Shown here in pieces: positions 1-64,000 of a stretch of 64,000 nt of DNA. Every line of letters begins with the position of its first letter. The stretch's first letter is position 1. Position numbers and translations under genes: made by a program. The stretch lies in contig NZ_JADKMA010000009.1 in assembly GCF_017676365.1 (NCBI RefSeq), positions 1 through 64,000 on the forward strand. The letters are read 5' to 3'. The notes below the pieces were generated by a model. It worked only from the letters and a program-made list of their open reading frames with translations, made no database searches and had not been told where the DNA came from. This DNA comes from Streptomyces oryzae (lineage in GTDB: Bacteria; Actinomycetota; Actinomycetes; Streptomycetales; Streptomycetaceae).

Positions 1-2
1 CT

Positions 3-1034
3 CCACCCCAGCCCCCGCCGCCGGTGGTCTCACTGCCTTCACCAGGTGTCCCCGCTCGCTTCGTGCTGGCCCCTGGCGGCGCCGCACGCGAGCACAGGCC
101 GCTGACCTTCCGCACGGTCGTGGCCGCCGTCTGCCTGGTCCTCGGCGTCGGCCTGCTGGGCGGCGCGGGCGCGGGCGCCTGGCTCTCCGGCGACGCCGGG
201 GAACGGCCCGCTGTGGCCGCCGGGTTCGACGGAGCCCGCGCTGCCTGGCACGAGCTCCCGGTCGACGAACTGTTCCCCCGCACCCTCGAGGGCGAGCGCG
301 CCGGACCCGGCGGCGCCGACCGGCGCTGGACGCGGGTCGCGGTGGCGCCGGACAGCAACTGCAGGCACGCCTTCGACCCGCTGCTGACCAAGGCGCTGGC
401 ACCGGTGGGCTGTGCCAGGCTGGTGCGGGCCACCTACGCCGACGAGACGTCCAGCAGCGTCACCACGGTCGGGCTGATGTTCACCAAGGCCGACCCGGCC
501 GCCATGCGCGACCTGCGGGAGCGGTTCGCAGCCCAGAACCTCGCACAGCGCACCGATCTGATGCCCCGTCCGTACGCCGCGCGCGGAACCGTCGCCGCCG
601 ACTTCGGTGACGCACAGCGCGCGAGCTGGACGGTCCGCGTGCTGCGGGACGCGCCCGTCGTCGTCTACAGCGTCTCCGGGTTCGCCGACGGCCGCGTCGT
701 CACCGACCCGCAGGCGGCGAACGACGCCACCCGCAAGGGCGAGACCTCCGCCGCCGCGCAGGCCGGACTCGGCCACGACGCGCAGGGCATCGCCGACCGC
801 ATCGAGCGCCGGCTGCGCGAGGCCACGACCCGACGCGGGACCGGCTCCGACGACGAGGCCAAGGACCAGGGCAAGCAGGACCAGGGCAAGCAGGACCAGG
901 GCAAGCAGGGCGAGGGCAAACAGGACCAGGGCAAGCAGGACCAGAGCAAGCAGAGTCAGGACGAGAAAGAACGGGGCAAGCAGAGCCAGGACGAGAAGGA
1001 ACAGGGCGGGAAAGGCCAGGGGGAGGTCCGATGA
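3..1034 (+). CDS. membrane-anchored protein with Lys/Gln/Asp-rich repeat tail, probably 5'-truncated by the window edge
   Basis: The reading frame is open to the left edge (Pro-rich codons before the first possible start, GTG at 24), so the true start is probably outside the window. From the GTG it would be 336 aa. A single hydrophobic segment (about residues 28-52, rich in Val/Leu/Gly/Ala) suggests a membrane anchor, followed by a globular, probably extracytoplasmic domain with two cysteines (about 115 and 131). The last 55-60 residues are a highly charged tail built from 5-residue units of the DQGKQ type. It overlaps the mycosin gene by 4 nt (ATGA), so the two are translationally coupled and probably work together at the envelope. 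I do not recognise the domain; the link to type VII secretion is inferred only from the neighbour. Confidence 0.75.
   Translation, partial: PPQPPPPVVSLPSPGVPARFVLAPGGAAREHRPLTFRTVVAAVCLVLGVGLLGGAGAGAWLSGDAGERPAVAAGFDGARAAWHELPVDELFPRTLEGERAGPGGADRRWTRVAVAPDSNCRHAFDPLLTKALAPVGCARLVRATYADETSSSVTTVGLMFTKADPAAMRDLRERFAAQNLAQRTDLMPRPYAARGTVAADFGDAQRASWTVRVLRDAPVVVYSVSGFADGRVVTDPQAANDATRKGETSAAAQAGLGHDAQGIADRIERRLREATTRRGTGSDDEAKDQGKQDQGKQDQGKQGEGKQDQGKQDQSKQSQDEKERGKQSQDEKEQGGKGQGEVR
864..953 (+). repeat. six tandem 15-bp units encoding the DQGKQ tail
   Basis: Units of the form GACCAGGGCAAGCAG start at 864, 879, 894, 909 (degenerate), 924 and 939. They are followed by two longer related units up to about 1015. 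All lie in frame inside the upstream membrane protein, so slippage would change the length of the charged tail by multiples of five residues without a frameshift. Confidence 0.9.
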
Positions 1035-2272
1035 GCCGGCTGCTGCGTACCCTCACCACCCTCCTGTGCGCCCTCCTCGCCCTCGCCCCCGTCACCGCCG
1101 GGACGGCACACGCGCAGGGCGCCGGTCTCCAGCGCGAGGAGTGGGCCCTCCGAGCCCTGCACGCCAAGGAGGCGTGGAAGACCACCAAGGGCCGCGGGAT
1201 CACCGTTGCGGTGCTCGACACCGGAGTCGACGGCAGCCACCCCGACCTGCACAAGAACGTCAGCGGCGGCAAGGACATGGTCGGCATGGGAGCCAAGAAG
1301 GGCGACCGCGCCTGGGCCCGGCACGGAACCGCCATGGCCGGGATCATCGCAGGGCACGGCCACGGCAAGGGCGGCAAGGACGGGGTGCTCGGTATCGCGC
1401 CCGAGGCCCGTATCCTCCCCGTCCGCGTCCTGCTGGAGGACACCGACCCGCAGCGCGCCAAGGCACGCGGCGAGCGGAACACCGCACTCGCCGACGGCAT
1501 CCGCTGGGCCGCCGACCACGGCGCCGACGTCATCAACCTCTCGCTGGGCGACGACAGCAGCGCCGCGCACCCCGACGCCCGCGAGGACGCCGCCGTCCGT
1601 TACGCACTGGGCAAGGGCGCGGTGGTCGTCGCCTCGGCGGGCAACGGCGGCGAGGACGGCGACCACGTCTCCTACCCCGCCGCCTATCCGGGGGTGATCG
1701 CGGTGGCCGCCGTCGACCGCAACGGCGCGCGGGCCGCGTTCTCCACCCGCCGCTGGTACGCGACCGTGGCGGCGCCCGGCAAGGACATCCTCATCGCCGA
1801 CCCCGACCGCTCCTACTACCAGGGCTGGGGCACCAGCGCCGCAGCGGCCTTCACCTCGGGCGCCGTGGCGCTGGTCCGCGCAGCGCACCCGGATCTGAGC
1901 CCAGCCCAGATCAAGGAGCTGATCTCGGACACCGCGGGCCACACTCCGCAGGGCGGCCGCAGCGACGCGGTCGGCACCGGGGTCGTGGACCCGGCGGCGG
2001 CCATCGAGATGGGCTCCCACATCGAACCCCGCGAACAGCAGCCGCCCGTCGGCAAGTACAGCAAGGAGTACTTCGGCTCGGCCGACTCCGGTGACGAGGC
2101 CGGCCCCGGTTGGTTCGCGACTCTGGCGGCTGTGCTGGGGGCGTTGTTGATCGGTGTCGCGTTTGCGGTGCATCGGGGTTTCACCCCGCGGGTTCCGCCT
2201 CGGCTGCGTTCCCGGGTCCGGTTGCCCGGCTCGGGGTCTGGTGGGGGTCGGGGGTTTCCCGGGGGTCCTTGA
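1031..2272 (+). CDS. mycP: S8 subtilisin-family protease, mycosin type (type VII secretion-associated)
   Basis: The 413-aa protein has a cleavable signal peptide (residues 1-29, ending AHA-Q), a subtilisin domain with the full triad (Asp63 in DTGVDG, His98 in RHGTAMAG, Ser269 in GTSAAAA) and an oxyanion Asn in SAGNGG (about 205). One hydrophobic helix near residues 361-383 is followed by an Arg-rich tail. Signal peptide, S8 domain and C-terminal membrane anchor is the architecture of mycosins, which sit on the outer face of the membrane and support ESX/type VII secretion. The start overlaps the stop of the upstream gene by 4 nt. No EccB/C/D/E gene lies in the window, so secretion-system membership is inferred. 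The last 92 nt overlap the convergent serine hydrolase gene. Confidence 0.85.
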   Translation: MSRLLRTLTTLLCALLALAPVTAGTAHAQGAGLQREEWALRALHAKEAWKTTKGRGITVAVLDTGVDGSHPDLHKNVSGGKDMVGMGAKKGDRAWARHGTAMAGIIAGHGHGKGGKDGVLGIAPEARILPVRVLLEDTDPQRAKARGERNTALADGIRWAADHGADVINLSLGDDSSAAHPDAREDAAVRYALGKGAVVVASAGNGGEDGDHVSYPAAYPGVIAVAAVDRNGARAAFSTRRWYATVAAPGKDILIADPDRSYYQGWGTSAAAAFTSGAVALVRAAHPDLSPAQIKELISDTAGHTPQGGRSDAVGTGVVDPAAAIEMGSHIEPREQQPPVGKYSKEYFGSADSGDEAGPGWFATLAAVLGALLIGVAFAVHRGFTPRVPPRLRSRVRLPGSGSGGGRGFPGGP

Positions 2273-3065
2273 GTGCGCGCACCGCGGCGCGGGCCGCGCG
2301 CTCCACGGCAGCGATCCCTTCCTGGGCCGAGGCGTGCCCGTCCGAGAGCACCGCTAGCAGCCATGGGCGGCCGGCGGCGGTGACCCGGCCGACGCTGTTG
2401 ATCACCCACAGCCCGGTCGCGGTACGCGGCAGCCATCCGTTCTTCACCTCGCCGGGCGCCCCGGCGGGCTCCGGCCCGCTCTCGTCAGCGGCGGCCGTCA
2501 CCCCCCAGCGCTGGGAGGGGACGACGGCGCGCATCAGCTCCCGCACCCACCGCCGGTCGGCCGGCGCGAGTACGTCGGCGCGGGGCCCGCGCCCCTGCAC
2601 GGCGCACAGCAGCGCCAGTTGGTCGGCGGCAGTCGTCGTGGTCAGCCCCCAGCGCCCGTCCCGCGCCGGCCGCGTCCGGCTGAGCCCCAGCAGCCGGCCC
2701 GCCGCCGCGACGCCCTCCGCTCCGCCTGCGGCCCGCCACAGCGCGTTCGCCGCCTCGTTGTCGCTGCGCACGACCATGGCGGCGGCCCACTCCCTCTCCC
2801 GGGCGGTCAGCTCCCTCGCCGGGCCGCCCGAAGCGCCCCGTACCCGCAGCAGCAGCGCCACCAGGATGTGCACCTTCATCACGCTCGCCGCCACGAACGA
2901 CTCACTCTCCCGCACCCCCACCGTCACCGGCACGCCCTCCAGCGGCCGGGCGGCCACCGCCAGCCGCGCCGACGGCCCCAGCCCCACCGGGGCCGGCAAC
3001 CCGACCCCGCTCGCCCTGTCCGGCTCCGCCTCGCCGTCCGTACAGCTGTCGCCTCGCTCGCCCAC
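2181..3065 (-). CDS. class A beta-lactamase-like serine hydrolase
   Basis: The 294-aa protein carries the penicillin-recognising serine hydrolase motifs: SVMK (Ser61-Lys64) for the SxxK nucleophile, SDN (101-103), and a KTG-like RTATG box near residue 214. These are the signatures of beta-lactamase class A / penicillin-binding serine enzymes. No convincing signal peptide is visible, so it may be cytoplasmic or use an atypical export signal. Real beta-lactamase activity cannot be assumed. The GTG start at 3065 has no ribosome binding site but a TAGCGT hexamer at 3072-3077 ends 6 nt before it, suggesting a leaderless mRNA. Its 3' end overlaps the mycosin gene tail by 92 nt. Confidence 0.75.
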   Translation of the reverse strand: MGERGDSCTDGEAEPDRASGVGLPAPVGLGPSARLAVAARPLEGVPVTVGVRESESFVAASVMKVHILVALLLRVRGASGGPARELTAREREWAAAMVVRSDNEAANALWRAAGGAEGVAAAGRLLGLSRTRPARDGRWGLTTTTAADQLALLCAVQGRGPRADVLAPADRRWVRELMRAVVPSQRWGVTAAADESGPEPAGAPGEVKNGWLPRTATGLWVINSVGRVTAAGRPWLLAVLSDGHASAQEGIAAVERAARAAVRALKDPRETPDPHQTPSRATGPGNAAEAEPAG

Positions 3066-3071
3066 CCCGCG

Positions 3072-3077
3072 ACGCTA
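3072..3077 (-). promoter_or_regulatory. -10-like element of a leaderless promoter (serine hydrolase)
   Basis: TAGCGT (fits TANNNT) on the minus strand, six nt before the GTG start at 3065 and with no Shine-Dalgarno between them. Transcription would begin at or next to the start codon. Confidence 0.4.
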
Positions 3078-3120
3078 TCGGTGCCGCCCTCCCGCGCGTA
3101 TCCCGCCGCACGTATCCCGC

Positions 3121-3150
3121 GCGTATCGGGTGTGGGCCACCCGATACGCT
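3121..3150 (+). promoter_or_regulatory. perfect 12-bp inverted repeat overlapping the -10-like element of the SseB-type gene
   Basis: GCGTATCGGGTG (3121-3132) and its exact complement (3138-3149) flank TGGGC. The right arm contains TACGCT (3145-3150), a -10-like hexamer 6 nt before the GTG start at 3157. Further GTATC-containing words occur between 3075 and 3120. This could be an operator for a dimeric regulator controlling one or both divergent genes, or a hairpin. The symmetry is seen directly; the role is inferred. Confidence 0.5.
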
Positions 3151-3156
3151 CGGTGC

Positions 3157-3912
3157 GTGGCGCTCAAGAACATCCCGCAGCCGGCCTTCTCCAGCGACGA
3201 CGGCACCGCCGACGCCGACCTCGCCGACGCGCTCGCCGCCTGGCAGGCCGACCGCCGGGCGCCGGGGGCCGAGGCCCGCGTCCTGGAGGCACTGCGCGGG
3301 GCCCGGCTGCTCGTGCCCGTCGTCGCCGTCCTCACCGAGGCCGAGACCGGCGCGGACGGGCTGCGTCGCGACAAGACCAGCGAGATGGCCGTCCCCACCC
3401 TCAACGCGCCCGGCGGCCGTCGGGCGCTCCCGGCCTTCACCTCCACCGAGGCGCTGGCCCGCTGGCGCCCCGACGCCCGCCCTGTCGCCGTACCGCTGCA
3501 CCAGGCGCTGCAGGCGGCGGCGCACGAGCAGGCGGACACGCTGCTCCTCGACATGGCAGGACCTGTGCCGTACGAGCTGACCGGGCCGGCGCTGCACGCG
3601 CTCGCCGAGGGCCGCACCCACACCTCGGCGCCGGCGGACCCCGCCGTCACCGAAGCGCTGCGCACCGTCCTCGCGGCCGAACCGGCGGTCGCCGGCGCCC
3701 ACCTGTCGCCGGGCGACGGCTCGCAGGACGGCACCCTCGCCCTGGCGCTCGCGCCGGACGCCGAGGTCACGGCCGTCGCCCGGCGGGTGGCCGAAGCGCT
3801 GGCCGCCGACGAGACACTGCGCGCGCGGCTGACCCGCGGCCTCGACCTGGCGCTCCTCCCCGCGGGCAGCCCACTGCCCGCCACCGCCTTCTACCGGCCC
3901 GACCGCACCTGA
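3157..3912 (+). CDS. SseB N-terminal-domain family protein
   Basis: The 251-aa soluble protein resembles the SseB-domain proteins common in Streptomyces: an Ala/Leu-rich first half with a GARLLVPVVAVL strand, then a phrase around AVPTLNAPGGRRALPAFTS (residues 78-97) typical of the family. SseB itself is a secreted enhancer protein of Salmonella, but the actinobacterial members are of unknown function. I chose GTG 3157 (V-ALKNIPQPAF) because a -10-like TACGCT lies 6 nt upstream and no better start fits. The region in front holds the inverted repeat at 3121-3149. It is divergent from the serine hydrolase gene. Confidence 0.75.
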   Translation: MALKNIPQPAFSSDDGTADADLADALAAWQADRRAPGAEARVLEALRGARLLVPVVAVLTEAETGADGLRRDKTSEMAVPTLNAPGGRRALPAFTSTEALARWRPDARPVAVPLHQALQAAAHEQADTLLLDMAGPVPYELTGPALHALAEGRTHTSAPADPAVTEALRTVLAAEPAVAGAHLSPGDGSQDGTLALALAPDAEVTAVARRVAEALAADETLRARLTRGLDLALLPAGSPLPATAFYRPDRT

Positions 3913-4056
3913 GAGGCCTCACCGCCCGCGGACAGCGTCTGACAGCGCCCCGACCACGCCCGAGGTGCGAGCCGTCCGGCCGCGTCGGACACTCGGGGAG
4001 AGTGCCGGGAGAGTCCGAGCCCCGGCTGTCGCCAACGACCCCCACGGGAGGTCGAT

Positions 4057-4821
4057 ATGCAGGTCAAGTCGTTGCAGGCGAGCCCCGAACAGCTCAGAGA
4101 CCTGGAAGACAAGCCACAGCCGATCGCCGCGGAGTTCCTGGGCACCCTGCTGCTGGTGTTCTTCGGTGTCGGCGCTGCGGTGCTGGCCGCCGAGTACGTC
4201 GGCACGCTGGGCATCGCGCTCAGCTTCGGCTTTGTACTGCTCGCGCTCGTCTACGCCATCGGCCCGATATCCGGCTCCCATGTGAACCCGGCGGTCACGT
4301 TCGGAATGTTCCTGGCCGGGCGGCTCGATCTGGATGTGGCGATCAAGTACTGGGTCGCCCAGCTCGTGGGCGGTATCGCGGGCGCAGCGCTGCTGTTCCT
4401 GGTCGCCAAGCAGGTCCCCGGCCTGGAGACCAGCGGGAGCTTCGGCAGCAACGGCTTCGGCGACCGCTCTGCGGTGCACATCAACACCGGCGGCGCCTTC
4501 GTCGCCGAGATCATCCTGACGTTCCTGCTCGTCTACACGTGGCTGGCGGTGACCCACAGAGTGGCGGTCGTCGGCTTCGACGGCCTGCCCATCGGTATCG
4601 CGCTGGCCGTCGTCCACCTGGTCGGCATCCCGCTGACCGGCACCTCGGTCAACCCGGCCCGCAGCCTCGGCCCCGCGGTCTTCGCCGGGGGCGCTGCCCT
4701 CACCCAGCTGTGGCTGTTCATCGTGGCCCCGCTGGTGGGCGCGGCCGCCGCGGCGTACGTACACGTGCTGACGCACCCGCAGCCCAACCGGCGGCCGCGC
4801 CGCGAGATGAAGGTCGGTTGA
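4057..4821 (+). CDS. aqpZ: aquaporin (MIP family water channel)
   Basis: The 254-aa membrane protein has six predicted helices and both NPA half-helix motifs (Asn77 in HVNPAVT, Asn199 in SVNPARS). His187 in the fifth helix and Arg202 after the second NPA match the narrow selectivity filter of water-specific AqpZ better than the glycerol facilitator GlpF. It should allow passive water flux across the cytoplasmic membrane. An N-terminal cytoplasmic extension of about 22 residues is longer than in E. coli AqpZ. The ATG at 4057 follows GGGAGG at good spacing. It is transcribed alone, and regulation is not apparent. Confidence 0.9.
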   Translation: MQVKSLQASPEQLRDLEDKPQPIAAEFLGTLLLVFFGVGAAVLAAEYVGTLGIALSFGFVLLALVYAIGPISGSHVNPAVTFGMFLAGRLDLDVAIKYWVAQLVGGIAGAALLFLVAKQVPGLETSGSFGSNGFGDRSAVHINTGGAFVAEIILTFLLVYTWLAVTHRVAVVGFDGLPIGIALAVVHLVGIPLTGTSVNPARSLGPAVFAGGAALTQLWLFIVAPLVGAAAAAYVHVLTHPQPNRRPRREMKVG

Positions 4822-4853
4822 GCGCCCGCCCGCGGCCCGCCGGAGCCGCCGGC

Positions 4854-5228
4854 TCAGCCGTGCACCGGGCCGGTGTACTTCTCGCCGGGCCCCTGGCCGG
4901 GCTCGTCGGGCACGGTGGACGCCTCACGGAAGGCGAGCTGCAGCGACTTGAGGCCGTCGCGCAGCGGCGCCGCGTGGTAGGAGCCGATCTCGGTGGCGCT
5001 CGCGGTGACCAGGCCGGCCAGCGCCTGGATCAGCTTCCGCGCCTCGTCCAGGTCCTTGTGCTGCTCGCCGCCCTCGGCCAGGCCGAGATTGACGGCGGCG
5101 GAGCTCATCAGGTGCACCGCCACGGTAGTGATCACCTCGACCGCAGGAACCTCCGCGATGTCGCGGGTGAGGCTGTCGAAGTCAGGGTTGTGACCGGAGG
5201 GCTGCCCGGCGGCTGCGGCGTCGCTCAT
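4854..5228 (-). CDS. DUF1844 domain-containing protein
   Basis: The 124-aa soluble, mostly helical protein matches the DUF1844 family seen next to infC in streptomycetes, with the characteristic stretch EVITTVAVHLMSSAAVNLGL (residues 31-50). Function is unknown. The ATG at 5228 is preferred, and an in-frame GTG at 5237 is possible. It is divergent from the infC leader, so the roughly 100 bp between 5229 and 5326 should hold promoters for both directions. Confidence 0.8.
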   Translation of the reverse strand: MSDAAAAGQPSGHNPDFDSLTRDIAEVPAVEVITTVAVHLMSSAAVNLGLAEGGEQHKDLDEARKLIQALAGLVTASATEIGSYHAAPLRDGLKSLQLAFREASTVPDEPGQGPGEKYTGPVHG

Positions 5229-5325
5229 GCGGGTCACCCTAAGCCCCGCGCCTGCCGTACTGTCGTACGGGCCGAGCCGCCTGCCCAGCGGCGGGTACCG
5301 CGGGGCGTGCCCGGCGCCCTGCTGC

Positions 5326-5614
5326 TATGCTGGGATATCGACCGGCTGAAGACCATGCCCGCCGCCAGTGACGGGAACGGCCTCCAGCCCGCAAGTGGAG
5401 GCTCCGATCTCCCACCTGGCGGCCCAGCGGGCCGCGGGTCAAAGGTCAGGCTGCGCCCCGCGGAGTTCCGCGCGGTGCTCCCGGTCTGTGAGGAGCCCCG
5501 CCTGTGATCCGTCCGGGGCGTTTTGTGCGTCCGCGAGCGGTGGTCACCCACTGATCACGTAACTTGTGCGCGGCCGTCCGCCAGACGCTCGCGCGGTGTA
5601 CCCGAGGAGGCCCC
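5326..5614 (+). promoter_or_regulatory. infC leader region with stem-loop and attenuator-like terminator
   Basis: The 289 nt before infC contain no convincing gene. A TATGCT -10-like word lies at 5326-5331. A stem-loop GCCTCCA/TGGAGGC is at 5380-5402. An intrinsic-terminator-like hairpin GCCCCG (5495-5500) / CGGGGC (5514-5519) is followed by GTTTT (5520-5524). An upstream terminator before an operon encoding IF3, L35 and L20 suggests transcription attenuation, a common theme for this operon in bacteria. I cannot assign it to a named RNA family. Confidence 0.5.
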
Positions 5615-6235
5615 ATCAGCGCCGAGCCCCGCATCAACGACCGCATTCGCGTCCCCGAGGTGCGACTCGTCGGTCCCAGCGGCGAGCAGGTCGGCATCGT
5701 GCCGCTTGCCAAGGCCCTGGAGCTCGCCCAGGAGTACGACCTCGACCTGGTCGAGGTCGCGGCGAACGCCCGTCCGCCGGTGTGCAAGCTCATGGACTAC
5801 GGCAAGTTCAAGTACGAGTCGGCCATGAAGGCCCGTGAAGCGCGCAAGAACCAGGCGCACACGGTCATCAAGGAGATGAAGCTCCGGCCGAAGATCGATC
5901 CGCACGACTACGACACCAAGAAGGGTCACGTCGTCCGGTTCCTCAAGCAGGGTGACAAGGTCAAGATCACGATCATGTTCCGCGGTCGTGAGCAGTCCCG
6001 CCCCGAGCTGGGTTTCCGACTGCTGCAGCGGCTCGCGGACGACGTGTCCGACCTGGGCTTCGTGGAGTCCAACCCGAAGCAGGACGGCCGCAACATGATC
6101 ATGGTTCTCGGTCCGCACAAGAAGAAGACCGAGGCGATGGCCGAGGCCCGCGAGGCGCAGGCCGCCCGCAAGGCGGAGCGCCAGCAGGGGTCCGCTTCCG
6201 CTGAGGAGTCCGCCGAGGAGCCTGCCGAGGCGTGA
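5615..6235 (+). CDS. infC: translation initiation factor IF-3
   Basis: The 206-aa protein is IF-3, which binds the 30S subunit, keeps it apart from 50S and checks start-codon pairing. The N-domain begins [18 protein letters not shown], and the C-domain carries the conserved [10 protein letters not shown] and [12 protein letters not shown] segments. An Ala/Glu tail of about 25 residues follows. The best start is the rare codon ATC at 5615: AGGAGG lies at 5605-5610, no ATG or GTG is in frame nearby, and IF-3 homologues begin at the equivalent residue. AUU/AUC starts in infC are the known basis of autoregulation, because IF-3 discriminates against them. An in-frame upstream TTG/GTG-type start near 5564 is the less likely alternative. 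It heads the infC-rpmI-rplT operon. Confidence 0.93.
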
Positions 6236-6336
6236 GCCCTCCCGGGGCACCTGCCCTGGAACCTGTACGAACAACTGGCGCTTCCGCCTGCCCTTGTGAC
6301 AGCGGGAGCGTCACTGACGAGGAGTGAAACGGCGAC

Positions 6337-6531
6337 ATGCCGAAGAACAAGACGCACAGTGGTGCCCGTAAGCGCTTCAAGGTCACCGGCTCGGGCAAGG
6401 TGATGCGCCAGCGCGCCGGTCGCCGCCACCTTCTCGAGCACAAGCCGTCCACGCTGACGCGCCGCCTTGCCGGTAAGACCGAAGCGGCCCCGGCCGACGC
6501 CAAGAAGATCAAGAAGCTTCTCGGCAAGTAA
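6337..6531 (+). CDS. rpmI: 50S ribosomal protein L35
   Basis: The 64-aa basic protein starts [18 protein letters not shown] and matches bacterial L35 over its full normal length (64-66 aa). It belongs to the large subunit. It lies about 100 nt after infC and 80 nt before rplT, all on the same strand, forming the classical infC-rpmI-rplT translation operon. The GAGG-containing sequence just upstream serves as ribosome binding site. Confidence 0.97.
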
Positions 6532-6610
6532 GTCCCCGCACGACCGGGACCCCATCGACCTGGGCCGTGAGTGAGGTCCCCTCCCGGCCCCGCCAACAAG
6601 GAGTAATCAC

Positions 6611-6994
6611 GTGGCACGCGTCAAGCGGGCAGTAAACGCTCAGAAGAAGCGCCGGGCGATCCTGGAGCAGGCCAGCGGCTACCGCGGCCAGCGTTCCCGC
6701 CTGTACCGCAAGGCGAAGGAGCAGGTCACCCACTCCTACGTCTACAACTACAACGACCGCAAGAAGCGCAAGGGCGACTTCCGGCAGCTGTGGATCCAGC
6801 GGATCAACGCCGCCGCCCGCGCCAACGGCATCACCTACAACCGCTTCATCCAGGGTCTGAAGGCCGCCTCCATCGAGGTCGACCGCAAGATGCTGGCCGA
6901 CCTGGCGGTCAACGACGCCGCGGCGTTCGCCTCGCTGGTCGAGGTTGCGCAGAAGGCGCTGCCGAGCGACGTCAACGCGCCGAAGGCCGCCTGA
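6611..6994 (+). CDS. rplT: 50S ribosomal protein L20
   Basis: The 127-aa protein is L20, an early 23S rRNA binder needed for 50S assembly. The basic N-terminal extension [15 protein letters not shown] and the conserved [20 protein letters not shown] segment (around 58-76) identify it. L20 represses its own operon in several bacteria. It is the last gene of the operon and is followed by a strong intrinsic terminator at 7051-7092. An AAGGAG ribosome binding site precedes the ATG. Confidence 0.97.
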
Positions 6995-7050
6995 GCGGTT
7001 GCGGCTTCGCCCTTGACCGAGCGTGGGGGCTGACGTTGTCGACCCCCAAC

Positions 7051-7092
7051 TCTCGCCGTCGTGGTTCAGTCCGCGACGGCGAGAATTTGTTT
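7051..7092 (+). terminator. intrinsic terminator of the infC-rpmI-rplT operon
   Basis: A perfect 11-bp stem TCTCGCCGTCG (7051-7061) / CGACGGCGAGA (7074-7084) with a 12-nt loop is followed by ATTTGTTTA. It is one of the few hairpins here with a clear T-rich tail. Confidence 0.85.
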
Positions 7093-7117
7093 ACCCGAAA
7101 GTGAGCGATCCCCCTTC

Positions 7118-7921
7118 ATGCCCCCCGAGCTGACCTCCCTGCGATCGCCCCGTGTCACCGCCGCGCGAAAGCTGGCCAAGCGGAGTTTCCGGAGCAAGGA
7201 GCGACGGTTCCTCGCCGAGGGACCGCAGGCGGTACGGGAGGCGGTGGAGCACCTCGTCGAGGTGTATGCGACTCCGGAGGCCGCTGAGCGGCATGCGGAG
7301 CTGCTCGCTGCGGTCCGGGCCGCCCGCGTCCCCGTGCTCACCGCGTCCGACGAGGTCGTCGCCGAGATGTCCGACACCGTGACGCCGCAGGGCATCGTGG
7401 GGCTGTGCCGCTTCCTCGACCGGCCCTTCGCGGAGATCGTCGCGGCACGGCCGCGCCTGGTCGCCGTCCTCGCGCACGTACGCGACCCCGGCAACGCGGG
7501 CACCGTGCTGCGGTGTGCCGACGCGGCGGGGGCCGATGCGGTGGTGCTGACCGACGCCTCGGTGGACGTCTACAACCCCAAGGCGGTGCGCGCCTCGGCC
7601 GGTTCGCTCTTCCACCTGCCGGTCGTGGTGGACGTCCCCGTCGAAGAAGTGGCCGGCGGGCTGGCCGGTGCCGGGGTGCGGGTGCTGGCCGCCGACGGCG
7701 CGGGGGAGCGGGACCTGGACGAGGAGCTGGACGCCGGCGCGATGGCCGGGCCCACCGCCTGGGTGTTCGGCAACGAGGCGTGGGGGCTGCCCGAGGAGAC
7801 CCGGGCGCTGGCGGACGCCGTCGTGCGGGTGCCCATCCACGGCCGCGCCGAGAGCCTCAACCTCGCGACTGCCGCGGCTGTCTGCCTCTACGCCTCAGCG
7901 CGCGCACAGCGATCGCACTGA
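7118..7921 (+). CDS. TrmH/SpoU-family RNA 2'-O-methyltransferase
   Basis: The 267-aa protein has the two-part architecture of SpoU enzymes. An N-terminal RNA substrate-binding domain (about 1-95) is followed by a SPOUT knot domain whose motif 1 is HVRDPGNAGTVLRCADAAG (around 130-148), motif 2 is VFGNEAWGL and motif 3 is PIHGRAESLNLATAAAVCLY. These bind S-adenosylmethionine in a trefoil knot and methylate a ribose 2'-OH in rRNA or tRNA. The exact target cannot be read from sequence. The ATG at 7118 lies just past the operon terminator, and no strong ribosome binding site is visible. It stands between ribosomal protein genes and pheST, as in other streptomycetes. Confidence 0.88.
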   Translation: MPPELTSLRSPRVTAARKLAKRSFRSKERRFLAEGPQAVREAVEHLVEVYATPEAAERHAELLAAVRAARVPVLTASDEVVAEMSDTVTPQGIVGLCRFLDRPFAEIVAARPRLVAVLAHVRDPGNAGTVLRCADAAGADAVVLTDASVDVYNPKAVRASAGSLFHLPVVVDVPVEEVAGGLAGAGVRVLAADGAGERDLDEELDAGAMAGPTAWVFGNEAWGLPEETRALADAVVRVPIHGRAESLNLATAAAVCLYASARAQRSH

Positions 7922-7993
7922 GGATGCCACCCGATCACGCAGAGCTAGTAGGGTGCCGGGGACCGAGGGCGGCTTGAGGAGGGGCGGAACGGG

Positions 7994-9049
7994 ATGGACG
8001 TGCAGCCCGACGATCTGCCCGACGGGCTCGTGATCGCCGACGGTGCCGGGCGGGTCGTCTGCTTCAACGCCGCGGCGGTCCGGATCACCGGGCGGTCGCG
8101 GGAGGAGGCGCTGGGCAGCCCGCTGCACACCGCGCTCCCGCTGGAGGACCTGGACGGGCGCCGCTGGTGGCAGCTGACCGACCCGTACGGCGGTCCCGCC
8201 ATCCGCAACGGGCAGCCCGAGCGGAACCTGCTGCTGCCCGGCGGCCACGAGGTGCTGGTCGCGGCGCGCTACGTACGGGCACGCCCGCGGGGGCCCGTCG
8301 AGCGGGTCGTCGTCACGCTGCGGGGCACCGAGGCCAGGCGGCGGACCGAGCGCAGCCACGCCGAGCTGATCGCCACCGTCGCGCACGAACTGCGCTCGCC
8401 GCTCACCTCCGTCAAGGGCTTCACCGCGACCCTGCTGGCGAAATGGGAGCGCTTCACCGACGACCAGAAGCGGCTGATGCTGGAGACCGTCAACGCCGAC
8501 GCGAACCGTGTCACCCGGCTCATCGCCGAGCTGCTGGACATCTCCCGTATCGACTCCGGGCGGCTGGAGGTGCGCAGACAGCGGCTCGACATGGCGGCGG
8601 CGGTGCGGCGGCACCTGGAGGCCCATGTCGCGGCGGGCAGGCCGGCCTCCCGGTTCAAGACCGGGATCGCCGACAAACTGCCCGACCTGTGGGCCGACCC
8701 CGACAAGATCGACCAGGTGCTCGCCAACCTGCTGGAAAACGCGGTGCGGCACGGCGAGGGAACTGTCACCATCGAGGTCCAGCCCACCTCGTTCCCCCGT
8801 GACCCTGGCGGTACGGCGACGGCCGTCACGGTCAGCGATGAGGGGCCAGGGATCCCGGAGGAGTCCATGAGCCGCGTGTTCACCCGCTTCTGGCGCGGCA
8901 GCCGGCGCGGCGGCACGGGCCTGGGGCTCTACATCGTCAAGGGCATCGTGGAAGCGCACGGCGGGGTCATCACCGTCGACCGGGCGCCGGAAGGCGGCGC
9001 CAGGTTCCGATTTATCCTGCCCGTGGGCGCCCCGGCCTTCATGGCCTGA
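7994..9049 (+). CDS. cytosolic PAS-domain sensor histidine kinase
   Basis: The 351-aa protein contains an N-terminal PAS sensor (about 5-110), a HisKA dimerisation domain with phospho-acceptor His131 in the H-box TVAHELRSPLT, and a HATPase_c domain with N-box NLLENAVRHG, G1 DEGPGIPEE and G2 GGTGLGLYI. No transmembrane segment or signal peptide is present, so it senses an intracellular cue. No response regulator is adjacent, making it an orphan kinase. AGGAGGGG sits at good distance before the ATG. It lies between the rRNA/tRNA methyltransferase gene and pheS on the same strand. Confidence 0.9.
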   Translation: MDVQPDDLPDGLVIADGAGRVVCFNAAAVRITGRSREEALGSPLHTALPLEDLDGRRWWQLTDPYGGPAIRNGQPERNLLLPGGHEVLVAARYVRARPRGPVERVVVTLRGTEARRRTERSHAELIATVAHELRSPLTSVKGFTATLLAKWERFTDDQKRLMLETVNADANRVTRLIAELLDISRIDSGRLEVRRQRLDMAAAVRRHLEAHVAAGRPASRFKTGIADKLPDLWADPDKIDQVLANLLENAVRHGEGTVTIEVQPTSFPRDPGGTATAVTVSDEGPGIPEESMSRVFTRFWRGSRRGGTGLGLYIVKGIVEAHGGVITVDRAPEGGARFRFILPVGAPAFMA

Positions 9050-9205
9050 CCGTTCCGGTCACACGGCGCCCACGGGCCCACCCCGCAGCCAGCACCGGAG
9101 GCCGGGCCCCTGGCCTCCGCGTATCCGCCACCAGGCGGCCCCCTTTAGACTCGGGCTTCGGCAAGCAGTCAGCAGACGTGTCAGCAGTCACGGGCGGGGC
9201 GCAGC

Positions 9206-10388
<1,183 letters not shown>

Positions 10389-10389
<1 letters not shown>

Positions 10390-12905
10390 TGCGGGCGCCG
10401 CTGTCGTGGCTCCGGGAGTACGTCGAGCTGCCGGCCTCCGAGACCGGCCGGGATGTCGCGGCCAGGCTGATCGCCGCCGGTCTCGAGGTCGAGACGGTCG
10501 AGCGGACCGGTGCCGGGCTCAAGGGCCCGCTGGTGGTCGGCCAGGTGCTGGCCATCGAGGAGCTGACGGAGTTCAAGAAGCCGATCCGCTACTGCCAGGT
10601 GGATGTCGGGCGGGGCCCGGACGACCCGCAGAACCTCATCTGCGGGGCCACCAACTTCGCCGTCGGCGACAAGGTCGTCGTCGTGCTGCCGGGTGCCGAG
10701 CTGCCCGGCGGGTTCAAGATCAGCGCCCGTAAGACCTATGGGCACGTCTCGGAGGGCATGATCTGCTCCGAGCGCGAACTGGGCATGGGCGAGGATCACG
10801 GGGGCATCCTGGTGCTGCCGCCCGAGCACCCGGTCGGCACCGACGCGATCGAGCTGCTGGAGCTGGTCGACGAGGTGCTGGACATCGCGGTGACACCTGA
10901 TCGCGGCTACTGCCTGTCGATGCGGGGCATCGCCCGCGAGACGGCCACCGCCTACGGGGTGCCGCTGCGCGACCCGGCGCTGCTGGACGTGCCGGCGCCC
11001 AATGCGCACGGCCACCCGGTGCGGGTCGCCGACCGGCTGGGCTGCGACCGGTTCACCGCGCGCACCGTCACCGGGCTGCGGCCCGAGGCGCAGTCCCCGA
11101 TCTGGCTCAAGCGCAGGCTGCAGAAGGCCGGGATGCGCCCCGTCTCGCTGCCCGTCGACATCACCAACTACGTGATGCTGGAGCTGGGCCAGCCGCTGCA
11201 CGCCTACGACAGGGCACGGATCGAGGGCGCCATCGGGGTGCGCAGGGCCGAGGACGGCGAGAAGCTGACCACGCTCGACGGCACCAAGCGGGTGCTGGCC
11301 CCCGGTGACCTGGTCATCACCGACGACCGCGGGCCGATCGGCCTGGCCGGGGTGATGGGCGGCGCCAACACCGAGATCGCCGACGCCGACGGCGCGGCGC
11401 AGCAGACCACGGACGTGGTGATCGAGGCCGCGCACTTCGACCCGGTCTCCGTCGCCCGTACCGCACGCCGGCACAAGCTCTCCTCCGAGGCGTCGCGCCG
11501 CTTCGAACGGGGCGTCGACCCCGAGGCGGCGTCGGCGGCGGCGCAGCGCACCGTCGACCTGCTGGTGCTGCTAGCGGGCGGCACGGCCGAGCCGGGCGTC
11601 ACCGAGATCACCACACCGTCGGGCCCGCACACGGTCCGCATCGCGGCCGACCACCCGGACAAGGTCGCCGGTGTCTCCTACGGCCGCGAGACGGTCGTCC
11701 GCCGGCTGCAGCAGGTCGGCTGCGACGTGTACGGGGGCACCGGGCAGGACGAGCAGCTGACGGTCACCGTGCCGTCCTGGCGGCCCGACCTGACCGACCC
11801 GAACGACCTGGCCGAGGAGGTCGTCCGGCTGGAGGGCTACGAGAACCTGCCCTCCACGCTGCCGAGGCCGCTGCCGGGCCGCGGGCTGACCGAGCGGCAG
11901 CGGCTGCACCGCCGCGTGGGCCGCGCGCTGGCGGGCGCCGGCTATGTCGAGGCGCTGTCGTACCCGTTCGTGGGCGACGCCGTCTTCGACGCGCTGGGCC
12001 TGGAAGCGGGCGACCCGCGCCGCCGCACCGTCCAGCTCGTCAACCCCCTCTCGGACGAGGAGCCGGGGCTGCGCACCACGCTGCTGCCCGGGCTGCTGGC
12101 CGCGCTGCGCCGCAACGACGGGCGCGGCAGCCACGACCTGGCCCTGTTCGAGACCGGACTGGTCTTCCTGCCGACCGGCACCGAGACGGTCGCCGAGCGG
12201 CTTCCGGTCACCCAGCGGCCCACCCAGGAGCAGCTGTCCTCGCTGGACGCGGCGCTGCCCGAGCAGCCCCGGCACCTGGCCGTGGTGCTGGCGGGTGCCC
12301 GCGAGCGGGCCGGCTGGTGGGGCGAGGGCCGCCCCGCCGACTGGGCCGACGCCATCGAGGCCGCCCGCACCGTGGCCGCCGAGGCGGGTGTCGAACTGAC
12401 CCTGGAGAGCGCGAGCTTCACGCCCTGGCACCCGGGGCGGTGCGCGGCGCTCCACGTCCGGCTGGACGGCGAGCGCGTGCTCGCCGGGCACGCCGGTGAG
12501 CTGCACCCGCGGGCCGTGAAGGCGCTGGGGCTGCCGGAGCGCACCTGCGCGATGGAGCTCGACCTCGACCTGCTGGAGCGGGCCGCCGCCGGCCCTGTAC
12601 GGGGCCCGCACGTGTCCACGTTCCCGGTGGCCACCCAGGACGTGGCGCTCGTGGTGGACGCGTCGGTGCCGGCCGCCGAGGTGGAGAGCGCGCTGCGCGC
12701 CGGTGCGGGCGAGCTGCTGGAGTCGCTGCGGCTGTTCGATGTCTTCACCGGCGAGCAGCTGGGAGAGGGCCGCAAGTCGCTGGCGTACGCGCTGCGCTTC
12801 CGTGCTCCGGACCGCACGCTCAAGGCCGAGGAGGCGTCCGCCGCGCGTGACGCTGCGGTCGCCGAGGCGGTCGAGCGGACCGGAGCGGTGCTGCGGGGCG
12901 CCTGA
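10389..12905 (+). CDS. pheT: phenylalanine-tRNA ligase beta subunit
   Basis: The 838-aa protein shows the usual PheT domain order: N-terminal tRNA-binding OB domain (about 40-155), B3/4 editing domain (about 210-390, which hydrolyses mischarged Tyr-tRNA-Phe), B5 domain, catalytic-like core and a C-terminal anticodon-binding ferredoxin-like domain (about 742-836, starting [15 protein letters not shown]). Length is normal for actinobacteria. It overlaps pheS by one nt and ends shortly before a strong hairpin terminator. Confidence 0.97.
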
Positions 12906-12926
12906 ACGAGTCTCGGCCCGGCGTTC

Positions 12927-12966
12927 GAGGGGACATCCGTCACTGGCGGATGTCCCCTCATCTTTT
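12927..12966 (+). terminator. intrinsic terminator of pheST
   Basis: Perfect 13-bp stem GAGGGGACATCCG (12927-12939) / CGGATGTCCCCTC (12947-12959), 7-nt loop, followed by ATCTTTT. Confidence 0.88.
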
Positions 12967-13025
12967 CGGGTGAGAAGCCCTGACGATCTTCTGACGGACG
13001 TCCGGGGGCGGTTACGGGTGACGGC

Positions 13026-14636
13026 GTGGCAGCAGCGAACTCATCATCCCGTCCGGCGGACACACCGCTCCGCAGCCTGATCCCTGCACGTATCGACCGG
13101 ATGCCCTGGTCCGGCTTCCACACCAAGATGATCGCGGCGCTGGGCTGTGCGTGGATCCTGGACGGCCTGGAGATCACGGTCGCCAGCTCGGTCACCTCGG
13201 TCCTCACCCGCTCGGACACGCTCGGCCTGTCCTCCAGCGAGGCCGGGCTGATCGCGACCGTCTACCTGGTCGGCCAGGTGACGGGTGCGCTCTTCTTCGG
13301 GCGGATGGCCGACCGCTTCGGGCGCCGCAAACTCTTCCTGCTCACCTTCGGCGTCTATCTGTTCGGCAGCGGCCTGACGGCGCTCACCTATGGGCAGGGC
13401 CCCGGCTGGGACCTGTTCCTGTATCTCACCCGTTTCATCGCCGGCACCGGTATCGGCGGGGAGTACGCGGCGATCAACTCGGCGATCCAGGAGATGATGC
13501 CGGCCCGCTTCAGGGGCCGGGTCGATCTGCTGGTCAACGGGACGTACTGGGCGGGTGCGATGGTCGGCACCATCGCCGAGCTGATGATTCTCAGCACTTT
13601 CGACGACTCGGTCGCCTGGCGGATCGGCTTCCTGCTCGGCCCGGTGCTGGGCTTCTCCGTGCTGTTCGTCCGCCGTCATCTGCCGGAGAGCCCGCGCTGG
13701 CTGATCATGAACGGGAAGGAGGCTGAGGCCGAGGCCGCCATCGCCCGGATCGAGTCCGCCGTACGCAGGCACGGCAAGAAGCTCCCGCCGGTCGACGAGC
13801 GGGACGCCATCGAGATCAGCGAGTCGAAGCACGCCACCTACGTCACGCTGCTGCGGGTGCTCTTCAAGGAGTACCCCAAGCGGGCCGTGCTCGCCTCGAC
13901 GCTGATGATCACGCAGTCGTTCCTGTACAACGCCATCTTCTTCACCTACACGCTGGTGCTGACGAAGTTCTACGGCGTCTCCGACAAGGACGCGCCGATG
14001 TATCTGCTGGCGTTCGCCGCGGGGAACCTGCTCGGTCCGATCGTCCTGGGGCCGCTGTTCGACATCGTGGGCCGCCGCTGGATGATCGCGGGCACGTATC
14101 TGTTCTCCGGGTGCGCGCTGGCGGTCACCGCGACGCTGTTCGTGGCCGATGTGCTGACGGCGACCACGCAGACCCTCGCCTGGTGTGTGATCTTCTTCTT
14201 CGCCTCGGCCGGCGCCTCCTCCGGCTATCTGACGGCGGGCGAGATCTTTCCGCTGGAGGTGCGGGGCAAGGCCATCGCGCTCTTCTTCGCCATCGGCCAG
14301 GCCGCCGGAGCGACCGGGCCGTACTTCTACGGCTGGCTCATCGGCGACGGCACCGAGCGCGGCAGGCTCTACGTCGGCTTCCTGATGGGCGCCGTCATCA
14401 TGGTCGTCGGAGGGCTGGCCGAGACGTTCCTCGGGGTGGACGCCGAGCGCAAGTCGCTGGAAGCGGTCGCCAAGCCGCTGTCGGTGGTGCGCACCTCGGT
14501 GGGCGTGGCACGCCGGAAGACGGTCAAGAAACTCAAGAAGCCCGGCGACAGGCAGGGCGAAGCGGCGGGCGAGAACACGGACGACAACCCGGACCAGCCC
14601 GGCGACGAGCCACACGCCGACACCCCCGCGGTGTGA
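13026..14636 (+). CDS. MFS transporter, sugar/organic-anion porter-like
   Basis: The 536-aa membrane protein has about 12 hydrophobic helices and the MFS signature GRMADRFGRRK in the loop after helix 2 (about 95-105), with a related FDIVGRRW in the second half. PESPRWLIM before the central loop is the mark of the sugar porter and related aromatic/organic-anion:H+ symporter subgroups. The substrate cannot be told. A hydrophilic C-terminal tail of about 65 residues ends in a disordered Asp/Glu/Pro stretch. GTG 13026 is the chosen start; a later Met (M27) is possible. It is monocistronic and convergent with the dehydrogenase gene. Confidence 0.85.
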   Translation: MAAANSSSRPADTPLRSLIPARIDRMPWSGFHTKMIAALGCAWILDGLEITVASSVTSVLTRSDTLGLSSSEAGLIATVYLVGQVTGALFFGRMADRFGRRKLFLLTFGVYLFGSGLTALTYGQGPGWDLFLYLTRFIAGTGIGGEYAAINSAIQEMMPARFRGRVDLLVNGTYWAGAMVGTIAELMILSTFDDSVAWRIGFLLGPVLGFSVLFVRRHLPESPRWLIMNGKEAEAEAAIARIESAVRRHGKKLPPVDERDAIEISESKHATYVTLLRVLFKEYPKRAVLASTLMITQSFLYNAIFFTYTLVLTKFYGVSDKDAPMYLLAFAAGNLLGPIVLGPLFDIVGRRWMIAGTYLFSGCALAVTATLFVADVLTATTQTLAWCVIFFFASAGASSGYLTAGEIFPLEVRGKAIALFFAIGQAAGATGPYFYGWLIGDGTERGRLYVGFLMGAVIMVVGGLAETFLGVDAERKSLEAVAKPLSVVRTSVGVARRKTVKKLKKPGDRQGEAAGENTDDNPDQPGDEPHADTPAV

Positions 14637-14648
14637 GGGCGGGGGTGT
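14620..14648. terminator. hairpin between convergent MFS and 3-hydroxybutyryl-CoA dehydrogenase genes
   Basis: ACACCCCCGC (14620-14629) pairs exactly with GCGGGGGTGT (14639-14648) and spans the MFS stop codon. There is no T-tail. A role as bidirectional terminator is inferred from its position. Confidence 0.45.
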
Positions 14649-14678
14649 CCGGGAGCCGCTGCCCGGGGCGCGGGCTGC

Positions 14679-15551
14679 TCAGGAGTAGGCGTAGAAGCCC
14701 GCGCCCGCCTTGCGGCCCAGTCGGCCCGCGTCGACCATGCGCTGGAGGAGCGGGGGAGCGGCGTACAGGGGCTCCTTGAACTCCGCGTACATCGAATCGG
14801 CGACCGAGGCGACGGTGTCGAGACCGATGAGGTCGGTGAGCTTGAGCGGGCCCATGGGGTGGGCGCAGCCCAGCTCCATGCCGTTGTCGATGTCCTCCCG
14901 GCTGGCGATGCCCGACTCGAACATCCGGATGGCGGAGAGCAGATACGGGATCAGCAGCGCGTTGACGACGAAGCCGGAGCGGTCCTGGGCGCGGATGGTG
15001 TGCTTGCCCAGCACCTGGCCCACCACGGCCTCGGCACGCTTGACGGTCTCCTCGCCGGTGGTCAGCGCCGGGATGAGCTCGACCAGCTGCTGCACCGGTG
15101 CCGGGTTGAAGAAGTGGATGCCGATGACCTGGTCGGGCCGCGAGGTGGCGACAGCCAGCTTCACCAGGGGGATCGAGGAGGTGTTGGAGGCCAGGATGGC
15201 GTCGCCGCGGGTCACCACCTGGTCCAGAACCTGGAAGATCTCGGTCTTGACCTGCTCGTTCTCGATCACGGCCTCGACCACCAGGTCGCGGTCGGCGAAG
15301 TCGCCCAGGTCGGTGGTGAACGACAGTCGCTCCAGCGCCTCGTCGCACTCCTGCCGGCTGATCTTGCCGCGGTCAGCGGCCTTGCCGAGCGAGTTGACCA
15401 GGCGGGTGCGGCCGAGTTCCAGGGCCTCACCGGTGGTCTCGGCGACCATCACCTCCAGGCCGGACCGCGCGCACACCTCCGCGATACCCGCACCCATCTG
15501 GCCACAGCCCACCACTCCGACGCGTTCCACGCCGGCTACAGACTCTGTCAC
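14679..15551 (-). CDS. 3-hydroxybutyryl-CoA dehydrogenase
   Basis: The 290-aa protein has an N-terminal Rossmann fold (GVVGCGQMGAGIAEVCARSG, near residues 11-30) for NAD(P)H and the 3-hydroxyacyl-CoA dehydrogenase C-terminal domain. The catalytic His lies in GIHFFNPAP and the HPMGPLKLTDLIGLD motif follows. It converts acetoacetyl-CoA and 3-hydroxybutyryl-CoA into each other, feeding butyrate, polyhydroxybutyrate or ethylmalonyl-CoA metabolism. GTG 15551 is preferred because AAAGG lies upstream and homologues start there; a GTG at 15575 adds eight residues. Confidence 0.92.
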   Translation of the reverse strand: MTESVAGVERVGVVGCGQMGAGIAEVCARSGLEVMVAETTGEALELGRTRLVNSLGKAADRGKISRQECDEALERLSFTTDLGDFADRDLVVEAVIENEQVKTEIFQVLDQVVTRGDAILASNTSSIPLVKLAVATSRPDQVIGIHFFNPAPVQQLVELIPALTTGEETVKRAEAVVGQVLGKHTIRAQDRSGFVVNALLIPYLLSAIRMFESGIASREDIDNGMELGCAHPMGPLKLTDLIGLDTVASVADSMYAEFKEPLYAAPPLLQRMVDAGRLGRKAGAGFYAYS

Positions 15552-15724
15552 CTCGTGCCTTTCGCTGAACTTCACGGTCCGCAGCGGCTCCGCCCCGGAT
15601 GTGTGAGGGCGCCGGGACGCGCCGCTTGCCGCCCGACGTTACCTGTGCGGCAACAGGGGATGTCGGGCGGGTGCGAAAGGTCACCTATGTGTGGAGTCGA
15701 ACAAGGGAACCACACCGCGCAGCA

Positions 15725-15757
15725 AGGGAAGAGCGCGCGGACGCGGCGCTCTTCCCT
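15725..15757 (-). terminator. hairpin downstream of the DUF1918 gene
   Basis: AGGGAAGAGCGC (15725-15736) pairs perfectly with GCGCTCTTCCCT (15746-15757) across a 9-nt loop. It sits 10 nt past the stop of the minus-strand DUF1918 gene. No T-run follows. Confidence 0.55.
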
Positions 15758-15767
15758 CCGGGGTTGC

Positions 15768-15974
15768 TCAGCTCTTCTCTCCGTGCTTCTCCCGGCGGCC
15801 CTGCACGACGGAGTCAGGGCCGGGGGAGATCACGGCCTCGTGGCCGTCCTCGAAACGGACCCGGTACGGGGGCTCGCCCTTGGTGCCCATGACCTCGACG
15901 ATCTCCGCCGTACGGTCGTGCTGTCCCACGGTCCTTCCGTGCATCAGCAGTTGGTCGCCTGTGTTCGCTCGCAT
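15768..15974 (-). CDS. DUF1918 domain-containing protein
   Basis: A 68-aa protein beginning MRANTGDQLLMHGRTVGQHD and continuing with GEPPYRVRFEDGHEAVISPG, the full pattern of the small DUF1918 beta-barrel-like family common in actinobacteria. Function is unknown. The start at 15974 is set by an AGGAGGG ribosome binding site 8 nt upstream. The longer frame to 16034 runs into the transporter gene and lacks such a site. It lies 26 nt after the transporter on the same strand, so co-transcription is likely. Confidence 0.85.
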   Translation of the reverse strand: MRANTGDQLLMHGRTVGQHDRTAEIVEVMGTKGEPPYRVRFEDGHEAVISPGPDSVVQGRREKHGEKS

Positions 15975-16000
15975 GACACATGCCCTCCTGTTCCCGGTGG

Positions 16001-16858
16001 TCAGGCGCGGCTGCGCTGTACGACCACGATGCACACCAGCACGGCGAGCGCCGCCGCCGGCGCGGCGGGAGAAAGACGCTCACCGAGTAGGAGCACCGCC
16101 CACACCAGCGTAAGCAGCGGCTGCGCAAGTTGCACCTGGCTCGTACGGGCCACTCCGGCGAGCCCCATCGCGCGGTACCAGAAGAGCAGCCCGATGAACT
16201 GGGAACCCAGCGCGCTCCACGCCAGGCCAGGCACCGAGTGCGCGGTCAGCGTGACCGGCTCGTACGCCAGGGCGAGCCCCGCGCCGACGGCGGCGAGCGG
16301 CAGACAGCCCACCAGCGCCCACCCGATCACCTCCAGCGCGGGCAGCTCCCGCGCCAGCCTGCCGCCCTCCGCGTACCCGGCGGCGCAGATCAGCAGCGCC
16401 CCGCACAGGAAGAGATCGCCGAGGCCGGGGGCGCCGCCGCTCTGGTACAGCGCGAAGGCGACCACCACCGCGGCGCCCGCCAGGGCCGCCACCCAGAACA
16501 GCGGCGCGGGCCGGGAGCCGGTGCGCACCGACGCGTAGAGGGCCGTCGTCAGCGGGAGCAGCCCTACGACGACCGCGGCGTGCGAGGTGGTGGAGGTCTG
16601 CAGGGCGAGCGTGGTCAGCAGCGGAAACCCGATCACGACACCGGAAGCGGCGAGCGCGAGCCCGGTCCGGTGCCGCCGCGCCGGAAGCGGCACCCGCCGC
16701 ACCAGGAGCACGCTCCCGGCGACCAGCCCCGCGAGCACGACCCGCAACGACGTCGCCGACCAGGGGCCGAACCCCTCCAGCGTCCAGCTGGTCGCGGGGA
16801 AGGTCAGCGAGAAGAGAACGACCCCGAACACGGCGAACACGACCCCGGTACGGGCCAC
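16001..16858 (-). CDS. DMT-superfamily transporter, EamA domain
   Basis: An integral membrane protein with ten predicted helices arranged as two EamA repeats, a family exporting amino acids, metabolites or drugs. The substrate is unknown. I place the start at GTG 16858 (VARTGVVFAVFG), giving 285 aa, because homology-like membrane sequence begins there. The frame is open up to an ATG at 17017, but that ATG overlaps the start codon of the divergent regulator and the extra 53 residues are partly translated from a dispersed repeat (16886-16917). No clear ribosome binding site supports either start. The divergent MocR-type regulator may control it. Confidence 0.8.
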   Translation of the reverse strand: MARTGVVFAVFGVVLFSLTFPATSWTLEGFGPWSATSLRVVLAGLVAGSVLLVRRVPLPARRHRTGLALAASGVVIGFPLLTTLALQTSTTSHAAVVVGLLPLTTALYASVRTGSRPAPLFWVAALAGAAVVVAFALYQSGGAPGLGDLFLCGALLICAAGYAEGGRLARELPALEVIGWALVGCLPLAAVGAGLALAYEPVTLTAHSVPGLAWSALGSQFIGLLFWYRAMGLAGVARTSQVQLAQPLLTLVWAVLLLGERLSPAAPAAALAVLVCIVVVQRSRA

Positions 16859-16885
16859 GTACCCGGAATGGGGCTGCGTCCCGTC

Positions 16886-16917
16886 AGGGGCGCGGGGAAC
16901 TGCGCGATCAGCCACAA
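16886..16917 (+). repeat. dispersed 32-nt repeat, family A, copy 1
   Basis: The 32-nt word starting AGGGGCGCGGGGAACTGCGC and ending GCCACAA. It differs by one base from the copies at 34564-34595 and 52217-52248 (inverted). Here it sits between divergent genes, upstream of the transporter start. Confidence 0.8.
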
Positions 16918-17015
16918 GGCAGCCGCACTCCGCATCGGGCGGGCAGGGGCGGGCGCTGACCGGGGCGGCCGGCGCCGCTATCCCTATGGCGGGAGTAGCG
17001 CTATCGTCGTCTCTC

Positions 17016-18503
17016 ATGGCAGAGCGTAGCAGTGTGGCTGACCTGGCTGCTTCCCTGCGAAGCGAGCTGGACCGCTACTCCCCGGGCGGAAAGCTCCCGT
17101 CCAGCAGGGCCCTGGTCGAACGGTTCCGGGCCAGCCCGGTGACCGTCTCGCGGGCGCTGGCGGTGCTGGCCGCCGAGGGGCTGGTGGTCACCAGGCCCGG
17201 GATCGGCGCTTTCCGCGCCGAACCGCGCCGGCCGCACGACGCGCTCGCACCCCGCGGCGACACCTCCTGGCAAGAAGTGGCGCTCAGCGCCGACCCCTCC
17301 GCCGACCAGGCGCCCCGCAGCGTGGACGCGAGCGGGGTGACGACCACGCTCGACGTGCCGCCACCGGGCGTGCTGGAGCTCAACGGCGGCTATCTGCCGC
17401 CCGGTCTCCAGCCGGAGAAGGCCCTCGCCGCCGCGCTCGCCCGCGCCGGACGGCGGCCGGGAGCATGGCGGCGGCCGCCCCTGGAGGGCGTGGAGGAGCT
17501 GCGCGACTGGTTCGCGCGGGAGATCGGCGGACCGTCCGTGGGCTCTGCCGGTGCCGCCGGGCGCCATGGCACGGTCACCGCCGAGGACGTGCTGATCACC
17601 TCGGGCGGACAGGCGGCGCTCACCACCGCGCTGCGCGCCCTCGCGCCCCCGGGCGCCCCCGTCCTCGTGGAGTCGCCCACCTACCCCGGCATGCTCGCCG
17701 CAGCCCGAGCCTCGGGCCTGCGCCCGGTACCGGTGCCCGTCGAGCCCGCTGGCGTACGGCCCGATCTGCTGGCGGACGCGTTCCGGGCCAGCGGGGCGCG
17801 GGTCTTCGTCTGCCAGCCGCTGTTCCAGAACCCGACCGGCGCCGTGCTGGCGCCGGACCGGCGCAGCGAAGTGCTTCGGGTGGCGCGCGAGGCAGGCGCC
17901 TTCATCGTCGAGGACGACTTCGCCCGGCACCTCGCGCACGAGGACGCGGGAGCGCTGCCGCCCGCGCTGCGCGCCGAGGACCCCGACGGGGTCGTCGTAC
18001 ACGTCCGCTCGCTGACCAAGATCACTTCGCCGAGCCTGCGCGTCGGTGCGCTGGCCGCGTCCGGGCCCGTGCTGGAGCGGCTGCGCGCCATCCAGATCGT
18101 CGACAGCTTCTTCGTGCCGAGGCCGCTCCAGGAAGCCGCGCTTGAACTCGTCGGCGCCCCCGCCTGGTCCCGCCATCTGCGCACGGTCGCCGCCGAGTTG
18201 CGCACCCGGCGCGAGCTGATGGTCACCGCGCTCGCGAGTGAGCTGCCCGCATTGCGCCTCGACCACGCCCCGCGCGGCGGCTACCACCTGTGGCTGCGGC
18301 TCCCCGACGGGACGGACGAGGGCGCGCTGAGCGCCGCCGCGCTGCGTGCCGGCGTCGCCGTCGCCCCCGGCCGCGCCTACTTCGCCGCCGAGCCCCCGGC
18401 TCCCCATCTGCGGCTCACCTTCGCCCCGGCCGCTGCGGAGGGCGACATCGTGGAGGGCGTACGCCGCCTGCGTACGGCTTGCGCGGAGGTGCTGACGGGG
18501 TAA
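17016..18503 (+). CDS. PLP-dependent aminotransferase-like transcriptional regulator (MocR/GntR type)
   Basis: The 495-aa protein joins a short N-terminal GntR-type winged helix (about 1-70; LPSSRALVERFRASPVTVSR) to a fold-type I aminotransferase domain (about 115-490). The PLP-binding lysine lies in the VRSLTKITSPSLRVG context. MocR proteins use bound PLP or its amino-acid adducts as a signal. The divergent transporter gene is the natural candidate target, since MocR regulators often control adjacent genes. A TATCGT word 8 nt before the ATG hints at a leaderless or very short leader. Confidence 0.88.
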   Translation: MAERSSVADLAASLRSELDRYSPGGKLPSSRALVERFRASPVTVSRALAVLAAEGLVVTRPGIGAFRAEPRRPHDALAPRGDTSWQEVALSADPSADQAPRSVDASGVTTTLDVPPPGVLELNGGYLPPGLQPEKALAAALARAGRRPGAWRRPPLEGVEELRDWFAREIGGPSVGSAGAAGRHGTVTAEDVLITSGGQAALTTALRALAPPGAPVLVESPTYPGMLAAARASGLRPVPVPVEPAGVRPDLLADAFRASGARVFVCQPLFQNPTGAVLAPDRRSEVLRVAREAGAFIVEDDFARHLAHEDAGALPPALRAEDPDGVVVHVRSLTKITSPSLRVGALAASGPVLERLRAIQIVDSFFVPRPLQEAALELVGAPAWSRHLRTVAAELRTRRELMVTALASELPALRLDHAPRGGYHLWLRLPDGTDEGALSAAALRAGVAVAPGRAYFAAEPPAPHLRLTFAPAAAEGDIVEGVRRLRTACAEVLTG

Positions 18504-18634
18504 CGCGGGGGAGTCGGGCGGCAGTTGGGGCCGGAGCTGACGGAGCATCAAGAGCGCTGCAGTGCTCAACTCCCCGAGAACTACGGTCTGTCGGAACTCT
18601 CGAACACCGGGCCGAACGGCTCTACGCTCACCGC

Positions 18635-19201
18635 ATGCACGCGCGTATGACGCTGCTCGCCGCGGGCCGCAGCTCCTCGTTGGCCGACGTGCGCTTCGGC
18701 GAGAACCGGTCGCTGGACGCCGCCGGCTGGGAGGAGGTCGTCCGGCAGGTCCCCGCCTTTTCCTCTCTGGCCGCTGCCGAGCTGCGCTACTGCTCGCCGT
18801 CGCCCCGCTGCCGGGAGACCGGTGCGGTGCTCGGGCTCACCCCGCTCGCCCAGCCGGCCCTCCTGGACTGGCACATGGGCCGCTGGCGCGGCGCCACCCT
18901 CGGCGAGGTGGCGACGCGCGAGCCGGAGGCCGTCCACCAGTGGCTCACCGACCCGTGCTCGGCCCCGCACGGGGGCGAGTCGCTGCTGGCCTTCATCCGC
19001 CGGATCGGCGGCTGGCTGGACACCCGGCCGGTGGGCGCCGGCGAGTGGGCGGTGGCCGTCACCGAGCCCTCCGTGTTACGGGCAGCGCTCTGCTACGCCC
19101 TCAAAGCTCCGCCGCACGCCTACTGGCAGATCGAGACCCACCCGCTCGCCACCGTCGCCCTCACCGGGAAGGCGGGCGAATGGCACCTGGACCTGTCGTG
19201 A
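18635..19201 (+). CDS. histidine phosphatase-like protein lacking the catalytic histidines
   Basis: The 188-aa protein follows the phosphoglycerate-mutase fold pattern: an initial strand MTLLAAGRSSSLADVRFG, a YCSPSPRCRETG segment, an HMGRWRG...GE region and an HGGESLLAFIRRI stretch. However the N-terminal RHG triad, which carries the phospho-accepting His, reads AAG, and the later SHG histidine region reads VTEPSVLRAA. Both catalytic His positions therefore look lost and enzymatic activity is doubtful; a binding or structural role is possible. Start ATG 18635 has TACGCT 6 nt upstream (leaderless signature); Met 18647 is an alternative. Codon 148 (19076-19078) is TTA, rare in Streptomyces and dependent on the bldA tRNA. 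Confidence 0.78.
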   Translation: MHARMTLLAAGRSSSLADVRFGENRSLDAAGWEEVVRQVPAFSSLAAAELRYCSPSPRCRETGAVLGLTPLAQPALLDWHMGRWRGATLGEVATREPEAVHQWLTDPCSAPHGGESLLAFIRRIGGWLDTRPVGAGEWAVAVTEPSVLRAALCYALKAPPHAYWQIETHPLATVALTGKAGEWHLDLS

Positions 19202-19225
19202 CCACGGCAGCCCTCGGGTGCCGGG

Positions 19226-20362
19226 TCAGCCGCCGCGGGCCGCTTGGTGAAGCGCGTGGAGCAGCCAGAAGCGCTCCGACTCGGGCGTGCTGCGGCTGTC
19301 GTTCATGGCCCGGGAGAGGTGGAACATCGGCGGGGGCCCGTCCACCGGAGCGCCGTCCTCGCGGGCGAGCAGATCGCCGAGCGTCCGCCAGACCGCCGCC
19401 CGCTGCGCCGCCGGGCCGCCGCCGCACCCCGCGCCGCCGTGGGCCGCGCCCTCGCTCGCCCCGCCGTCGCCCGCCGCAGCCCGCGCCGCGAGCTGTGCCC
19501 GCAGCGCACTGCGGCCCTCAGGCGGACCGCAGCCGTCCAGGACGGCCAGCGCGAGCGTGCACAGCGCGTCGTCGGCCAGGCCGTGGTGGCGCGCGGCCAG
19601 CTCCACCGCGTAGCGCTCCATCTCGGGCACGGCGCCCGGCCCGAGGTCGGCGTGGAAGGAACGGAACGGTTCCTCGGCGAGCAGCGGCGAGTCCTCCAGC
19701 CCTTGCGGCAGCATGGCTGATCCGACCTCCTCGATCTCCACGTACAGCTGCGGCGCGCTCGCCCACTCCCTGTCCAGCCGGGCGCCCGTGGCGCGCGTGA
19801 CGGCAACCAGGCCGGCGGCCCGCCAGTCGGCGTCGCTGTCGAAGGCGAGCCCGTCCAGATACCTGTCCCACGCCTGCGGCGCGGCGCCGTAGCGGTGGTC
19901 GGGGACCAGCATCTCGAAGGAGGACAGCACCAGTCCGTCCTCGGCGAGGGCGAGCTCGGAGAGCGCGTCGTCGTTCCAATAGGCGCTGGCCGCCCGGCCC
20001 CCGAGCCGGGAGAGCGGGCGCAGCACCTCCTCGCGGGTGCCCTGGAAGCCGTTGTACTCGACGACCACCACGGCGGGCCCCGCCTGGGCGACGGCGATGG
20101 GTGACGTCTGGCGGTCTGGGTGCTCGGCGAGCTCTTCCAGAAGTTCCTCGCCCAGCACCCGCTGCACAGCCTTCCCCCAAGCTCTCGGCTTCGCTCGAGC
20201 AGGGGGCGCCCCCACCGGGTCGCCGCCGAACAGCCGGATCACCTCGGCGACATCGGCGCCGCGAACGGCAGTGATGCACGCCGCCTCGTCCAGCGCCAGC
20301 TCGTTCAGCAGCGCCCGGAGCTCCCGCACGGCGGCCCCGCTGCTTTCCGCACTCTCAGCCAT
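19226..20362 (-). CDS. uncharacterised actinobacterial protein (possibly DUF6461 family)
   Basis: A 378-aa soluble, acidic, mostly helical protein. The only strong pattern I see is AVVVVEYNGFQGTREEVLRPLSR (about 93-116), which recalls the DUF6461-type proteins of Streptomyces, though I am not certain of the family number. Function is unknown. A dispersed repeat copy (20171-20213) lies inside the coding sequence and encodes about 14 residues, GAPPARAKPRAWGK, which interrupt otherwise ordinary protein sequence near residue 52. Convergent with the phosphatase-like gene, 24 nt apart. Confidence 0.65.
   Translation of the reverse strand: MAESAESSGAAVRELRALLNELALDEAACITAVRGADVAEVIRLFGGDPVGAPPARAKPRAWGKAVQRVLGEELLEELAEHPDRQTSPIAVAQAGPAVVVVEYNGFQGTREEVLRPLSRLGGRAASAYWNDDALSELALAEDGLVLSSFEMLVPDHRYGAAPQAWDRYLDGLAFDSDADWRAAGLVAVTRATGARLDREWASAPQLYVEIEEVGSAMLPQGLEDSPLLAEEPFRSFHADLGPGAVPEMERYAVELAARHHGLADDALCTLALAVLDGCGPPEGRSALRAQLAARAAAGDGGASEGAAHGGAGCGGGPAAQRAAVWRTLGDLLAREDGAPVDGPPPMFHLSRAMNDSRSTPESERFWLLHALHQAARGG
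20171..20213. repeat. dispersed palindromic repeat, family B variant, inside a coding sequence
   Basis: Starts CTTCCCCCAAGCTCTCGGCT and ends with the near-complementary CTCGAGCAGGGGGCGCCCCCA. Related to the copies at 34479-34522 and 52277-52321. It lies in frame in the 19226-20362 gene. Confidence 0.7.
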
Positions 20363-20413
20363 GGATACGAGTATGGGCGTGGTAACCGACAGCGGCTTCC
20401 CGGCCCTTGACGC

Positions 20414-21400
<987 letters not shown>

Positions 21401-21552
21401 GGTGGTACCTCCAGTGCGCGGGCGTCCGGTCTCGGGGACCGGGCGCCGGTCGGTGCGATCCGTCGTCGACGCTAGGGGCTGGAGTGCGCTCCAACGCAAA
21501 CCCGCCGCGTCACCTGCGTACGACCGACCCGGCCCGACCCTCCCTCGCACCC

Positions 21553-22260
21553 TCAGTCGTCCGTGCGGTGCCACACGAACGCGGCCGAGACCGGGTGGTG
21601 GCGGTACTTCTCCCACTTCGGCTTGCGCTCCAGCCAGCGCTCGTCGACGACCCCCTCCCGCATCTCCGCGAGCCGCCATCCGGCACCCAGGCCCGCGGTC
21701 ACATGGTCGCTGAGCAGGTGGACATGGGTGCTGATGGCGACGTGCTCACCGGAGGCGTCGGTGAAGTGGGTGGGCATCCCGGAGGCCATGATGAAGTGCG
21801 GATGGAAGGCGACGACGACGCAGTGCGCGCCCGGCGCCGCCAGCCGCCACGCCTCCTCGTAGAACGGCCGCAGATCGGGCAGGTGCTCGTCGATGAGCGA
21901 GGAGATCACCAGGTCGTAGGCGCCCGACTCCAGCCCGGTGGCGCGAACGTCGCCCTCCAGCAGGCGGTCGTGCACGCCCTTGGCGCGCGCCAGCCGCAGC
22001 ATCTCCGGCGTGAGGTCGACCCCGTCCAGCGTGCCGGTGACGCCCCGCCGCCGCAGCCAGGCACCGGTCCGCCCGGTCCCGCACCCCAGGTCGGCAGTGC
22101 GCCGCACCCCGCTCCAGGCGGGCACGGTCAGCTCGTCGAGCAGCGCGAGGTCCATCACGTCCTCGACGGTGTCCTCGTACGTACTGACCCACTGGCCGTA
22201 CCCGGTGGCCACGTCCACGGTGCGGTACCCGCGCGTGTCGAAGTCGGAGAAGTCAATCAT
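21553..22260 (-). CDS. class I SAM-dependent methyltransferase
   Basis: The 235-aa protein carries motif [12 protein letters not shown] (about 57-67), an acidic residue after the second strand (GVDLTPEML) and a motif resembling [16 protein letters not shown], so it is a Rossmann-type S-adenosylmethionine methyltransferase. The substrate is unknown. Start ATG 22260 ([13 protein letters not shown]) is preferred over an upstream in-frame start at 22296 because the extra Arg-rich residues look non-conserved. Confidence 0.85.
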
Positions 22261-22309
22261 GCGGCGAGTATCACGGCCGGTACGGGACGGGGCCACGGGT
22301 TTTCCCGGA

Positions 22310-22678
22310 TCAGGTCCCGGCGCCGGGCGTGCCGAACTCCACGTACTCGATGGTCGATCCGCCCCGGTGCCGGACGGTCAGATTGCGTCCGGTCGGCACC
22401 TGGTTGGGACCGTCGAGGATCTCGCCGGTGTGCTGCTCGGTGAGCCGCAGCACCTCGTCCAGGGAGTCGACCAGCACGGTCGCATGGGTCCCTCGGTAGG
22501 GGGCGAGCGCCTCTTCGGTACCGGCCAGCAGGAGAAAACCGCCGATGGTCGCGAGTTCAAGGCCGCGGTAGCTGAAGCGCTGGCGCGGCTGTTCCCCGGT
22601 GAGGTCCACGAACGTCGGCAGGGCGGTGTCCAGGTCGTCGACGTAGACCCGGGCGAGGGTGGTGCATGCGACGGGCAT
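22310..22678 (-). CDS. VOC (glyoxalase/bleomycin-resistance fold) family protein
   Basis: The 122-aa protein has the paired beta-alpha-beta-beta-beta layout of vicinal-oxygen-chelate proteins: RVYVDDLDTALPTFVDLTG at the start and a strand ending TIEYVEFG at the C-terminus. The metal ligands of true glyoxalases are not obvious, so it may be a binding or resistance protein. An AGGAGG ribosome binding site precedes ATG 22678. It is divergent from an ArsR-like regulator, with a candidate operator between them. Confidence 0.82.
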   Translation of the reverse strand: MPVACTTLARVYVDDLDTALPTFVDLTGEQPRQRFSYRGLELATIGGFLLLAGTEEALAPYRGTHATVLVDSLDEVLRLTEQHTGEILDGPNQVPTGRNLTVRHRGGSTIEYVEFGTPGAGT

Positions 22679-22699
22679 GGCGGGTAACCTCCTTGATCA

Positions 22700-22716
22700 T
22701 TTCGGGTTTTCCGAAA
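22700..22716. promoter_or_regulatory. candidate operator between VOC and ArsR-like genes
   Basis: Inverted repeat TTTCGG (22700-22705) / CCGAAA (22711-22716) separated by GTTTT, lying 22 nt upstream of the VOC start. Its AT-rich composition stands out from the surroundings. It is a plausible binding site for the divergently encoded winged-helix regulator. Confidence 0.5.
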
Positions 22717-22808
22717 CGTTGAAGTGATCGAGATACTACGGGAAGGATCCCGAGCGGCAAAGAGCGAAGGAAAGTGGAGGAAAGTGAAGGAAAGGGAAAG
22801 GAGGGGCC

Positions 22809-23114
22809 GTGGCACGGCACGCTGAGGGAACGGCGGCGGATCTCGAGCTGTCCGCGGTGCTCCACGCCCTGGGGGACCCGGTGCGGCTGGCCCTGGTGCG
22901 CGACATGGCGGAGCACGGTGAGAGCCAGTGCAGCCCCGAGGGGCTTCAGGTGCCCCGCTCGACGCTGTCCAACCACTGGCGGATCCTGCGGGAGGCGGGC
23001 ATCACCCGTACCCGCCGGGTGGGGAAGGCCCGCATGATGTCGCTGCGCCGCGACGATCTCGAAGCCCGCTTTCCGGGGCTGCTGTCCGTGGTGCTGGCCG
23101 GCAGGGACCGCTGA
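22809..23114 (+). CDS. ArsR-like winged-helix transcriptional regulator
   Basis: The 101-aa protein is a compact winged helix: VLHALGDPVRLALVRDMAEHG (about 17-37) is the typical ArsR helix entry and PRSTLSNHWRILREAGI (about 49-65) the recognition helix. There is no ELCVCDL metal site, so it probably senses a small molecule or redox state rather than metal. GTG 22809 follows AAAGGAGGGG. It is transcribed away from the VOC gene and likely represses it and itself through the inverted repeat at 22700-22716. Confidence 0.88.
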   Translation: MARHAEGTAADLELSAVLHALGDPVRLALVRDMAEHGESQCSPEGLQVPRSTLSNHWRILREAGITRTRRVGKARMMSLRRDDLEARFPGLLSVVLAGRDR

Positions 23115-23249
23115 GGGGGACCGCGCCGGTTCGCGGGTCACGTCCATGTGGCTGAGCGCTTTAGTCGACCGTCCGCCCCCTTGTCAGGTCTTGCTTCGCG
23201 TCCGTCGGCGCCGGCCTGGCGGCCGTCCAGACCGGCGGACGAGGCGAGG

Positions 23250-23855
23250 TCACGCAGGGGCGTCGAGCGGGGGGTGCTCGAGTACGCGGGGCTTGTACTC
23301 GACCAGCTGGGTGCGGCCGTCGAAGGTGCGGTGCTCGATCATCTCGAGGGCAACGTCGGGATAGCCGTCGTAGATGCGTTCTTCGCCCGTGGCCCCGGTG
23401 ATCACCGGGAACATCACGACCCGGAAGCGGTCGACGAGTCCGGCTCGTAGCAGGGACCGGCACAGGCTGAGGCTGCCGATCGTGCTGAGGAGCCCCGAGC
23501 CACTCGACTTCATGGCGCGGACCGCCTCGACGGCGTCGTCACGGACGAGCGTGGCGTTGGCCCACTTCAGTGGCTCCTCGAGTGAGGAGGAGAACACCAC
23601 CTTGGACGCTTGCGTGAGCTGGTCGACGGACGCCTCTTCCTCGGGCCTGAACTCGTCTTGGCCATTGGGGACCTGGCCTGCGGCGAAGCCCGACATCAGG
23701 CGGTAGGTGTTTGCTCCCATCAGGTAGGTGGCCTCGGGCTGCTCGCCGAGCCACGCGAGGTACTCCGGGCCCTCGAGGCCCCAGAATCCGGGCCATCCCT
23801 CTCCTGATGCATAGCCGTCGAGGGAGGTGATGAAGTCGACGAGAAGCTCCGACAT
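23250..23855 (-). CDS. dihydrofolate reductase-family / RibD C-terminal domain protein
   Basis: The 201-aa protein has the fold pattern of the RibD C-terminal/DHFR superfamily: LLVDFITSLDGYASGEGWPG at the start, YLMGANTYRLMSGFA near 45-60, and a GSLSLCRSLLRAGLVD segment. These NADPH-binding proteins are common in Streptomyces and mostly uncharacterised. The ATG at 23855 follows GGAAGGGAA. G+C at third positions is lower than in its neighbours, which is compatible with more recent acquisition. Confidence 0.85.
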   Translation of the reverse strand: MSELLVDFITSLDGYASGEGWPGFWGLEGPEYLAWLGEQPEATYLMGANTYRLMSGFAAGQVPNGQDEFRPEEEASVDQLTQASKVVFSSSLEEPLKWANATLVRDDAVEAVRAMKSSGSGLLSTIGSLSLCRSLLRAGLVDRFRVVMFPVITGATGEERIYDGYPDVALEMIEHRTFDGRTQLVEYKPRVLEHPPLDAPA

Positions 23856-24016
23856 GGCGGTTCCCTTCCTGAGGTGTCACGAGCTTGGACCGGCCGCGAG
23901 ACACAAACTCATCGGCCGCGCTGTGGAGTGGGAATGGCGGTTTGAGTCCTGCCCTGGACTGTGACTGAGCGTTTCAGTTGGCCCCTGAGCGTTGTACTCG
24001 GCCCGGCTGTTGATCA

Positions 24017-24060
24017 GACGATTCATTGCATAAAACTGCTGCACTGCGTATAGTCATGCT
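24017..24060 (+). promoter_or_regulatory. argC promoter with putative ArgR (ARG-box) sites
   Basis: -35 TTGCAT (24026-24031), 17-nt spacer, -10 TATAGT (24049-24054), 18 nt upstream of the ribosome binding site and start region of argC. GACGATTCAT (24017-24026) and GTATAGTCATGCT (24048-24060) recur in nearly the same form before argH, at a distance differing by 11 nt. Both blocks overlap the promoter, as expected for repression by ArgR when arginine is plentiful. Confidence 0.72.
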
Positions 24061-24065
24061 CCTGA

Positions 24066-26280
<2,215 letters not shown>

Positions 26281-26284
<4 letters not shown>

Positions 26285-27240
26285 GCATTCGACAGCCGAG
26301 CGGCACCCGTAAACACACCGCGCTGCCCAAGGCACAGATCCTCATCGAGGCGCTGCCCTGGCTGACCCGGCACCACGGCAGGACCGTCGTCATCAAGTTC
26401 GGCGGGAACGCCATGGTGGACGAGGAGCTGAAGGCGGCCTTCGCGCAGGACGTCGTCTTCCTGCGGCACGCCGGCCTGCGCCCCGTGGTGGTGCACGGCG
26501 GCGGCCCGCAGATCAGCAAGCAGCTGGACCGGCTCGGCCTGGAATCCGAGTTCCGCGCCGGACTGCGGGTGACCACGCCCGAGACGATGGACGTCGTACG
26601 GATGGTGCTGGCGGGCCAGGTGCAGCGCGAGCTGGTCAACCTGCTCAACCAGCACGGCCCGCTCGCCGTGGGCATGACCGGCGAGGACGCCCACATCATG
26701 GCCGCCACCAAGCACCTGGCCGAGGTCGACGGGCAAGCGGTCGACCTGGGGAGGGTGGGCCGGATCAGCTCCGTGGAGACCGGTGCCATCGAGGCGCTGC
26801 TGGACAACGGCCGGATCCCGGTGATCTCCTCCATCGCCCGCAGCGCCGACGCCGCCGACGGCGAGGGAGGGGTGTACAACGTCAACGCCGACACCGCGGC
26901 AGCCGCGCTCGCCGCCTCGCTCGGCGCCGAGACGCTGATGGTCCTCACCGACGTGGAGGGCCTGTACGCGGACTGGCCGAACAGCGACGACGTGATCAGC
27001 GAACTGACCGCCGCCGAGCTGGAGAAGCTGCTGCCCGAGCTGGCGAGCGGGATGGTCCCCAAGATGGAGGGCTGCCTGTACGCCGTACGCAACGGGGTGC
27101 ACACGGCCCGCGTGCTGGACGGGCGGGTGCCGCACTCCATCCTGCTGGAGATCTTCACGGACGAGGGCATCGGCACGATGGTCGTGCCCGACGCCGTCCC
27201 GGCACCGGACACCCGACACGACGCGGAGGGCCCCGCATGA
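26281..27240 (+). CDS. argB: acetylglutamate kinase
   Basis: The 319-aa amino-acid-kinase-fold enzyme phosphorylates N-acetylglutamate. Diagnostic are VIKFGGNAM (phosphate-binding Lys), [11 protein letters not shown] (around 69-79), the [11 protein letters not shown] segment and a C-terminal KMEGCLYAV region. It carries the N-terminal extension typical of arginine-feedback-inhibited hexameric kinases, so inhibition by arginine is likely. ATG overlaps the argJ stop by 4 nt. Confidence 0.97.
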
Positions 27241-28478
27241 CCATCGCGCACGACAACTCCGCCCTCACCGGACGGTGGCAGGGCGCGCTGATGAACAACT
27301 ACGGCACGCCGCGCATCCCCCTCACCCACGGCGAGGGCAGCAAGCTGTGGGACGCGGAGGGCAAGCAGTACACCGACTTCGTCGGCGGGATCGCCGTCAA
27401 CGCGCTCGGCACCGCGCACCCGGCGGTGGTGCGCGCCGTCTCCGACCAGATCGCCACCCTCGGCCATGTCTCCAACCTCTTCATCGCCGAGCCGCCCGTC
27501 GCGCTCGCCGAGAAGCTGCTGGAGGTGGCGGGCCGCCCCGGGAAGGTGTACTTCGCCAACTCCGGTGCGGAGGCCGTCGAAGCCGCCTTCAAGATCGGAC
27601 GGCGCACGGGGCGCACCCATATGGTCGCCACCCAGGGCGGCTTCCACGGCCGCACCATGGGCGCCCTCGCACTGACCGGCCAGCCGGCCAAGCAGGCCCC
27701 GTTCCGCCCGCTGCCCGGCGAGGTCACACACGTCCCGTACGGCGACACCGAGGCGCTCCGCGCTGCGGTGACCGAGGAGACCGCGCTGGTCATCGTCGAG
27801 CCGATGCAGGGCGAGAACGGTGTCGTCGTACCGCCCGAGGGCTATCTGGCCGCGGCCCGCGAGATCACCGCGGCCACCGGCACGCTGCTGGTGCTGGACG
27901 AGATCCAGACCGGCATCGGCCGTACGGGGCACTGGTTCGAGTGCCAGGCCCAGGGCGTCGAGCCCGATGTCGTCACGCTCGCCAAGGGGCTGGGCGGCGG
28001 GCTGCCGCTGGGCGCCACGCTCGCGTTCGGTGCTGCGGCGGAGCTGCTGGAGCCGGGCCAGCACGGCTCCACCTTCGGCGGCAACCCGGTCGCGTGCGCG
28101 GCGGGTCTCGCGGTGCTGGAGACCATCGCGGCCGACGGGCTGCTCGACCACGTCAAGCGTGTCGGTGCCCGGCTGCGCGAGGGCATCGCGGGTCTGGGCC
28201 ACCCGCTGGTCGCTGAGGTCCGTGGCGCGGGGCTGCTGCTGGGTATCGTGCTCTCCGAGCCGGTCGCGCCGCGCGCGCAGCAGGCGGCGCAGGACGCGGG
28301 ATTCCTGGTGAACGCGGTCGCCCCGGACGTCGTCCGGCTCGCTCCGCCGCTGATCGTCGGCGAGGCCGAGGTGGACGCGCTCGTCGGTGCGCTGCCCGCC
28401 GTCCTCGACGCGGCAGCGGCCCATGACGTGGCAGCGGCCGGCGCGGCGACCGGTGCCGCGGCCGACAGACAGCGATGA
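27237..28478 (+). CDS. argD: acetylornithine aminotransferase
   Basis: The 413-aa class III PLP aminotransferase converts N-acetylglutamate semialdehyde to N-acetylornithine. Visible are [16 protein letters not shown], the PLP-binding [11 protein letters not shown] segment and the Schiff-base Lys in [15 protein letters not shown]. The final 20 or so residues are an Ala-rich extension. ATG overlaps the argB stop by 4 nt. Confidence 0.96.
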
Positions 28479-28512
28479 GCCGCAGCAGATGAGCCAGAGG
28501 GGTACGCGCACG

Positions 28513-29040
28513 ATGACCGATGAGCAGCACGGGGGACAGGCCGTCCCGCAGACGCGGACGGCCCGCCATCGCCGTATTGTCGACATCCTTAGCAGGCAGC
28601 CGGTCCGCTCGCAGAGCCAGCTCGCCAAGCTCCTGGCCGACGACGGGCTCACGGTCACCCAGGCCACCCTCTCCCGGGACCTCGACGAGCTGGGCGCCGT
28701 CAAGATCCGCAACACCGGAGGCGAGCTGATCTACGCGGTCCCCGGGGAGGGGGGCGACCCCACCCCGCGGGCTCCGCTGGGCGAGTCCGCCACCGAGGCG
28801 CGGATGGCGCGGCTCGCCGGTGAACTCCTCATCTCCGCCGAGGCGTCGGCCAACCTCGTCGTGCTGCGGACCCCGCCGGGCGCTGCGCAGTTCCTGGCCT
28901 CGGCCATCGACCAGGCGGGGGTGCACGAGATCATCGGCACCATCGCGGGGGACGACACGCTGTTGCTGATCAGCCGGGCACCGGATGGTGGCCAGGGCCT
29001 CGCGGACCACTTGCTGGCGCTGGCGCAGAAGGAGCGCTGA
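28513..29040 (+). CDS. argR: arginine repressor ArgR
   Basis: The 175-aa protein has the ArgR N-terminal winged helix ([21 protein letters not shown], then [18 protein letters not shown]) and the C-terminal hexamerisation/arginine-binding domain with [20 protein letters not shown] and [12 protein letters not shown]. Bound to arginine it represses arg genes. ATG 28513 follows AGAGGGG and matches the usual N-terminus; ATG 28489 in frame is an alternative. It is the last gene of the operon, so the repressor is co-regulated with its targets. Confidence 0.96.
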
Positions 29041-29199
29041 GGGCTCGGCCGTCGGCGCCGTTCCGTATGCCCTTCCGGGCGGTTACTCTCACGGGCAGCC
29101 AGTAGCGCATCACCCCCCACCCAGGTTGCACGCTGGCGCAAGCGCCCCCTTCGCAGCCGGGTGACAGACGACTTGACCGCTGCCTCAAGGAGGAGCACG

Positions 29200-30330
29200 G
29201 TGAAAGTTCGCAAGCGCTCGGCGGTACTCGGCACGCTCGTGCTCGCCGCCTCCCTCGCGTTATCCACGGCGTCCGCCGAGGAGAAGACCGCACCACGCCA
29301 GGCGGACGTCGCCCTGACGAAGGTGGCCCAGGCCAAGAACCCCACTGCCGGAACAGCCGGACCCGACGGCACGGTGTGGATCGCCGAACGGCCCGGCACC
29401 GTACGGGTGCTGGACGAGAAGGGGCTCGGCGACCCCGTTGTCGACATCACGGACGACACCACCGTGGACGGTGAACGCGGCCTCCTCGGCATCGCCTTCG
29501 CCCCGGACTTCGGGCACCTGTATCTCTCGTTCACCGATCTGCAGGGCAACAGCCGCCTGGACGAGTTCGCCGTCGAGAACGGCCAGGTCCAGCAGGACAG
29601 CCGCCGAACGGTCCTCACCCAGAAGCAGCCGTACGCGAACCACAACGGCGGCGACATCGCCTTCGGCCCCGACGGGATGCTCTACGTCGCCTTCGGCGAC
29701 GGCGGCAGCGCCAACGACCCGCAGGACAACGGCCAGAACCTCGACACCTTCCTGGGGAAGATCCTGCGCATCGACCCCTCCAAGGGCGACCCGTACGCCG
29801 TACCCGAGGACAACCCGTTCGTCGGCAAGCCGGATGCCCGGCCCGAGATCTGGGCGTACGGGCTGCGCAACCCGTGGCGGTTCTCCTTCGACTCCGCCAA
29901 CGGCGACCTGCTGATCGGCGACGTCGGCCAGAACCGCCGTGAGGAGATCGACTGGGCGCCCGCCGCCAGCAAGGGCGGCGAGAACTACGGCTGGGCCAGG
30001 ATGGAGGGCACCCTTCCGGTCGCCGGCGAGGAGCCCGCCAACCATGTGCCGCCGGTCTTCGAGTACGACCGCGGCCCCTCCCGCTGCTCGGTCACCGGCG
30101 GCTATGTCTACCGCGGCCGCGCCGTCCCGCAGCTGCAGGGCAGCTACCTCTTCAGCGACTACTGCGAGGGCGACGTCCGGGCGCTGCGGATGAAGGACGG
30201 CAAGGTCACCGGGGAGACCAACCTCGGCGTCAACGGAGGCGAGATCGTCTCCTTCGCCGAGGACGGCGACCGGGAGCTGTACGCGCTGGCGCTGGGCGGG
30301 GACGTGTACCGGATCGGTCCGGCAAGGTAG
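29200..30330 (+). CDS. secreted PQQ-dependent sugar dehydrogenase-like protein (glucose/sorbosone dehydrogenase family)
   Basis: The 376-aa protein has a signal peptide (about 1-27, cut near ASA-EE) and a six-bladed beta-propeller of the glucose/sorbosone dehydrogenase family. Family phrases seen are GERGLLGIAFAPDF, the propeller active-site HNGGDIAFGPDGMLYVAFGD and AYGLRNPWRFSFD. Members oxidise sugars with PQQ, or are redox-inactive relatives. GTG 29200 is fixed by AAGGAGGAG upstream. Codon 21, inside the signal peptide, is TTA (29260-29262), the codon read by the developmental tRNA bldA, so translation may be delayed to late growth. No lipobox cysteine. Confidence 0.87.
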   Translation: MKVRKRSAVLGTLVLAASLALSTASAEEKTAPRQADVALTKVAQAKNPTAGTAGPDGTVWIAERPGTVRVLDEKGLGDPVVDITDDTTVDGERGLLGIAFAPDFGHLYLSFTDLQGNSRLDEFAVENGQVQQDSRRTVLTQKQPYANHNGGDIAFGPDGMLYVAFGDGGSANDPQDNGQNLDTFLGKILRIDPSKGDPYAVPEDNPFVGKPDARPEIWAYGLRNPWRFSFDSANGDLLIGDVGQNRREEIDWAPAASKGGENYGWARMEGTLPVAGEEPANHVPPVFEYDRGPSRCSVTGGYVYRGRAVPQLQGSYLFSDYCEGDVRALRMKDGKVTGETNLGVNGGEIVSFAEDGDRELYALALGGDVYRIGPAR

Positions 30331-30338
30331 GCGGCTGT

Positions 30339-30382
30339 CCGGCGGATCCTCGGGATGCGACGCTCATCGCAGGATCCGCCGG
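30339..30382. terminator. hairpin between convergent dehydrogenase and transporter genes
   Basis: CCGGCGGATCCT (30339-30350) pairs perfectly with AGGATCCGCCGG (30371-30382), with a 20-nt loop. It lies between two converging genes (stops at 30330 and 30390), so it can serve both strands. Confidence 0.65.
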
Positions 30383-30389
30383 GCAAGAA

Positions 30390-31373
30390 CTACTCCGCGG
30401 GGCGCCGCCGGTCCCGGTAGGAGAACCACGCGGCGGCCAGCGCCCCGGAGACGTTGTGCCACACGGAGAACACCGCCGCGGGCAGCGCGGCCAGCGGGCT
30501 GAAGTGCGCGGTGGCGAGGGATGCGGCGAGGCCGGAGTTCTGCATGCCCACCTCGAAGGCCAAGGCACGTCCGGCGGGCTCGCCCAGCCGCGAGAAGCGC
30601 CCCACGGTGTAACCGAGCGCCAGACCCAGGCCGTTGTGCAGGACGACCGCCAGAAAGACCAGCCCCGCAGCCGACTTGATCGCGTCCGCGCTGCCCGCCA
30701 CCACGATGCTGACGATGGCCGCGATGGTCACCGCCGAGAGCCACGGCAGCACGGGCAGCGCCCGCTCGACGTAGCGCCCCGCGAGCAGCCGCACAACCAA
30801 TCCGCCGATGACCGGCAGCAGCACCGTCTTGAGGATGTCGCCGACCATCGAGGCGGTGTCCACCGGCAGGAACTCCCCGGCGAGGAACAGCGTCAGAGGC
30901 GGCGTCAGCAGCGGAGCGACGAGCGTGGAGACCGAGGTCACCGAGACCGAGAGGGCCACGTCGCCGCGCGCCAGGTAGGTGACGACGTTCGAGGCCGTAC
31001 CACCCGGGGCGCAGCCGACGAGGATCAGCCCGGCCGCGAGCTGCGGCGAGAGGTCCAGCGCCTGGGCGATCAGCCAGCCGAGCCCCGGCATCACTATGTA
31101 CTGCGCCACAAGTCCGAGCGCGACCGCCCAGGGCCGGCGCACCACTGAGCGGAAGTCGGGCAGCGTCATGGTCAGGCCCATGCAGAACATGACGACGCCG
31201 AGCAGATACGGCACTGCCTCGGCCGCTCCCGTGAAGCTGCCCGGAGTCACCATGCCGAGGCCGCCGGCGAGCAGTACCAGCAGCGGGAAGAGGGTCACCG
31301 CGCGGCGGGCCCCGCGTTGCTCGGCGCCGGCGGCGGGGGAGTCCGGCGAGGTGTTCTGGTGTTCGGTTCGCAC
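30390..31373 (-). CDS. bile acid:sodium symporter family (BASS) transporter
   Basis: A 327-aa membrane protein with about ten helices. MFCMGLTMTLPDFRSV and the crossing-helix motif GCAPGGTASNVVTYLARGD (about 113-131), plus FEVGMQNSGLAASLA, are the BASS family signature. These carriers move organic anions or small acids with sodium; bile acids are unlikely substrates here. GTG 31373 is a guess: there is no clear ribosome binding site, and the frame stays open upstream. Confidence 0.85.
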   Translation of the reverse strand: MRTEHQNTSPDSPAAGAEQRGARRAVTLFPLLVLLAGGLGMVTPGSFTGAAEAVPYLLGVVMFCMGLTMTLPDFRSVVRRPWAVALGLVAQYIVMPGLGWLIAQALDLSPQLAAGLILVGCAPGGTASNVVTYLARGDVALSVSVTSVSTLVAPLLTPPLTLFLAGEFLPVDTASMVGDILKTVLLPVIGGLVVRLLAGRYVERALPVLPWLSAVTIAAIVSIVVAGSADAIKSAAGLVFLAVVLHNGLGLALGYTVGRFSRLGEPAGRALAFEVGMQNSGLAASLATAHFSPLAALPAAVFSVWHNVSGALAAAWFSYRDRRRPAE

Positions 31374-31486
31374 CCGCAGAGAAAACGCCCTGGTGGAGCT
31401 GGTTGGCAAGGCCGTCTCGCAATGTGACCGGTGCGCTGCTGTCCTGCGGAGCTCGGGCAGTCCGTCCCCCCTTCCGAGGAGAAGCC

Positions 31487-32371
31487 CTACCGCGGCTTCG
31501 GCGCCTGGATGTTGAGGATGCCCAGCGTGGACTGCGCGGGCAGCAGACCGGACTCGATCACCGCGGTGAACGCGGGACGGTTGAGCTCGGCCAGCCGGGC
31601 GCAGCCGTCCTCGCCGAGGACGCGATACGGCCCCGCGGCAAGCTCGTCCGTCAACCGCTCCACCTCGTCCCGCACTTCGCGCCCGCGCTCGGTGGCCGTC
31701 CCCTCCGCGTCCACCAGCCCCCTCTCCCTCAGCCGGGTGCGGGCGGCTGCCCACTCCTGCTCGTTCCAGCCGCGCGAGGCGAAGTTCTCCGCGGGTGCCG
31801 CGCCGATTCCGGCGAAGGACACCAGCGCCTCGCAGCCGTCAAGACCGGCGGACTGCAACGCCACCAGATGGCCGTCCCCGCGGTGTTCGCGCAGCACGTT
31901 CGCCGCCTGCCACAGCACCAGGTGCGGCTCTTGCGGCCACTCCAGCGCGGCGTTGGCGGCGGCCAGCGGGCGCCCGGCGAAGTCGGCGGCCTCGGCGGCG
32001 GTGCGTGCCAGTGCGGCCGCCTCGGCGAGTCCGGGGTCCGCGATCCGGTCGCCGAGAATGGCGCGCAGCGTCGCGTCCACGCTCCGTGTCCGCGCTTCCA
32101 GCACCGCACCGGGCGAGGCCGTCGCCCAGACACCGGGCACGTGCGCGGCGACCCTGTGCGGGCTGAAGCTGTAGAACGTCGCCGTCACCAGCCGGGCACT
32201 CGCCGCTCCGAGCGGGGCCGCACGCAGGGCGAAGTAGAAGGGCCAGCGCGCGGTGGCGTCGTAGCCGAGGGCGCCGGCCTCCGCGGCTGTCCGCCGGGAG
32301 AAGTAGACGGACGCGTAGACGGGCTCGAGCTGGTGCCACGTCTGCCGCGCGAGACTCGGGTAGTCAGTCAT
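31487..32371 (-). CDS. SCO6745-family protein (winged-helix-like, function unknown)
   Basis: A 294-aa soluble protein starting MTDYPSLARQTWHQLEPVYA and containing YFALRAAPLGAASARLVTATFYSFSP (written here as two adjoining segments at about 46-58 and 59-71), which resembles the SCO6745-type family of actinobacteria. The C-terminal part (about 195-270) looks like a winged helix (WNEQEWAAARTRLRERGLVD). No enzymatic motif is recognised. Divergent from the DUF488 gene, 72 nt apart. Confidence 0.72.
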   Translation of the reverse strand: MTDYPSLARQTWHQLEPVYASVYFSRRTAAEAGALGYDATARWPFYFALRAAPLGAASARLVTATFYSFSPHRVAAHVPGVWATASPGAVLEARTRSVDATLRAILGDRIADPGLAEAAALARTAAEAADFAGRPLAAANAALEWPQEPHLVLWQAANVLREHRGDGHLVALQSAGLDGCEALVSFAGIGAAPAENFASRGWNEQEWAAARTRLRERGLVDAEGTATERGREVRDEVERLTDELAAGPYRVLGEDGCARLAELNRPAFTAVIESGLLPAQSTLGILNIQAPKPR

Positions 32372-32443
32372 GGCGGAAAGCTATCCGGCAATGTGAACGG
32401 TGTCAACATGCGAGAGTGCGGGCACCGGTCGCAGGCTGGCGTC

Positions 32444-32827
32444 ATGGCTGCCAAGAAGAAACCGAAGATCCAGGTGCGCCGCGTCTACGAGGCGCCCGAG
32501 CCGGGAACCGACGGTGCGCGCGTCCTGGTGGACCGGGTCTGGCCGCGCGGTCTGTCCAAGGAGGAGGCCGCACTGGACGCCTGGCACAAGGACGTCGCGC
32601 CCAGCACGGAGCTGCGCAAGTGGTACGGGCACGATCCGGACCGCTTCGACGCGTTCGCCGAGCGCTACCGCGCCGAGCTGGCCACGGAAGAGGGCGAGCA
32701 GGCGCTCGGCGACCTCCTCGAGACCGCCTCCGGTGCCGGCACCCTCACTCTGCTGACCGCCGTCAAGGACCCCGCCCTCGGCCACACCCGGGTGCTGGCG
32801 GAAGAGCTGAAGGGGCGCGCCTCGTAG
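32444..32827 (+). CDS. DUF488 family protein
   Basis: A 127-aa protein with the DUF488 pattern: VRRVYEAPEPGTDGARVLVD at the N-terminus, then RVWPRGLSKEEAALDAW (about 37-53), and TLLTAVKDPALGHTRVL near the end. This family is widespread and uncharacterised; members often accompany stress genes. ATG 32444 is used; an in-frame ATG at 32408 adds twelve residues but lacks a better ribosome binding site. Confidence 0.85.
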   Translation: MAAKKKPKIQVRRVYEAPEPGTDGARVLVDRVWPRGLSKEEAALDAWHKDVAPSTELRKWYGHDPDRFDAFAERYRAELATEEGEQALGDLLETASGAGTLTLLTAVKDPALGHTRVLAEELKGRAS

Positions 32828-32859
32828 GGGGCGCCGGCGCCGCAGGCCGGAAACGCTGA

Positions 32860-34434
<1,575 letters not shown>

Positions 34435-34478
34435 CCCGCAATCCCGGGCACCCGGCGTGGGGGCTGCGCTTGCCAGCC

Positions 34479-34522
34479 CTGCTCCCCCAAGCTCTTCGAG
34501 CAGGGGGTACCCCTAGGCGCAG
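34479..34522. repeat. dispersed palindromic repeat, family B, copy 1
   Basis: CTGCTCCCCCAAGCTCTTCG followed by AGCAGGGGGTACCCC and GGCGCAG. The GCTCCCCC / GGGGG arms and the CAAGCTCTTCGAG centre are identical to the copy at 52277-52321. Both copies neighbour a family A repeat. Confidence 0.8.
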
Positions 34523-34563
34523 ACCTCCCAAGCACAGCAGGTGCAGAGCAGACGTGCCCCGTA

Positions 34564-34595
34564 AGGGGCGCGGGGAACTGCGCGACAAGCCACAA
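34564..34595 (+). repeat. dispersed 32-nt repeat, family A, copy 2
   Basis: Same 32-nt word as at 16886-16917 with a single difference, and identical to the inverted copy at 52217-52248. Located between argH and the following reductase. Confidence 0.85.
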
Positions 34596-34624
34596 ACAAC
34601 CCGCAGCCTGCAACGCACAGCAAG

Positions 34625-34660
34625 GGGCACCCCCTCATCAGGCATCGTGAGGGGGTGCCC
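34625..34660. terminator. strong hairpin downstream of argH
   Basis: GGGCACCCCCTCA (34625-34637) pairs perfectly with TGAGGGGGTGCCC (34648-34660) across a 10-nt loop. No T-tail; probably the argH terminator. Confidence 0.6.
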
Positions 34661-34698
34661 GGGCCGGGGTACAGGGCCCAGCGTCACCCGCCCAGTAC

Positions 34699-34725
34699 GG
34701 TGGGGCGGCAAAGAGCCGCCCCACC
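34699..34725 (+). promoter_or_regulatory. perfect hairpin just before the aldo/keto reductase ribosome binding site
   Basis: GGTGGGGCGGC (34699-34709), loop AAAGA, GCCGCCCCACC (34715-34725). It ends 9 nt before the GGGAG ribosome binding site. It could be a second terminator arm or an mRNA 5' structure. Confidence 0.4.
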
Positions 34726-34745
34726 GCCCGCGCCGGGAGATGCCG

Positions 34746-35717
34746 ATGCCCTTCACCCGTCTCGCTTCCGCCACCACACCGACGGCCCACCTCGGCCTCG
34801 GCCTGGCCGCCGTCGGCCGCCCCGCGTACATCACGCTCGGCCGGGAAGCGGAGCTTCCCGGCAACCGCACGCCGGAGGCGATGCGCTCCCGTACGCACGA
34901 ACTCCTCGACGCCGCCTACGCCCAGGGCGTGCGCTACTTCGACGCGGCGCGCTCATACGGGCGGGCCGAGGAGTTCCTGGCGGCGTGGCTGCACGAGCAC
35001 CCGGAGGCCGACGACGTGGTCGTCGGCAGCAAGTGGGGCTACACCTATGTGGGGGAGTGGCGGACGGACGCGGCGGAGCACGAGGTCAAGGACCACTCCC
35101 TCGCGGCGTTCGAGCGGCAGCTGGCCGAGAGCCGGGAACTGCTCGGCGACCGGCTGGACCTGTACCAGATCCACTCCGTCACCCCGGACAGCCCCGCGCT
35201 GACGGACACCGCGCTGCACGAGCGGCTGGCCCGGCTGGCGGCCGAGGGCGTCACGGTCGGCTTCAGCACCAGCGGCCCCGCGCAGGCCGACGCCATCCGC
35301 GCGGGGCTGGCGGTCACGGTGGACGGCGAGCCGCTCTTCCGTACCGTCCAGAGCACCTACAACCTGCTGGAGACCTCGGCGGCGGGCGCGCTGGCCGAGG
35401 CGCACGAGGCGGGGCTGACGGTGATCGTCAAGGAGGCCATGGCCAACGGGCGGCTGGCTGGCGGGCAGGAGCCCCGCGATCTGCATCTGGTGGCCGAGGC
35501 GGCGGGAACCACTCCGGATGCCGTCGCGCTCGCCGCTGTGCTGCGGCAGCCGTGGGCGGGAGTCGTCCTCTCCGGCGCGGCCACCGTTGGTGAGCTGCAC
35601 GCCAATCTGCTGGCCACGGCCGCCGAGCTGGACGACGCCCAACTGGCGCTGCTGGCCGACCTGGTGGAGGAGCCCGAGGTGTACTGGCGGCGCCGCTCCG
35701 AGCTGCCGTGGCAGTGA
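34746..35717 (+). CDS. aldo/keto reductase (oxidoreductase)
   Basis: The 323-aa TIM-barrel protein keeps the AKR layout: YFDAARSYGRAEEFLAAWL (Asp and Tyr, about 62-80), VVGSKWGYTY (Lys) and LDLYQIHSVTPDS (His), so the catalytic tetrad is complete. FSTSGPAQADAIRAGL replaces the usual GVS motif. It probably reduces small carbonyls; substrate unknown. ATG 34746 is chosen because GGGAG lies 6 nt upstream, whereas ATG 34740 directly abuts it. Confidence 0.87.
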   Translation: MPFTRLASATTPTAHLGLGLAAVGRPAYITLGREAELPGNRTPEAMRSRTHELLDAAYAQGVRYFDAARSYGRAEEFLAAWLHEHPEADDVVVGSKWGYTYVGEWRTDAAEHEVKDHSLAAFERQLAESRELLGDRLDLYQIHSVTPDSPALTDTALHERLARLAAEGVTVGFSTSGPAQADAIRAGLAVTVDGEPLFRTVQSTYNLLETSAAGALAEAHEAGLTVIVKEAMANGRLAGGQEPRDLHLVAEAAGTTPDAVALAAVLRQPWAGVVLSGAATVGELHANLLATAAELDDAQLALLADLVEEPEVYWRRRSELPWQ

Positions 35718-35868
35718 AGCCCGCCGGCCCCCGCCGCCCGCCGAGATCTCTTCCCGCCGCAACGGCGGCGAGCCACAACCGCGAGGGCCCGGCGGAATCC
35801 GTCGACGGCCTCAGCGGCAGCGGGCACACCGCTCAAGCCGGCAGGCCGGCAATCCGGCAGATTCGGGC

Positions 35869-36549
35869 TCAGGCCGCCTTCGCCTTCGTCGCATACATGT
35901 CCACGTACTCCTGGCCCGAAAGGCGCATGACGTCGCTCATCACCTCGTCGGTCACCGCGCGGAGCACATAGCGGTCGCGGTCCATACCGTCGTACCGCGA
36001 GAAGTCGAGCGGTTCGCCGAAGCGAACCGTGATCCGGCGCCCGCCGCCGATCCGCGGGAGGCCCTTGCCGCCCGGCTGCACCTCGTCCGTACCGATCATC
36101 GCGAACGGCACCACGGGGGCGCCCGTCATCAGGGCGAGCCGTGCGATGCCCGTACGGCCCCGGTAGAGGCGGCCGTCGGGGGAGCGGGTGCCCTCGGGGT
36201 AGATGGCGAAGACCTTGCCCTCCTCCAGCACCCGGCGGCCGGTCATCAGTGCGGCGACGCCTCCGCGGCCGCCGTCCCGGTCGACGGGGATCATGCCGAC
36301 ACCGGTGAAGAACCACGCCATCAGGCGCCCCTTGAGGCTTTTGCCGGTGACGTACTCGTCCTTGCCGATGAAGAAGACCTGGCGGGTGGTGACCAGCGGC
36401 AGCACCATCGAGTCGATGAAGGTGAGGTGGTTGCCGGCCAGGATCACCGGACCCGAGCCGGGAATACGGTCGGCCCCTTCGATCTTCGGCCGGAACAGCA
36501 CGCGAAGGAGCGGGCCGAGCACTGCCTTGATCAGCCGGAAACGGGACAA
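35869..36549 (-). CDS. 1-acyl-sn-glycerol-3-phosphate acyltransferase-like protein
   Basis: The 226-aa protein has the PlsC acyltransferase blocks: HX4D in GNHLTFID (about 47-54), the glycerol-binding FIGKDEYVTGK and EGTRSPDGRLYRGRTGIA (block III), then a PVVPFAMIGT segment (block IV). It transfers an acyl chain to lysophosphatidate or a related acceptor at the inner membrane. The only well-placed start is TTG 36549, four nt after GGAGGG, an uncommon start codon. The much longer open frame upstream is a shadow of other genes. Confidence 0.88.
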   Translation of the reverse strand: MSRFRLIKAVLGPLLRVLFRPKIEGADRIPGSGPVILAGNHLTFIDSMVLPLVTTRQVFFIGKDEYVTGKSLKGRLMAWFFTGVGMIPVDRDGGRGGVAALMTGRRVLEEGKVFAIYPEGTRSPDGRLYRGRTGIARLALMTGAPVVPFAMIGTDEVQPGGKGLPRIGGGRRITVRFGEPLDFSRYDGMDRDRYVLRAVTDEVMSDVMRLSGQEYVDMYATKAKAA

Positions 36550-36855
36550 CGGACCCTCCGCCCAAGTCGATATGACCGTGCGCCTGGTCGATGCGCACGG
36601 ACGTGGTCGATGCGCAGGACGCGCAGATGAGGACGATACTCGCCGCTTCGGGTACCCGGCACACCGGGTTGGTTGCACCGTTACGGGGAATTGACGCGGG
36701 TTACCTCCGTATTGCTCCCCTCCCGGTCGCCGACTCGCCGGTGTTTCAGCCGTGTTCGCCCGCACGTCTCCCCGGCGTCCCCCGGCCGGTCCTACGATCA
36801 GCCCGACGTGTGGCAGGGGCCGGACATCGGTGCCACCGGGAGATGAGGAGAGCGC
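36550..36855. other. 306-bp divergent intergenic region
   Basis: Separates the acyltransferase and glycerophosphodiesterase genes. I see no gene. A TTGACG word at 36690-36695 could be a -35 element for the rightward gene, but no matching -10 is convincing. Promoters for both directions must lie here. Confidence 0.4.
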
Positions 36856-38028
36856 ATGGGACAGGAGCAGCAGCCGGGCCGCAGAACCGTGCTCGGGGCG
36901 GCGGCGGTGCTGGGCGCGGCGGGTACGGGCGCGGTCGCGCTCGGCGGCGGCACCGCGCAGGCCGCGAGCCGCTCGGCGGTCCGCACCGAGGGAAGCGGGG
37001 ACGGCCACCGTGGCCTGCCCACTCCGGCCGTCATCGCGCACCGCGGCACCAGCGGTTACCGCCCCGAGCACACCTTCGGCTCCTACCAGCTCGCCCTCGA
37101 CATGGGCGCCGACGTCATCGAGCAGGACCTGGTGTCCACCAAGGACGGCCACCTGGTGTGCCGGCACGAGAACGACATCACCGCCACCACGGACGTGGCC
37201 GACCACCCCGAGTTCGCCTCCCGCAAGACCACCAAGACGGTCGACGGCGACGAGATCACCGGGTGGTTCACCGAGGACTTCACCCTCAAGGAGCTCAAGA
37301 CGCTGCGGGCCAAGGAGCGCATCCCCAAGCAGCGCCAGCACAACACCCTCTACAACGGCCGCTGGGAGGTGCCCAGCTTCGAAGAGGTCCTTCAGTGGGC
37401 CGACAAGCAGGGCAGGCAGCGCGGCCGCCCGGTATGGCTGCACGTCGAGACCAAGCACCCCACCTACTTCCGCAAGCTCGGCCTCGGCCTGGAGAAGCCG
37501 CTGGCCAAGCTGCTGCGCCGGTACGGGCGGCACAAGGCGGACTCTCCCAACTTCCTCCAGTCCTTCGAGCCGAGCAGCATGGAGCAGCTGAGCAAGCTGG
37601 TGGAGTGCCCCCGCGTCGTCCTGCTGTGGACTGCCGACTCGCGCCCCTGGGACTTCGAGGAAGCGGGAGACCCGCGCACCGTCGCCGATCTGGTCGAGCC
37701 CGAGGGGCTGAAGTGGATCGCCGGCTTCGCGCAGGGCATCGGGCCCACCCTCGACCTGATCATCCCCCGCAAGGAGGACGGCTCCCTCGGCGAGGAGACG
37801 ACCCTGGTGCGGGACGCGCACGCGCAGAAGCTGGTGCTGCACCCGTACACCATGCGCAACGAGAACACCTTCCTGCCGGCCGACTTCCGCAAGGGGGACG
37901 ATCCGAACGCGTACGGCGACGCGTTCGGTGCCTTCAAGCGCTGGTTCGAGACCGGCATCGACGGAATCTTCTCCGACAACTGCGACACCGCGCTGCTGGC
38001 GGCTGCCGACTTCCGCGCCAACCGCTGA
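36856..38028 (+). CDS. secreted glycerophosphodiester phosphodiesterase
   Basis: The 390-aa protein begins with a Tat signal (RRTVLGAAAVLGAAGTG, cut near AQA-A, residue 37). The mature part is a GDPD TIM barrel: VIAHRGTSGYRPEHTFGSY (catalytic His and the HRG/E pair, about 57-75), then DVIEQDLVSTKDG with metal-binding Glu and Asp, and a second catalytic His in VCRHEND. It hydrolyses glycerophosphodiesters to glycerol-3-phosphate outside the cell and resembles GlpQ. This suits phosphate or glycerol scavenging. ATG 36856 follows a GAGGAGAG site. Confidence 0.92.
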   Translation: MGQEQQPGRRTVLGAAAVLGAAGTGAVALGGGTAQAASRSAVRTEGSGDGHRGLPTPAVIAHRGTSGYRPEHTFGSYQLALDMGADVIEQDLVSTKDGHLVCRHENDITATTDVADHPEFASRKTTKTVDGDEITGWFTEDFTLKELKTLRAKERIPKQRQHNTLYNGRWEVPSFEEVLQWADKQGRQRGRPVWLHVETKHPTYFRKLGLGLEKPLAKLLRRYGRHKADSPNFLQSFEPSSMEQLSKLVECPRVVLLWTADSRPWDFEEAGDPRTVADLVEPEGLKWIAGFAQGIGPTLDLIIPRKEDGSLGEETTLVRDAHAQKLVLHPYTMRNENTFLPADFRKGDDPNAYGDAFGAFKRWFETGIDGIFSDNCDTALLAAADFRANR

Positions 38029-38110
38029 CCAGTCCCGCCCCGTTCCACCCGCACGAGTGACGCGCCGCCCGTTCCGCAACCGCGGCCGGGCGGCGCGCGT
38101 GCAGCGGCGT

Positions 38111-38782
38111 ATGACCGAACACGCGCTGATGGCGCCCGGCTTGCGGGCGCTGCTGGATGCCGAGTGCGCCGCCGAGGCCGCCGCCCGCTCCGGCGCGGAC
38201 GCCGAGGATCTGCGCCAGGGCGTCTGGCTGCGCTGGCTGGAGCAGCTGCGCCGCACCGGGCCGCCTACCGAGCCCGCCGCCTGGCTGGCCGCCGCGGTAT
38301 GGGCCGAAGCCCGGGCGGCGGCGGACGCGGGCGAGGGGCGCGAGGTACCGCGAGGGGCCGAGCCCGCACCCCGTACACCTCCGCAGTCGAGGATCACCGC
38401 AGCCGACGGCCACGGCGATCCGGCCAGCGACACCGAGGCGCCGCTGCTGGCCATCGAGCGGCGCCGCGAACTTGTCGCGGCCGTCAGCGGACTTCCGGGG
38501 CGCTGTCCCGCCGTGCTGCGCGCGCTGCTGTCCAGGAAAGACCCCACATACCCGCAAATCGCCCATGAGTTGGGAATCTCACAGGGTGCGGTGGGCCCGC
38601 TGCGTTCCCGCTGTCTGGAATGCCTGCGCAGAATGCTCGCGGCAAAGGTTCCGCCACCCGGAAGTAAGGGAAGGGTGCGAGAGGCAACCGGCGTCACCAG
38701 GGCAGACTGCACGGACACGGCACCCTCACTCTCCCGTGCCCGTGCGCACACAACTTGGGGAGGCATGCGCACATGGGCATGA
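38111..38782 (+). CDS. sigma-factor-like DNA-binding protein (ECF-like)
   Basis: A 223-aa protein whose C-terminal half contains a sigma region 4-type helix-turn-helix: LPGRCPAVLRALLSRKD, then YPQIAHELGISQGAVGPLRS (about 155-174) and CLECLRRML. The N-terminal part (DAEDLRQGVWLRWLEQL) looks like a weak region 2. It may be a divergent ECF sigma factor or a sigma-like regulator. The last 10 nt overlap the next gene, suggesting coupling. The last 40 residues look unstructured. Start ATG 38111 lacks a strong ribosome binding site. Confidence 0.7.
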   Translation: MTEHALMAPGLRALLDAECAAEAAARSGADAEDLRQGVWLRWLEQLRRTGPPTEPAAWLAAAVWAEARAAADAGEGREVPRGAEPAPRTPPQSRITAADGHGDPASDTEAPLLAIERRRELVAAVSGLPGRCPAVLRALLSRKDPTYPQIAHELGISQGAVGPLRSRCLECLRRMLAAKVPPPGSKGRVREATGVTRADCTDTAPSLSRARAHTTWGGMRTWA

Positions 38783-39267
38783 GCGTGACCATCTCTGCGG
38801 CGGACGAGCGAGACGCCGAACAGATACTGAAGCTGCAGTACCTCTGCTTCCAGAGCGAGGCGGAACTGTACGGCGACTACTCCATCGAGCCGCTCGTCCA
38901 GACGCTGGACGAGCTGCGGGCCGAACTCGCCGAGGGCTGCATGGTGGTGGCCCGGCTCGGCGAGGAGGTCGTCGGCACCGTGCGCGGCAAGGTCGATGCC
39001 GAGGGCACCGCGCGCATCGGCCGGCTGTGTGTGCACCCCCGCCTCCAGGGGCACGGACTGGGCGGCCGGCTGCTGGCCGCCGTCGAGGCCCGGCTCGCCG
39101 ACGAGTTCGCGCCCAAGCGCTACCACCTGGTGACCGGCAGCCGCAGCGAGGGCAACCTTCGGTTGTACCGCCGCCTGGGGTACACCCCGGTGGGGACCGA
39201 GCGGGACCGCCGGGTGACGCTGGTGGCTCTCGCCAAGGACGCCACGGAGTACGCCACCAGCGCGTAG
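38773..39267 (+). CDS. GNAT family N-acetyltransferase
   Basis: The 164-aa protein has a single GNAT domain with motif A LCVHPRLQGHGLGGRLLAA (about 85-103), which binds acetyl-CoA, and a C-terminal NLRLYRRLGYTPVG segment. The acceptor is unknown. ATG 38773 has GGGGAGG 9 nt upstream; ATG 38779 is a close alternative. Start overlaps the end of the sigma-like gene by 10 nt. Confidence 0.88.
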   Translation: MGMSVTISAADERDAEQILKLQYLCFQSEAELYGDYSIEPLVQTLDELRAELAEGCMVVARLGEEVVGTVRGKVDAEGTARIGRLCVHPRLQGHGLGGRLLAAVEARLADEFAPKRYHLVTGSRSEGNLRLYRRLGYTPVGTERDRRVTLVALAKDATEYATSA

Positions 39268-39316
39268 CGCTGTGCCGGGCGCCGGAGCTTGGGGGCCGGG
39301 CCCGTCGCGCGGGGAG

Positions 39317-39748
39317 TCACCCGTCGCGGCGGGCCCGCAGCCACCACAGGCCCGTCACCGGGAGGGCGACGGGGATGAAGAGGTAGCCCATCCCGTAGTC
39401 GGACCAGACCGTGGCGTCCGGGAAGGCGGACGGCTCCACCAGGGTCCAGGTGCCCACCGCCAGGACGCCGAAGAGCTCCAGTGCGCAGCAGGTGAGGGCG
39501 GCTCTGCGCGCGCCCTCACCGCCCCTGACCAGGGAGAGCGTGATGAACGCGTACACCACGGCGGCGACCGCCGAGAGGACGTAGGCCAGCGGCGCCTCGT
39601 GGAAACGGGTCGACAGCTGGACGGCCGAGCGCGAGGCGGCGCCCACCGTGAAGATCCCGTAGAGCGTGACCAGCAGCTTGCCGGGACCGGTGTTGATGCC
39701 CGCGCGGCGGGGCGCGGGAACGGTCTGCGAGGGCGTTCGTTCAGCCAC
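39317..39748 (-). CDS. small integral membrane protein, function unknown
   Basis: 143 aa with four predicted membrane helices (about 27-46, 55-75, 84-103, 118-138) and an Arg-rich C-terminus. I do not recognise the family. The first 8 nt overlap the 3' end of the upstream membrane gene, so the two are probably translated as a pair. Confidence 0.7.
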   Translation of the reverse strand: MAERTPSQTVPAPRRAGINTGPGKLLVTLYGIFTVGAASRSAVQLSTRFHEAPLAYVLSAVAAVVYAFITLSLVRGGEGARRAALTCCALELFGVLAVGTWTLVEPSAFPDATVWSDYGMGYLFIPVALPVTGLWWLRARRDG

Positions 39749-40112
39749 CCGTGCCGCCTCCCCAGATGTCGTGGAGACGCACCTGCAGGACCGCCAGTAC
39801 GACGGCGCCCGCCACCACTGTCAGCGAGCCCCACTTGGTGCGCTCCGTGAGCGAGATCAGACCCACCACCGGCACGCACGCCACGACGCCGACCAGGTAG
39901 GAGAAGAAGATCACCGAGCCCTCGGCCGCGGTCTGGCCGCGGGCCGCCTGGACGATGCCGACCACCAGCTGCGCCAGCGCGAGCAGGGTCACCACGGCCA
40001 TGCCGGCGAAGTGCCAGTCCTTCGTGGGCTGGTCGCGGTAGGCCGCCCAGCCGCACCACGCGGCCAGCGCAAGTGCGGCCACGGCGAGCGCGACGGTCAG
40101 CGGGGTGAGCAT
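39741..40112 (-). CDS. small integral membrane protein, function unknown
   Basis: 123 aa starting MLTPLTVALAVAALALAAWC, with four predicted helices and a short polar C-terminus. Family not recognised. Start ATG 40112 is chosen because the upstream continuation is Arg-rich and off-frame to its neighbours. It overlaps the next membrane gene by 8 nt; the two may form a membrane complex. Confidence 0.68.
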   Translation of the reverse strand: MLTPLTVALAVAALALAAWCGWAAYRDQPTKDWHFAGMAVVTLLALAQLVVGIVQAARGQTAAEGSVIFFSYLVGVVACVPVVGLISLTERTKWGSLTVVAGAVVLAVLQVRLHDIWGGGTGG

Positions 40113-40169
40113 GTGAAGGAGTCTAGAAGGGCGCCCGGGCCCGCCGACGCGCGCCCCCGGGCGTCCGCG

Positions 40170-40175
40170 TACGCT
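40170..40175 (+). promoter_or_regulatory. -10-like element of a leaderless promoter (HAD hydrolase)
   Basis: TACGCT ends 7 nt before ATG 40183, and there is no ribosome binding site between them. Confidence 0.4.
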
Positions 40176-40182
40176 GCCCGGC

Positions 40183-40836
40183 ATGAAGTTCGAAGCCCCT
40201 GTGACCGCGCTGTTCGACAACGACGGCACCCTGCTCTCGTCCATGGAGTCCGTGCTCCGCTGCTGGACGAGGTGGGCGCAGGAGTACGGGATCAGCGCGG
40301 AGGACTTCGCCGCGGTCGAGCTGCACGGGCGGCCGGCCGCTGACATCGTCGGCGATCTGCTGCCGGCCGAGCTGATCCCCGAGGCGCTGGCCCGGATCGA
40401 GCGGCTGGAGGTCGAGGACGTGCCGCACGGCGGCGTCGTCCCGCTGCCCGGCACCGCCGAGCTGCTGGCCTCGCTGCCGGAGGGCAGCTGGGCCGTGGTC
40501 ACCTCGGCCACCCGCGAGCTGGCCGAGGCCAGGCTGCGTGCCGTCGGCATCGAGGCGCCGCTGGTGGTCGCCGCCGACGACATCACCCGCGGCAAGCCCG
40601 ACCCCGAGCCCTATCTGCTGGCCGCAGGGAAGCTGGGCGCCGACCCGGCGCGGTGCGTGGTCTTCGAGGACGCGCCCGCCGGGCTGGAGGCGGGCCGCAG
40701 GGCCGGGATGCGGACCGTGGGCTTGGCCACAACACACGCGCGGGATCAGCTGAGTGCAGATGTGCTGGTCGAGCACCTCGGCTCGGTGACCGCGCAGGTC
40801 ACGGCCTCGGGTGTGACGGTCGTCGCAGAGGACTGA
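40183..40836 (+). CDS. HAD-superfamily hydrolase
   Basis: The 217-aa protein carries the HAD motifs: nucleophile and acid in FDNDGTLLSS (about 10-19), motif II VVTSATRELAE, motif III Lys in ITRGKPDPEPY and motif IV VVFEDAPAGLEAG. With its small helical cap after motif I it resembles beta-phosphoglucomutase/sugar-phosphate phosphatase types. It probably removes phosphate from a small metabolite. Predicted leaderless (TACGCT 7 nt upstream). Confidence 0.9.
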   Translation: MKFEAPVTALFDNDGTLLSSMESVLRCWTRWAQEYGISAEDFAAVELHGRPAADIVGDLLPAELIPEALARIERLEVEDVPHGGVVPLPGTAELLASLPEGSWAVVTSATRELAEARLRAVGIEAPLVVAADDITRGKPDPEPYLLAAGKLGADPARCVVFEDAPAGLEAGRRAGMRTVGLATTHARDQLSADVLVEHLGSVTAQVTASGVTVVAED

Positions 40837-40873
40837 ACGGGCCGCGGCACACCGGGCTGCTGTCCATTTCCGC

Positions 40874-40888
40874 GTCCGCAATGCGGAC
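40874..40888. promoter_or_regulatory. short hairpin between HAD gene and met leader ORF
   Basis: GTCCGC (40874-40879), AAT, GCGGAC (40883-40888). It may help end the HAD transcript or shape the 5' region of the met transcript. Confidence 0.3.
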
Positions 40889-40931
40889 ATAGGGCTCGGT
40901 GCCGTCCGCCCTCTCTGGTTTACTGAGCTCC

Positions 40932-41048
40932 ATGAACACGACGAGCTGCCGCACCCTTGCGACCGAGGCGACCAGGACGCCCGGTGCTCGTTGTATGCCG
41001 CTGCGCGCCTGGCCGTCGCAGACCGCGCGGCGAATGTGTGCCCGCTGA
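40932..41048 (+). CDS. putative 38-aa leader peptide of the methionine transport operon
   Basis: ATG 40932 opens a 38-codon frame ending TGA 41046-41048, encoding MNTTSCRTLATEATRTPGAR and ending TARRMCAR. It contains three Cys and three Met, a high share for its length. Cys/Arg-rich leader peptides upstream of sulfur-assimilation genes are known in Streptomyces, which supports a regulatory role for metN expression by attenuation. No strong ribosome binding site is visible, so translation is uncertain. Confidence 0.45.
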   Translation: MNTTSCRTLATEATRTPGARCMPLRAWPSQTARRMCAR

Positions 41049-41303
41049 GGGCCCCCGCCTGAGCTGACCGAGGCGACTCGCGCCCCGAAGCGAGTCACGA
41101 GCCCGCGCGCCGAGCCCCGCGGGCAGAGCATCCCCGCCACCGCCGAGCCCTCCGGGCTGCCGGCCGAAGCCGTGGCGGACTTCCCACGCGCACCGCGAAC
41201 ACCGCAGCCGTGGGCGCACTCTGCCCGCACCGCCGGACACCGCGCCGCGCGCTCGCCCCGACGGCACCGTAAGCGCTATCCCACCGACACCACGGATGTT
41301 TCT
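41049..41303 (+). promoter_or_regulatory. metN 5' leader with stem-loops
   Basis: The 255 nt after the leader ORF contain no gene on this strand. A hairpin GACTCGC / GCGAGTC is visible around 41072-41093. No SAM-riboswitch signature could be recognised. Attenuation or a promoter may lie here. Confidence 0.35.
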
Positions 41304-42383
41304 GTGATCACGACAAAAGACCTCACAAAGGTCTACCGCACACGGGACCGCGAGGTCACCGCACTGGACGGGGTCGATCTCCACGTCAGCGAAGGCGAGG
41401 TCTTCGGCGTCGTCGGCCAGAGCGGCGCCGGGAAGTCCTCGCTCATCCGCTGCGTCAACCTCCTCGAACGCCCCACCTCCGGGACCGTCTCCGTAGCCGG
41501 TCAGGAGCTCACAGCCCTCGCCGGCAGCGGCAAGCGCGCCGGCAAGGAACTGCGCGCGGCACGCGGCCGGATCGGCATGGTCTTCCAGCACTTCAACCTG
41601 CTGTCCTCGCGCTCGGTGCTCGGCAACGTCGAGCTGCCGCTGGAGATCCTCGGCTACAGCGGACAGGAGCGCACCCGCAAGGCACGCGAACTGCTCGACC
41701 TCGTCGGCCTCGCCGACAAGGCCAAGGCACACCCCGCGCAGCTCTCCGGCGGCCAGAAGCAGCGGGTCGGCATCGCCCGGGCGCTGGCCGGCGACCCCAA
41801 GGTGCTGCTCTCCGACGAGGCCACCTCCGCACTCGACCCGGAGACCACCCGCTCCGTCCTCCAGCTGCTCCGCGACCTCAAGGAGCAACTGGGCCTCACC
41901 GTGCTGCTGATCACGCACGAGATGGACGTCGTCAAGGCCGTCTGCGACTCCGCCGCGCTGATGAAGAACGGCCGGATCACCGAATCGGGCACCGTCCCCG
42001 AACTGCTGGCCACGCCCGGCTCCGAGCTGGCCCGCGAGCTCTTCCCGGTCGGCGGAGTGCCCTCGGCGCCCGGCCGTACCGTCGTGGACGTCACCTTCCA
42101 CGGGGCGACGACCACCGAGCCGGTGATCTCCAAGCTGTCGCGGACCTACGAGGTGGACATCTCCATCCTCGGCGCCGCCATGGACACCGTCGCGGGCAAG
42201 CAGGTCGGCCGGATGCGGATCGAACTGCCCGGCAGCTTCGAGGACAACGTCGTGCCCATCGGCTTCCTGCGCGAGCAGGGCCTGACCGTGGATGTCGCGG
42301 CCGTCGCAGCCGCGGCGAGGGACGACGAGAACACCGACGCCGCGCGCGGCACCGCCGGTCTCGCCAAGGAGGGCGCCAAGTGA
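41304..42383 (+). CDS. metN: methionine ABC transporter ATP-binding protein
   Basis: The 359-aa ATPase of a MetNIQ importer. Walker A GQSGAGKSS (38-46), Q-loop FQHFNLLSS, signature LSGGQKQR, Walker B VLLSDEATSALDP and switch His in LLITHEMD are all present. The C-terminal NIL domain (about 270-335) binds methionine in the cell and shuts off transport. GTG 41304 is the first plausible start; the ribosome binding site is weak. Its stop overlaps the start of the permease fusion by 4 nt (ATGA). Confidence 0.95.
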   Translation: MITTKDLTKVYRTRDREVTALDGVDLHVSEGEVFGVVGQSGAGKSSLIRCVNLLERPTSGTVSVAGQELTALAGSGKRAGKELRAARGRIGMVFQHFNLLSSRSVLGNVELPLEILGYSGQERTRKARELLDLVGLADKAKAHPAQLSGGQKQRVGIARALAGDPKVLLSDEATSALDPETTRSVLQLLRDLKEQLGLTVLLITHEMDVVKAVCDSAALMKNGRITESGTVPELLATPGSELARELFPVGGVPSAPGRTVVDVTFHGATTTEPVISKLSRTYEVDISILGAAMDTVAGKQVGRMRIELPGSFEDNVVPIGFLREQGLTVDVAAVAAAARDDENTDAARGTAGLAKEGAK

Positions 42384-43909
42384 CCTGGTCCGAGATACAG
42401 CCGCTGCTCTTCCAGGGGTTCTGGGACACCCTCTACATGGTCGGCTGGTCCGCGCTGATCGCACTGGCCGGCGGACTGCCGCTGGGCGTACTGCTGGTCC
42501 TCACCGACAAGGGCGGGATGCTGCAGAACGCACCCGTCAACAAGGTTGTCGGCGCGGTGGTGAACGTCGGCAGGTCGCTGCCGTTCATCATCCTGCTGAT
42601 CGCCCTGATCCCCTTCACCCGGTTCGTCGTCGGCCAGTCCGTCGGCTCGACCGCCGCCATCGTGCCGCTGGCCATCGGCGCGATCCCGTTCTTCGCGCGG
42701 CTGGTGGAGACCGCCGTCCGCGAGGTCGACCGCGGGCTCGTCGAGGCCGTGCAGGCGATGGGCGGCGGCACCCCCACCGTCGTCTTCAAGGCGCTGCTCC
42801 CGCAGGCGCTGCCGTCCCTGGTGGCGGGGCTGACCACGACGGTGATCGTGCTGATCGGCTACTCGGCGATGGCCGGCACCGTCGGCGGCGGCGGTCTCGG
42901 CTCGGTCGCCGTGCAGTACGGCTACCAGCGCTTCGAGACCAGCGTCATGCTCGCCACGGTGGTCGCGCTGATCGTCATCGTCACCGCCGTGCAGATCATC
43001 GGCGACGCCGTCGTACGGCTGCTGGCCGCCGGCCGCGGCGGCGCGGGCGGCGACGGGGGAGCGAGCAGGCGGCTCGCCCGGCTGGGGCGTGGCCGTACCG
43101 TCGCGGTGGCCGCGGCCGTGGTGGTCCCGCTGGCGCTGATCGGCTACGGGATCGGCCAGGGCGGCGAGGACAAGCAGACCCTCAGGATCGCCGCCTCGCC
43201 CACCCCGCACGCCGAGATCCTGGAATACGTGCAAAAGCACCTCGCCGCCAAGGAGGGGCTCAAGCTCGACGTCCGCAAGTTCAACGACTACGTGGTGCCC
43301 AACACCGCCACCGAGAGCGGCGAGGTCGACGCCAACTTCTTCCAGCACAAGCCCTATCTGGACGACTTCAACAAGAAGCAGCACACCGACATCAGGCCGG
43401 TCGTGAACGTCGAACTGGAGCCGCTGGGCCTCTACTCCAAGAAGGAGCAGAGCCTGAAGGACATCGGGGACGGCGACACCGTCGCCGTCCCCAACGACAG
43501 CACCAACGAGGGCCGCTCCCTGCACCTGCTGGCCAAGCACGGCCTCATCGAGCTGAAGCCGGGCGCCGGACAGGAAGCCACCCTCGGCGACATCGCCGAC
43601 ACCAACGGCCTGAAGTTCAAGGAGCTGGAGGCCGCGGCGGTCCCGCGCGCGCTCGACGACGTGGACGCCGCCGTCATCAACGGCAACTACGCCGTCGACG
43701 CCGACCTCAACCCCGCCAAGGACGCGCTGGTCGCCGAGCAGGCCAAGGGCAACCCCTACGCGAACTTCCTCGCGGTCAAGGACGGCAAGCAGCACGACCC
43801 GCGGATCGAGAAGCTGGCCAAGCTGCTCAACTCCCAGCAGGTCAAGAAGTTCATCGAGCACAAATACCAGGGGGCCATCGAACCCGTCTTCGGGTCTGTG
43901 GGATCGTGA
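42380..43909 (+). CDS. fused methionine ABC permease and substrate-binding protein (MetI-MetQ)
   Basis: One 509-aa frame encodes two proteins normally separate. Residues 1-217 are MetI: five helices and the EAA coupling loop EAVQAMGGGTPTVVFKALLP (122-141). A basic, Gly-rich linker (218-238) leads to a hydrophobic segment (239-260), which looks like a former signal peptide but has no lipobox Cys. Residues 266-509 are a complete NlpA/MetQ-type methionine-binding domain (IAASPTPHAEILEYV onward, DANFFQHKPYL, ending GAIEPVFGS). The extra helix should tether the binding domain outside the cell. In most streptomycetes metI and metQ are separate genes. Confidence 0.9.
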   Translation: MTWSEIQPLLFQGFWDTLYMVGWSALIALAGGLPLGVLLVLTDKGGMLQNAPVNKVVGAVVNVGRSLPFIILLIALIPFTRFVVGQSVGSTAAIVPLAIGAIPFFARLVETAVREVDRGLVEAVQAMGGGTPTVVFKALLPQALPSLVAGLTTTVIVLIGYSAMAGTVGGGGLGSVAVQYGYQRFETSVMLATVVALIVIVTAVQIIGDAVVRLLAAGRGGAGGDGGASRRLARLGRGRTVAVAAAVVVPLALIGYGIGQGGEDKQTLRIAASPTPHAEILEYVQKHLAAKEGLKLDVRKFNDYVVPNTATESGEVDANFFQHKPYLDDFNKKQHTDIRPVVNVELEPLGLYSKKEQSLKDIGDGDTVAVPNDSTNEGRSLHLLAKHGLIELKPGAGQEATLGDIADTNGLKFKELEAAAVPRALDDVDAAVINGNYAVDADLNPAKDALVAEQAKGNPYANFLAVKDGKQHDPRIEKLAKLLNSQQVKKFIEHKYQGAIEPVFGSVGS

Positions 43910-43959
43910 ACGCCACGGTCTGATCCGGGGAATGTCCCCGTGTCGACAAGTCTCTGATC

Positions 43960-43995
43960 AGCGCCGGGCCCCGCTCGCCAAGGGGGCCCGGCGCT
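43960..43995 (+). terminator. hairpin terminator of the met operon
   Basis: AGCGCCGGGCCCC (43960-43972) pairs perfectly with GGGGCCCGGCGCT (43983-43995) over a 10-nt loop. It lacks a T-run. Confidence 0.65.
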
Positions 43996-44053
43996 GCACA
44001 TCACGGTGCCGATGCTGCATGCTGTGCTGCACCCCGACGTGTAGGAGCGGCGA

Positions 44054-44728
44054 ATGACCTCGACCTTCCCGGACATCTCGATCAGCACGGACCGGCTCGT
44101 GCTGCGCCCGTTCGAGGAAGCTGACGTCCCCGCGCTCACCGAGATGATGGCGGACGACCAGATCACCGCCTGGATGGCGGCGCCGGTTCCCTACACCGAG
44201 GCCGAGGCTCGGACCTTCGTCACCCGCACCGCCCCCGCCCGGCGCACCTCGGGCGACGGCATCGTCTTCGCCGTCACCGAACTGCTCACCCAGCGCCTGG
44301 TCGGCCTGGTGGAACTGCGCGACACCGACTGGCGCGTTCTCTCGGCGCACGCCGCCTACGCCACCGCCTCCTGGGCCCGCGGCGAGGGATACGCCTCCGA
44401 GTCGCTGGCGGCGGTCGCCCAATGGCTCTTCCAGGACCAGAAGTTCGAACGCCTGGAGATCCGCACCGCGGCCGACAACACCGCGGCCCAGCAGGTCGCC
44501 CAGAAGCTCGGCTGCATCAGCGAGGGAGTGCTGCGCAACGCCTGGATAGCGCGCACCCGCACCGAGAACTGGGACTCCTCCCGGCCGGAGGCCCAAGGCG
44601 GCTGGGCGGAGATCCGCACCGACCTCATCGTCTGGAGCCTGCTCCCCGAGGATCTCGACGGCGCCTTCGACCAGTTCGCCGAGGCCGGCGGCTACGCGCA
44701 CTACCCCGGCTGGCCCCAGCGCCACTGA
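44054..44728 (+). CDS. RimJ/RimL-type GNAT N-acetyltransferase
   Basis: The 224-aa protein starts with DRLVLRPFEEADVPALTEMM, the entry of RimJ/RimL acetyltransferases. The acetyl-CoA pocket region reads SWARGEGYASESLAAVA (about 115-131) and the characteristic RLEIRTAADNTAAQQVAQK (about 137-155) follows. It probably acetylates a protein N-terminus or small amine. TAGGAGCGG precedes ATG 44054. Confidence 0.88.
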   Translation: MTSTFPDISISTDRLVLRPFEEADVPALTEMMADDQITAWMAAPVPYTEAEARTFVTRTAPARRTSGDGIVFAVTELLTQRLVGLVELRDTDWRVLSAHAAYATASWARGEGYASESLAAVAQWLFQDQKFERLEIRTAADNTAAQQVAQKLGCISEGVLRNAWIARTRTENWDSSRPEAQGGWAEIRTDLIVWSLLPEDLDGAFDQFAEAGGYAHYPGWPQRH

Positions 44729-44895
44729 CCGCCACCGACCGCCGCGTACGCGGGGGGCACACCGCGCACGCGGGGCACAGGGAGGCACCGACGGCCGCGC
44801 ACGGCAGGACGCGGAGGCCGCTCCCGGCCGCACAGGGGGTACGCTCAGTGGGCCCGACCTGCGATGAGCACTTCACCAGCCAGGAGACACCCACC

Positions 44896-46140
44896 ATGGC
44901 CGACCGCGTCACCGTGATCGGGTGGGACGGTTCGCCGCTGACCGACGCCGCCCGCTCGGCACTCGCTGCGGCCACCCTCGTCGCCGGAGCCGCACACCAC
45001 CTCGCGCTGCCCGAGGTCCCGCCGAACGCCGAACGCATCCGGCTCGGCAGCACCTCGCTCGCGGCCCGCCGTATCGCCCGCCACCGCGGCTCGGCCGTCG
45101 TCCTCGCCGACGGCGACCCCGGCTTCTTCGGCGTCGTACGGACCCTGCGCGCCCCCGAGCACGGCCTCGAGGTCGAGGTCGTGCCCGCCGTCTCCTCGGT
45201 CGCCGCCGCCTTCGCGCGCGCCGGGATGCCCTGGGACGACGCCCAGCTCGTCGTCGCCAGCAGCCGCACCCTGCGGCGCGCCGTCAACGTCTGCCGGGCC
45301 CACACCAAGGTCGCCGTGTTCACCTCGCCGGGCGCCGGGCCGGCCGAACTCGCGCTGCTGCTGACCGGGGTCCACCGCACCTTCGTCATCTGCGAGGCCC
45401 TGGGCACCGAGCGCGAGCAGGTCACCGTCCTCACTTCCGACAAGGTCGCCGACCACACCTGGCGCGACCCCAACGTCGTCATCGTCGTGGGCGGTACGGG
45501 AGCCGGCGCCGACAGCGGCGCCACCCAGGGCAGCGCCTGGCTCGCCGGTCACGAGGTCGGCTACCCGCCCGCCGTGCGCGGCTGGGCCCTGCCGGCGGCC
45601 GAGTACACCGGAGTGCCGGTGGAAGGGAAGGCCGGCGCACCCCGGGCCGGCGAGTCGGTACAGCTGCGCGCCGCCCAACTCGCCTGGCTGGGACCCCGGA
45701 TCGGCGACCTCGTGTGGGACATCGGAGCGGGCAGCGGAGCCCTCGCCGTGGAGTCCGCGCGGCTGGGGGCCGCCGCCATCGCCGTCGACAGCGACGCCGA
45801 CGCCTGTGCCCGCATCTACGCCGCGGCCCGGCGCTTCGGCGTCCAGCTGGAGACCGTGCACGGCATCGCGCCGCACATCCTGGAGGACCTGCCCGAGCCG
45901 GATGTGGTGCGGGTGGGGGGCGGGGGAGCGGTCACCGTCACGGCGGTCGCCGACCGCCGCCCCACGCGTATCGTCACGCACGCCACCACCAGAGATGAGG
46001 CAGAGGCGGTCGGGAGGGCGCTCGGGGAGCGCGATTATGCCGTCGAGTGCGCCCTGCTTCAGTCGGTCGAGCTGGAGACGGCCGCGTGGACGGAGACCGA
46101 ACGCTCCGTCGTCTTCCTGCTGTCGGCCGTCCGCACCTGA
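44896..46140 (+). CDS. cobL: precorrin-6Y C5,15-methyltransferase (decarboxylating), CbiE-CbiT fusion
   Basis: The 414-aa protein joins an N-terminal tetrapyrrole methylase (CbiE, about 1-200, VTVIGWDGSPLTDAARSAL, ADGDPGFFGVVR) to a C-terminal Rossmann methyltransferase (CbiT, about 235-400, VWDIGAGSGALAVESA, residues 275-290). Together they methylate C5 and C15 and decarboxylate the C12 acetate in corrin ring synthesis. ATG 44896 follows AGGAGA. Next gene downstream is bluB-cobT, so the region serves vitamin B12 synthesis. Confidence 0.93.
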   Translation: MADRVTVIGWDGSPLTDAARSALAAATLVAGAAHHLALPEVPPNAERIRLGSTSLAARRIARHRGSAVVLADGDPGFFGVVRTLRAPEHGLEVEVVPAVSSVAAAFARAGMPWDDAQLVVASSRTLRRAVNVCRAHTKVAVFTSPGAGPAELALLLTGVHRTFVICEALGTEREQVTVLTSDKVADHTWRDPNVVIVVGGTGAGADSGATQGSAWLAGHEVGYPPAVRGWALPAAEYTGVPVEGKAGAPRAGESVQLRAAQLAWLGPRIGDLVWDIGAGSGALAVESARLGAAAIAVDSDADACARIYAAARRFGVQLETVHGIAPHILEDLPEPDVVRVGGGGAVTVTAVADRRPTRIVTHATTRDEAEAVGRALGERDYAVECALLQSVELETAAWTETERSVVFLLSAVRT

Positions 46141-46417
46141 ACACCTGTGACGTGCCGGTGAACCTCTGTGACGTGCTGCGTGACGAACCCCGACGAAGTG
46201 CGCTTTCCCTCCCACCCGTGGCCGGTGGTGTCGGTGGCGACGGGTAGGCTGATGGACTGTTGTGCCACCGTTCGGTGTTGACGCTTCGTCCGTCATTGTC
46301 CGAATGGTGTAGGCGGAGGCACGTGCCGCACAGAGTGCGTGCTCGTTCTTCATCTACGGGGTGCGGCGGTCCGTCCGCCGGGTTGGAAGGAGCACTAGCG
46401 ATGGGCGAGGGGAACGC

Positions 46418-49400
46418 ATGACTGACACCGGTCAGATCCCGGACGAGGGGCTGCCGGAGAACGCAGGCGGGCAGCAGCCGGAGGGGCAGCCGGGCGTTCC
46501 GGCCTCCGGAGCCCACACCTTCGCCGGCCCGGCCGGCGGCGTCGGCGACGTGCAGGACGTCCAGAACCTCCAGGAAGCCCAGGGCGTCCAGAACATCCAG
46601 CACGCAGCCCAGGCAGCCTCCGCCCACCCCCCGCAGAACCACCATGACGTGCAAGGCCCCCACATCGCGCATGTCCCCCACGACGCATCAAGTCACCACG
46701 AACCGCACGAGGAAGAGGACCTGCTGCTGATGCCGTCCGCGCAGGGCGCCTGGAACGAGCAGCCGGCGCCCGGCCCGGGACAGCCGATGCCGCAGACCCA
46801 GCCCCACCCGCAAACCCAGCCCCAGCCGGAAGGCTCCTACGAGCACGAGTACGACCCGCACGGGCAGCCGCACCCTGCCGCCGCCCAGCAGCCGCCGCAG
46901 GAGGGCGGTTTGCCGCCCGAGGCGCCGTACGGCCCTGAAGGCGCCCCCGCGCCGGGCGAAGCGTACGCGGTCAACGGCTATGCGGAGCACGGACATCCGC
47001 TCGGAGACGGAGCGCAGGACGCCGCGTACGTCCAGAACGGGCAGGGCGCGGCGCAGCCGCCCGCGCAGGACACTCAGCCGGCCCAGCCGGAGCAGCCGCA
47101 GCCAGACGCCGCTGCCGGCGCCGCCTCGCAGTCGGCCGCGGCCGCACCGGAACAGCACGAGACGGACGGCCGCGACTCCGGCTCCATCGACGTGAGCTCC
47201 GTCCGAAACCCCCAACAGCCGCAGCCGCACGCAGCGCCCGCGTCCCCGCAGAGTGCCGCACCCGGTAACGGCAACGGCGGTGGGAACGCCAGCGGAAACG
47301 GCCCGCGTCGCCCGCTGCACCTCGGGCCGCCGGTGCCCGAGCAGTCCGGCACCGTGCGTCCGCTCTCCGAGCGGGCCGCCGCGCAGCCGGCTCCCGCGGC
47401 TCCGCAGGCCGCCCCGGTGCAGGGTGCCCCCGTGCAGAACGCGCCGGCCGGCCCGGCTCCCGGCGCGGCGCCGCAGCAGGCAACTCCTGCTGTCATGCAC
47501 TCGCAGACCGCGGAGCCTGCTGCCCCCGAACAGCAGCCCGCACAGGCCGAACCCCCGGCGCAGCAGCCGGAGCCCCAGCCCCAGCCCCAGCACCAGGCGG
47601 AGGAGCAGCCGCACCCGGAGCCCCAGCCGGGCGCGCAGCCGCAGCCGCAGTCGGAAGCGCCGCAGCCGGAGGCCGAGCAGCAGGCACCCGTACCAGCCGT
47701 CGAGGAGCCGCTGCCCGGCCCGCAGCTGGGCCAGCTCCCGCCGGACGCGTGGACCGCCCAGCCCGCACCCGCGACGGCCGAGCCCGGCCTTCCCGCGGAG
47801 CAGCCCGTGCCCGGGGAGCAGCCCCTCCCCGCTGAACAGGCCGCTCCGGTCGAGCAGTCCACTGCTGCCGAGCAGCCCGCTGCCGAGCCGACGACGGGGG
47901 GACCGATCGAGGTCTCCGCGTCCGGTGAGGCCGTACCCCAGCAGGCGCCCGCGTCCGCGCCGGAGAGCGCCGTCAGCGACACCGTGCCCGGCCCTCGGCA
48001 GGAGGCGCAGCCCGGCGCGCTGCCCACCGTTCCGGCGCAGGGCGGCGAAGCGCAGCCTCAGTCGGTGGCCCCGCCGATAAACGAGAACCCGGAGCAGCAG
48101 GACGGCCCCGCGATCCCCGAACAGGCGACAACAGCCCCCGACTCCCCGGGCACCTCGTCCGAGGCCCAGCCCGACCAGGAGCCCGAGCCCATGCCGACGC
48201 CCGAAGCGGCTGCCCCTCAGCCGGCACCGGAAGCACAGCCCGGCAACACCGCAGAGGCTGCCGCGCCGGTGAACGCTCCGGCCGACTCGGCGACCATGGA
48301 GCTGGGCAGCGTCGCGGAAGCCACGGAGCCCGCGCCGCCCGCGCAAGCCGCGAACGGTGAGGCCGACGCGGACGCCCCCACAGCAACCACCGACTCCCAG
48401 TCTGCGGCGGCAGAAGACGAGTCCGTCGCTGCCGAGGCGACGACCGGCGAAGCAACCGGCGAGCCCGAGGCTGCAGCCGAAGCCGAAGCCGAAGCCCAGG
48501 CCGACACCGAGGTTGAGGCCCACCCCGGGACCGCAGCCGACTCCGAAGCCGCAGCAGAGACCGAGACCGAAGCCAAGGCCGAAGGCGAAGCCGAAGCCGA
48601 AGCCGACTCCGCGACCGCAGCGGACTCCGAAGCCGCAGCCGGTAACGATGCCGCGGCCGCAACCGAAGCCGCAGCTGACCCCGGAACCGCACCCGGAACC
48701 GAAGCCGAAACCGAGCCGCCCACCGGCGACGCCGCGGCGAGCGAGCCCGGCACCGCGTCCGACACCGAGGCGCCCACCGAAGGCGAACAGCCGACGCCGG
48801 CCGAAGGCGAAGCAACGGCCCCCGCCGAAGGCGAAGCCCCAGCCCCGGCCGACACCCCCGCCGAAGAGGGCGCCGAACACGGGGCCGAACAGGGCGGCCA
48901 GCACGGCGCCGAAGACGTCGCCGACGCCCCCGTGGGCGACCCCGCGCCGGGGTACGCCGAGGCCGAGCGGGAAGCCGTGCACCGGCTGATGCGGGAGCGG
49001 CGGGACATCCGTAACGGCTTCCGGCCCGACCCGATCCCGCACGACGTGCTGCTCCGCGTCCTGGAGGCGGCGCACACGGCGCCCAGTGTCGGGCACTCGC
49101 AGCCGTGGGACTTCGTGGTGATCCGCTCCGAGGAGACCAGGCGGACCATGCACGAGCTGGCCGAGCGGCAGCGGCTGGCGTACGCCAAGTCGCTGCCCAA
49201 GGGCCGGGCGAAGCAGTTCAAGGAAATGAAGATCGAGGCGATCCTCGACACCCCGGTCAACATCGTCGTCACGGCCGACCCGACGCGCGGCGGCCGGCAC
49301 ACTCTCGGGCGGCACACGCAGCCGCAGATGGCGCCGTACTCCTCGGCGCTCGCCGTGGAGAACCTGTGGCTCGCCGCGCGGGCCGAGGGGCTGGGCGTGG

Positions 49401-50671
49401 GCTGGGTCAGCTTCTTCGACGAGCGGGAGCTGGTGCGCACACTGGAGCTGCCCGAGCACTTGGAGATCGTCGCCTATCTGTGCGTCGGCTACGTCGACGA
49501 ATTCCCCGACGAGCCCGAGCTGATGCAGGCGGGCTGGTCCAAGCGGCGCCCGCTGTCCTGGGTCGTCCACGAGGAGTCGTACGGACGCCGCGCGCTGCCC
49601 GGCGCCGAGCCGGCCGGGATGCTCGCCGAGACGCTGGGCGCCATCCGCCCGCTGGACGCGAAGGCGCTCGGTGAGGCGTGGGAGCGGCAGAAGCGGATGA
49701 CCAAGCCCGCCGGGGCGCTCGGCATGCTGGAGATCATCTCGGCGCAGCTGTGCGGGCTCTCCCGCAAGTGCCCGCCGCCGGTGCCGGAGCCGGCCGCTGT
49801 GGCGATCTTCGCCGGGGACCACGGCGTGCACGCGCAGGGCGTGACGCCCTGGCCCCAGGAGGTCACCGCGCAGATGGTGGCCAACTTCCTCGGCGGCGGG
49901 GCGGTCTGCAACGCGTTCGCCAACCAGGTGGGCGCCGAGGTGTGTGTCATCGACGTCGGAGTGGCGGCCGAGCTGCCCGCCACGCCCGGTCTGCTGCCCC
50001 GCAAGGTCCGGGCCGGTACGGCGGACATGACCGCAGGGCCCGCGCTCAGCCGCGAGGACGTCGAGCGGGCCCTCGAGGTCGGCATCGAGACCGCCCGCGA
50101 TCTCGTCGCGGCCGGCAACAAGGCGCTGCTCACCGGCGAGATGGGCATCGCCAACACCACCGCTTCCGCGGCGCTGATCGCCGCCTGCACGGGCGCCGAC
50201 CCCGCCGAGGTCACCGGGCGCGGCACCGGCATCAACGACGAGACACACGCCCGCAAGGTCGAGGTCGTACGCCGCGCGCTGGAGCTCCATCAGCCCGACC
50301 CGGCCGACCCGTTGGGCATGCTCTCCGCCTTCGGCGGGCTGGAGCACGCCGCGATGGTCGGACTGATCCTGGGCGGCGCCTCGCTGCGTACGCCGGTCAT
50401 CCTCGACGGGGTCAGCGCCGGGGCCGCCGCGCTGGTGGCCCGCGCCGTGGCGCCCGAGGCGCTCGCCGCCTGCATCGCCGGCCACCGCAGCGCGGAGCCC
50501 GGCCATGTCGCGGCCCTCACCAAGCTGGGGCTGCGGCCGCTGGTCGACCTCGATCTGCGGCTGGGCGAGGGCACGGGTGCGCTGCTGGCGCTCCCGATGG
50601 TGCAGAGCGCGGCCCGTGCGATGCACGAGGTGGCCACGTTCGACGCGGCGGGCGTCACCGAGAAGGGCTGA
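46418..50671 (+). CDS. cobT: BluB-CobT fusion: DMB synthase plus nicotinate-nucleotide:DMB phosphoribosyltransferase with an 845-residue low-complexity N-terminus
   Basis: A 1417-aa protein. Residues 1-845 are low complexity: first Pro/Gln/Ala/Gly-rich, then long Glu/Ala/Thr runs, probably disordered. Residues 846-1065 are a flavin nitroreductase of the BluB type (RRDIRNGFRPDPIPHDVL, TAPSVGHSQPWDFVVIR), which makes dimethylbenzimidazole from FMNH2. Residues 1066-1417 are CobT, with GDHGVHAQGVTPWP, the NTTASAAL region and catalytic Glu1384 in LGEGTGA. The fusion makes and activates the lower ligand of cobalamin. GAGGGGAACGC precedes ATG 46418. Similar fusions occur in other streptomycetes. Confidence 0.9.
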   Translation: MTDTGQIPDEGLPENAGGQQPEGQPGVPASGAHTFAGPAGGVGDVQDVQNLQEAQGVQNIQHAAQAASAHPPQNHHDVQGPHIAHVPHDASSHHEPHEEEDLLLMPSAQGAWNEQPAPGPGQPMPQTQPHPQTQPQPEGSYEHEYDPHGQPHPAAAQQPPQEGGLPPEAPYGPEGAPAPGEAYAVNGYAEHGHPLGDGAQDAAYVQNGQGAAQPPAQDTQPAQPEQPQPDAAAGAASQSAAAAPEQHETDGRDSGSIDVSSVRNPQQPQPHAAPASPQSAAPGNGNGGGNASGNGPRRPLHLGPPVPEQSGTVRPLSERAAAQPAPAAPQAAPVQGAPVQNAPAGPAPGAAPQQATPAVMHSQTAEPAAPEQQPAQAEPPAQQPEPQPQPQHQAEEQPHPEPQPGAQPQPQSEAPQPEAEQQAPVPAVEEPLPGPQLGQLPPDAWTAQPAPATAEPGLPAEQPVPGEQPLPAEQAAPVEQSTAAEQPAAEPTTGGPIEVSASGEAVPQQAPASAPESAVSDTVPGPRQEAQPGALPTVPAQGGEAQPQSVAPPINENPEQQDGPAIPEQATTAPDSPGTSSEAQPDQEPEPMPTPEAAAPQPAPEAQPGNTAEAAAPVNAPADSATMELGSVAEATEPAPPAQAANGEADADAPTATTDSQSAAAEDESVAAEATTGEATGEPEAAAEAEAEAQADTEVEAHPGTAADSEAAAETETEAKAEGEAEAEADSATAADSEAAAGNDAAAATEAAADPGTAPGTEAETEPPTGDAAASEPGTASDTEAPTEGEQPTPAEGEATAPAEGEAPAPADTPAEEGAEHGAEQGGQHGAEDVADAPVGDPAPGYAEAEREAVHRLMRERRDIRNGFRPDPIPHDVLLRVLEAAHTAPSVGHSQPWDFVVIRSEETRRTMHELAERQRLAYAKSLPKGRAKQFKEMKIEAILDTPVNIVVTADPTRGGRHTLGRHTQPQMAPYSSALAVENLWLAARAEGLGVGWVSFFDERELVRTLELPEHLEIVAYLCVGYVDEFPDEPELMQAGWSKRRPLSWVVHEESYGRRALPGAEPAGMLAETLGAIRPLDAKALGEAWERQKRMTKPAGALGMLEIISAQLCGLSRKCPPPVPEPAAVAIFAGDHGVHAQGVTPWPQEVTAQMVANFLGGGAVCNAFANQVGAEVCVIDVGVAAELPATPGLLPRKVRAGTADMTAGPALSREDVERALEVGIETARDLVAAGNKALLTGEMGIANTTASAALIAACTGADPAEVTGRGTGINDETHARKVEVVRRALELHQPDPADPLGMLSAFGGLEHAAMVGLILGGASLRTPVILDGVSAGAAALVARAVAPEALAACIAGHRSAEPGHVAALTKLGLRPLVDLDLRLGEGTGALLALPMVQSAARAMHEVATFDAAGVTEKG

Positions 50672-50932
50672 CGCGACGCCTCGATGCGACGGCGTCCACG
50701 GCTCCCGGGCTCCGGACCCGGGGACCGGGGCGCCGCATCAGGCTGTCCCCCTCGCGTCCGCACCGCACCAGCTCCGCCCGCGCCGTGACCTGCGAGACAG
50801 CACTGCTCGCCGGTCCCGCATAGGCTGTCCCTCACCGTCCCCCGGCCGCTTCACCGCCGCAGCGGCATCGTCGTCATCGTCGTCGGTTCAGAATCGAGCC
50901 GGCTCGCCCTCCCGAGAAGGATGCCGTCCCAG

Positions 50933-52177
50933 ATGTCGGAAACCTCCGCCACTCCCGCCTACCCCGTAGGACTCCGCCTGGCCGGGCGCCGCGTCGTGCT
51001 GGTCGGTGGCGGCACCGTGGCACAGCGCCGCCTTCCGGCGCTGCTGGCGGCGGGCGCTGACGTCACGGTCGTCGCGCCCGAGGTCACGCCCTCCGTCGAG
51101 GCGATGGTGACCAGCGGTGAGATCACCTGGGAGCGCCGCGCCTGGCGGGACGGCGACCTCGCGGACGCCTGGTACGCACTGGCGGCCACCGACGACCCCG
51201 ACGTCAACGCGGCCATCGTCGCCGAGGCCGAGTCCCGCCGCGTGTGGTGCGTACGGACGGACGACGCGGACCAGGGCACCGCGTGGACGCCTGCCACCGG
51301 GCGCAGCGACGGCATCACCGTGGCCGTCCTCACCAGCGGGGCGCAGGGCGCCGCAGGCCGCGATCCGCGCCGCTCGGCCGCGATCCGGGACGCGATCGTC
51401 GCCCGCCTCGGGGACGGCACCCTCGACGCGGAACAGCGCAGCCCCCGCACCCCGGGCGTCGCCCTCGTCGGCGGCGGACCCGGCGACCCGGATCTGATCA
51501 CCGTGCGCGGCCGCCGGCTGCTGGCCCAGGCCGATGTGGTGGTCGCCGACCGGCTCGGCCCCCGCGATCTGCTGGACGAACTCCCGCCGCACGTCGAGGT
51601 CATCGACGCGGCCAAGATCCCTTACGGCCGTGCGATGGCCCAGGAAGCCATCAACGCCGTACTGGTCGAGCACGCCAAGGCCGGACGGTCCGTCGTACGC
51701 CTCAAGGGCGGCGACCCGTTCGTCTTCGGCCGGGGCATGGAGGAGGCCGAACAGCTCGCGGCCGAGGGCGTCCAGGTCACCGTCGTACCCGGGATCTCCA
51801 GCTCGATCAGCGTGCCCGGAGCGGTCGGTATCCCCGTCACTCACCGGGGTGTGGCCCACGAGTTCACCGTCGTCAGCGGCCATGTAGCCCCCGACGACCC
51901 GCGCTCGCTGGTCGACTGGCCCGCGCTCGCCAGGCTGCGCGGCACCCTCGTGCTGCTGATGGCCGTGGAGAACCTCGGCGCGATCGCCGCCGCGCTCCGT
52001 GAGCACGGCCGGCCGGATGAGACCCCTGTCGCCATCGTTCAGGAGGGCACGATGGCGACTGAGCGTCGGGTCGACGCCACGTTGGCGACGGCTGCGGAGC
52101 GCGCCGTCGCCGAGGGGGTGCGGCCTCCGGCCGTCGTCGTGATCGGCGACGTGGTGTCCCTGCGCCAGTCCGGGTAG
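50933..52177 (+). CDS. cobA: bifunctional precorrin-2 dehydrogenase / uroporphyrinogen-III C-methyltransferase
   Basis: The 414-aa protein has a CysG-like N-terminal NAD-binding domain (VVLVGGGTVAQRRLPALLAAG, about 21-41, then DGITVAVLTSG) for oxidation of precorrin-2, and a C-terminal SUMT domain (about 176-405) with VGGGPGDPDLITVRG, VVRLKGGDPFVFGRG and PGISSS. SUMT methylates uroporphyrinogen III at C2 and C7, the branch to siroheme and cobalamin. ATG 50933 is favoured; ATG 50921 touches the AGAAGG site directly and is unlikely. Confidence 0.92.
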   Translation: MSETSATPAYPVGLRLAGRRVVLVGGGTVAQRRLPALLAAGADVTVVAPEVTPSVEAMVTSGEITWERRAWRDGDLADAWYALAATDDPDVNAAIVAEAESRRVWCVRTDDADQGTAWTPATGRSDGITVAVLTSGAQGAAGRDPRRSAAIRDAIVARLGDGTLDAEQRSPRTPGVALVGGGPGDPDLITVRGRRLLAQADVVVADRLGPRDLLDELPPHVEVIDAAKIPYGRAMAQEAINAVLVEHAKAGRSVVRLKGGDPFVFGRGMEEAEQLAAEGVQVTVVPGISSSISVPGAVGIPVTHRGVAHEFTVVSGHVAPDDPRSLVDWPALARLRGTLVLLMAVENLGAIAAALREHGRPDETPVAIVQEGTMATERRVDATLATAAERAVAEGVRPPAVVVIGDVVSLRQSG

Positions 52178-52192
52178 GGGGCTGCCCCTACC
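52173..52192 (+). terminator. short hairpin at the end of the SUMT gene
   Basis: GGTAGGGG (52173-52180), GCTG, CCCCTACC (52185-52192); includes the stop codon. No T-tail. Confidence 0.4.
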
Positions 52193-52216
52193 GGGCCGTT
52201 GCGGTCTGTGGGTTGG

Positions 52217-52248
52217 TTGTGGCTTGTCGCGCAGTTCCCCGCGCCCCT
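52217..52248 (-). repeat. dispersed 32-nt repeat, family A, copy 3 (inverted)
   Basis: Exact reverse complement of the copy at 34564-34595. Located between the SUMT gene and the next methyltransferase gene. Confidence 0.85.
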
Positions 52249-52276
52249 TATTTGTTACCCCGCAAGCTTGGGCAGT

Positions 52277-52321
52277 CTGCTCCCCCAAGCTCTTCGAGCA
52301 GGGGGTACCCCCAGGGCGCAG
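52277..52321. repeat. dispersed palindromic repeat, family B, copy 2
   Basis: Nearly identical to 34479-34522, with one extra base near the right end. As at 34.5 kb, it lies close to a family A element, here in opposite relative orientation. Confidence 0.8.
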
Positions 52322-52411
52322 GGTGGGCAAGCGCAGCCCCGATGCGGGGCACCGTGTACAGCGACCTGAGCACACATTGGCACTCCGAGCGGAACAGGGC
52401 AGTATCGGCCT

Positions 52412-53260
52412 GTGGCTACAGCATCATCCCCCAACGGCACGCCCGGCGGCCCGTCGGCCGGCGGGCTCGTCACCGTCGACGACCCGGACGACCCCCGGCT
52501 GAGCGACTACACCGGCCTGACCGACGTCGAACTGCGCCGTAAGCGCGAGCCCGCCGAGGGGCTGTTCATCGCGGAGGGCGAGAAGGTGATCCGGCGTGCC
52601 CGGCAGGCCGGATACGAGATGCGCTCGATGCTGCTGTCCGCCAAGTGGATCGACGTGATGCGTGACGTCATCGACGAGGTGCCCGCGCCCGTCTACGCCG
52701 TGAGCCCGGAACTGGCCGAACGCGTCACCGGCTACCACGTGCACCGTGGCGCCCTCGCCTCCATGCAGCGCAAGCCCCTCCCGGCGCCGGAGGAACTGCT
52801 GGCCACGGCCCGCCGTGTCGTGATCATGGAGTCGGTGAACGACCACACCAACATCGGCGCCATCTTCCGCAGCGCGGCGGCGCTGGGCATGGACGCCGTG
52901 CTGCTCTCGCCCGACTGCGCCGACCCGCTCTACCGCCGCTCGGTGAAGGTGTCGATGGGCGCCGTCTTCGCCGTGCCGTACGCCCGGCTGGAGAGCTGGC
53001 CGCGCGGCCTGGAGACGGTACGCGACGCGGGGTTCCCGCTGCTCGCCCTCACCCCGGACGAGAAGGCCGTCCCCATCGACACCGTCACCACGGGCGCCAC
53101 CGGCCGCACCGCGCTGATGCTCGGCGCCGAGGGCGAGGGCCTGAGCACCCGTGCCCTGCGCGCCGCCGACGAGTGGGTCCGCATCCCGATGGCCCACGGT
53201 GTCGACTCCCTCAACGTGGGCGCCGCCGCGGCTGTCGCCTTCTACGCGGTGACCCGCTGA
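52412..53260 (+). CDS. TrmH/SpoU-family RNA 2'-O-methyltransferase
   Basis: The 282-aa enzyme has an N-terminal substrate-binding part (LFIAEGEKVIRRARQAGYEM, about 51-70) and a SPOUT domain with motif 1 ESVNDHTNIGAIFRSAAALG (about 140-159), motif 2 LMLGAEGEGLS and motif 3 IPMAHGVDSLNVGAAAAVAF. It methylates ribose 2'-OH in tRNA or rRNA; the target is unknown. It differs enough from the gene at 7118 to be a different subfamily. GTG 52412 has no clear ribosome binding site. Confidence 0.9.
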   Translation: MATASSPNGTPGGPSAGGLVTVDDPDDPRLSDYTGLTDVELRRKREPAEGLFIAEGEKVIRRARQAGYEMRSMLLSAKWIDVMRDVIDEVPAPVYAVSPELAERVTGYHVHRGALASMQRKPLPAPEELLATARRVVIMESVNDHTNIGAIFRSAAALGMDAVLLSPDCADPLYRRSVKVSMGAVFAVPYARLESWPRGLETVRDAGFPLLALTPDEKAVPIDTVTTGATGRTALMLGAEGEGLSTRALRAADEWVRIPMAHGVDSLNVGAAAAVAFYAVTR

Positions 53261-53308
53261 CGGCACCAGGTCCCATGGGCGCGGACCCCGTCCAACTGCC
53301 TTACGCTC

Positions 53309-54724
53309 CTACGGCCGCTGCTCCGAGACGCTGCCGAGCCCCCGGGTCGGGCCCTCGCAGCCCTGGGCCGCGGCGATGCCGAGCGCGACCAGCAGCGTGA
53401 CGGTCACGAAGACGATGAGGCGCTGCCGCAGCAGGCGGCGCTTGCGGGCCGCGGGGCTGAGCCCGCCGGGGCGGCCGCCCCTGGTTGCCGGGCGCCTGCC
53501 GCCGGTCGCCGCCGGCCTGCCGCCGCCCGTCCGCTCGCTGCCGCCCCGCGGAGGCGGCGGGCTCGCGGGGCGGCGTGCCGGGCGCTCTCCACCCCTGCGG
53601 CCGCCGCTGCCGGTCACATGTCCCGCGTCCCGCGAGGGGCGCGCGGCGTGCGAGGAGCCGGGCGCCGTCGAGCGGGGGGCGCGTGGCGTGGAGGCGCGGG
53701 ACGCGCTCGCCGTCCGTTCGCGCTCCCGGCTGCCGCTGTCCCGCTGGGTGCGCTGCTGTGCGTGGTCCCGCGGATACCGCTCCCGGGACGGCGCCTCGTG
53801 CCGTCTGCCGGGCACCGGCCTGCCGGAGACCGGCCCGCCGGCCGCCGGGCGGTGACCGGCACCGGGCCAGTCGCCCAGTGTCGCGTCGCCGTCGGACAGC
53901 CCCCGGGCCTCGCGCGCCGCGATCTCCTTGAGCCGCAGCGACAGCTGCAAGGTGCTGGGCCGGTCCTCCGGCGACTTGACGAGGCAGGCGCGGATCAGCG
54001 GAGCCAGCGCGGCGTGCACCGCGTCCAGCTGCGGCTCCTCGTGCACCACGCGGTAGAGCATCACTTCCGAACTGCCCTGCCCGAACGGGGAGTCCGCCGT
54101 GGCCGCGTACGCCAGCGTGGCGCCCAGCGCGAACACGTCCGTCGCGGGGGTGACGGCCGCGCCCCGCACCTGCTCGGGGGCGAGGAAGCCGGGGGAGCCG
54201 ACCGCGGTGCCGACGTGCGTCAGCGTGCTGGCGCCCGTCGCCCAGGCGATGCCGAAGTCGATGATGCGCGGGCCCTTGGGCGAGAGCAGGATGTTGGACG
54301 GCTTCAGATCGCGGTGCACGACGCCCGCCTCGTGCACCGCCACCAGGCCCTCGGCGAGCGCGGCGCCGATCGAGGCGACCTGCGCGGCCGGCAGCGGCCC
54401 GCCCTCGTTCACCTTGTCGTGCAGCGAGGGGCCGGGGACGTACTGGGTGGCGAACCAGGGCCGCTCGGCCTCCAGGTCCGCCGCCACCAGCCGGGCCGTG
54501 CACCCGCCCCTGATGCGCCGCGCCGCCGACACCTCGCGGGCGAAGCGGGAGCGGAACTCCTGGTCCTCGGCCAGATCCGGCCGGATCACCTTCAGCGCGA
54601 CCCGCTGGCCGCGCCGGTCGGAACCGAGGTAGACCACGCCCATGCCCCCGGCCCCCAGGCGCCGGTGGAGCCTGAACGAGCCGACGACTCGCGGGTCCTC
54701 GCGCCGGAGCCGCATCATCGCCAT
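53309..54724 (-). CDS. membrane-anchored serine/threonine protein kinase
   Basis: The 471-aa Hanks-type kinase has a catalytic domain (about 17-275): glycine loop LGAGGMGVVY (24-33), Lys in VALKVIRP (about 44), HRDLKPSN catalytic loop, DFG in IIDFGIAW and APE in LAPEQV. A 160-residue Arg/Gly/Pro-rich linker leads to a helix QRLIVFVTVTLLVALGIAAA (about 436-455) and a short 15-residue outer tail, so there is no extracellular sensor domain of note. Start ATG 54724 has GGAGGTAGGAA upstream. It converges on the methyltransferase gene. Confidence 0.9.
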   Translation of the reverse strand: MAMMRLRREDPRVVGSFRLHRRLGAGGMGVVYLGSDRRGQRVALKVIRPDLAEDQEFRSRFAREVSAARRIRGGCTARLVAADLEAERPWFATQYVPGPSLHDKVNEGGPLPAAQVASIGAALAEGLVAVHEAGVVHRDLKPSNILLSPKGPRIIDFGIAWATGASTLTHVGTAVGSPGFLAPEQVRGAAVTPATDVFALGATLAYAATADSPFGQGSSEVMLYRVVHEEPQLDAVHAALAPLIRACLVKSPEDRPSTLQLSLRLKEIAAREARGLSDGDATLGDWPGAGHRPAAGGPVSGRPVPGRRHEAPSRERYPRDHAQQRTQRDSGSRERERTASASRASTPRAPRSTAPGSSHAARPSRDAGHVTGSGGRRGGERPARRPASPPPPRGGSERTGGGRPAATGGRRPATRGGRPGGLSPAARKRRLLRQRLIVFVTVTLLVALGIAAAQGCEGPTRGLGSVSEQRP

Positions 54725-55383
54725 GTCCGTTCCTACCTCCGGTGTCCGGTGCGCGAATGCCCCACCTCCGGCGCCCGGTGGGGGAAGCAGCCCACCGCCG
54801 ACCGGTCCGTCTGACGACCACAGCTTACGGACTGCCGTGGCAAGGCGACGATAGGCCGCGCACGCGGCGCCGGACGGAATGTCAGAGCCCGGCGGACGAC
54901 GGAAAGTCCGTCGGGCGCGCCGGTTCCGCGCGCCCGTGCGCCCCCGGCCCGTCGCAGTCAAAGAGACGCCGCCGGACGGAGTTTGACGGAGCGACGGGTC
55001 CTGGCGGGCACCAAGGGCGCACCCGAAGCCGGAGGTCGCACGGATACACCGGGCAGCGTCCCGGAACCGTTCCGGACCGTCTGCGAGCGGCGCCCCGCCG
55101 GAGCAAGCGGCAGCGGCGGAGTGAGACAACTCACCCCCACGGAGCCCTCGGACGGCCGGGCGGTGGTACCCCTTGGGGGAAGACCCTGGAAAAGCCGATC
55201 ACGCCTCCACCCTGGGGAGTAGGCGCCCCCACACCACGTCATCCTGCGGGAGGCCCCCGAGTCGGTACGCGCGCATGACGCCGCTGCGTACGTCTTTGCC
55301 TAATGTTGTGGTCAAGCGGCGGGCGCAGCACTCGTCCCCCGAGGTCAGACGTCCGCCGCCCCAGACAACGATCAGGAGTGGAG
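54725..55383. other. 659-bp intergenic region
   Basis: Between the kinase start and the 69-aa protein gene. All frames here are Arg/Pro-rich and unconvincing as proteins. I see no RNA gene or known riboswitch. The leftward kinase promoter and the rightward promoter of the small gene must lie here (a TAATGT word is at about 55301). Confidence 0.45.
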
Positions 55384-55593
55384 ATGGCACACATCGCCGG
55401 GCGCACGACGCCCACAGGGAAGGGAAGGCTCGCGGCACTCGCCGATCTCGGCACCCGTCCCGGCGGTCGCCGTCATCCGCTGGTGGCAGCCGCCATGGTG
55501 CTGCCACTCGCCCTCCTCCTCGGCCTCGTCTCGGGCTGGGGCCGGATGGTGTTGACACAGGCGTCGTCCGTGGCCGGAATGCTGGGGTCCTGA
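55384..55593 (+). CDS. small single-pass membrane protein, function unknown
   Basis: A 69-aa protein: basic N-terminus MAHIAGRTTPTGKGRLAALA, then one hydrophobic helix (about 37-52, AMVLPLALLLGLVSGWG) and a short tail. An AGGAGTGGAG site precedes ATG 55384. GC-rich third positions, a good ribosome binding site and a hairpin terminator downstream (55679-55708) support a real gene. No family recognised. Confidence 0.6.
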   Translation: MAHIAGRTTPTGKGRLAALADLGTRPGGRRHPLVAAAMVLPLALLLGLVSGWGRMVLTQASSVAGMLGS

Positions 55594-55678
55594 GCGATCC
55601 CAGGCCCGGTGGAGCGGACCGGGTCGGGGACTTCCGGCTTACAGCCCCGTGGGGACGGGGGTGCGGCGGACGGCACGA

Positions 55679-55708
55679 GGCCCGGGTAGCTGGGGAGCTA
55701 CCCGGGCC
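55679..55708. terminator. hairpin downstream of the 69-aa protein gene
   Basis: GGCCCGGGTAGCT (55679-55691), GGGG, AGCTACCCGGGCC (55696-55708): perfect 13-bp stem, no T-tail. Confidence 0.6.
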
Positions 55709-55816
55709 CTCGCGTATCCACGGCCTCCCTGTCCTCTGCCGTCGCGTGCCCCTCGTGCGCCGCACGGCAATGTCGGCGCTCGCCTAGGTTGTGGTCGTCG
55801 AACGCTTGGAGAGCCC

Positions 55817-56842
55817 ATGCCCCTCCCCGACAGACCGGCCGGTGACCCCGCGCTGCACCGGGCCCTCGCCGTGCTCGCCGGTGACCCGGCCGGGAACGGC
55901 GAGGTGGTCGCCGAGCGCGCCGACGCCACCGTCGTACGGGTCGGGGACCGGGTCGCCAAGGCGCACGCACCCGACGCCGAGGCCGCGCCGCTGGACGTAC
56001 GCGTGCGGGTCGCGGCAGCCGCGACGTACCGCGGCGTGCTGCTGCCGCCCGCCTCCAGCAGCGGGACGGTGCCGCTGCCGGGCGGACGGGCCGGCAGCGT
56101 CTGGCCGTACGGCGCCCCGGTCGACCCGGACGACGCGGCAGCCGCCCCCTGGGAAGCGGCGGGCGAGCTCCTGGCCCGGCTGCACACCGCGCCGCTTCCG
56201 CCGCTCGCCCAACTGCCCGGCCCATTGCCGCCGATGCGCGGGCCCGCCAAGGCCCTTCGCGCCCTGACGCGGATGCGCACAGCCCCGCCGGGCGCACACG
56301 CCGCGGCGGCCGATGCCGTCGAGCGCGCCTGGGCCGTGCTGCCGCCCTGGTGCCGGGACGAGGAACGGCCGCCCGAGGCGCGCATCCTGTGCCACGGCGA
56401 CTTCCACCTCGGCCAGCTCGTGCGCCACCCGCCGCCCGACGGCCCCTGGCACCTCATCGACGTGGACGACCTCGGCCTCGGCGACCCCGCCTGGGACCTG
56501 GCACGTCCCGCCTGCTGGTACGCCGCCGGCCTCCTCCCGCCCACCGCGTGGGACCGCTTCTTCGCCGCGTACGCCCGTACGCTGCGGACGGCCGGTGCCC
56601 CCCGCGCGAGCAGCACCCTGCGGGGCCTGGCGGGTCCCGACCCGTGGCGGTATCTCGACGCTCCCGCCCGGGCGTTGACGGTGCAGAGTGCGGCGCTCGG
56701 CGTCGCCAAGGCCAGGACCGAGGGCCGCTCGCTGGACGAGGCGGAGGAGGCGTGCGTGGCCGCGTGCGCCCGGATCGCGGATCTCTTCGAACGGACGGAA
56801 CGAGCCGGACGGACCGAACTCCCCGCGCCACAGGCGCCGTAA
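55817..56842 (+). CDS. aminoglycoside phosphotransferase-family kinase
   Basis: The 341-aa protein has the APH/choline-kinase-type core: catalytic loop LCHGDFHLGQLV (about 192-203; His-Gly-Asp with a downstream Gln in place of Asn) and metal-binding Asp in LIDVDDLGLGDPAWDLARP (about 213-231). The glycine-rich N-terminal lobe is short. It is probably a small-molecule kinase; antibiotic resistance cannot be assumed. ATG 55817 follows TTGGAGAG. Confidence 0.83.
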   Translation: MPLPDRPAGDPALHRALAVLAGDPAGNGEVVAERADATVVRVGDRVAKAHAPDAEAAPLDVRVRVAAAATYRGVLLPPASSSGTVPLPGGRAGSVWPYGAPVDPDDAAAAPWEAAGELLARLHTAPLPPLAQLPGPLPPMRGPAKALRALTRMRTAPPGAHAAAADAVERAWAVLPPWCRDEERPPEARILCHGDFHLGQLVRHPPPDGPWHLIDVDDLGLGDPAWDLARPACWYAAGLLPPTAWDRFFAAYARTLRTAGAPRASSTLRGLAGPDPWRYLDAPARALTVQSAALGVAKARTEGRSLDEAEEACVAACARIADLFERTERAGRTELPAPQAP

Positions 56843-56877
56843 GGTGGAGCAAACCGGGAGCGAGAGGAAACCGACAA

Positions 56878-57186
56878 ATGATGCAGTGTCCCAAGTGCGG
56901 TGCACCCATGCAGACATACAACCGCAGCGGCGTACAGATAGAGCAGTGCAGCAACTGCCGGGGAATCTTCCTCGACTACGGCGAGCTGGAGTCCCTCACC
57001 AGGCTGGAGGCCCAGTGGATGCAGTCCGCGCCCCCGCCGCCCGGCCCGCAGTCCTACCCCGCGGGTCCGGCCTGGGGCGCCGCGCACCACGGCTCGCACG
57101 GCCACGGTCCGCACGGCCACGGGCACAAAGGCCACCATGGTCACCACGACCACCGCGGCTTCGGACGGATGCTCTTCTCCTCCTGA
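56878..57186 (+). CDS. TFIIB-type zinc-ribbon protein with His-rich tail
   Basis: The 102-aa protein begins with a zinc ribbon: CPKCGAPM (Cys4, Cys7) and QCSNCRGIFLDYGELESL (about 24-41), the zf-TFIIB family pattern. The second half is Gly/His/Pro-rich with a run of HGHGPHGHGHKGHHGHH type (about 74-91), likely to bind further metal. Function unknown; a metal-storage or metal-sensing role is possible. GAGAGGAAA precedes ATG 56878. Confidence 0.82.
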   Translation: MMQCPKCGAPMQTYNRSGVQIEQCSNCRGIFLDYGELESLTRLEAQWMQSAPPPPGPQSYPAGPAWGAAHHGSHGHGPHGHGHKGHHGHHDHRGFGRMLFSS

Positions 57187-57260
57187 GCCCAGAGATGAGG
57201 GCCGCGCTCCTCTGCGGGGGTGCGGGTGGCGAAGCCCCCGCAACGCGAGGTGAAGCCGAG

Positions 57261-57315
57261 CAAAAACAACGAGGGCGAAGTGGCCCGCGCCTTACGCGGG
57301 TACACTTCGCCCTCG
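57261..57315 (-). terminator. intrinsic terminator of the tRNA operon
   Basis: On the minus strand, a perfect 12-bp outer stem (57304-57315 with 57270-57281), a further CCCGCG/CGCGGG inner stem, and the tail GTTGTTTTTG (57270-57261). It sits just past the last tRNA. Confidence 0.9.
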
Positions 57316-57321
57316 CCTTCG

Positions 57322-57393
57322 TGGACGATACTGGGATTGAACCAGTGACCTCTTCCGTGTCAGGGAAGCGCTCTCCCGCTGAGCTAATCGTCC
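57322..57393 (-). tRNA. tRNA-Val (anticodon GAC)
   Basis: 72-nt cloverleaf; anticodon loop CTGACAC gives GAC, reading GUC/GUU. Acceptor stem GGACGAT/ATCGTCC. CCA is not encoded. It is identical to the copy at 57494-57565. Confidence 0.96.
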
Positions 57394-57394
57394 G

Positions 57395-57466
57395 TGCGCG
57401 GTACTGGGATTGAACCAGTGACCTCTTCCGTGTCAGGGAAGCGCTCTCCCGCTGAGCTAACCGCGC
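57395..57466 (-). tRNA. tRNA-Val (anticodon GAC), variant acceptor stem
   Basis: 72-nt cloverleaf with the same body and anticodon as its neighbours, but acceptor stem GCGCGGT/ACCGCGC. Only one nt separates it from the downstream tRNA-Val. CCA not encoded. Confidence 0.95.
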
Positions 57467-57493
57467 GGGAGGTCCGGTGGTGACCGGACCTGG

Positions 57494-57565
57494 TGGACGA
57501 TACTGGGATTGAACCAGTGACCTCTTCCGTGTCAGGGAAGCGCTCTCCCGCTGAGCTAATCGTCC
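57494..57565 (-). tRNA. tRNA-Val (anticodon GAC)
   Basis: 72-nt cloverleaf identical in sequence to the copy at 57322-57393. Separated from the Cys tRNA by one nt when the CCA of tRNA-Cys is counted. Confidence 0.96.
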
Positions 57566-57566
57566 T

Positions 57567-57640
57567 TGGAGGTGGAGACGGGATTTGAACCCGTGTAGAC
57601 GGCTTTGCAGGCCGTTGCCTCGCCTCTCGGCCACTCCACC
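57567..57640 (-). tRNA. tRNA-Cys (anticodon GCA)
   Basis: 74 nt including an encoded CCA end (57567-57569). Acceptor stem GGTGGAG/CTCCACC; anticodon loop CTGCAAA gives GCA. It is the only member of the cluster with encoded CCA. Confidence 0.96.
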
Positions 57641-57672
57641 AGGTGCGGAGGCCCCGAAGGTCCCCCACGTCG

Positions 57673-57745
57673 AGCGGACGACGAGATTCGAACTCGCGAC
57701 CCTCACCTTGGCAAGGTGATGCTCTACCAGCTGAGCCACGTCCGC
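57673..57745 (-). tRNA. tRNA-Gly (anticodon GCC)
   Basis: 73-nt cloverleaf; acceptor stem GCGGACG/CGTCCGC, anticodon loop TTGCCAA gives GCC. CCA not encoded. First gene of the tRNA operon. Confidence 0.96.
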
Positions 57746-57811
57746 AGTGCCTTCCCCAGGCCGTGCCCGGGAGGGCGTCCCCGGGGCGCTTGCGCCTCGG
57801 CGACGTGTTGA

Positions 57812-57839
57812 ACTTTAGCGGATTCCCCGGCCAGCTCAA
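57812..57839 (-). promoter_or_regulatory. promoter of the tRNA operon
   Basis: Minus strand: -35 TTGAGC (57839-57834), 16-nt spacer, -10 TAAAGT (57817-57812). Transcription would start near 57805, about 60 nt before tRNA-Gly. Confidence 0.65.
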
Positions 57840-57876
57840 ATTCCGTTTCCGCAGCGTGGCCGCCCAGCGGCCCCCA

Positions 57877-57882
57877 TAGACT
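57877..57882 (+). promoter_or_regulatory. -10-like element of a leaderless promoter (chorismate-binding gene)
   Basis: TAGACT, a good -10 hexamer, ends 7 nt before GTG 57890; no ribosome binding site lies between. Confidence 0.5.
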
Positions 57883-57889
57883 CGAAACC

Positions 57890-58993
57890 GTGTCCGATCC
57901 GACCCCGCTCGCCCGCTTGGGCGGCTGCCTCGCCACCGACCTCCGCGACGTGACCAGCGATCCCGAGGCTCTCGACTCCTCGGGCTGGTGGGCCGTCGTC
58001 GCCGACTACGAGGGCGGGCTGTGCTGCGCACGCTTCGGCGACGTACGTCCCGCCCCCCTGCCCGCGCCGGTGCCGGGCCGCTGGCGGGGTCCCGCCGCCG
58101 ACAGCTGGACCAGCTCCCTGGACCGCGCCGCCTACACCGAGGGCGTACGGCGGATACGCGCGGCCATCGGCACGGGCGACGTCTACCAGGTCAACCTCTG
58201 CCGCGTACTGTCCGCACCGCTCCCCGACCCCTCTCCCGGCGCAGCCGACATCGACCAGCTCACGGCCCGGCTCGCCCTCGGCACCCCGGCGGCGTACGCG
58301 GGCACCGTGCGCCTCCCCGCACACGGGGTGGAGATCGCCACGGCCTCCCCCGAGCTGTATCTGCGCCGCGCGGGGCGCACCGTCGAGTCCGGCCCGATCA
58401 AGGGCACCGGACGCTCGGAGGCCGACCTGGGGGAGAAGGAGCGGGCCGAGAACGTGATGATCACGGACCTGGTCCGCAACGACCTCGGCCGGGTCTGTGT
58501 GCCCGGCTCCATCACCGTCCCCCAGCTGTGCGCGGCCGAGCCCTACCGGGGCCTGGTCCACCTGGTCTCCACCGTCCGCGGCGAGCTGCCCGGAACCGGG
58601 CATGCCCCCGGTTCCGGCCTCGGCCCCGGTACCGGCGCGTGGGCACGGCTGCTGGAGGGCACCTTTCCGCCAGGCTCGATCACCGGGGCGCCCAAGTCCA
58701 GCGCGCTGCGGCTGATCGACGAGCTGGAGACCGCGCCGCGCGGCCCGTACACCGGGGGCATCGGCTGGGTCGACGCCGACCAGGGCGTCGGTGAGCTGGC
58801 CGTCGGCATCCGTACGTTCTGGATCGAGCGCGACCACCCACGCCCCCAGCTGCGCTTCGGCACCGGCGCGGGCATCATCTGGGACTCCGACCCCGAGCGC
58901 GAGTGGCACGAGACCGAACTCAAGGCTTCCCGGCTGCTCGCGGTAGCGTCGGGGGAGTACGACGACCACGAGACCCCGGCGCACACCCGGTGA
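57890..58993 (+). CDS. chorismate-binding enzyme, aminodeoxychorismate synthase component I-like
   Basis: The 367-aa protein is an anthranilate synthase/PabB-type chorismate enzyme. Seen are DVYQVNLCRVL (about 97-107), the SGPIKGTGR active-site loop with the Lys typical of aminodeoxychorismate synthase (about 166-174), ITDLVRNDLGRVC and GSITGAPKSSALRLID. The adjacent class IV aminotransferase-fold gene (lyase) supports a role in p-aminobenzoate and folate synthesis. No glutaminase subunit is in the window. Start GTG 57890 is predicted leaderless. Confidence 0.87.
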   Translation: MSDPTPLARLGGCLATDLRDVTSDPEALDSSGWWAVVADYEGGLCCARFGDVRPAPLPAPVPGRWRGPAADSWTSSLDRAAYTEGVRRIRAAIGTGDVYQVNLCRVLSAPLPDPSPGAADIDQLTARLALGTPAAYAGTVRLPAHGVEIATASPELYLRRAGRTVESGPIKGTGRSEADLGEKERAENVMITDLVRNDLGRVCVPGSITVPQLCAAEPYRGLVHLVSTVRGELPGTGHAPGSGLGPGTGAWARLLEGTFPPGSITGAPKSSALRLIDELETAPRGPYTGGIGWVDADQGVGELAVGIRTFWIERDHPRPQLRFGTGAGIIWDSDPEREWHETELKASRLLAVASGEYDDHETPAHTR

Positions 58994-59026
58994 CCCCGTG
59001 GCCCCAAGCGCTCCCTGAGGTGAACA

Positions 59027-59848
59027 GTGAAGATCTGGCTCGACGGCGGACTGCGGGACGCACACAGCGCGAACGTCTCCGTGCTCGACCACGGGCTGAC
59101 GGTGGGCGACGGGGTCTTCGAGACGGTCAAGACCACCGACGGCACGCCGTTCGCCCTCACCCGGCATCTGCGCCGGCTCGCCTCCTCGGCGCGCGGCCTC
59201 GGCCTGCCCGAGCCCGACCTGGACGAGGTACGGCGGGCCTGCGACGCCGTCGTCGCCGCGAACCCCATGCCGTACGGCAGGCTGCGGATCACCTACACCG
59301 GGGGCCTCTCCCCGCTCGGCTCGGACCGCGGCCAGGCGAAGCCCACCCTCGTCGTCGCCCTCGGCGAGGCCACCCGCAGGCCGGACACCACCTCTGTCGT
59401 CACCGTCCCCTGGACCCGCAACGAGCGCGGCGCGATCGCCGGGCTGAAGACCACCTCGTACGCCGAGAACGTCGTCGCGCTCGCCCGCGCCCGGCAACAG
59501 GCCGCCACCGAGGCCCTGTTCCCCAACACCCACGGGCAACTGTGCGAGGGCACCGGGACCAACGTCTTCGTCGTCCTCGACGGAGAGCTGCACACACCGC
59601 CGCTGTCCTCCGGCTGCCTGGCGGGCATCACCCGGGCCCTGGTCCTCGAATGGGCGGGCGGCCGGGAGACGGAGCTACCGATGGACGTGCTGGAGCGGGC
59701 CGACGAGATCTTCGTGACCTCCAGCCTGCGCGACGTCCAGGCCGTGGCCCGGCTGGACGGACGCACCCTGCCCACCGCCCCGGGCCCGGTGACCGGCAAG
59801 GCGATGCGCGTCTTCGAGGAGCGCTCGGCGGCCGACATCGACCCGTGA
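59027..59848 (+). CDS. aminotransferase class IV protein, 4-amino-4-deoxychorismate lyase-like
   Basis: The 273-aa PLP enzyme of fold type IV starts VKIWLDGGLRDAHSANVSVL. The Schiff-base Lys is in AIAGLKTTSYAENVVAL (about residue 142) and the PLP-phosphate region near EGTGTNVFVVLDGEL (about 174-188). Next to a PabB-like gene it is best read as PabC, which releases pyruvate to give p-aminobenzoate. A branched-chain or D-amino acid aminotransferase is the alternative. TGAGGTG lies just before GTG 59027. Confidence 0.85.
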   Translation: MKIWLDGGLRDAHSANVSVLDHGLTVGDGVFETVKTTDGTPFALTRHLRRLASSARGLGLPEPDLDEVRRACDAVVAANPMPYGRLRITYTGGLSPLGSDRGQAKPTLVVALGEATRRPDTTSVVTVPWTRNERGAIAGLKTTSYAENVVALARARQQAATEALFPNTHGQLCEGTGTNVFVVLDGELHTPPLSSGCLAGITRALVLEWAGGRETELPMDVLERADEIFVTSSLRDVQAVARLDGRTLPTAPGPVTGKAMRVFEERSAADIDP

Positions 59849-59889
59849 ACCGGTGGTGCCGGCGAGGCCCGTAGGGGTAGAACCGGACT

Positions 59890-60732
59890 GTGACGACCAC
59901 CCTGCGCCCGACCGGTCCCGAGAGCCGCACTGCCGAGGGCAGGCGCTCGCGCGCCTACGAGGTGTGCGTCAACTCCCGCCCGGTGGGCGCCGTCACCCTC
60001 CTCGGCCCGGCCGGGGACGGGCCGGCGCTGGGGCGCCTGGAGCGGCTGTTCATCGAAGAGGGCGAACGGCGCCGGGGGCGGGGAACCGTCGCGGCCCTGG
60101 CGGCCGAGGAAGCGCTGCGGGGCTGGGGCTGCACCCAGGTTGAGGCGAGTGTCCGGTCGGCCGGCAGCGGGGACGCGGGCGTGCACCTGCTGGGCGTACT
60201 GGGCTATACCGAACGCAACTGCCATATGACCAAACAGCTGGACGAGCGGCCCGAACTGTCGCCCGGCAGCACGGTGCGGGCACTGACGCAGGAGGAGTTC
60301 GACGCCTGGTGGGAAGCGGGCGCGGCCACCTTCATCGAGAGCCTGGCCGACCGCGGCTTCAGCCCGGAACAGGCCGCCGCCACCTCCGCGGCCGTCCGGC
60401 GCACCCAACTGCCGGACGGCGCGGCCTCGTCGGGCGCCGCGCTCCGGGTGCTCACCTGCGAGGGCACCGACGTCGGCTCGATCTGGCTGGGCTTCACCGA
60501 GCTGCCACGCACCGACGTGGACGCCTGGGTCTACGACATCAACGTGACACCCGAGCGGCGCGGCGAGGGCCACGGGCGCTCGCTGATGCTGGCCGCCGAG
60601 CGCATCTGCCTGGATGCCGGGGTCGGGCGGCTCGGGCTCAACGTCTTCGCCGGGAACACGCCGGCGCGGCGGCTCTACACCTCGCTGGGCTACCGCCAGG
60701 TCGAAGCGTTCTACTTCAAGACGCTGCTGTAG
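59890..60732 (+). CDS. tandem GNAT N-acetyltransferase
   Basis: The 280-aa protein has two GNAT-like halves. The first (about 20-115) keeps the fold with LERLFIEEGERRRGRGTVA but ends in LGVLGYTERNC. The second (about 145-280) has the complete acetyl-CoA motif INVTPERRGEGHGRSLMLAA (about 217-236) and ends NTPARRLYTSLGYRQVEAFYF. Only the second half is clearly competent for acetyl transfer. Start GTG 59890 has no ribosome binding site and a TAGAAC word 6 nt upstream. Confidence 0.83.
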   Translation: MTTTLRPTGPESRTAEGRRSRAYEVCVNSRPVGAVTLLGPAGDGPALGRLERLFIEEGERRRGRGTVAALAAEEALRGWGCTQVEASVRSAGSGDAGVHLLGVLGYTERNCHMTKQLDERPELSPGSTVRALTQEEFDAWWEAGAATFIESLADRGFSPEQAAATSAAVRRTQLPDGAASSGAALRVLTCEGTDVGSIWLGFTELPRTDVDAWVYDINVTPERRGEGHGRSLMLAAERICLDAGVGRLGLNVFAGNTPARRLYTSLGYRQVEAFYFKTLL

Positions 60733-60756
60733 CCGCGTTAGCCGCCTGTCGGCTGC

Positions 60757-61314
60757 TCAGCGGTCAAGCAGCCGGTCCGCGATCTCCTCGATGCGCTCCC
60801 GCAGCCCTTCCTGGCTCTTCCCGCCGTCCAGCCGCTGCCCGTCGATGACATACGTCGGCGTTCCCGTCACCCCGATCGCCTTGCCCTCGGCCTGGTCGGC
60901 GTCCACCGCGAGCAGATGCCGGCCGTCGATCAGCGCGGAGGAGAACTCCTCGGCGTCCAGGCCGAGTTCGCCCGCCACCTCCACCAGCAGCTCCTCACCG
61001 CGCGCGCCGAGCTGCTTGGTGCGCGCGAGCAGCGCCTCGGCGTACTCCTCGCCCTTGCCCTGCTCGTACGCCTCCTCGAACGCCTGGGCCGCGGCGTAGG
61101 CGTGCTTGTTCTTCTCCAGCGGGAAGTGCCGCAGCCGGATCTCCAGCCCATCGCCGTACCGCTCGCGCAGCGCCCGCAGATCGGCCTGGGCCCGATGGCA
61201 GTCCGGGCACTGCAGATCGCACCACACATCGAGCGTGGCAGAGGCGTGGGGGTACCTCCCGGCCGCAGGCCGGGGGAGGGAGGTGCCGGAGTCGGTGGTG
61301 TTGTCCATGAGCAC
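60757..61314 (-). CDS. DsbA-family thioredoxin-fold oxidoreductase
   Basis: The 185-aa protein has a thioredoxin fold with a helical insert and active-site CPDC (Cys36-Cys39) in VWCDLQCPDCHRAQ. The cis-Pro segment is GVTGTPTYVIDGQRL (about 148-162). It lacks a signal peptide, so it acts in the cytoplasm, like FrnE/DsbA-type proteins. GTG 61314 is supported by GGAGG 11 nt upstream; ATG 61308 is possible. Residues about 12-24 are encoded by a dispersed palindromic repeat. Confidence 0.87.
   Translation of the reverse strand: MLMDNTTDSGTSLPRPAAGRYPHASATLDVWCDLQCPDCHRAQADLRALRERYGDGLEIRLRHFPLEKNKHAYAAAQAFEEAYEQGKGEEYAEALLARTKQLGARGEELLVEVAGELGLDAEEFSSALIDGRHLLAVDADQAEGKAIGVTGTPTYVIDGQRLDGGKSQEGLRERIEEIADRLLDR
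61247..61287. repeat. dispersed GC-rich palindromic repeat (family C) inside a coding sequence
   Basis: TGGGGGTACCTCCCGGCCGC followed by AGGCCGGGGGAGGGAGGTGCC. Lies in the 5' end of the DsbA-like gene. Related to the element at 9206-9238. Confidence 0.55.
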
Positions 61315-61411
61315 AGTCTCTCAGCCTCCAGGAGGGGCCCGACCCGGAGATCTCCCTGAACCCACGGCCCGGCCATGGCCGCTACCGCCCGCCCGGTGCG
61401 ACGATGGAAGC

Positions 61412-61909
61412 ATGCTCACCACCACCGTCTGCGCCGCGCTCTCCGCGGCGGGTCTCGCCGTTGCCTTTCTGACGGCGTGGCGGCGCCGCTTCGCCGCCGC
61501 GACGCGGCTGGCCGCCGTCGCGCTGGTGCCGGTCGGGCTGGCGATGTCCGGGCTGGTCGGCCTCGGCGGCAAGATCGGCAGGGCGTTCGGCAGCTGGGCG
61601 GCCGATCTGGTGCTCAAGCCCACCGTCTGGGCCGGGTTCGCCGTGCTGGCCTGTGCCGTCGTGCTGTGGATCATCGGCCGCGCCGCCGCCGGCCGTACCG
61701 CGTCCAAGTCGTCCCGCGGGCAGACCCGCGCCACAGAGCCCGCTGCGGGCGCCCCAGCCCTCCCCTCTTCGGGCCCGGCCGCGACCCAGCGGAAGGCCAA
61801 GCAGGAGAAGACCAAGCCCGGCAAAACCGGGCAGGGCAAGGGCAAGCCCGCCGACCCCGGCGAGGACTTCTCCGACATCGAAGCCATCCTCAAGAAGCAC
61901 GGCATCTGA
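61412..61909 (+). CDS. two-helix membrane protein with basic tail, function unknown
   Basis: The 165-aa protein has hydrophobic segments at about 4-22, 32-52 and 70-90, followed by a Lys/Gln/Gly-rich linker and an acidic end EDFSDIEAILKKHGI. The final 15 residues resemble a conserved short motif seen at the tail of other actinobacterial membrane proteins, but I cannot name the family. Start ATG 61412 has a weak GGAAG site. Confidence 0.72.
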   Translation: MLTTTVCAALSAAGLAVAFLTAWRRRFAAATRLAAVALVPVGLAMSGLVGLGGKIGRAFGSWAADLVLKPTVWAGFAVLACAVVLWIIGRAAAGRTASKSSRGQTRATEPAAGAPALPSSGPAATQRKAKQEKTKPGKTGQGKGKPADPGEDFSDIEAILKKHGI

Positions 61910-62059
61910 GAAGCACGGCACAGACGCCCGCCCCGCTCCGGCCTGCCCGGCGCGCTAGCACCCCCCGCGGGCGACTCGCGAGGATTTTCCCGGAAATCAC
62001 CGGGAAAGGGGGCGTGCGGTCGTACGGAGCCGCGGCGGCTGCGACATGATCGCGGCGAG

Positions 62060-62221
62060 ATGGACACGACGCCGAACTCCGCGCTCGAGCTCGACGAGCT
62101 GCCGCCCCCCGAGCCCAAGGGGTGCCTGTACGCGCTCTCCCAACCGCCGCTGATGCTGTTCCTCGCTGTGATCGCGGTATTGCTCGGCGCAGCGGGAGCA
62201 CACGACCTGCTGCTGCTGTGA
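62060..62221 (+). CDS. 53-aa single-pass membrane protein
   Basis: ATG 62060 to TGA 62219-62221 encodes MDTTPNSALELDELPPPEPK, a linker, and a hydrophobic C-terminal helix PLMLFLAVIAVLLGAAGAH. Third codon positions are almost all G or C, and the acidic/Pro head plus hydrophobic tail look like a real tail-anchored peptide. It converges on the CGNR gene, 38 nt apart. No family recognised. Confidence 0.5.
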   Translation: MDTTPNSALELDELPPPEPKGCLYALSQPPLMLFLAVIAVLLGAAGAHDLLLL

Positions 62222-62259
62222 GGGACCGGACCGCCGGGCCGCAGTGGACGGCGCGGGGC

Positions 62260-62832
62260 TCAGCTCCCGGCGGCGGCCTCGGTCGACTCCCGGCGGCGCG
62301 CGCGGTAGGCGGCCACATGGAGCCGGTTGCCGCAGGTGCGGCTGTCGCAGTAGCGCCGGGAGCGGTTGCGGGACAGATCGACGAAGGCACGCCGGCAGTC
62401 CGGCGCGGAACAGCGCCGCAGCCGGTCCCGCTCGCCGGAGACGAGCACGAACGCCAGCGCCATACCGCCGTCGGCGGCCAGGTGCTGCGCGACGGAGGCG
62501 CCGGGCGCGAAGTAGTGGACGTGCCAGTCGTAGCCGTCGTGGTCGGTGAGCTGCGGCGTGGTTCCGGCCTCGGCGACCAGCGCGTTGATCAGCCGGGCCG
62601 CCGTCCGAGAATCCTCGGCGGCGAACACCTGCGCGAAACGCTCCCGCGCCTCCCGCACCGCCCGCAGGTCCTCCTGGGTGAGCGTGCCGACGCCGCTGAC
62701 GTTGTTGCGCTCGACGTAGGCACGCAGGTCGGCCACGGACACCAGCGTGTCGGGGGTGTCGCCGTCCGCCATGGTGTTCAGCAGCTCGACCACCTGGTCG
62801 AGCGCGCACCGGGTGTCGTGGTTGATCTGCAC
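62260..62832 (-). CDS. CGNR zinc-finger (ABATE domain) protein
   Basis: The 190-aa protein has an N-terminal helical ABATE-like domain (about 10-130) and a C-terminal zinc finger RRCSAPDCRRAFVDLSRN (about 138-155) continuing to RRYCDSRTCGNRLHVAAY, the CGNR motif. These proteins are thought to be stress-induced transcription regulators. ATG or GTG start at 62832. It is followed on its own strand by no obvious operon partner. Confidence 0.9.
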   Translation of the reverse strand: MQINHDTRCALDQVVELLNTMADGDTPDTLVSVADLRAYVERNNVSGVGTLTQEDLRAVREARERFAQVFAAEDSRTAARLINALVAEAGTTPQLTDHDGYDWHVHYFAPGASVAQHLAADGGMALAFVLVSGERDRLRRCSAPDCRRAFVDLSRNRSRRYCDSRTCGNRLHVAAYRARRRESTEAAAGS

Positions 62833-62947
62833 GGGCCGCTCCTGCCGTGTCCGGGAACATCTCCGGCCTGATGCGGAAGCCTAGTCGGTGCGCCTCGCGC
62901 GGGAGTCGTCCCGTTTCCGAGCGGTAGCCGCAGCGTTGCCGAACGCA

Positions 62948-62989
62948 GCGACGCCGCCGCCGCGTATCCCTACGCGGCGGCGGCGTCGC
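62948..62989 (-). terminator. very strong hairpin downstream of ssgB
   Basis: Perfect 19-bp stem (62948-62966 with 62971-62989), loop TCCC. Located about 90 nt past the ssgB stop on the minus strand and before the CGNR gene. No T-tail. Confidence 0.7.
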
Positions 62990-63081
62990 AGTGTGCCGTT
63001 ACACGAAGCGGTGCCGTGGCACACGGCTGCCGGGACCGTCGGCCGTCGCCCCGAGTCGGACGGCCGCGGTGACCGGCGGTC

Positions 63082-63495
63082 TCAGCTCTCGGCGAGAATG
63101 TGCGAGAGCTCGGTGTCGAGGTCGAAGTGGCGGTGCTCGGTACCGGGCGGCACGGCCGCGTCGGTCCGCTTGAGAAAGGATTCCAGTGCCCGCGCCGGGG
63201 CCTCGAGCAGGGCCTCGCCCTCCGGGGAGCTGAGGGCGATGCATGCCACGGACTGGCCGTGGCTGCGGGACGGCCAGACTCGGACGTCCCCGGTGCCCGT
63301 GGGCCGGTGCAGACCCTCGGCCAGGAGATCGCGGGCGAAGACCCACTCCACGGTCTCCTCGGCACCGGTGTGGAAGGTGGCGTGCACGGCGTAGGGGTCC
63401 GCCGTGTCGTACCGCAGGCCCGCTGGTACAGGCAGTGAGGACTCGCTCGAAACAACGAGGCGCAGGTGCAGCTCACAGCTCACCGTTGTGTTCAT
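63082..63495 (-). CDS. ssgB: sporulation and cell division protein SsgB
   Basis: The 137-aa protein MNTTVSCELHLRLVVSSESS..., with LRYDTADPYAVHATFHTG (about 30-47), VRVWPSRSHGQ and the C-terminal DLDTELSHILAES, is essentially the SsgB sequence of streptomycetes. SsgB recruits FtsZ to division sites during sporulation septation, together with SsgA. Start ATG 63495 (the longer frame has no support). Transcription of ssgB in S. coelicolor depends on the stress sigma factor SigH; a possible promoter lies at 63555-63580. Confidence 0.97.
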   Translation of the reverse strand: MNTTVSCELHLRLVVSSESSLPVPAGLRYDTADPYAVHATFHTGAEETVEWVFARDLLAEGLHRPTGTGDVRVWPSRSHGQSVACIALSSPEGEALLEAPARALESFLKRTDAAVPPGTEHRHFDLDTELSHILAES

Positions 63496-63554
63496 AAGCG
63501 CCAGGGCCTTTCGCTCAGTGTGCGCTCGGGGATTCGCACGTCGGCGAAATCGAC

Positions 63555-63580
63555 ATGCCACCTACGCGCCGGTTGTAAAC
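63555..63580 (-). promoter_or_regulatory. candidate SigH-type promoter of ssgB
   Basis: Minus strand: GTTT (63580-63577), 14-nt spacer, GGTGGCAT (63562-63555), about 60 nt before the ssgB start. SigH promoters are described as GTTT-N14-16-GGGTAT-like; the -10 match here is imperfect. The assignment rests on known SigH control of ssgB. Confidence 0.35.
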
Positions 63581-63695
63581 CCCTCTGACTGATTTGTACG
63601 GAATCGAATCCTTCGTACGGCTCTTGTAGGTTTGGGGGGTGCGGCCAATCAAGTGAATCCGCCCCGGTCGAAGGGCGTCGGGTACCTTGTCCCTC

Positions 63696-64000
63696 ATGAC
63701 TGCGGAGAGTGACGTAATGCCGCGTGAAACCCGGGAGGAGAAGCCACTCGGCTCCCGGGCGCCGAAGTTCGTGCAGGCTTCCCGGCCGCTGCACATGAGC
63801 TGGCGCGTCGGGATCTTTCTCGTCGGCCTGGCCATCGTGGCCGGCGGCGTCATCATGCTGCCGCTGCCGGGGCCGGGGTGGCTGGTGATCTTCGGCGGGA
63901 TGGCTGTCTGGGCGACCGAGTTCGTCTGGGCACAGCACGTACTGCGGTGGACAAAGCGCAAATACCGGGAGGGCACCCAGTGGGTGAAGGACCGCCGGGC
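63696..64000 (+). CDS. PGPGW / TIGR02611-type membrane protein (3' end beyond window)
   Basis: ATG 63696 opens a frame that runs off the window end (101 codons seen). It has helices at about 38-53 and 60-77 with the motif PLPGPGWLVIFGGMAVWATE (about 54-73), typical of the putative transmembrane PGPGW/TIGR02611 proteins next to ssgB in streptomycetes. Function unknown. Divergent from ssgB; the 200-bp gap between them holds the promoters. Confidence 0.88.
   Translation, partial: MTAESDVMPRETREEKPLGSRAPKFVQASRPLHMSWRVGIFLVGLAIVAGGVIMLPLPGPGWLVIFGGMAVWATEFVWAQHVLRWTKRKYREGTQWVKDRR

Follow-up and report, generated by a model that had tools for sequence, protein, structure and literature searches.

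The permease and the binding protein of a methionine importer are encoded in Streptomyces oryzae by a single gene, metIQ, and very probably form a MetNI importer with two covalently tethered, non-lipidated MetQ domains, which is made of MetNIQ parts and works in the manner of OpuA and EgtU. As far as the open literature was searched, this architecture is new for the MetNIQ family, and it is known in the OpuA and EgtU families. No earlier report of a MetI-MetQ fusion was found in the open-access literature, which spans only part of the journals.

The gene lies in a window of 64,000 nucleotides, i.e. the whole stretch of DNA that was analysed. It is a single stop-free frame of 509 residues on the forward strand (42380-43909), with a GTG start and a TGA end. 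Translation, Pfam and hydropathy agree that it holds a complete MetI, a basic linker, a helix and a complete MetQ, as the original prediction had it. The genes metN and metIQ share 4 nt (GTGA, with the stop of the first and the start of the second), and the operon order metN-metI-metQ is that of MetNI-MetQ of Escherichia coli and Neisseria meningitidis. The features are the following.

41304-42383, forward strand: metN, ATPase with a C-terminal NIL (C2) regulatory domain (Pfam ABC_tran and NIL).
42380-43909, forward strand: metIQ, MetI-MetQ fusion of 509 codons plus TGA, GTG start, kept in 18 distinct sequences.
42380-43018, forward strand: MetI permease domain with five hydrophobic helices, residues 1-213 (BPD_transp_1, alignment with E. 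coli MetI, fit to 3tui).
43019-43093, forward strand: basic linker, putatively cytoplasmic, residues 214-238, 6 K/R and 1 D/E, length variable by whole codons.
43094-43153, forward strand: sixth hydrophobic helix (the tether), about residues 239-258 (hydropathy, dN/dS).
43145-43147, forward strand: TAC, the codon of Tyr256, where split relatives carry the lipobox Cys.
43154-43177, forward strand: stalk, putatively extracytoplasmic, residues 259-266 (dN/dS 0.73).
43178-43906, forward strand: MetQ methionine-binding domain by homology, residues 267-509 (full-length Lipoprotein_9, Asn462).

The identity of the two halves is supported by profiles, alignments and predicted structure. Pfam places BPD_transp_1 at residues 32-215 (1e-19) and Lipoprotein_9 (PF03180), over the whole model length, at residues 268-504 (3.8e-86). 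The NCBIfam MetI model (NF008049) matches residues 8-215 with 212.2 bits and passes its cut-off of 212. The NCBIfam MetQ models match from residue 240 onward with strong E-values, yet remain under their curated cut-offs; MetN likewise scores 365.6 bits against TIGR02314, under the cut-off of 499.7, and the OpuAC-type substrate-binding domain (SBD) model PF04069 reaches 20.9 bits on the MetQ stretch, under its cut-off of 21.2. Residues 9-213 of metIQ align with residues 8-212 of E. coli MetI and residues 239-498 with E. coli MetQ, and Asn462 of the fusion aligns with Asn229 of E. coli MetQ, which is required for tight methionine binding (PMC12357092). Two AlphaFold models, with and without MetQ precursors, gave a mean pLDDT of 84-86, most blocks of both domains reaching at least 80; the junction (residues 221-263) stays below 50 in both models, and the second model draws a helix at 229-253. 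In Foldseek searches the MetI part matched 3tui chain A with a target-normalised TM-score of 0.95, and the MetQ part matched solved MetQ-family structures (4k3f, 4qhq, 4yah, 7mbz_E) with a target-normalised TM-score of about 0.9. Among the best 50 matches, those aligned across both parts were the OpuA chains 7ahd_A and 7ahh_A (overall TM 0.36-0.39), the alignment with 7ahd_A (OpuABC) spanning 536 columns at a TM of about 0.4. In E. coli, trans-inhibition by methionine acts through the NIL domain, the regulatory part of MetN; since MetN of S. oryzae carries both ABC_tran and NIL, the part responsible for this regulation is present. With a MetI-type permease, an adjacent MetN bearing C2/NIL and a MetQ fold with its binding residue, the locus has the features of a MetNI-Q system and methionine transport is predicted. 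A separate lipid-anchored MetQ, a feature that is usual in actinobacteria and not strictly defining, is lacking.

The S. oryzae genome (7.7 Mb) is a draft of 404 contigs, which might suggest a sequencing or assembly artefact at the junction. The probability of such an artefact is negligible, however, as the junction recurs in 18 distinct sequences that come from many projects, one-contig genomes included; the same open junction in so many sequences excludes both chance and sequencing error. Among these sequences the linker differs in length by whole codons only and no stop occurs at the junction, so that the indel artefact around 43030-43160 against which the original prediction had advised a check is not found. 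Species genomes were scanned and 394 Streptomyces genomes searched, 10 of the 394 carrying the fusion. Stop-free full-length matches were obtained from S. albus, S. albus chlorinus, S. smyrnaeus, S. spirodelae, S. reniochalinae, S. diacarni, S. qinglanensis, AA1529, S. cacaoi, S. iconiensis, S. boncukensis, AJS327 and four genomes of a second subclade. The 18 sequences thus fall into clade A, relatives of S. albus, S. cacaoi and S. qinglanensis, and clade B, found in the four genomes. Clade B (L121-L124; genomes G071, G208, G074 and G129) sits on a very long branch of about 0.85 changes per site, both MetI and MetQ having evolved fast there, and its helix differs from that of clade A (AGVTAVAGVALVGSLTVGT). 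No further stop-free fusion was seen in 395 genomes of the class or 297 of the phylum, at E-value limits of 1e-80 or 1e-90, nor among the top plasmid matches listed. Full-length matches in Azoarcus and Pseudomonas were rejected as fusions, being split genes with a stop between them.

The junction itself combines a basic stretch, a membrane helix and a lost lipobox. The hydropathy profile has six peaks, five in MetI and one at residues 241-259, which bears out the sixth helix foreseen at residues 239-260; its Kyte-Doolittle mean (KD19) is 2.24, within the 1.86-2.80 of the five MetI helices, and it is preceded by the six K/R against one D/E of the linker. The lipobox position reads LALIGYG in S. 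oryzae, with Tyr256 (TAC) in place of the Cys, so that the helix was rightly described as devoid of a lipobox Cys. LIGYG or LLGYG is invariant, and the codon always TAC, in the 14 of 14 clade A rows checked; clade B has no Cys at this position either. The lipobox was surveyed in 178 records in which metI and metQ are neighbours: the Cys is absent from all 29 fused records and present in all 147 split actinobacterial loci, the two exceptions being split proteobacterial genes devoid of a lipobox. The loss of the stop and that of the lipobox Cys, which the original prediction had asked to compare, thus coincide in every fused locus (29/29), and no intermediate was found among the 178 records. Split MetQ proteins without the Cys, from an Azoarcus MAG (L102) and from Pseudomonas citronellolis (L107), resemble ordinary secreted periplasmic proteins.

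The tether was originally proposed to be a signal peptide converted into a membrane anchor. The tether helix is there; the position and order of the parts make it likely that it descends from the signal peptide of MetQ, the support from sequence being weak. In all 18 fused proteins the best match to a signal-peptide profile of split MetQ falls on the tether, and 12 of 14 clade A rows have Tyr where the profile has the Cys. The scores of -5.8 to 2.6 bits are nevertheless near chance for hydrophobic helices (median of chance best matches -7.7, maximum 0.7), whereas held-out true MetQ signals reach a median of 45.9 bits on the same profile.

Selection on the junction was estimated as dN/dS among 13 clade A sequences. 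Along the protein the ratio is 0.15 (MetI), 0.35 (linker), 0.14 (sixth helix), 0.73 (stalk) and 0.28 (MetQ). Purifying selection on the sixth helix is strong and equals that on MetI, which shows that the helix is translated and under the same kind of constraint as the membrane helices of the permease. The cores of free-MetQ signal peptides gave 0.26, 0.57 and 0.95 (three split groups, few sites). These values bear on the possibility that the protein is synthesised whole and that signal peptidase I then frees MetQ by a cut after the sixth helix. Small residues around LIGYGIG and the partial cutting of a Cys-to-Ala NmMetQ at a noncanonical site (PMC8416018) speak for cleavage. It is nonetheless quite improbable: neither subclade has an AxA motif behind the helix, the constraint on the helix equals that on MetI and goes beyond the need of a mere signal (0.26-0.95 in free signals), and release would be costly, given that released Neisseria MetQ hardly stimulated MetNI while the uncleaved pre-protein did.

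Could a separate MetQ instead be produced beside the fused product, from an internal start in the linker? The linker does contain CTG codons, and a purine-rich GGGGGAG lies at about 43053-43060. Residues 214-242 of S. oryzae metIQ, however, hold no in-frame ATG, GTG or TTG, no start is conserved across the 18 sequences, some of which have none until the helix end, and the KEALFVR-coding stretch, which provides the ribosome-binding site and metQ start of most split Streptomyces, is absent; the product would moreover have no lipobox for anchoring. This possibility, which the original prediction had named as one that would overturn it, is accordingly very improbable, and a single tethered chain is the preferred product.

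The fusion most likely arose once and in place, through loss of the metI stop and of the metI-metQ gap, the lipoprotein signal presumably being turned into an uncleaved helix during the fusion. Split genomes share the neighbourhood HAD hydrolase, metN, metI, metQ, GNAT acetyltransferase and cobL-like gene with most of the fused genomes of clade A, and clade B keeps metN and GNAT at the same places; this unchanged neighbourhood indicates that the fusion arose in place. In a combined MetI and MetQ tree, very distant rows omitted, the fused rows form one clade (98/91) whose sister comprises S. sulphureus, S. xiaopingdaonensis and HNM0574; these three have separate genes and a lipobox. A quick tree with distant outgroups has two changes, clade B standing apart from clade A. 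Single-gene trees neither recover one fused clade alone nor reject one, and the MetI-only tree needs three changes. Two independent fusions, one in the S. albus group and one in clade B, would agree with these three changes, with the poor alignment of the clade A and clade B linkers and with the long branch of clade B, away from clade A when distant outgroups are present. Against them stand the single clade obtained with moderate outgroups and the full set with distant outgroups, on which constraining the fused rows to one clade raises the likelihood (p-AU 0.60, not rejected). Two fusions therefore appear rather unlikely and would leave the architecture unchanged either way; a single origin is favoured by the sequence comparisons.

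In the proposed importer, each MetI subunit would bear its own MetQ at the C-terminus, so that two MetIQ and two MetN would make a (MetN)2(MetIQ)2 transporter with two tethered MetQ; the fusion thus supports the stoichiometry of one MetQ per MetI that had been put forward. The C-terminus of MetI faces inside in known MetNI structures. A directly joined MetQ would therefore be cytoplasmic, and the positive linker and the sixth helix would place it outside. Judging from MetI topology, the linker would be cytoplasmic, the sixth helix would cross outward and MetQ would sit outside on a short stalk. The conservation of basic residues and a hydrophobic helix in both subclades, despite differing sequences, may well reflect the need for MetQ to sit outside. 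Tethered MetQ would then bind methionine and dock onto the two MetI subunits in the fashion of OpuA.

Compared with MetNI-MetQ of E. coli and N. meningitidis, the S. oryzae system has homologous MetN with NIL, MetI and MetQ and keeps the binding Asn, but its MetQ is covalently joined through a transmembrane helix, is not a lipoprotein and would be fixed at two per transporter. Sequence and hydropathy also show the feature typical of OpuA and EgtU, an SBD that follows the permease at its C-terminal end with an additional membrane helix in between. The likeness to OpuA and GlnPQ that had been suggested holds for OpuA, with its C-terminal SBD behind an anchoring helix; it fails for GlnPQ, whose SBDs are at the opposite end of the transmembrane domain (TMD). 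OpuA (OpuABC) of Lactococcus lactis, a glycine betaine importer, shares the single chain with TMD, anchoring helix, short linker and C-terminal extracellular SBD, two SBDs in all (PMC11065425), but differs in SBD and permease family and in substrate and has a scaffold domain and gating by ionic strength and c-di-AMP. In the ergothioneine importer EgtU of Streptococcus pneumoniae a single chain likewise combines six transmembrane helices with an extracellular SBD at the C-terminus (PMC9732360), although EgtU belongs to the betaine-type (OpuF-like) family and not to MetI/MetQ.

MetNI-Q is among the most thoroughly studied type I importers. As to the anchoring of MetQ, full stimulation of MetNI in Neisseria requires either the lipid or a signal that stays uncleaved. 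Lipidated Neisseria MetQ stimulates MetNI, the uncleaved pre-protein does so less well and secreted MetQ hardly at all (PMC8416018). The NmMetQ pre-protein, which still stimulates the MetNI ATPase from an uncleaved hydrophobic N-terminal helix, is a laboratory C20A variant separate from MetI (PMC8416018); its activity indicates that a helix left uncleaved can serve as an anchor. For the OpuA SBD, attached through its anchoring helix and a linker of 11 residues, the apparent concentration is about 4 mM (PMC11065425), and that of MetQ on its stalk of about 8 residues is expected to be similar. The benefit of the fusion would be a higher local concentration of MetQ and the avoidance of lipoprotein processing. 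Tentatively, the lineage may have moved from a diffusing lipid-anchored MetQ to two tethered MetQ at very high apparent concentration, whose recruitment would no longer be rate-limiting and which would either compete or work together at a single docking site. If true, tethering changes the mechanism inside the MetNIQ family through one natural fusion. The fusion also shows a plausible simple route from a lipoprotein-type to an OpuA-type importer architecture. A natural fusion with its sole MetQ covalently fixed, together with close split controls in the same neighbourhood, makes a ready test case for how far the anchoring of MetQ matters.

Neither the S. oryzae genome nor any of nine other fused genomes has a PF03180 protein besides the fused MetQ, which rules out an additional free MetQ elsewhere in the genome. 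Both lgt and lspA are present in S. oryzae; the change is therefore specific to the fused MetQ, and loss of the lipoprotein pathway as cause of the fusion is ruled out. In some split Streptomyces metQ is immediately followed by another metQ-like lipoprotein gene of greater divergence, about 1.1 kb downstream of metI (L083, L086, L091, L095; also G032, G020 and G230). No riboswitch or RNA element was found by Rfam near the operon, the sole match being a chance microRNA far under threshold. Further along the window, a forward-strand frame of 1436 codons (46361-50671) carries a nitroreductase-family (BluB-like) domain at residues 878-1044 and a DBI_PRT/CobT domain at 1095-1432, preceded by about 850 residues of low-complexity A/P/E/Q-rich sequence. 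Its vicinity to the methionine importer and to a corrin methylase gene hints at a possible link between B12 and methionine.
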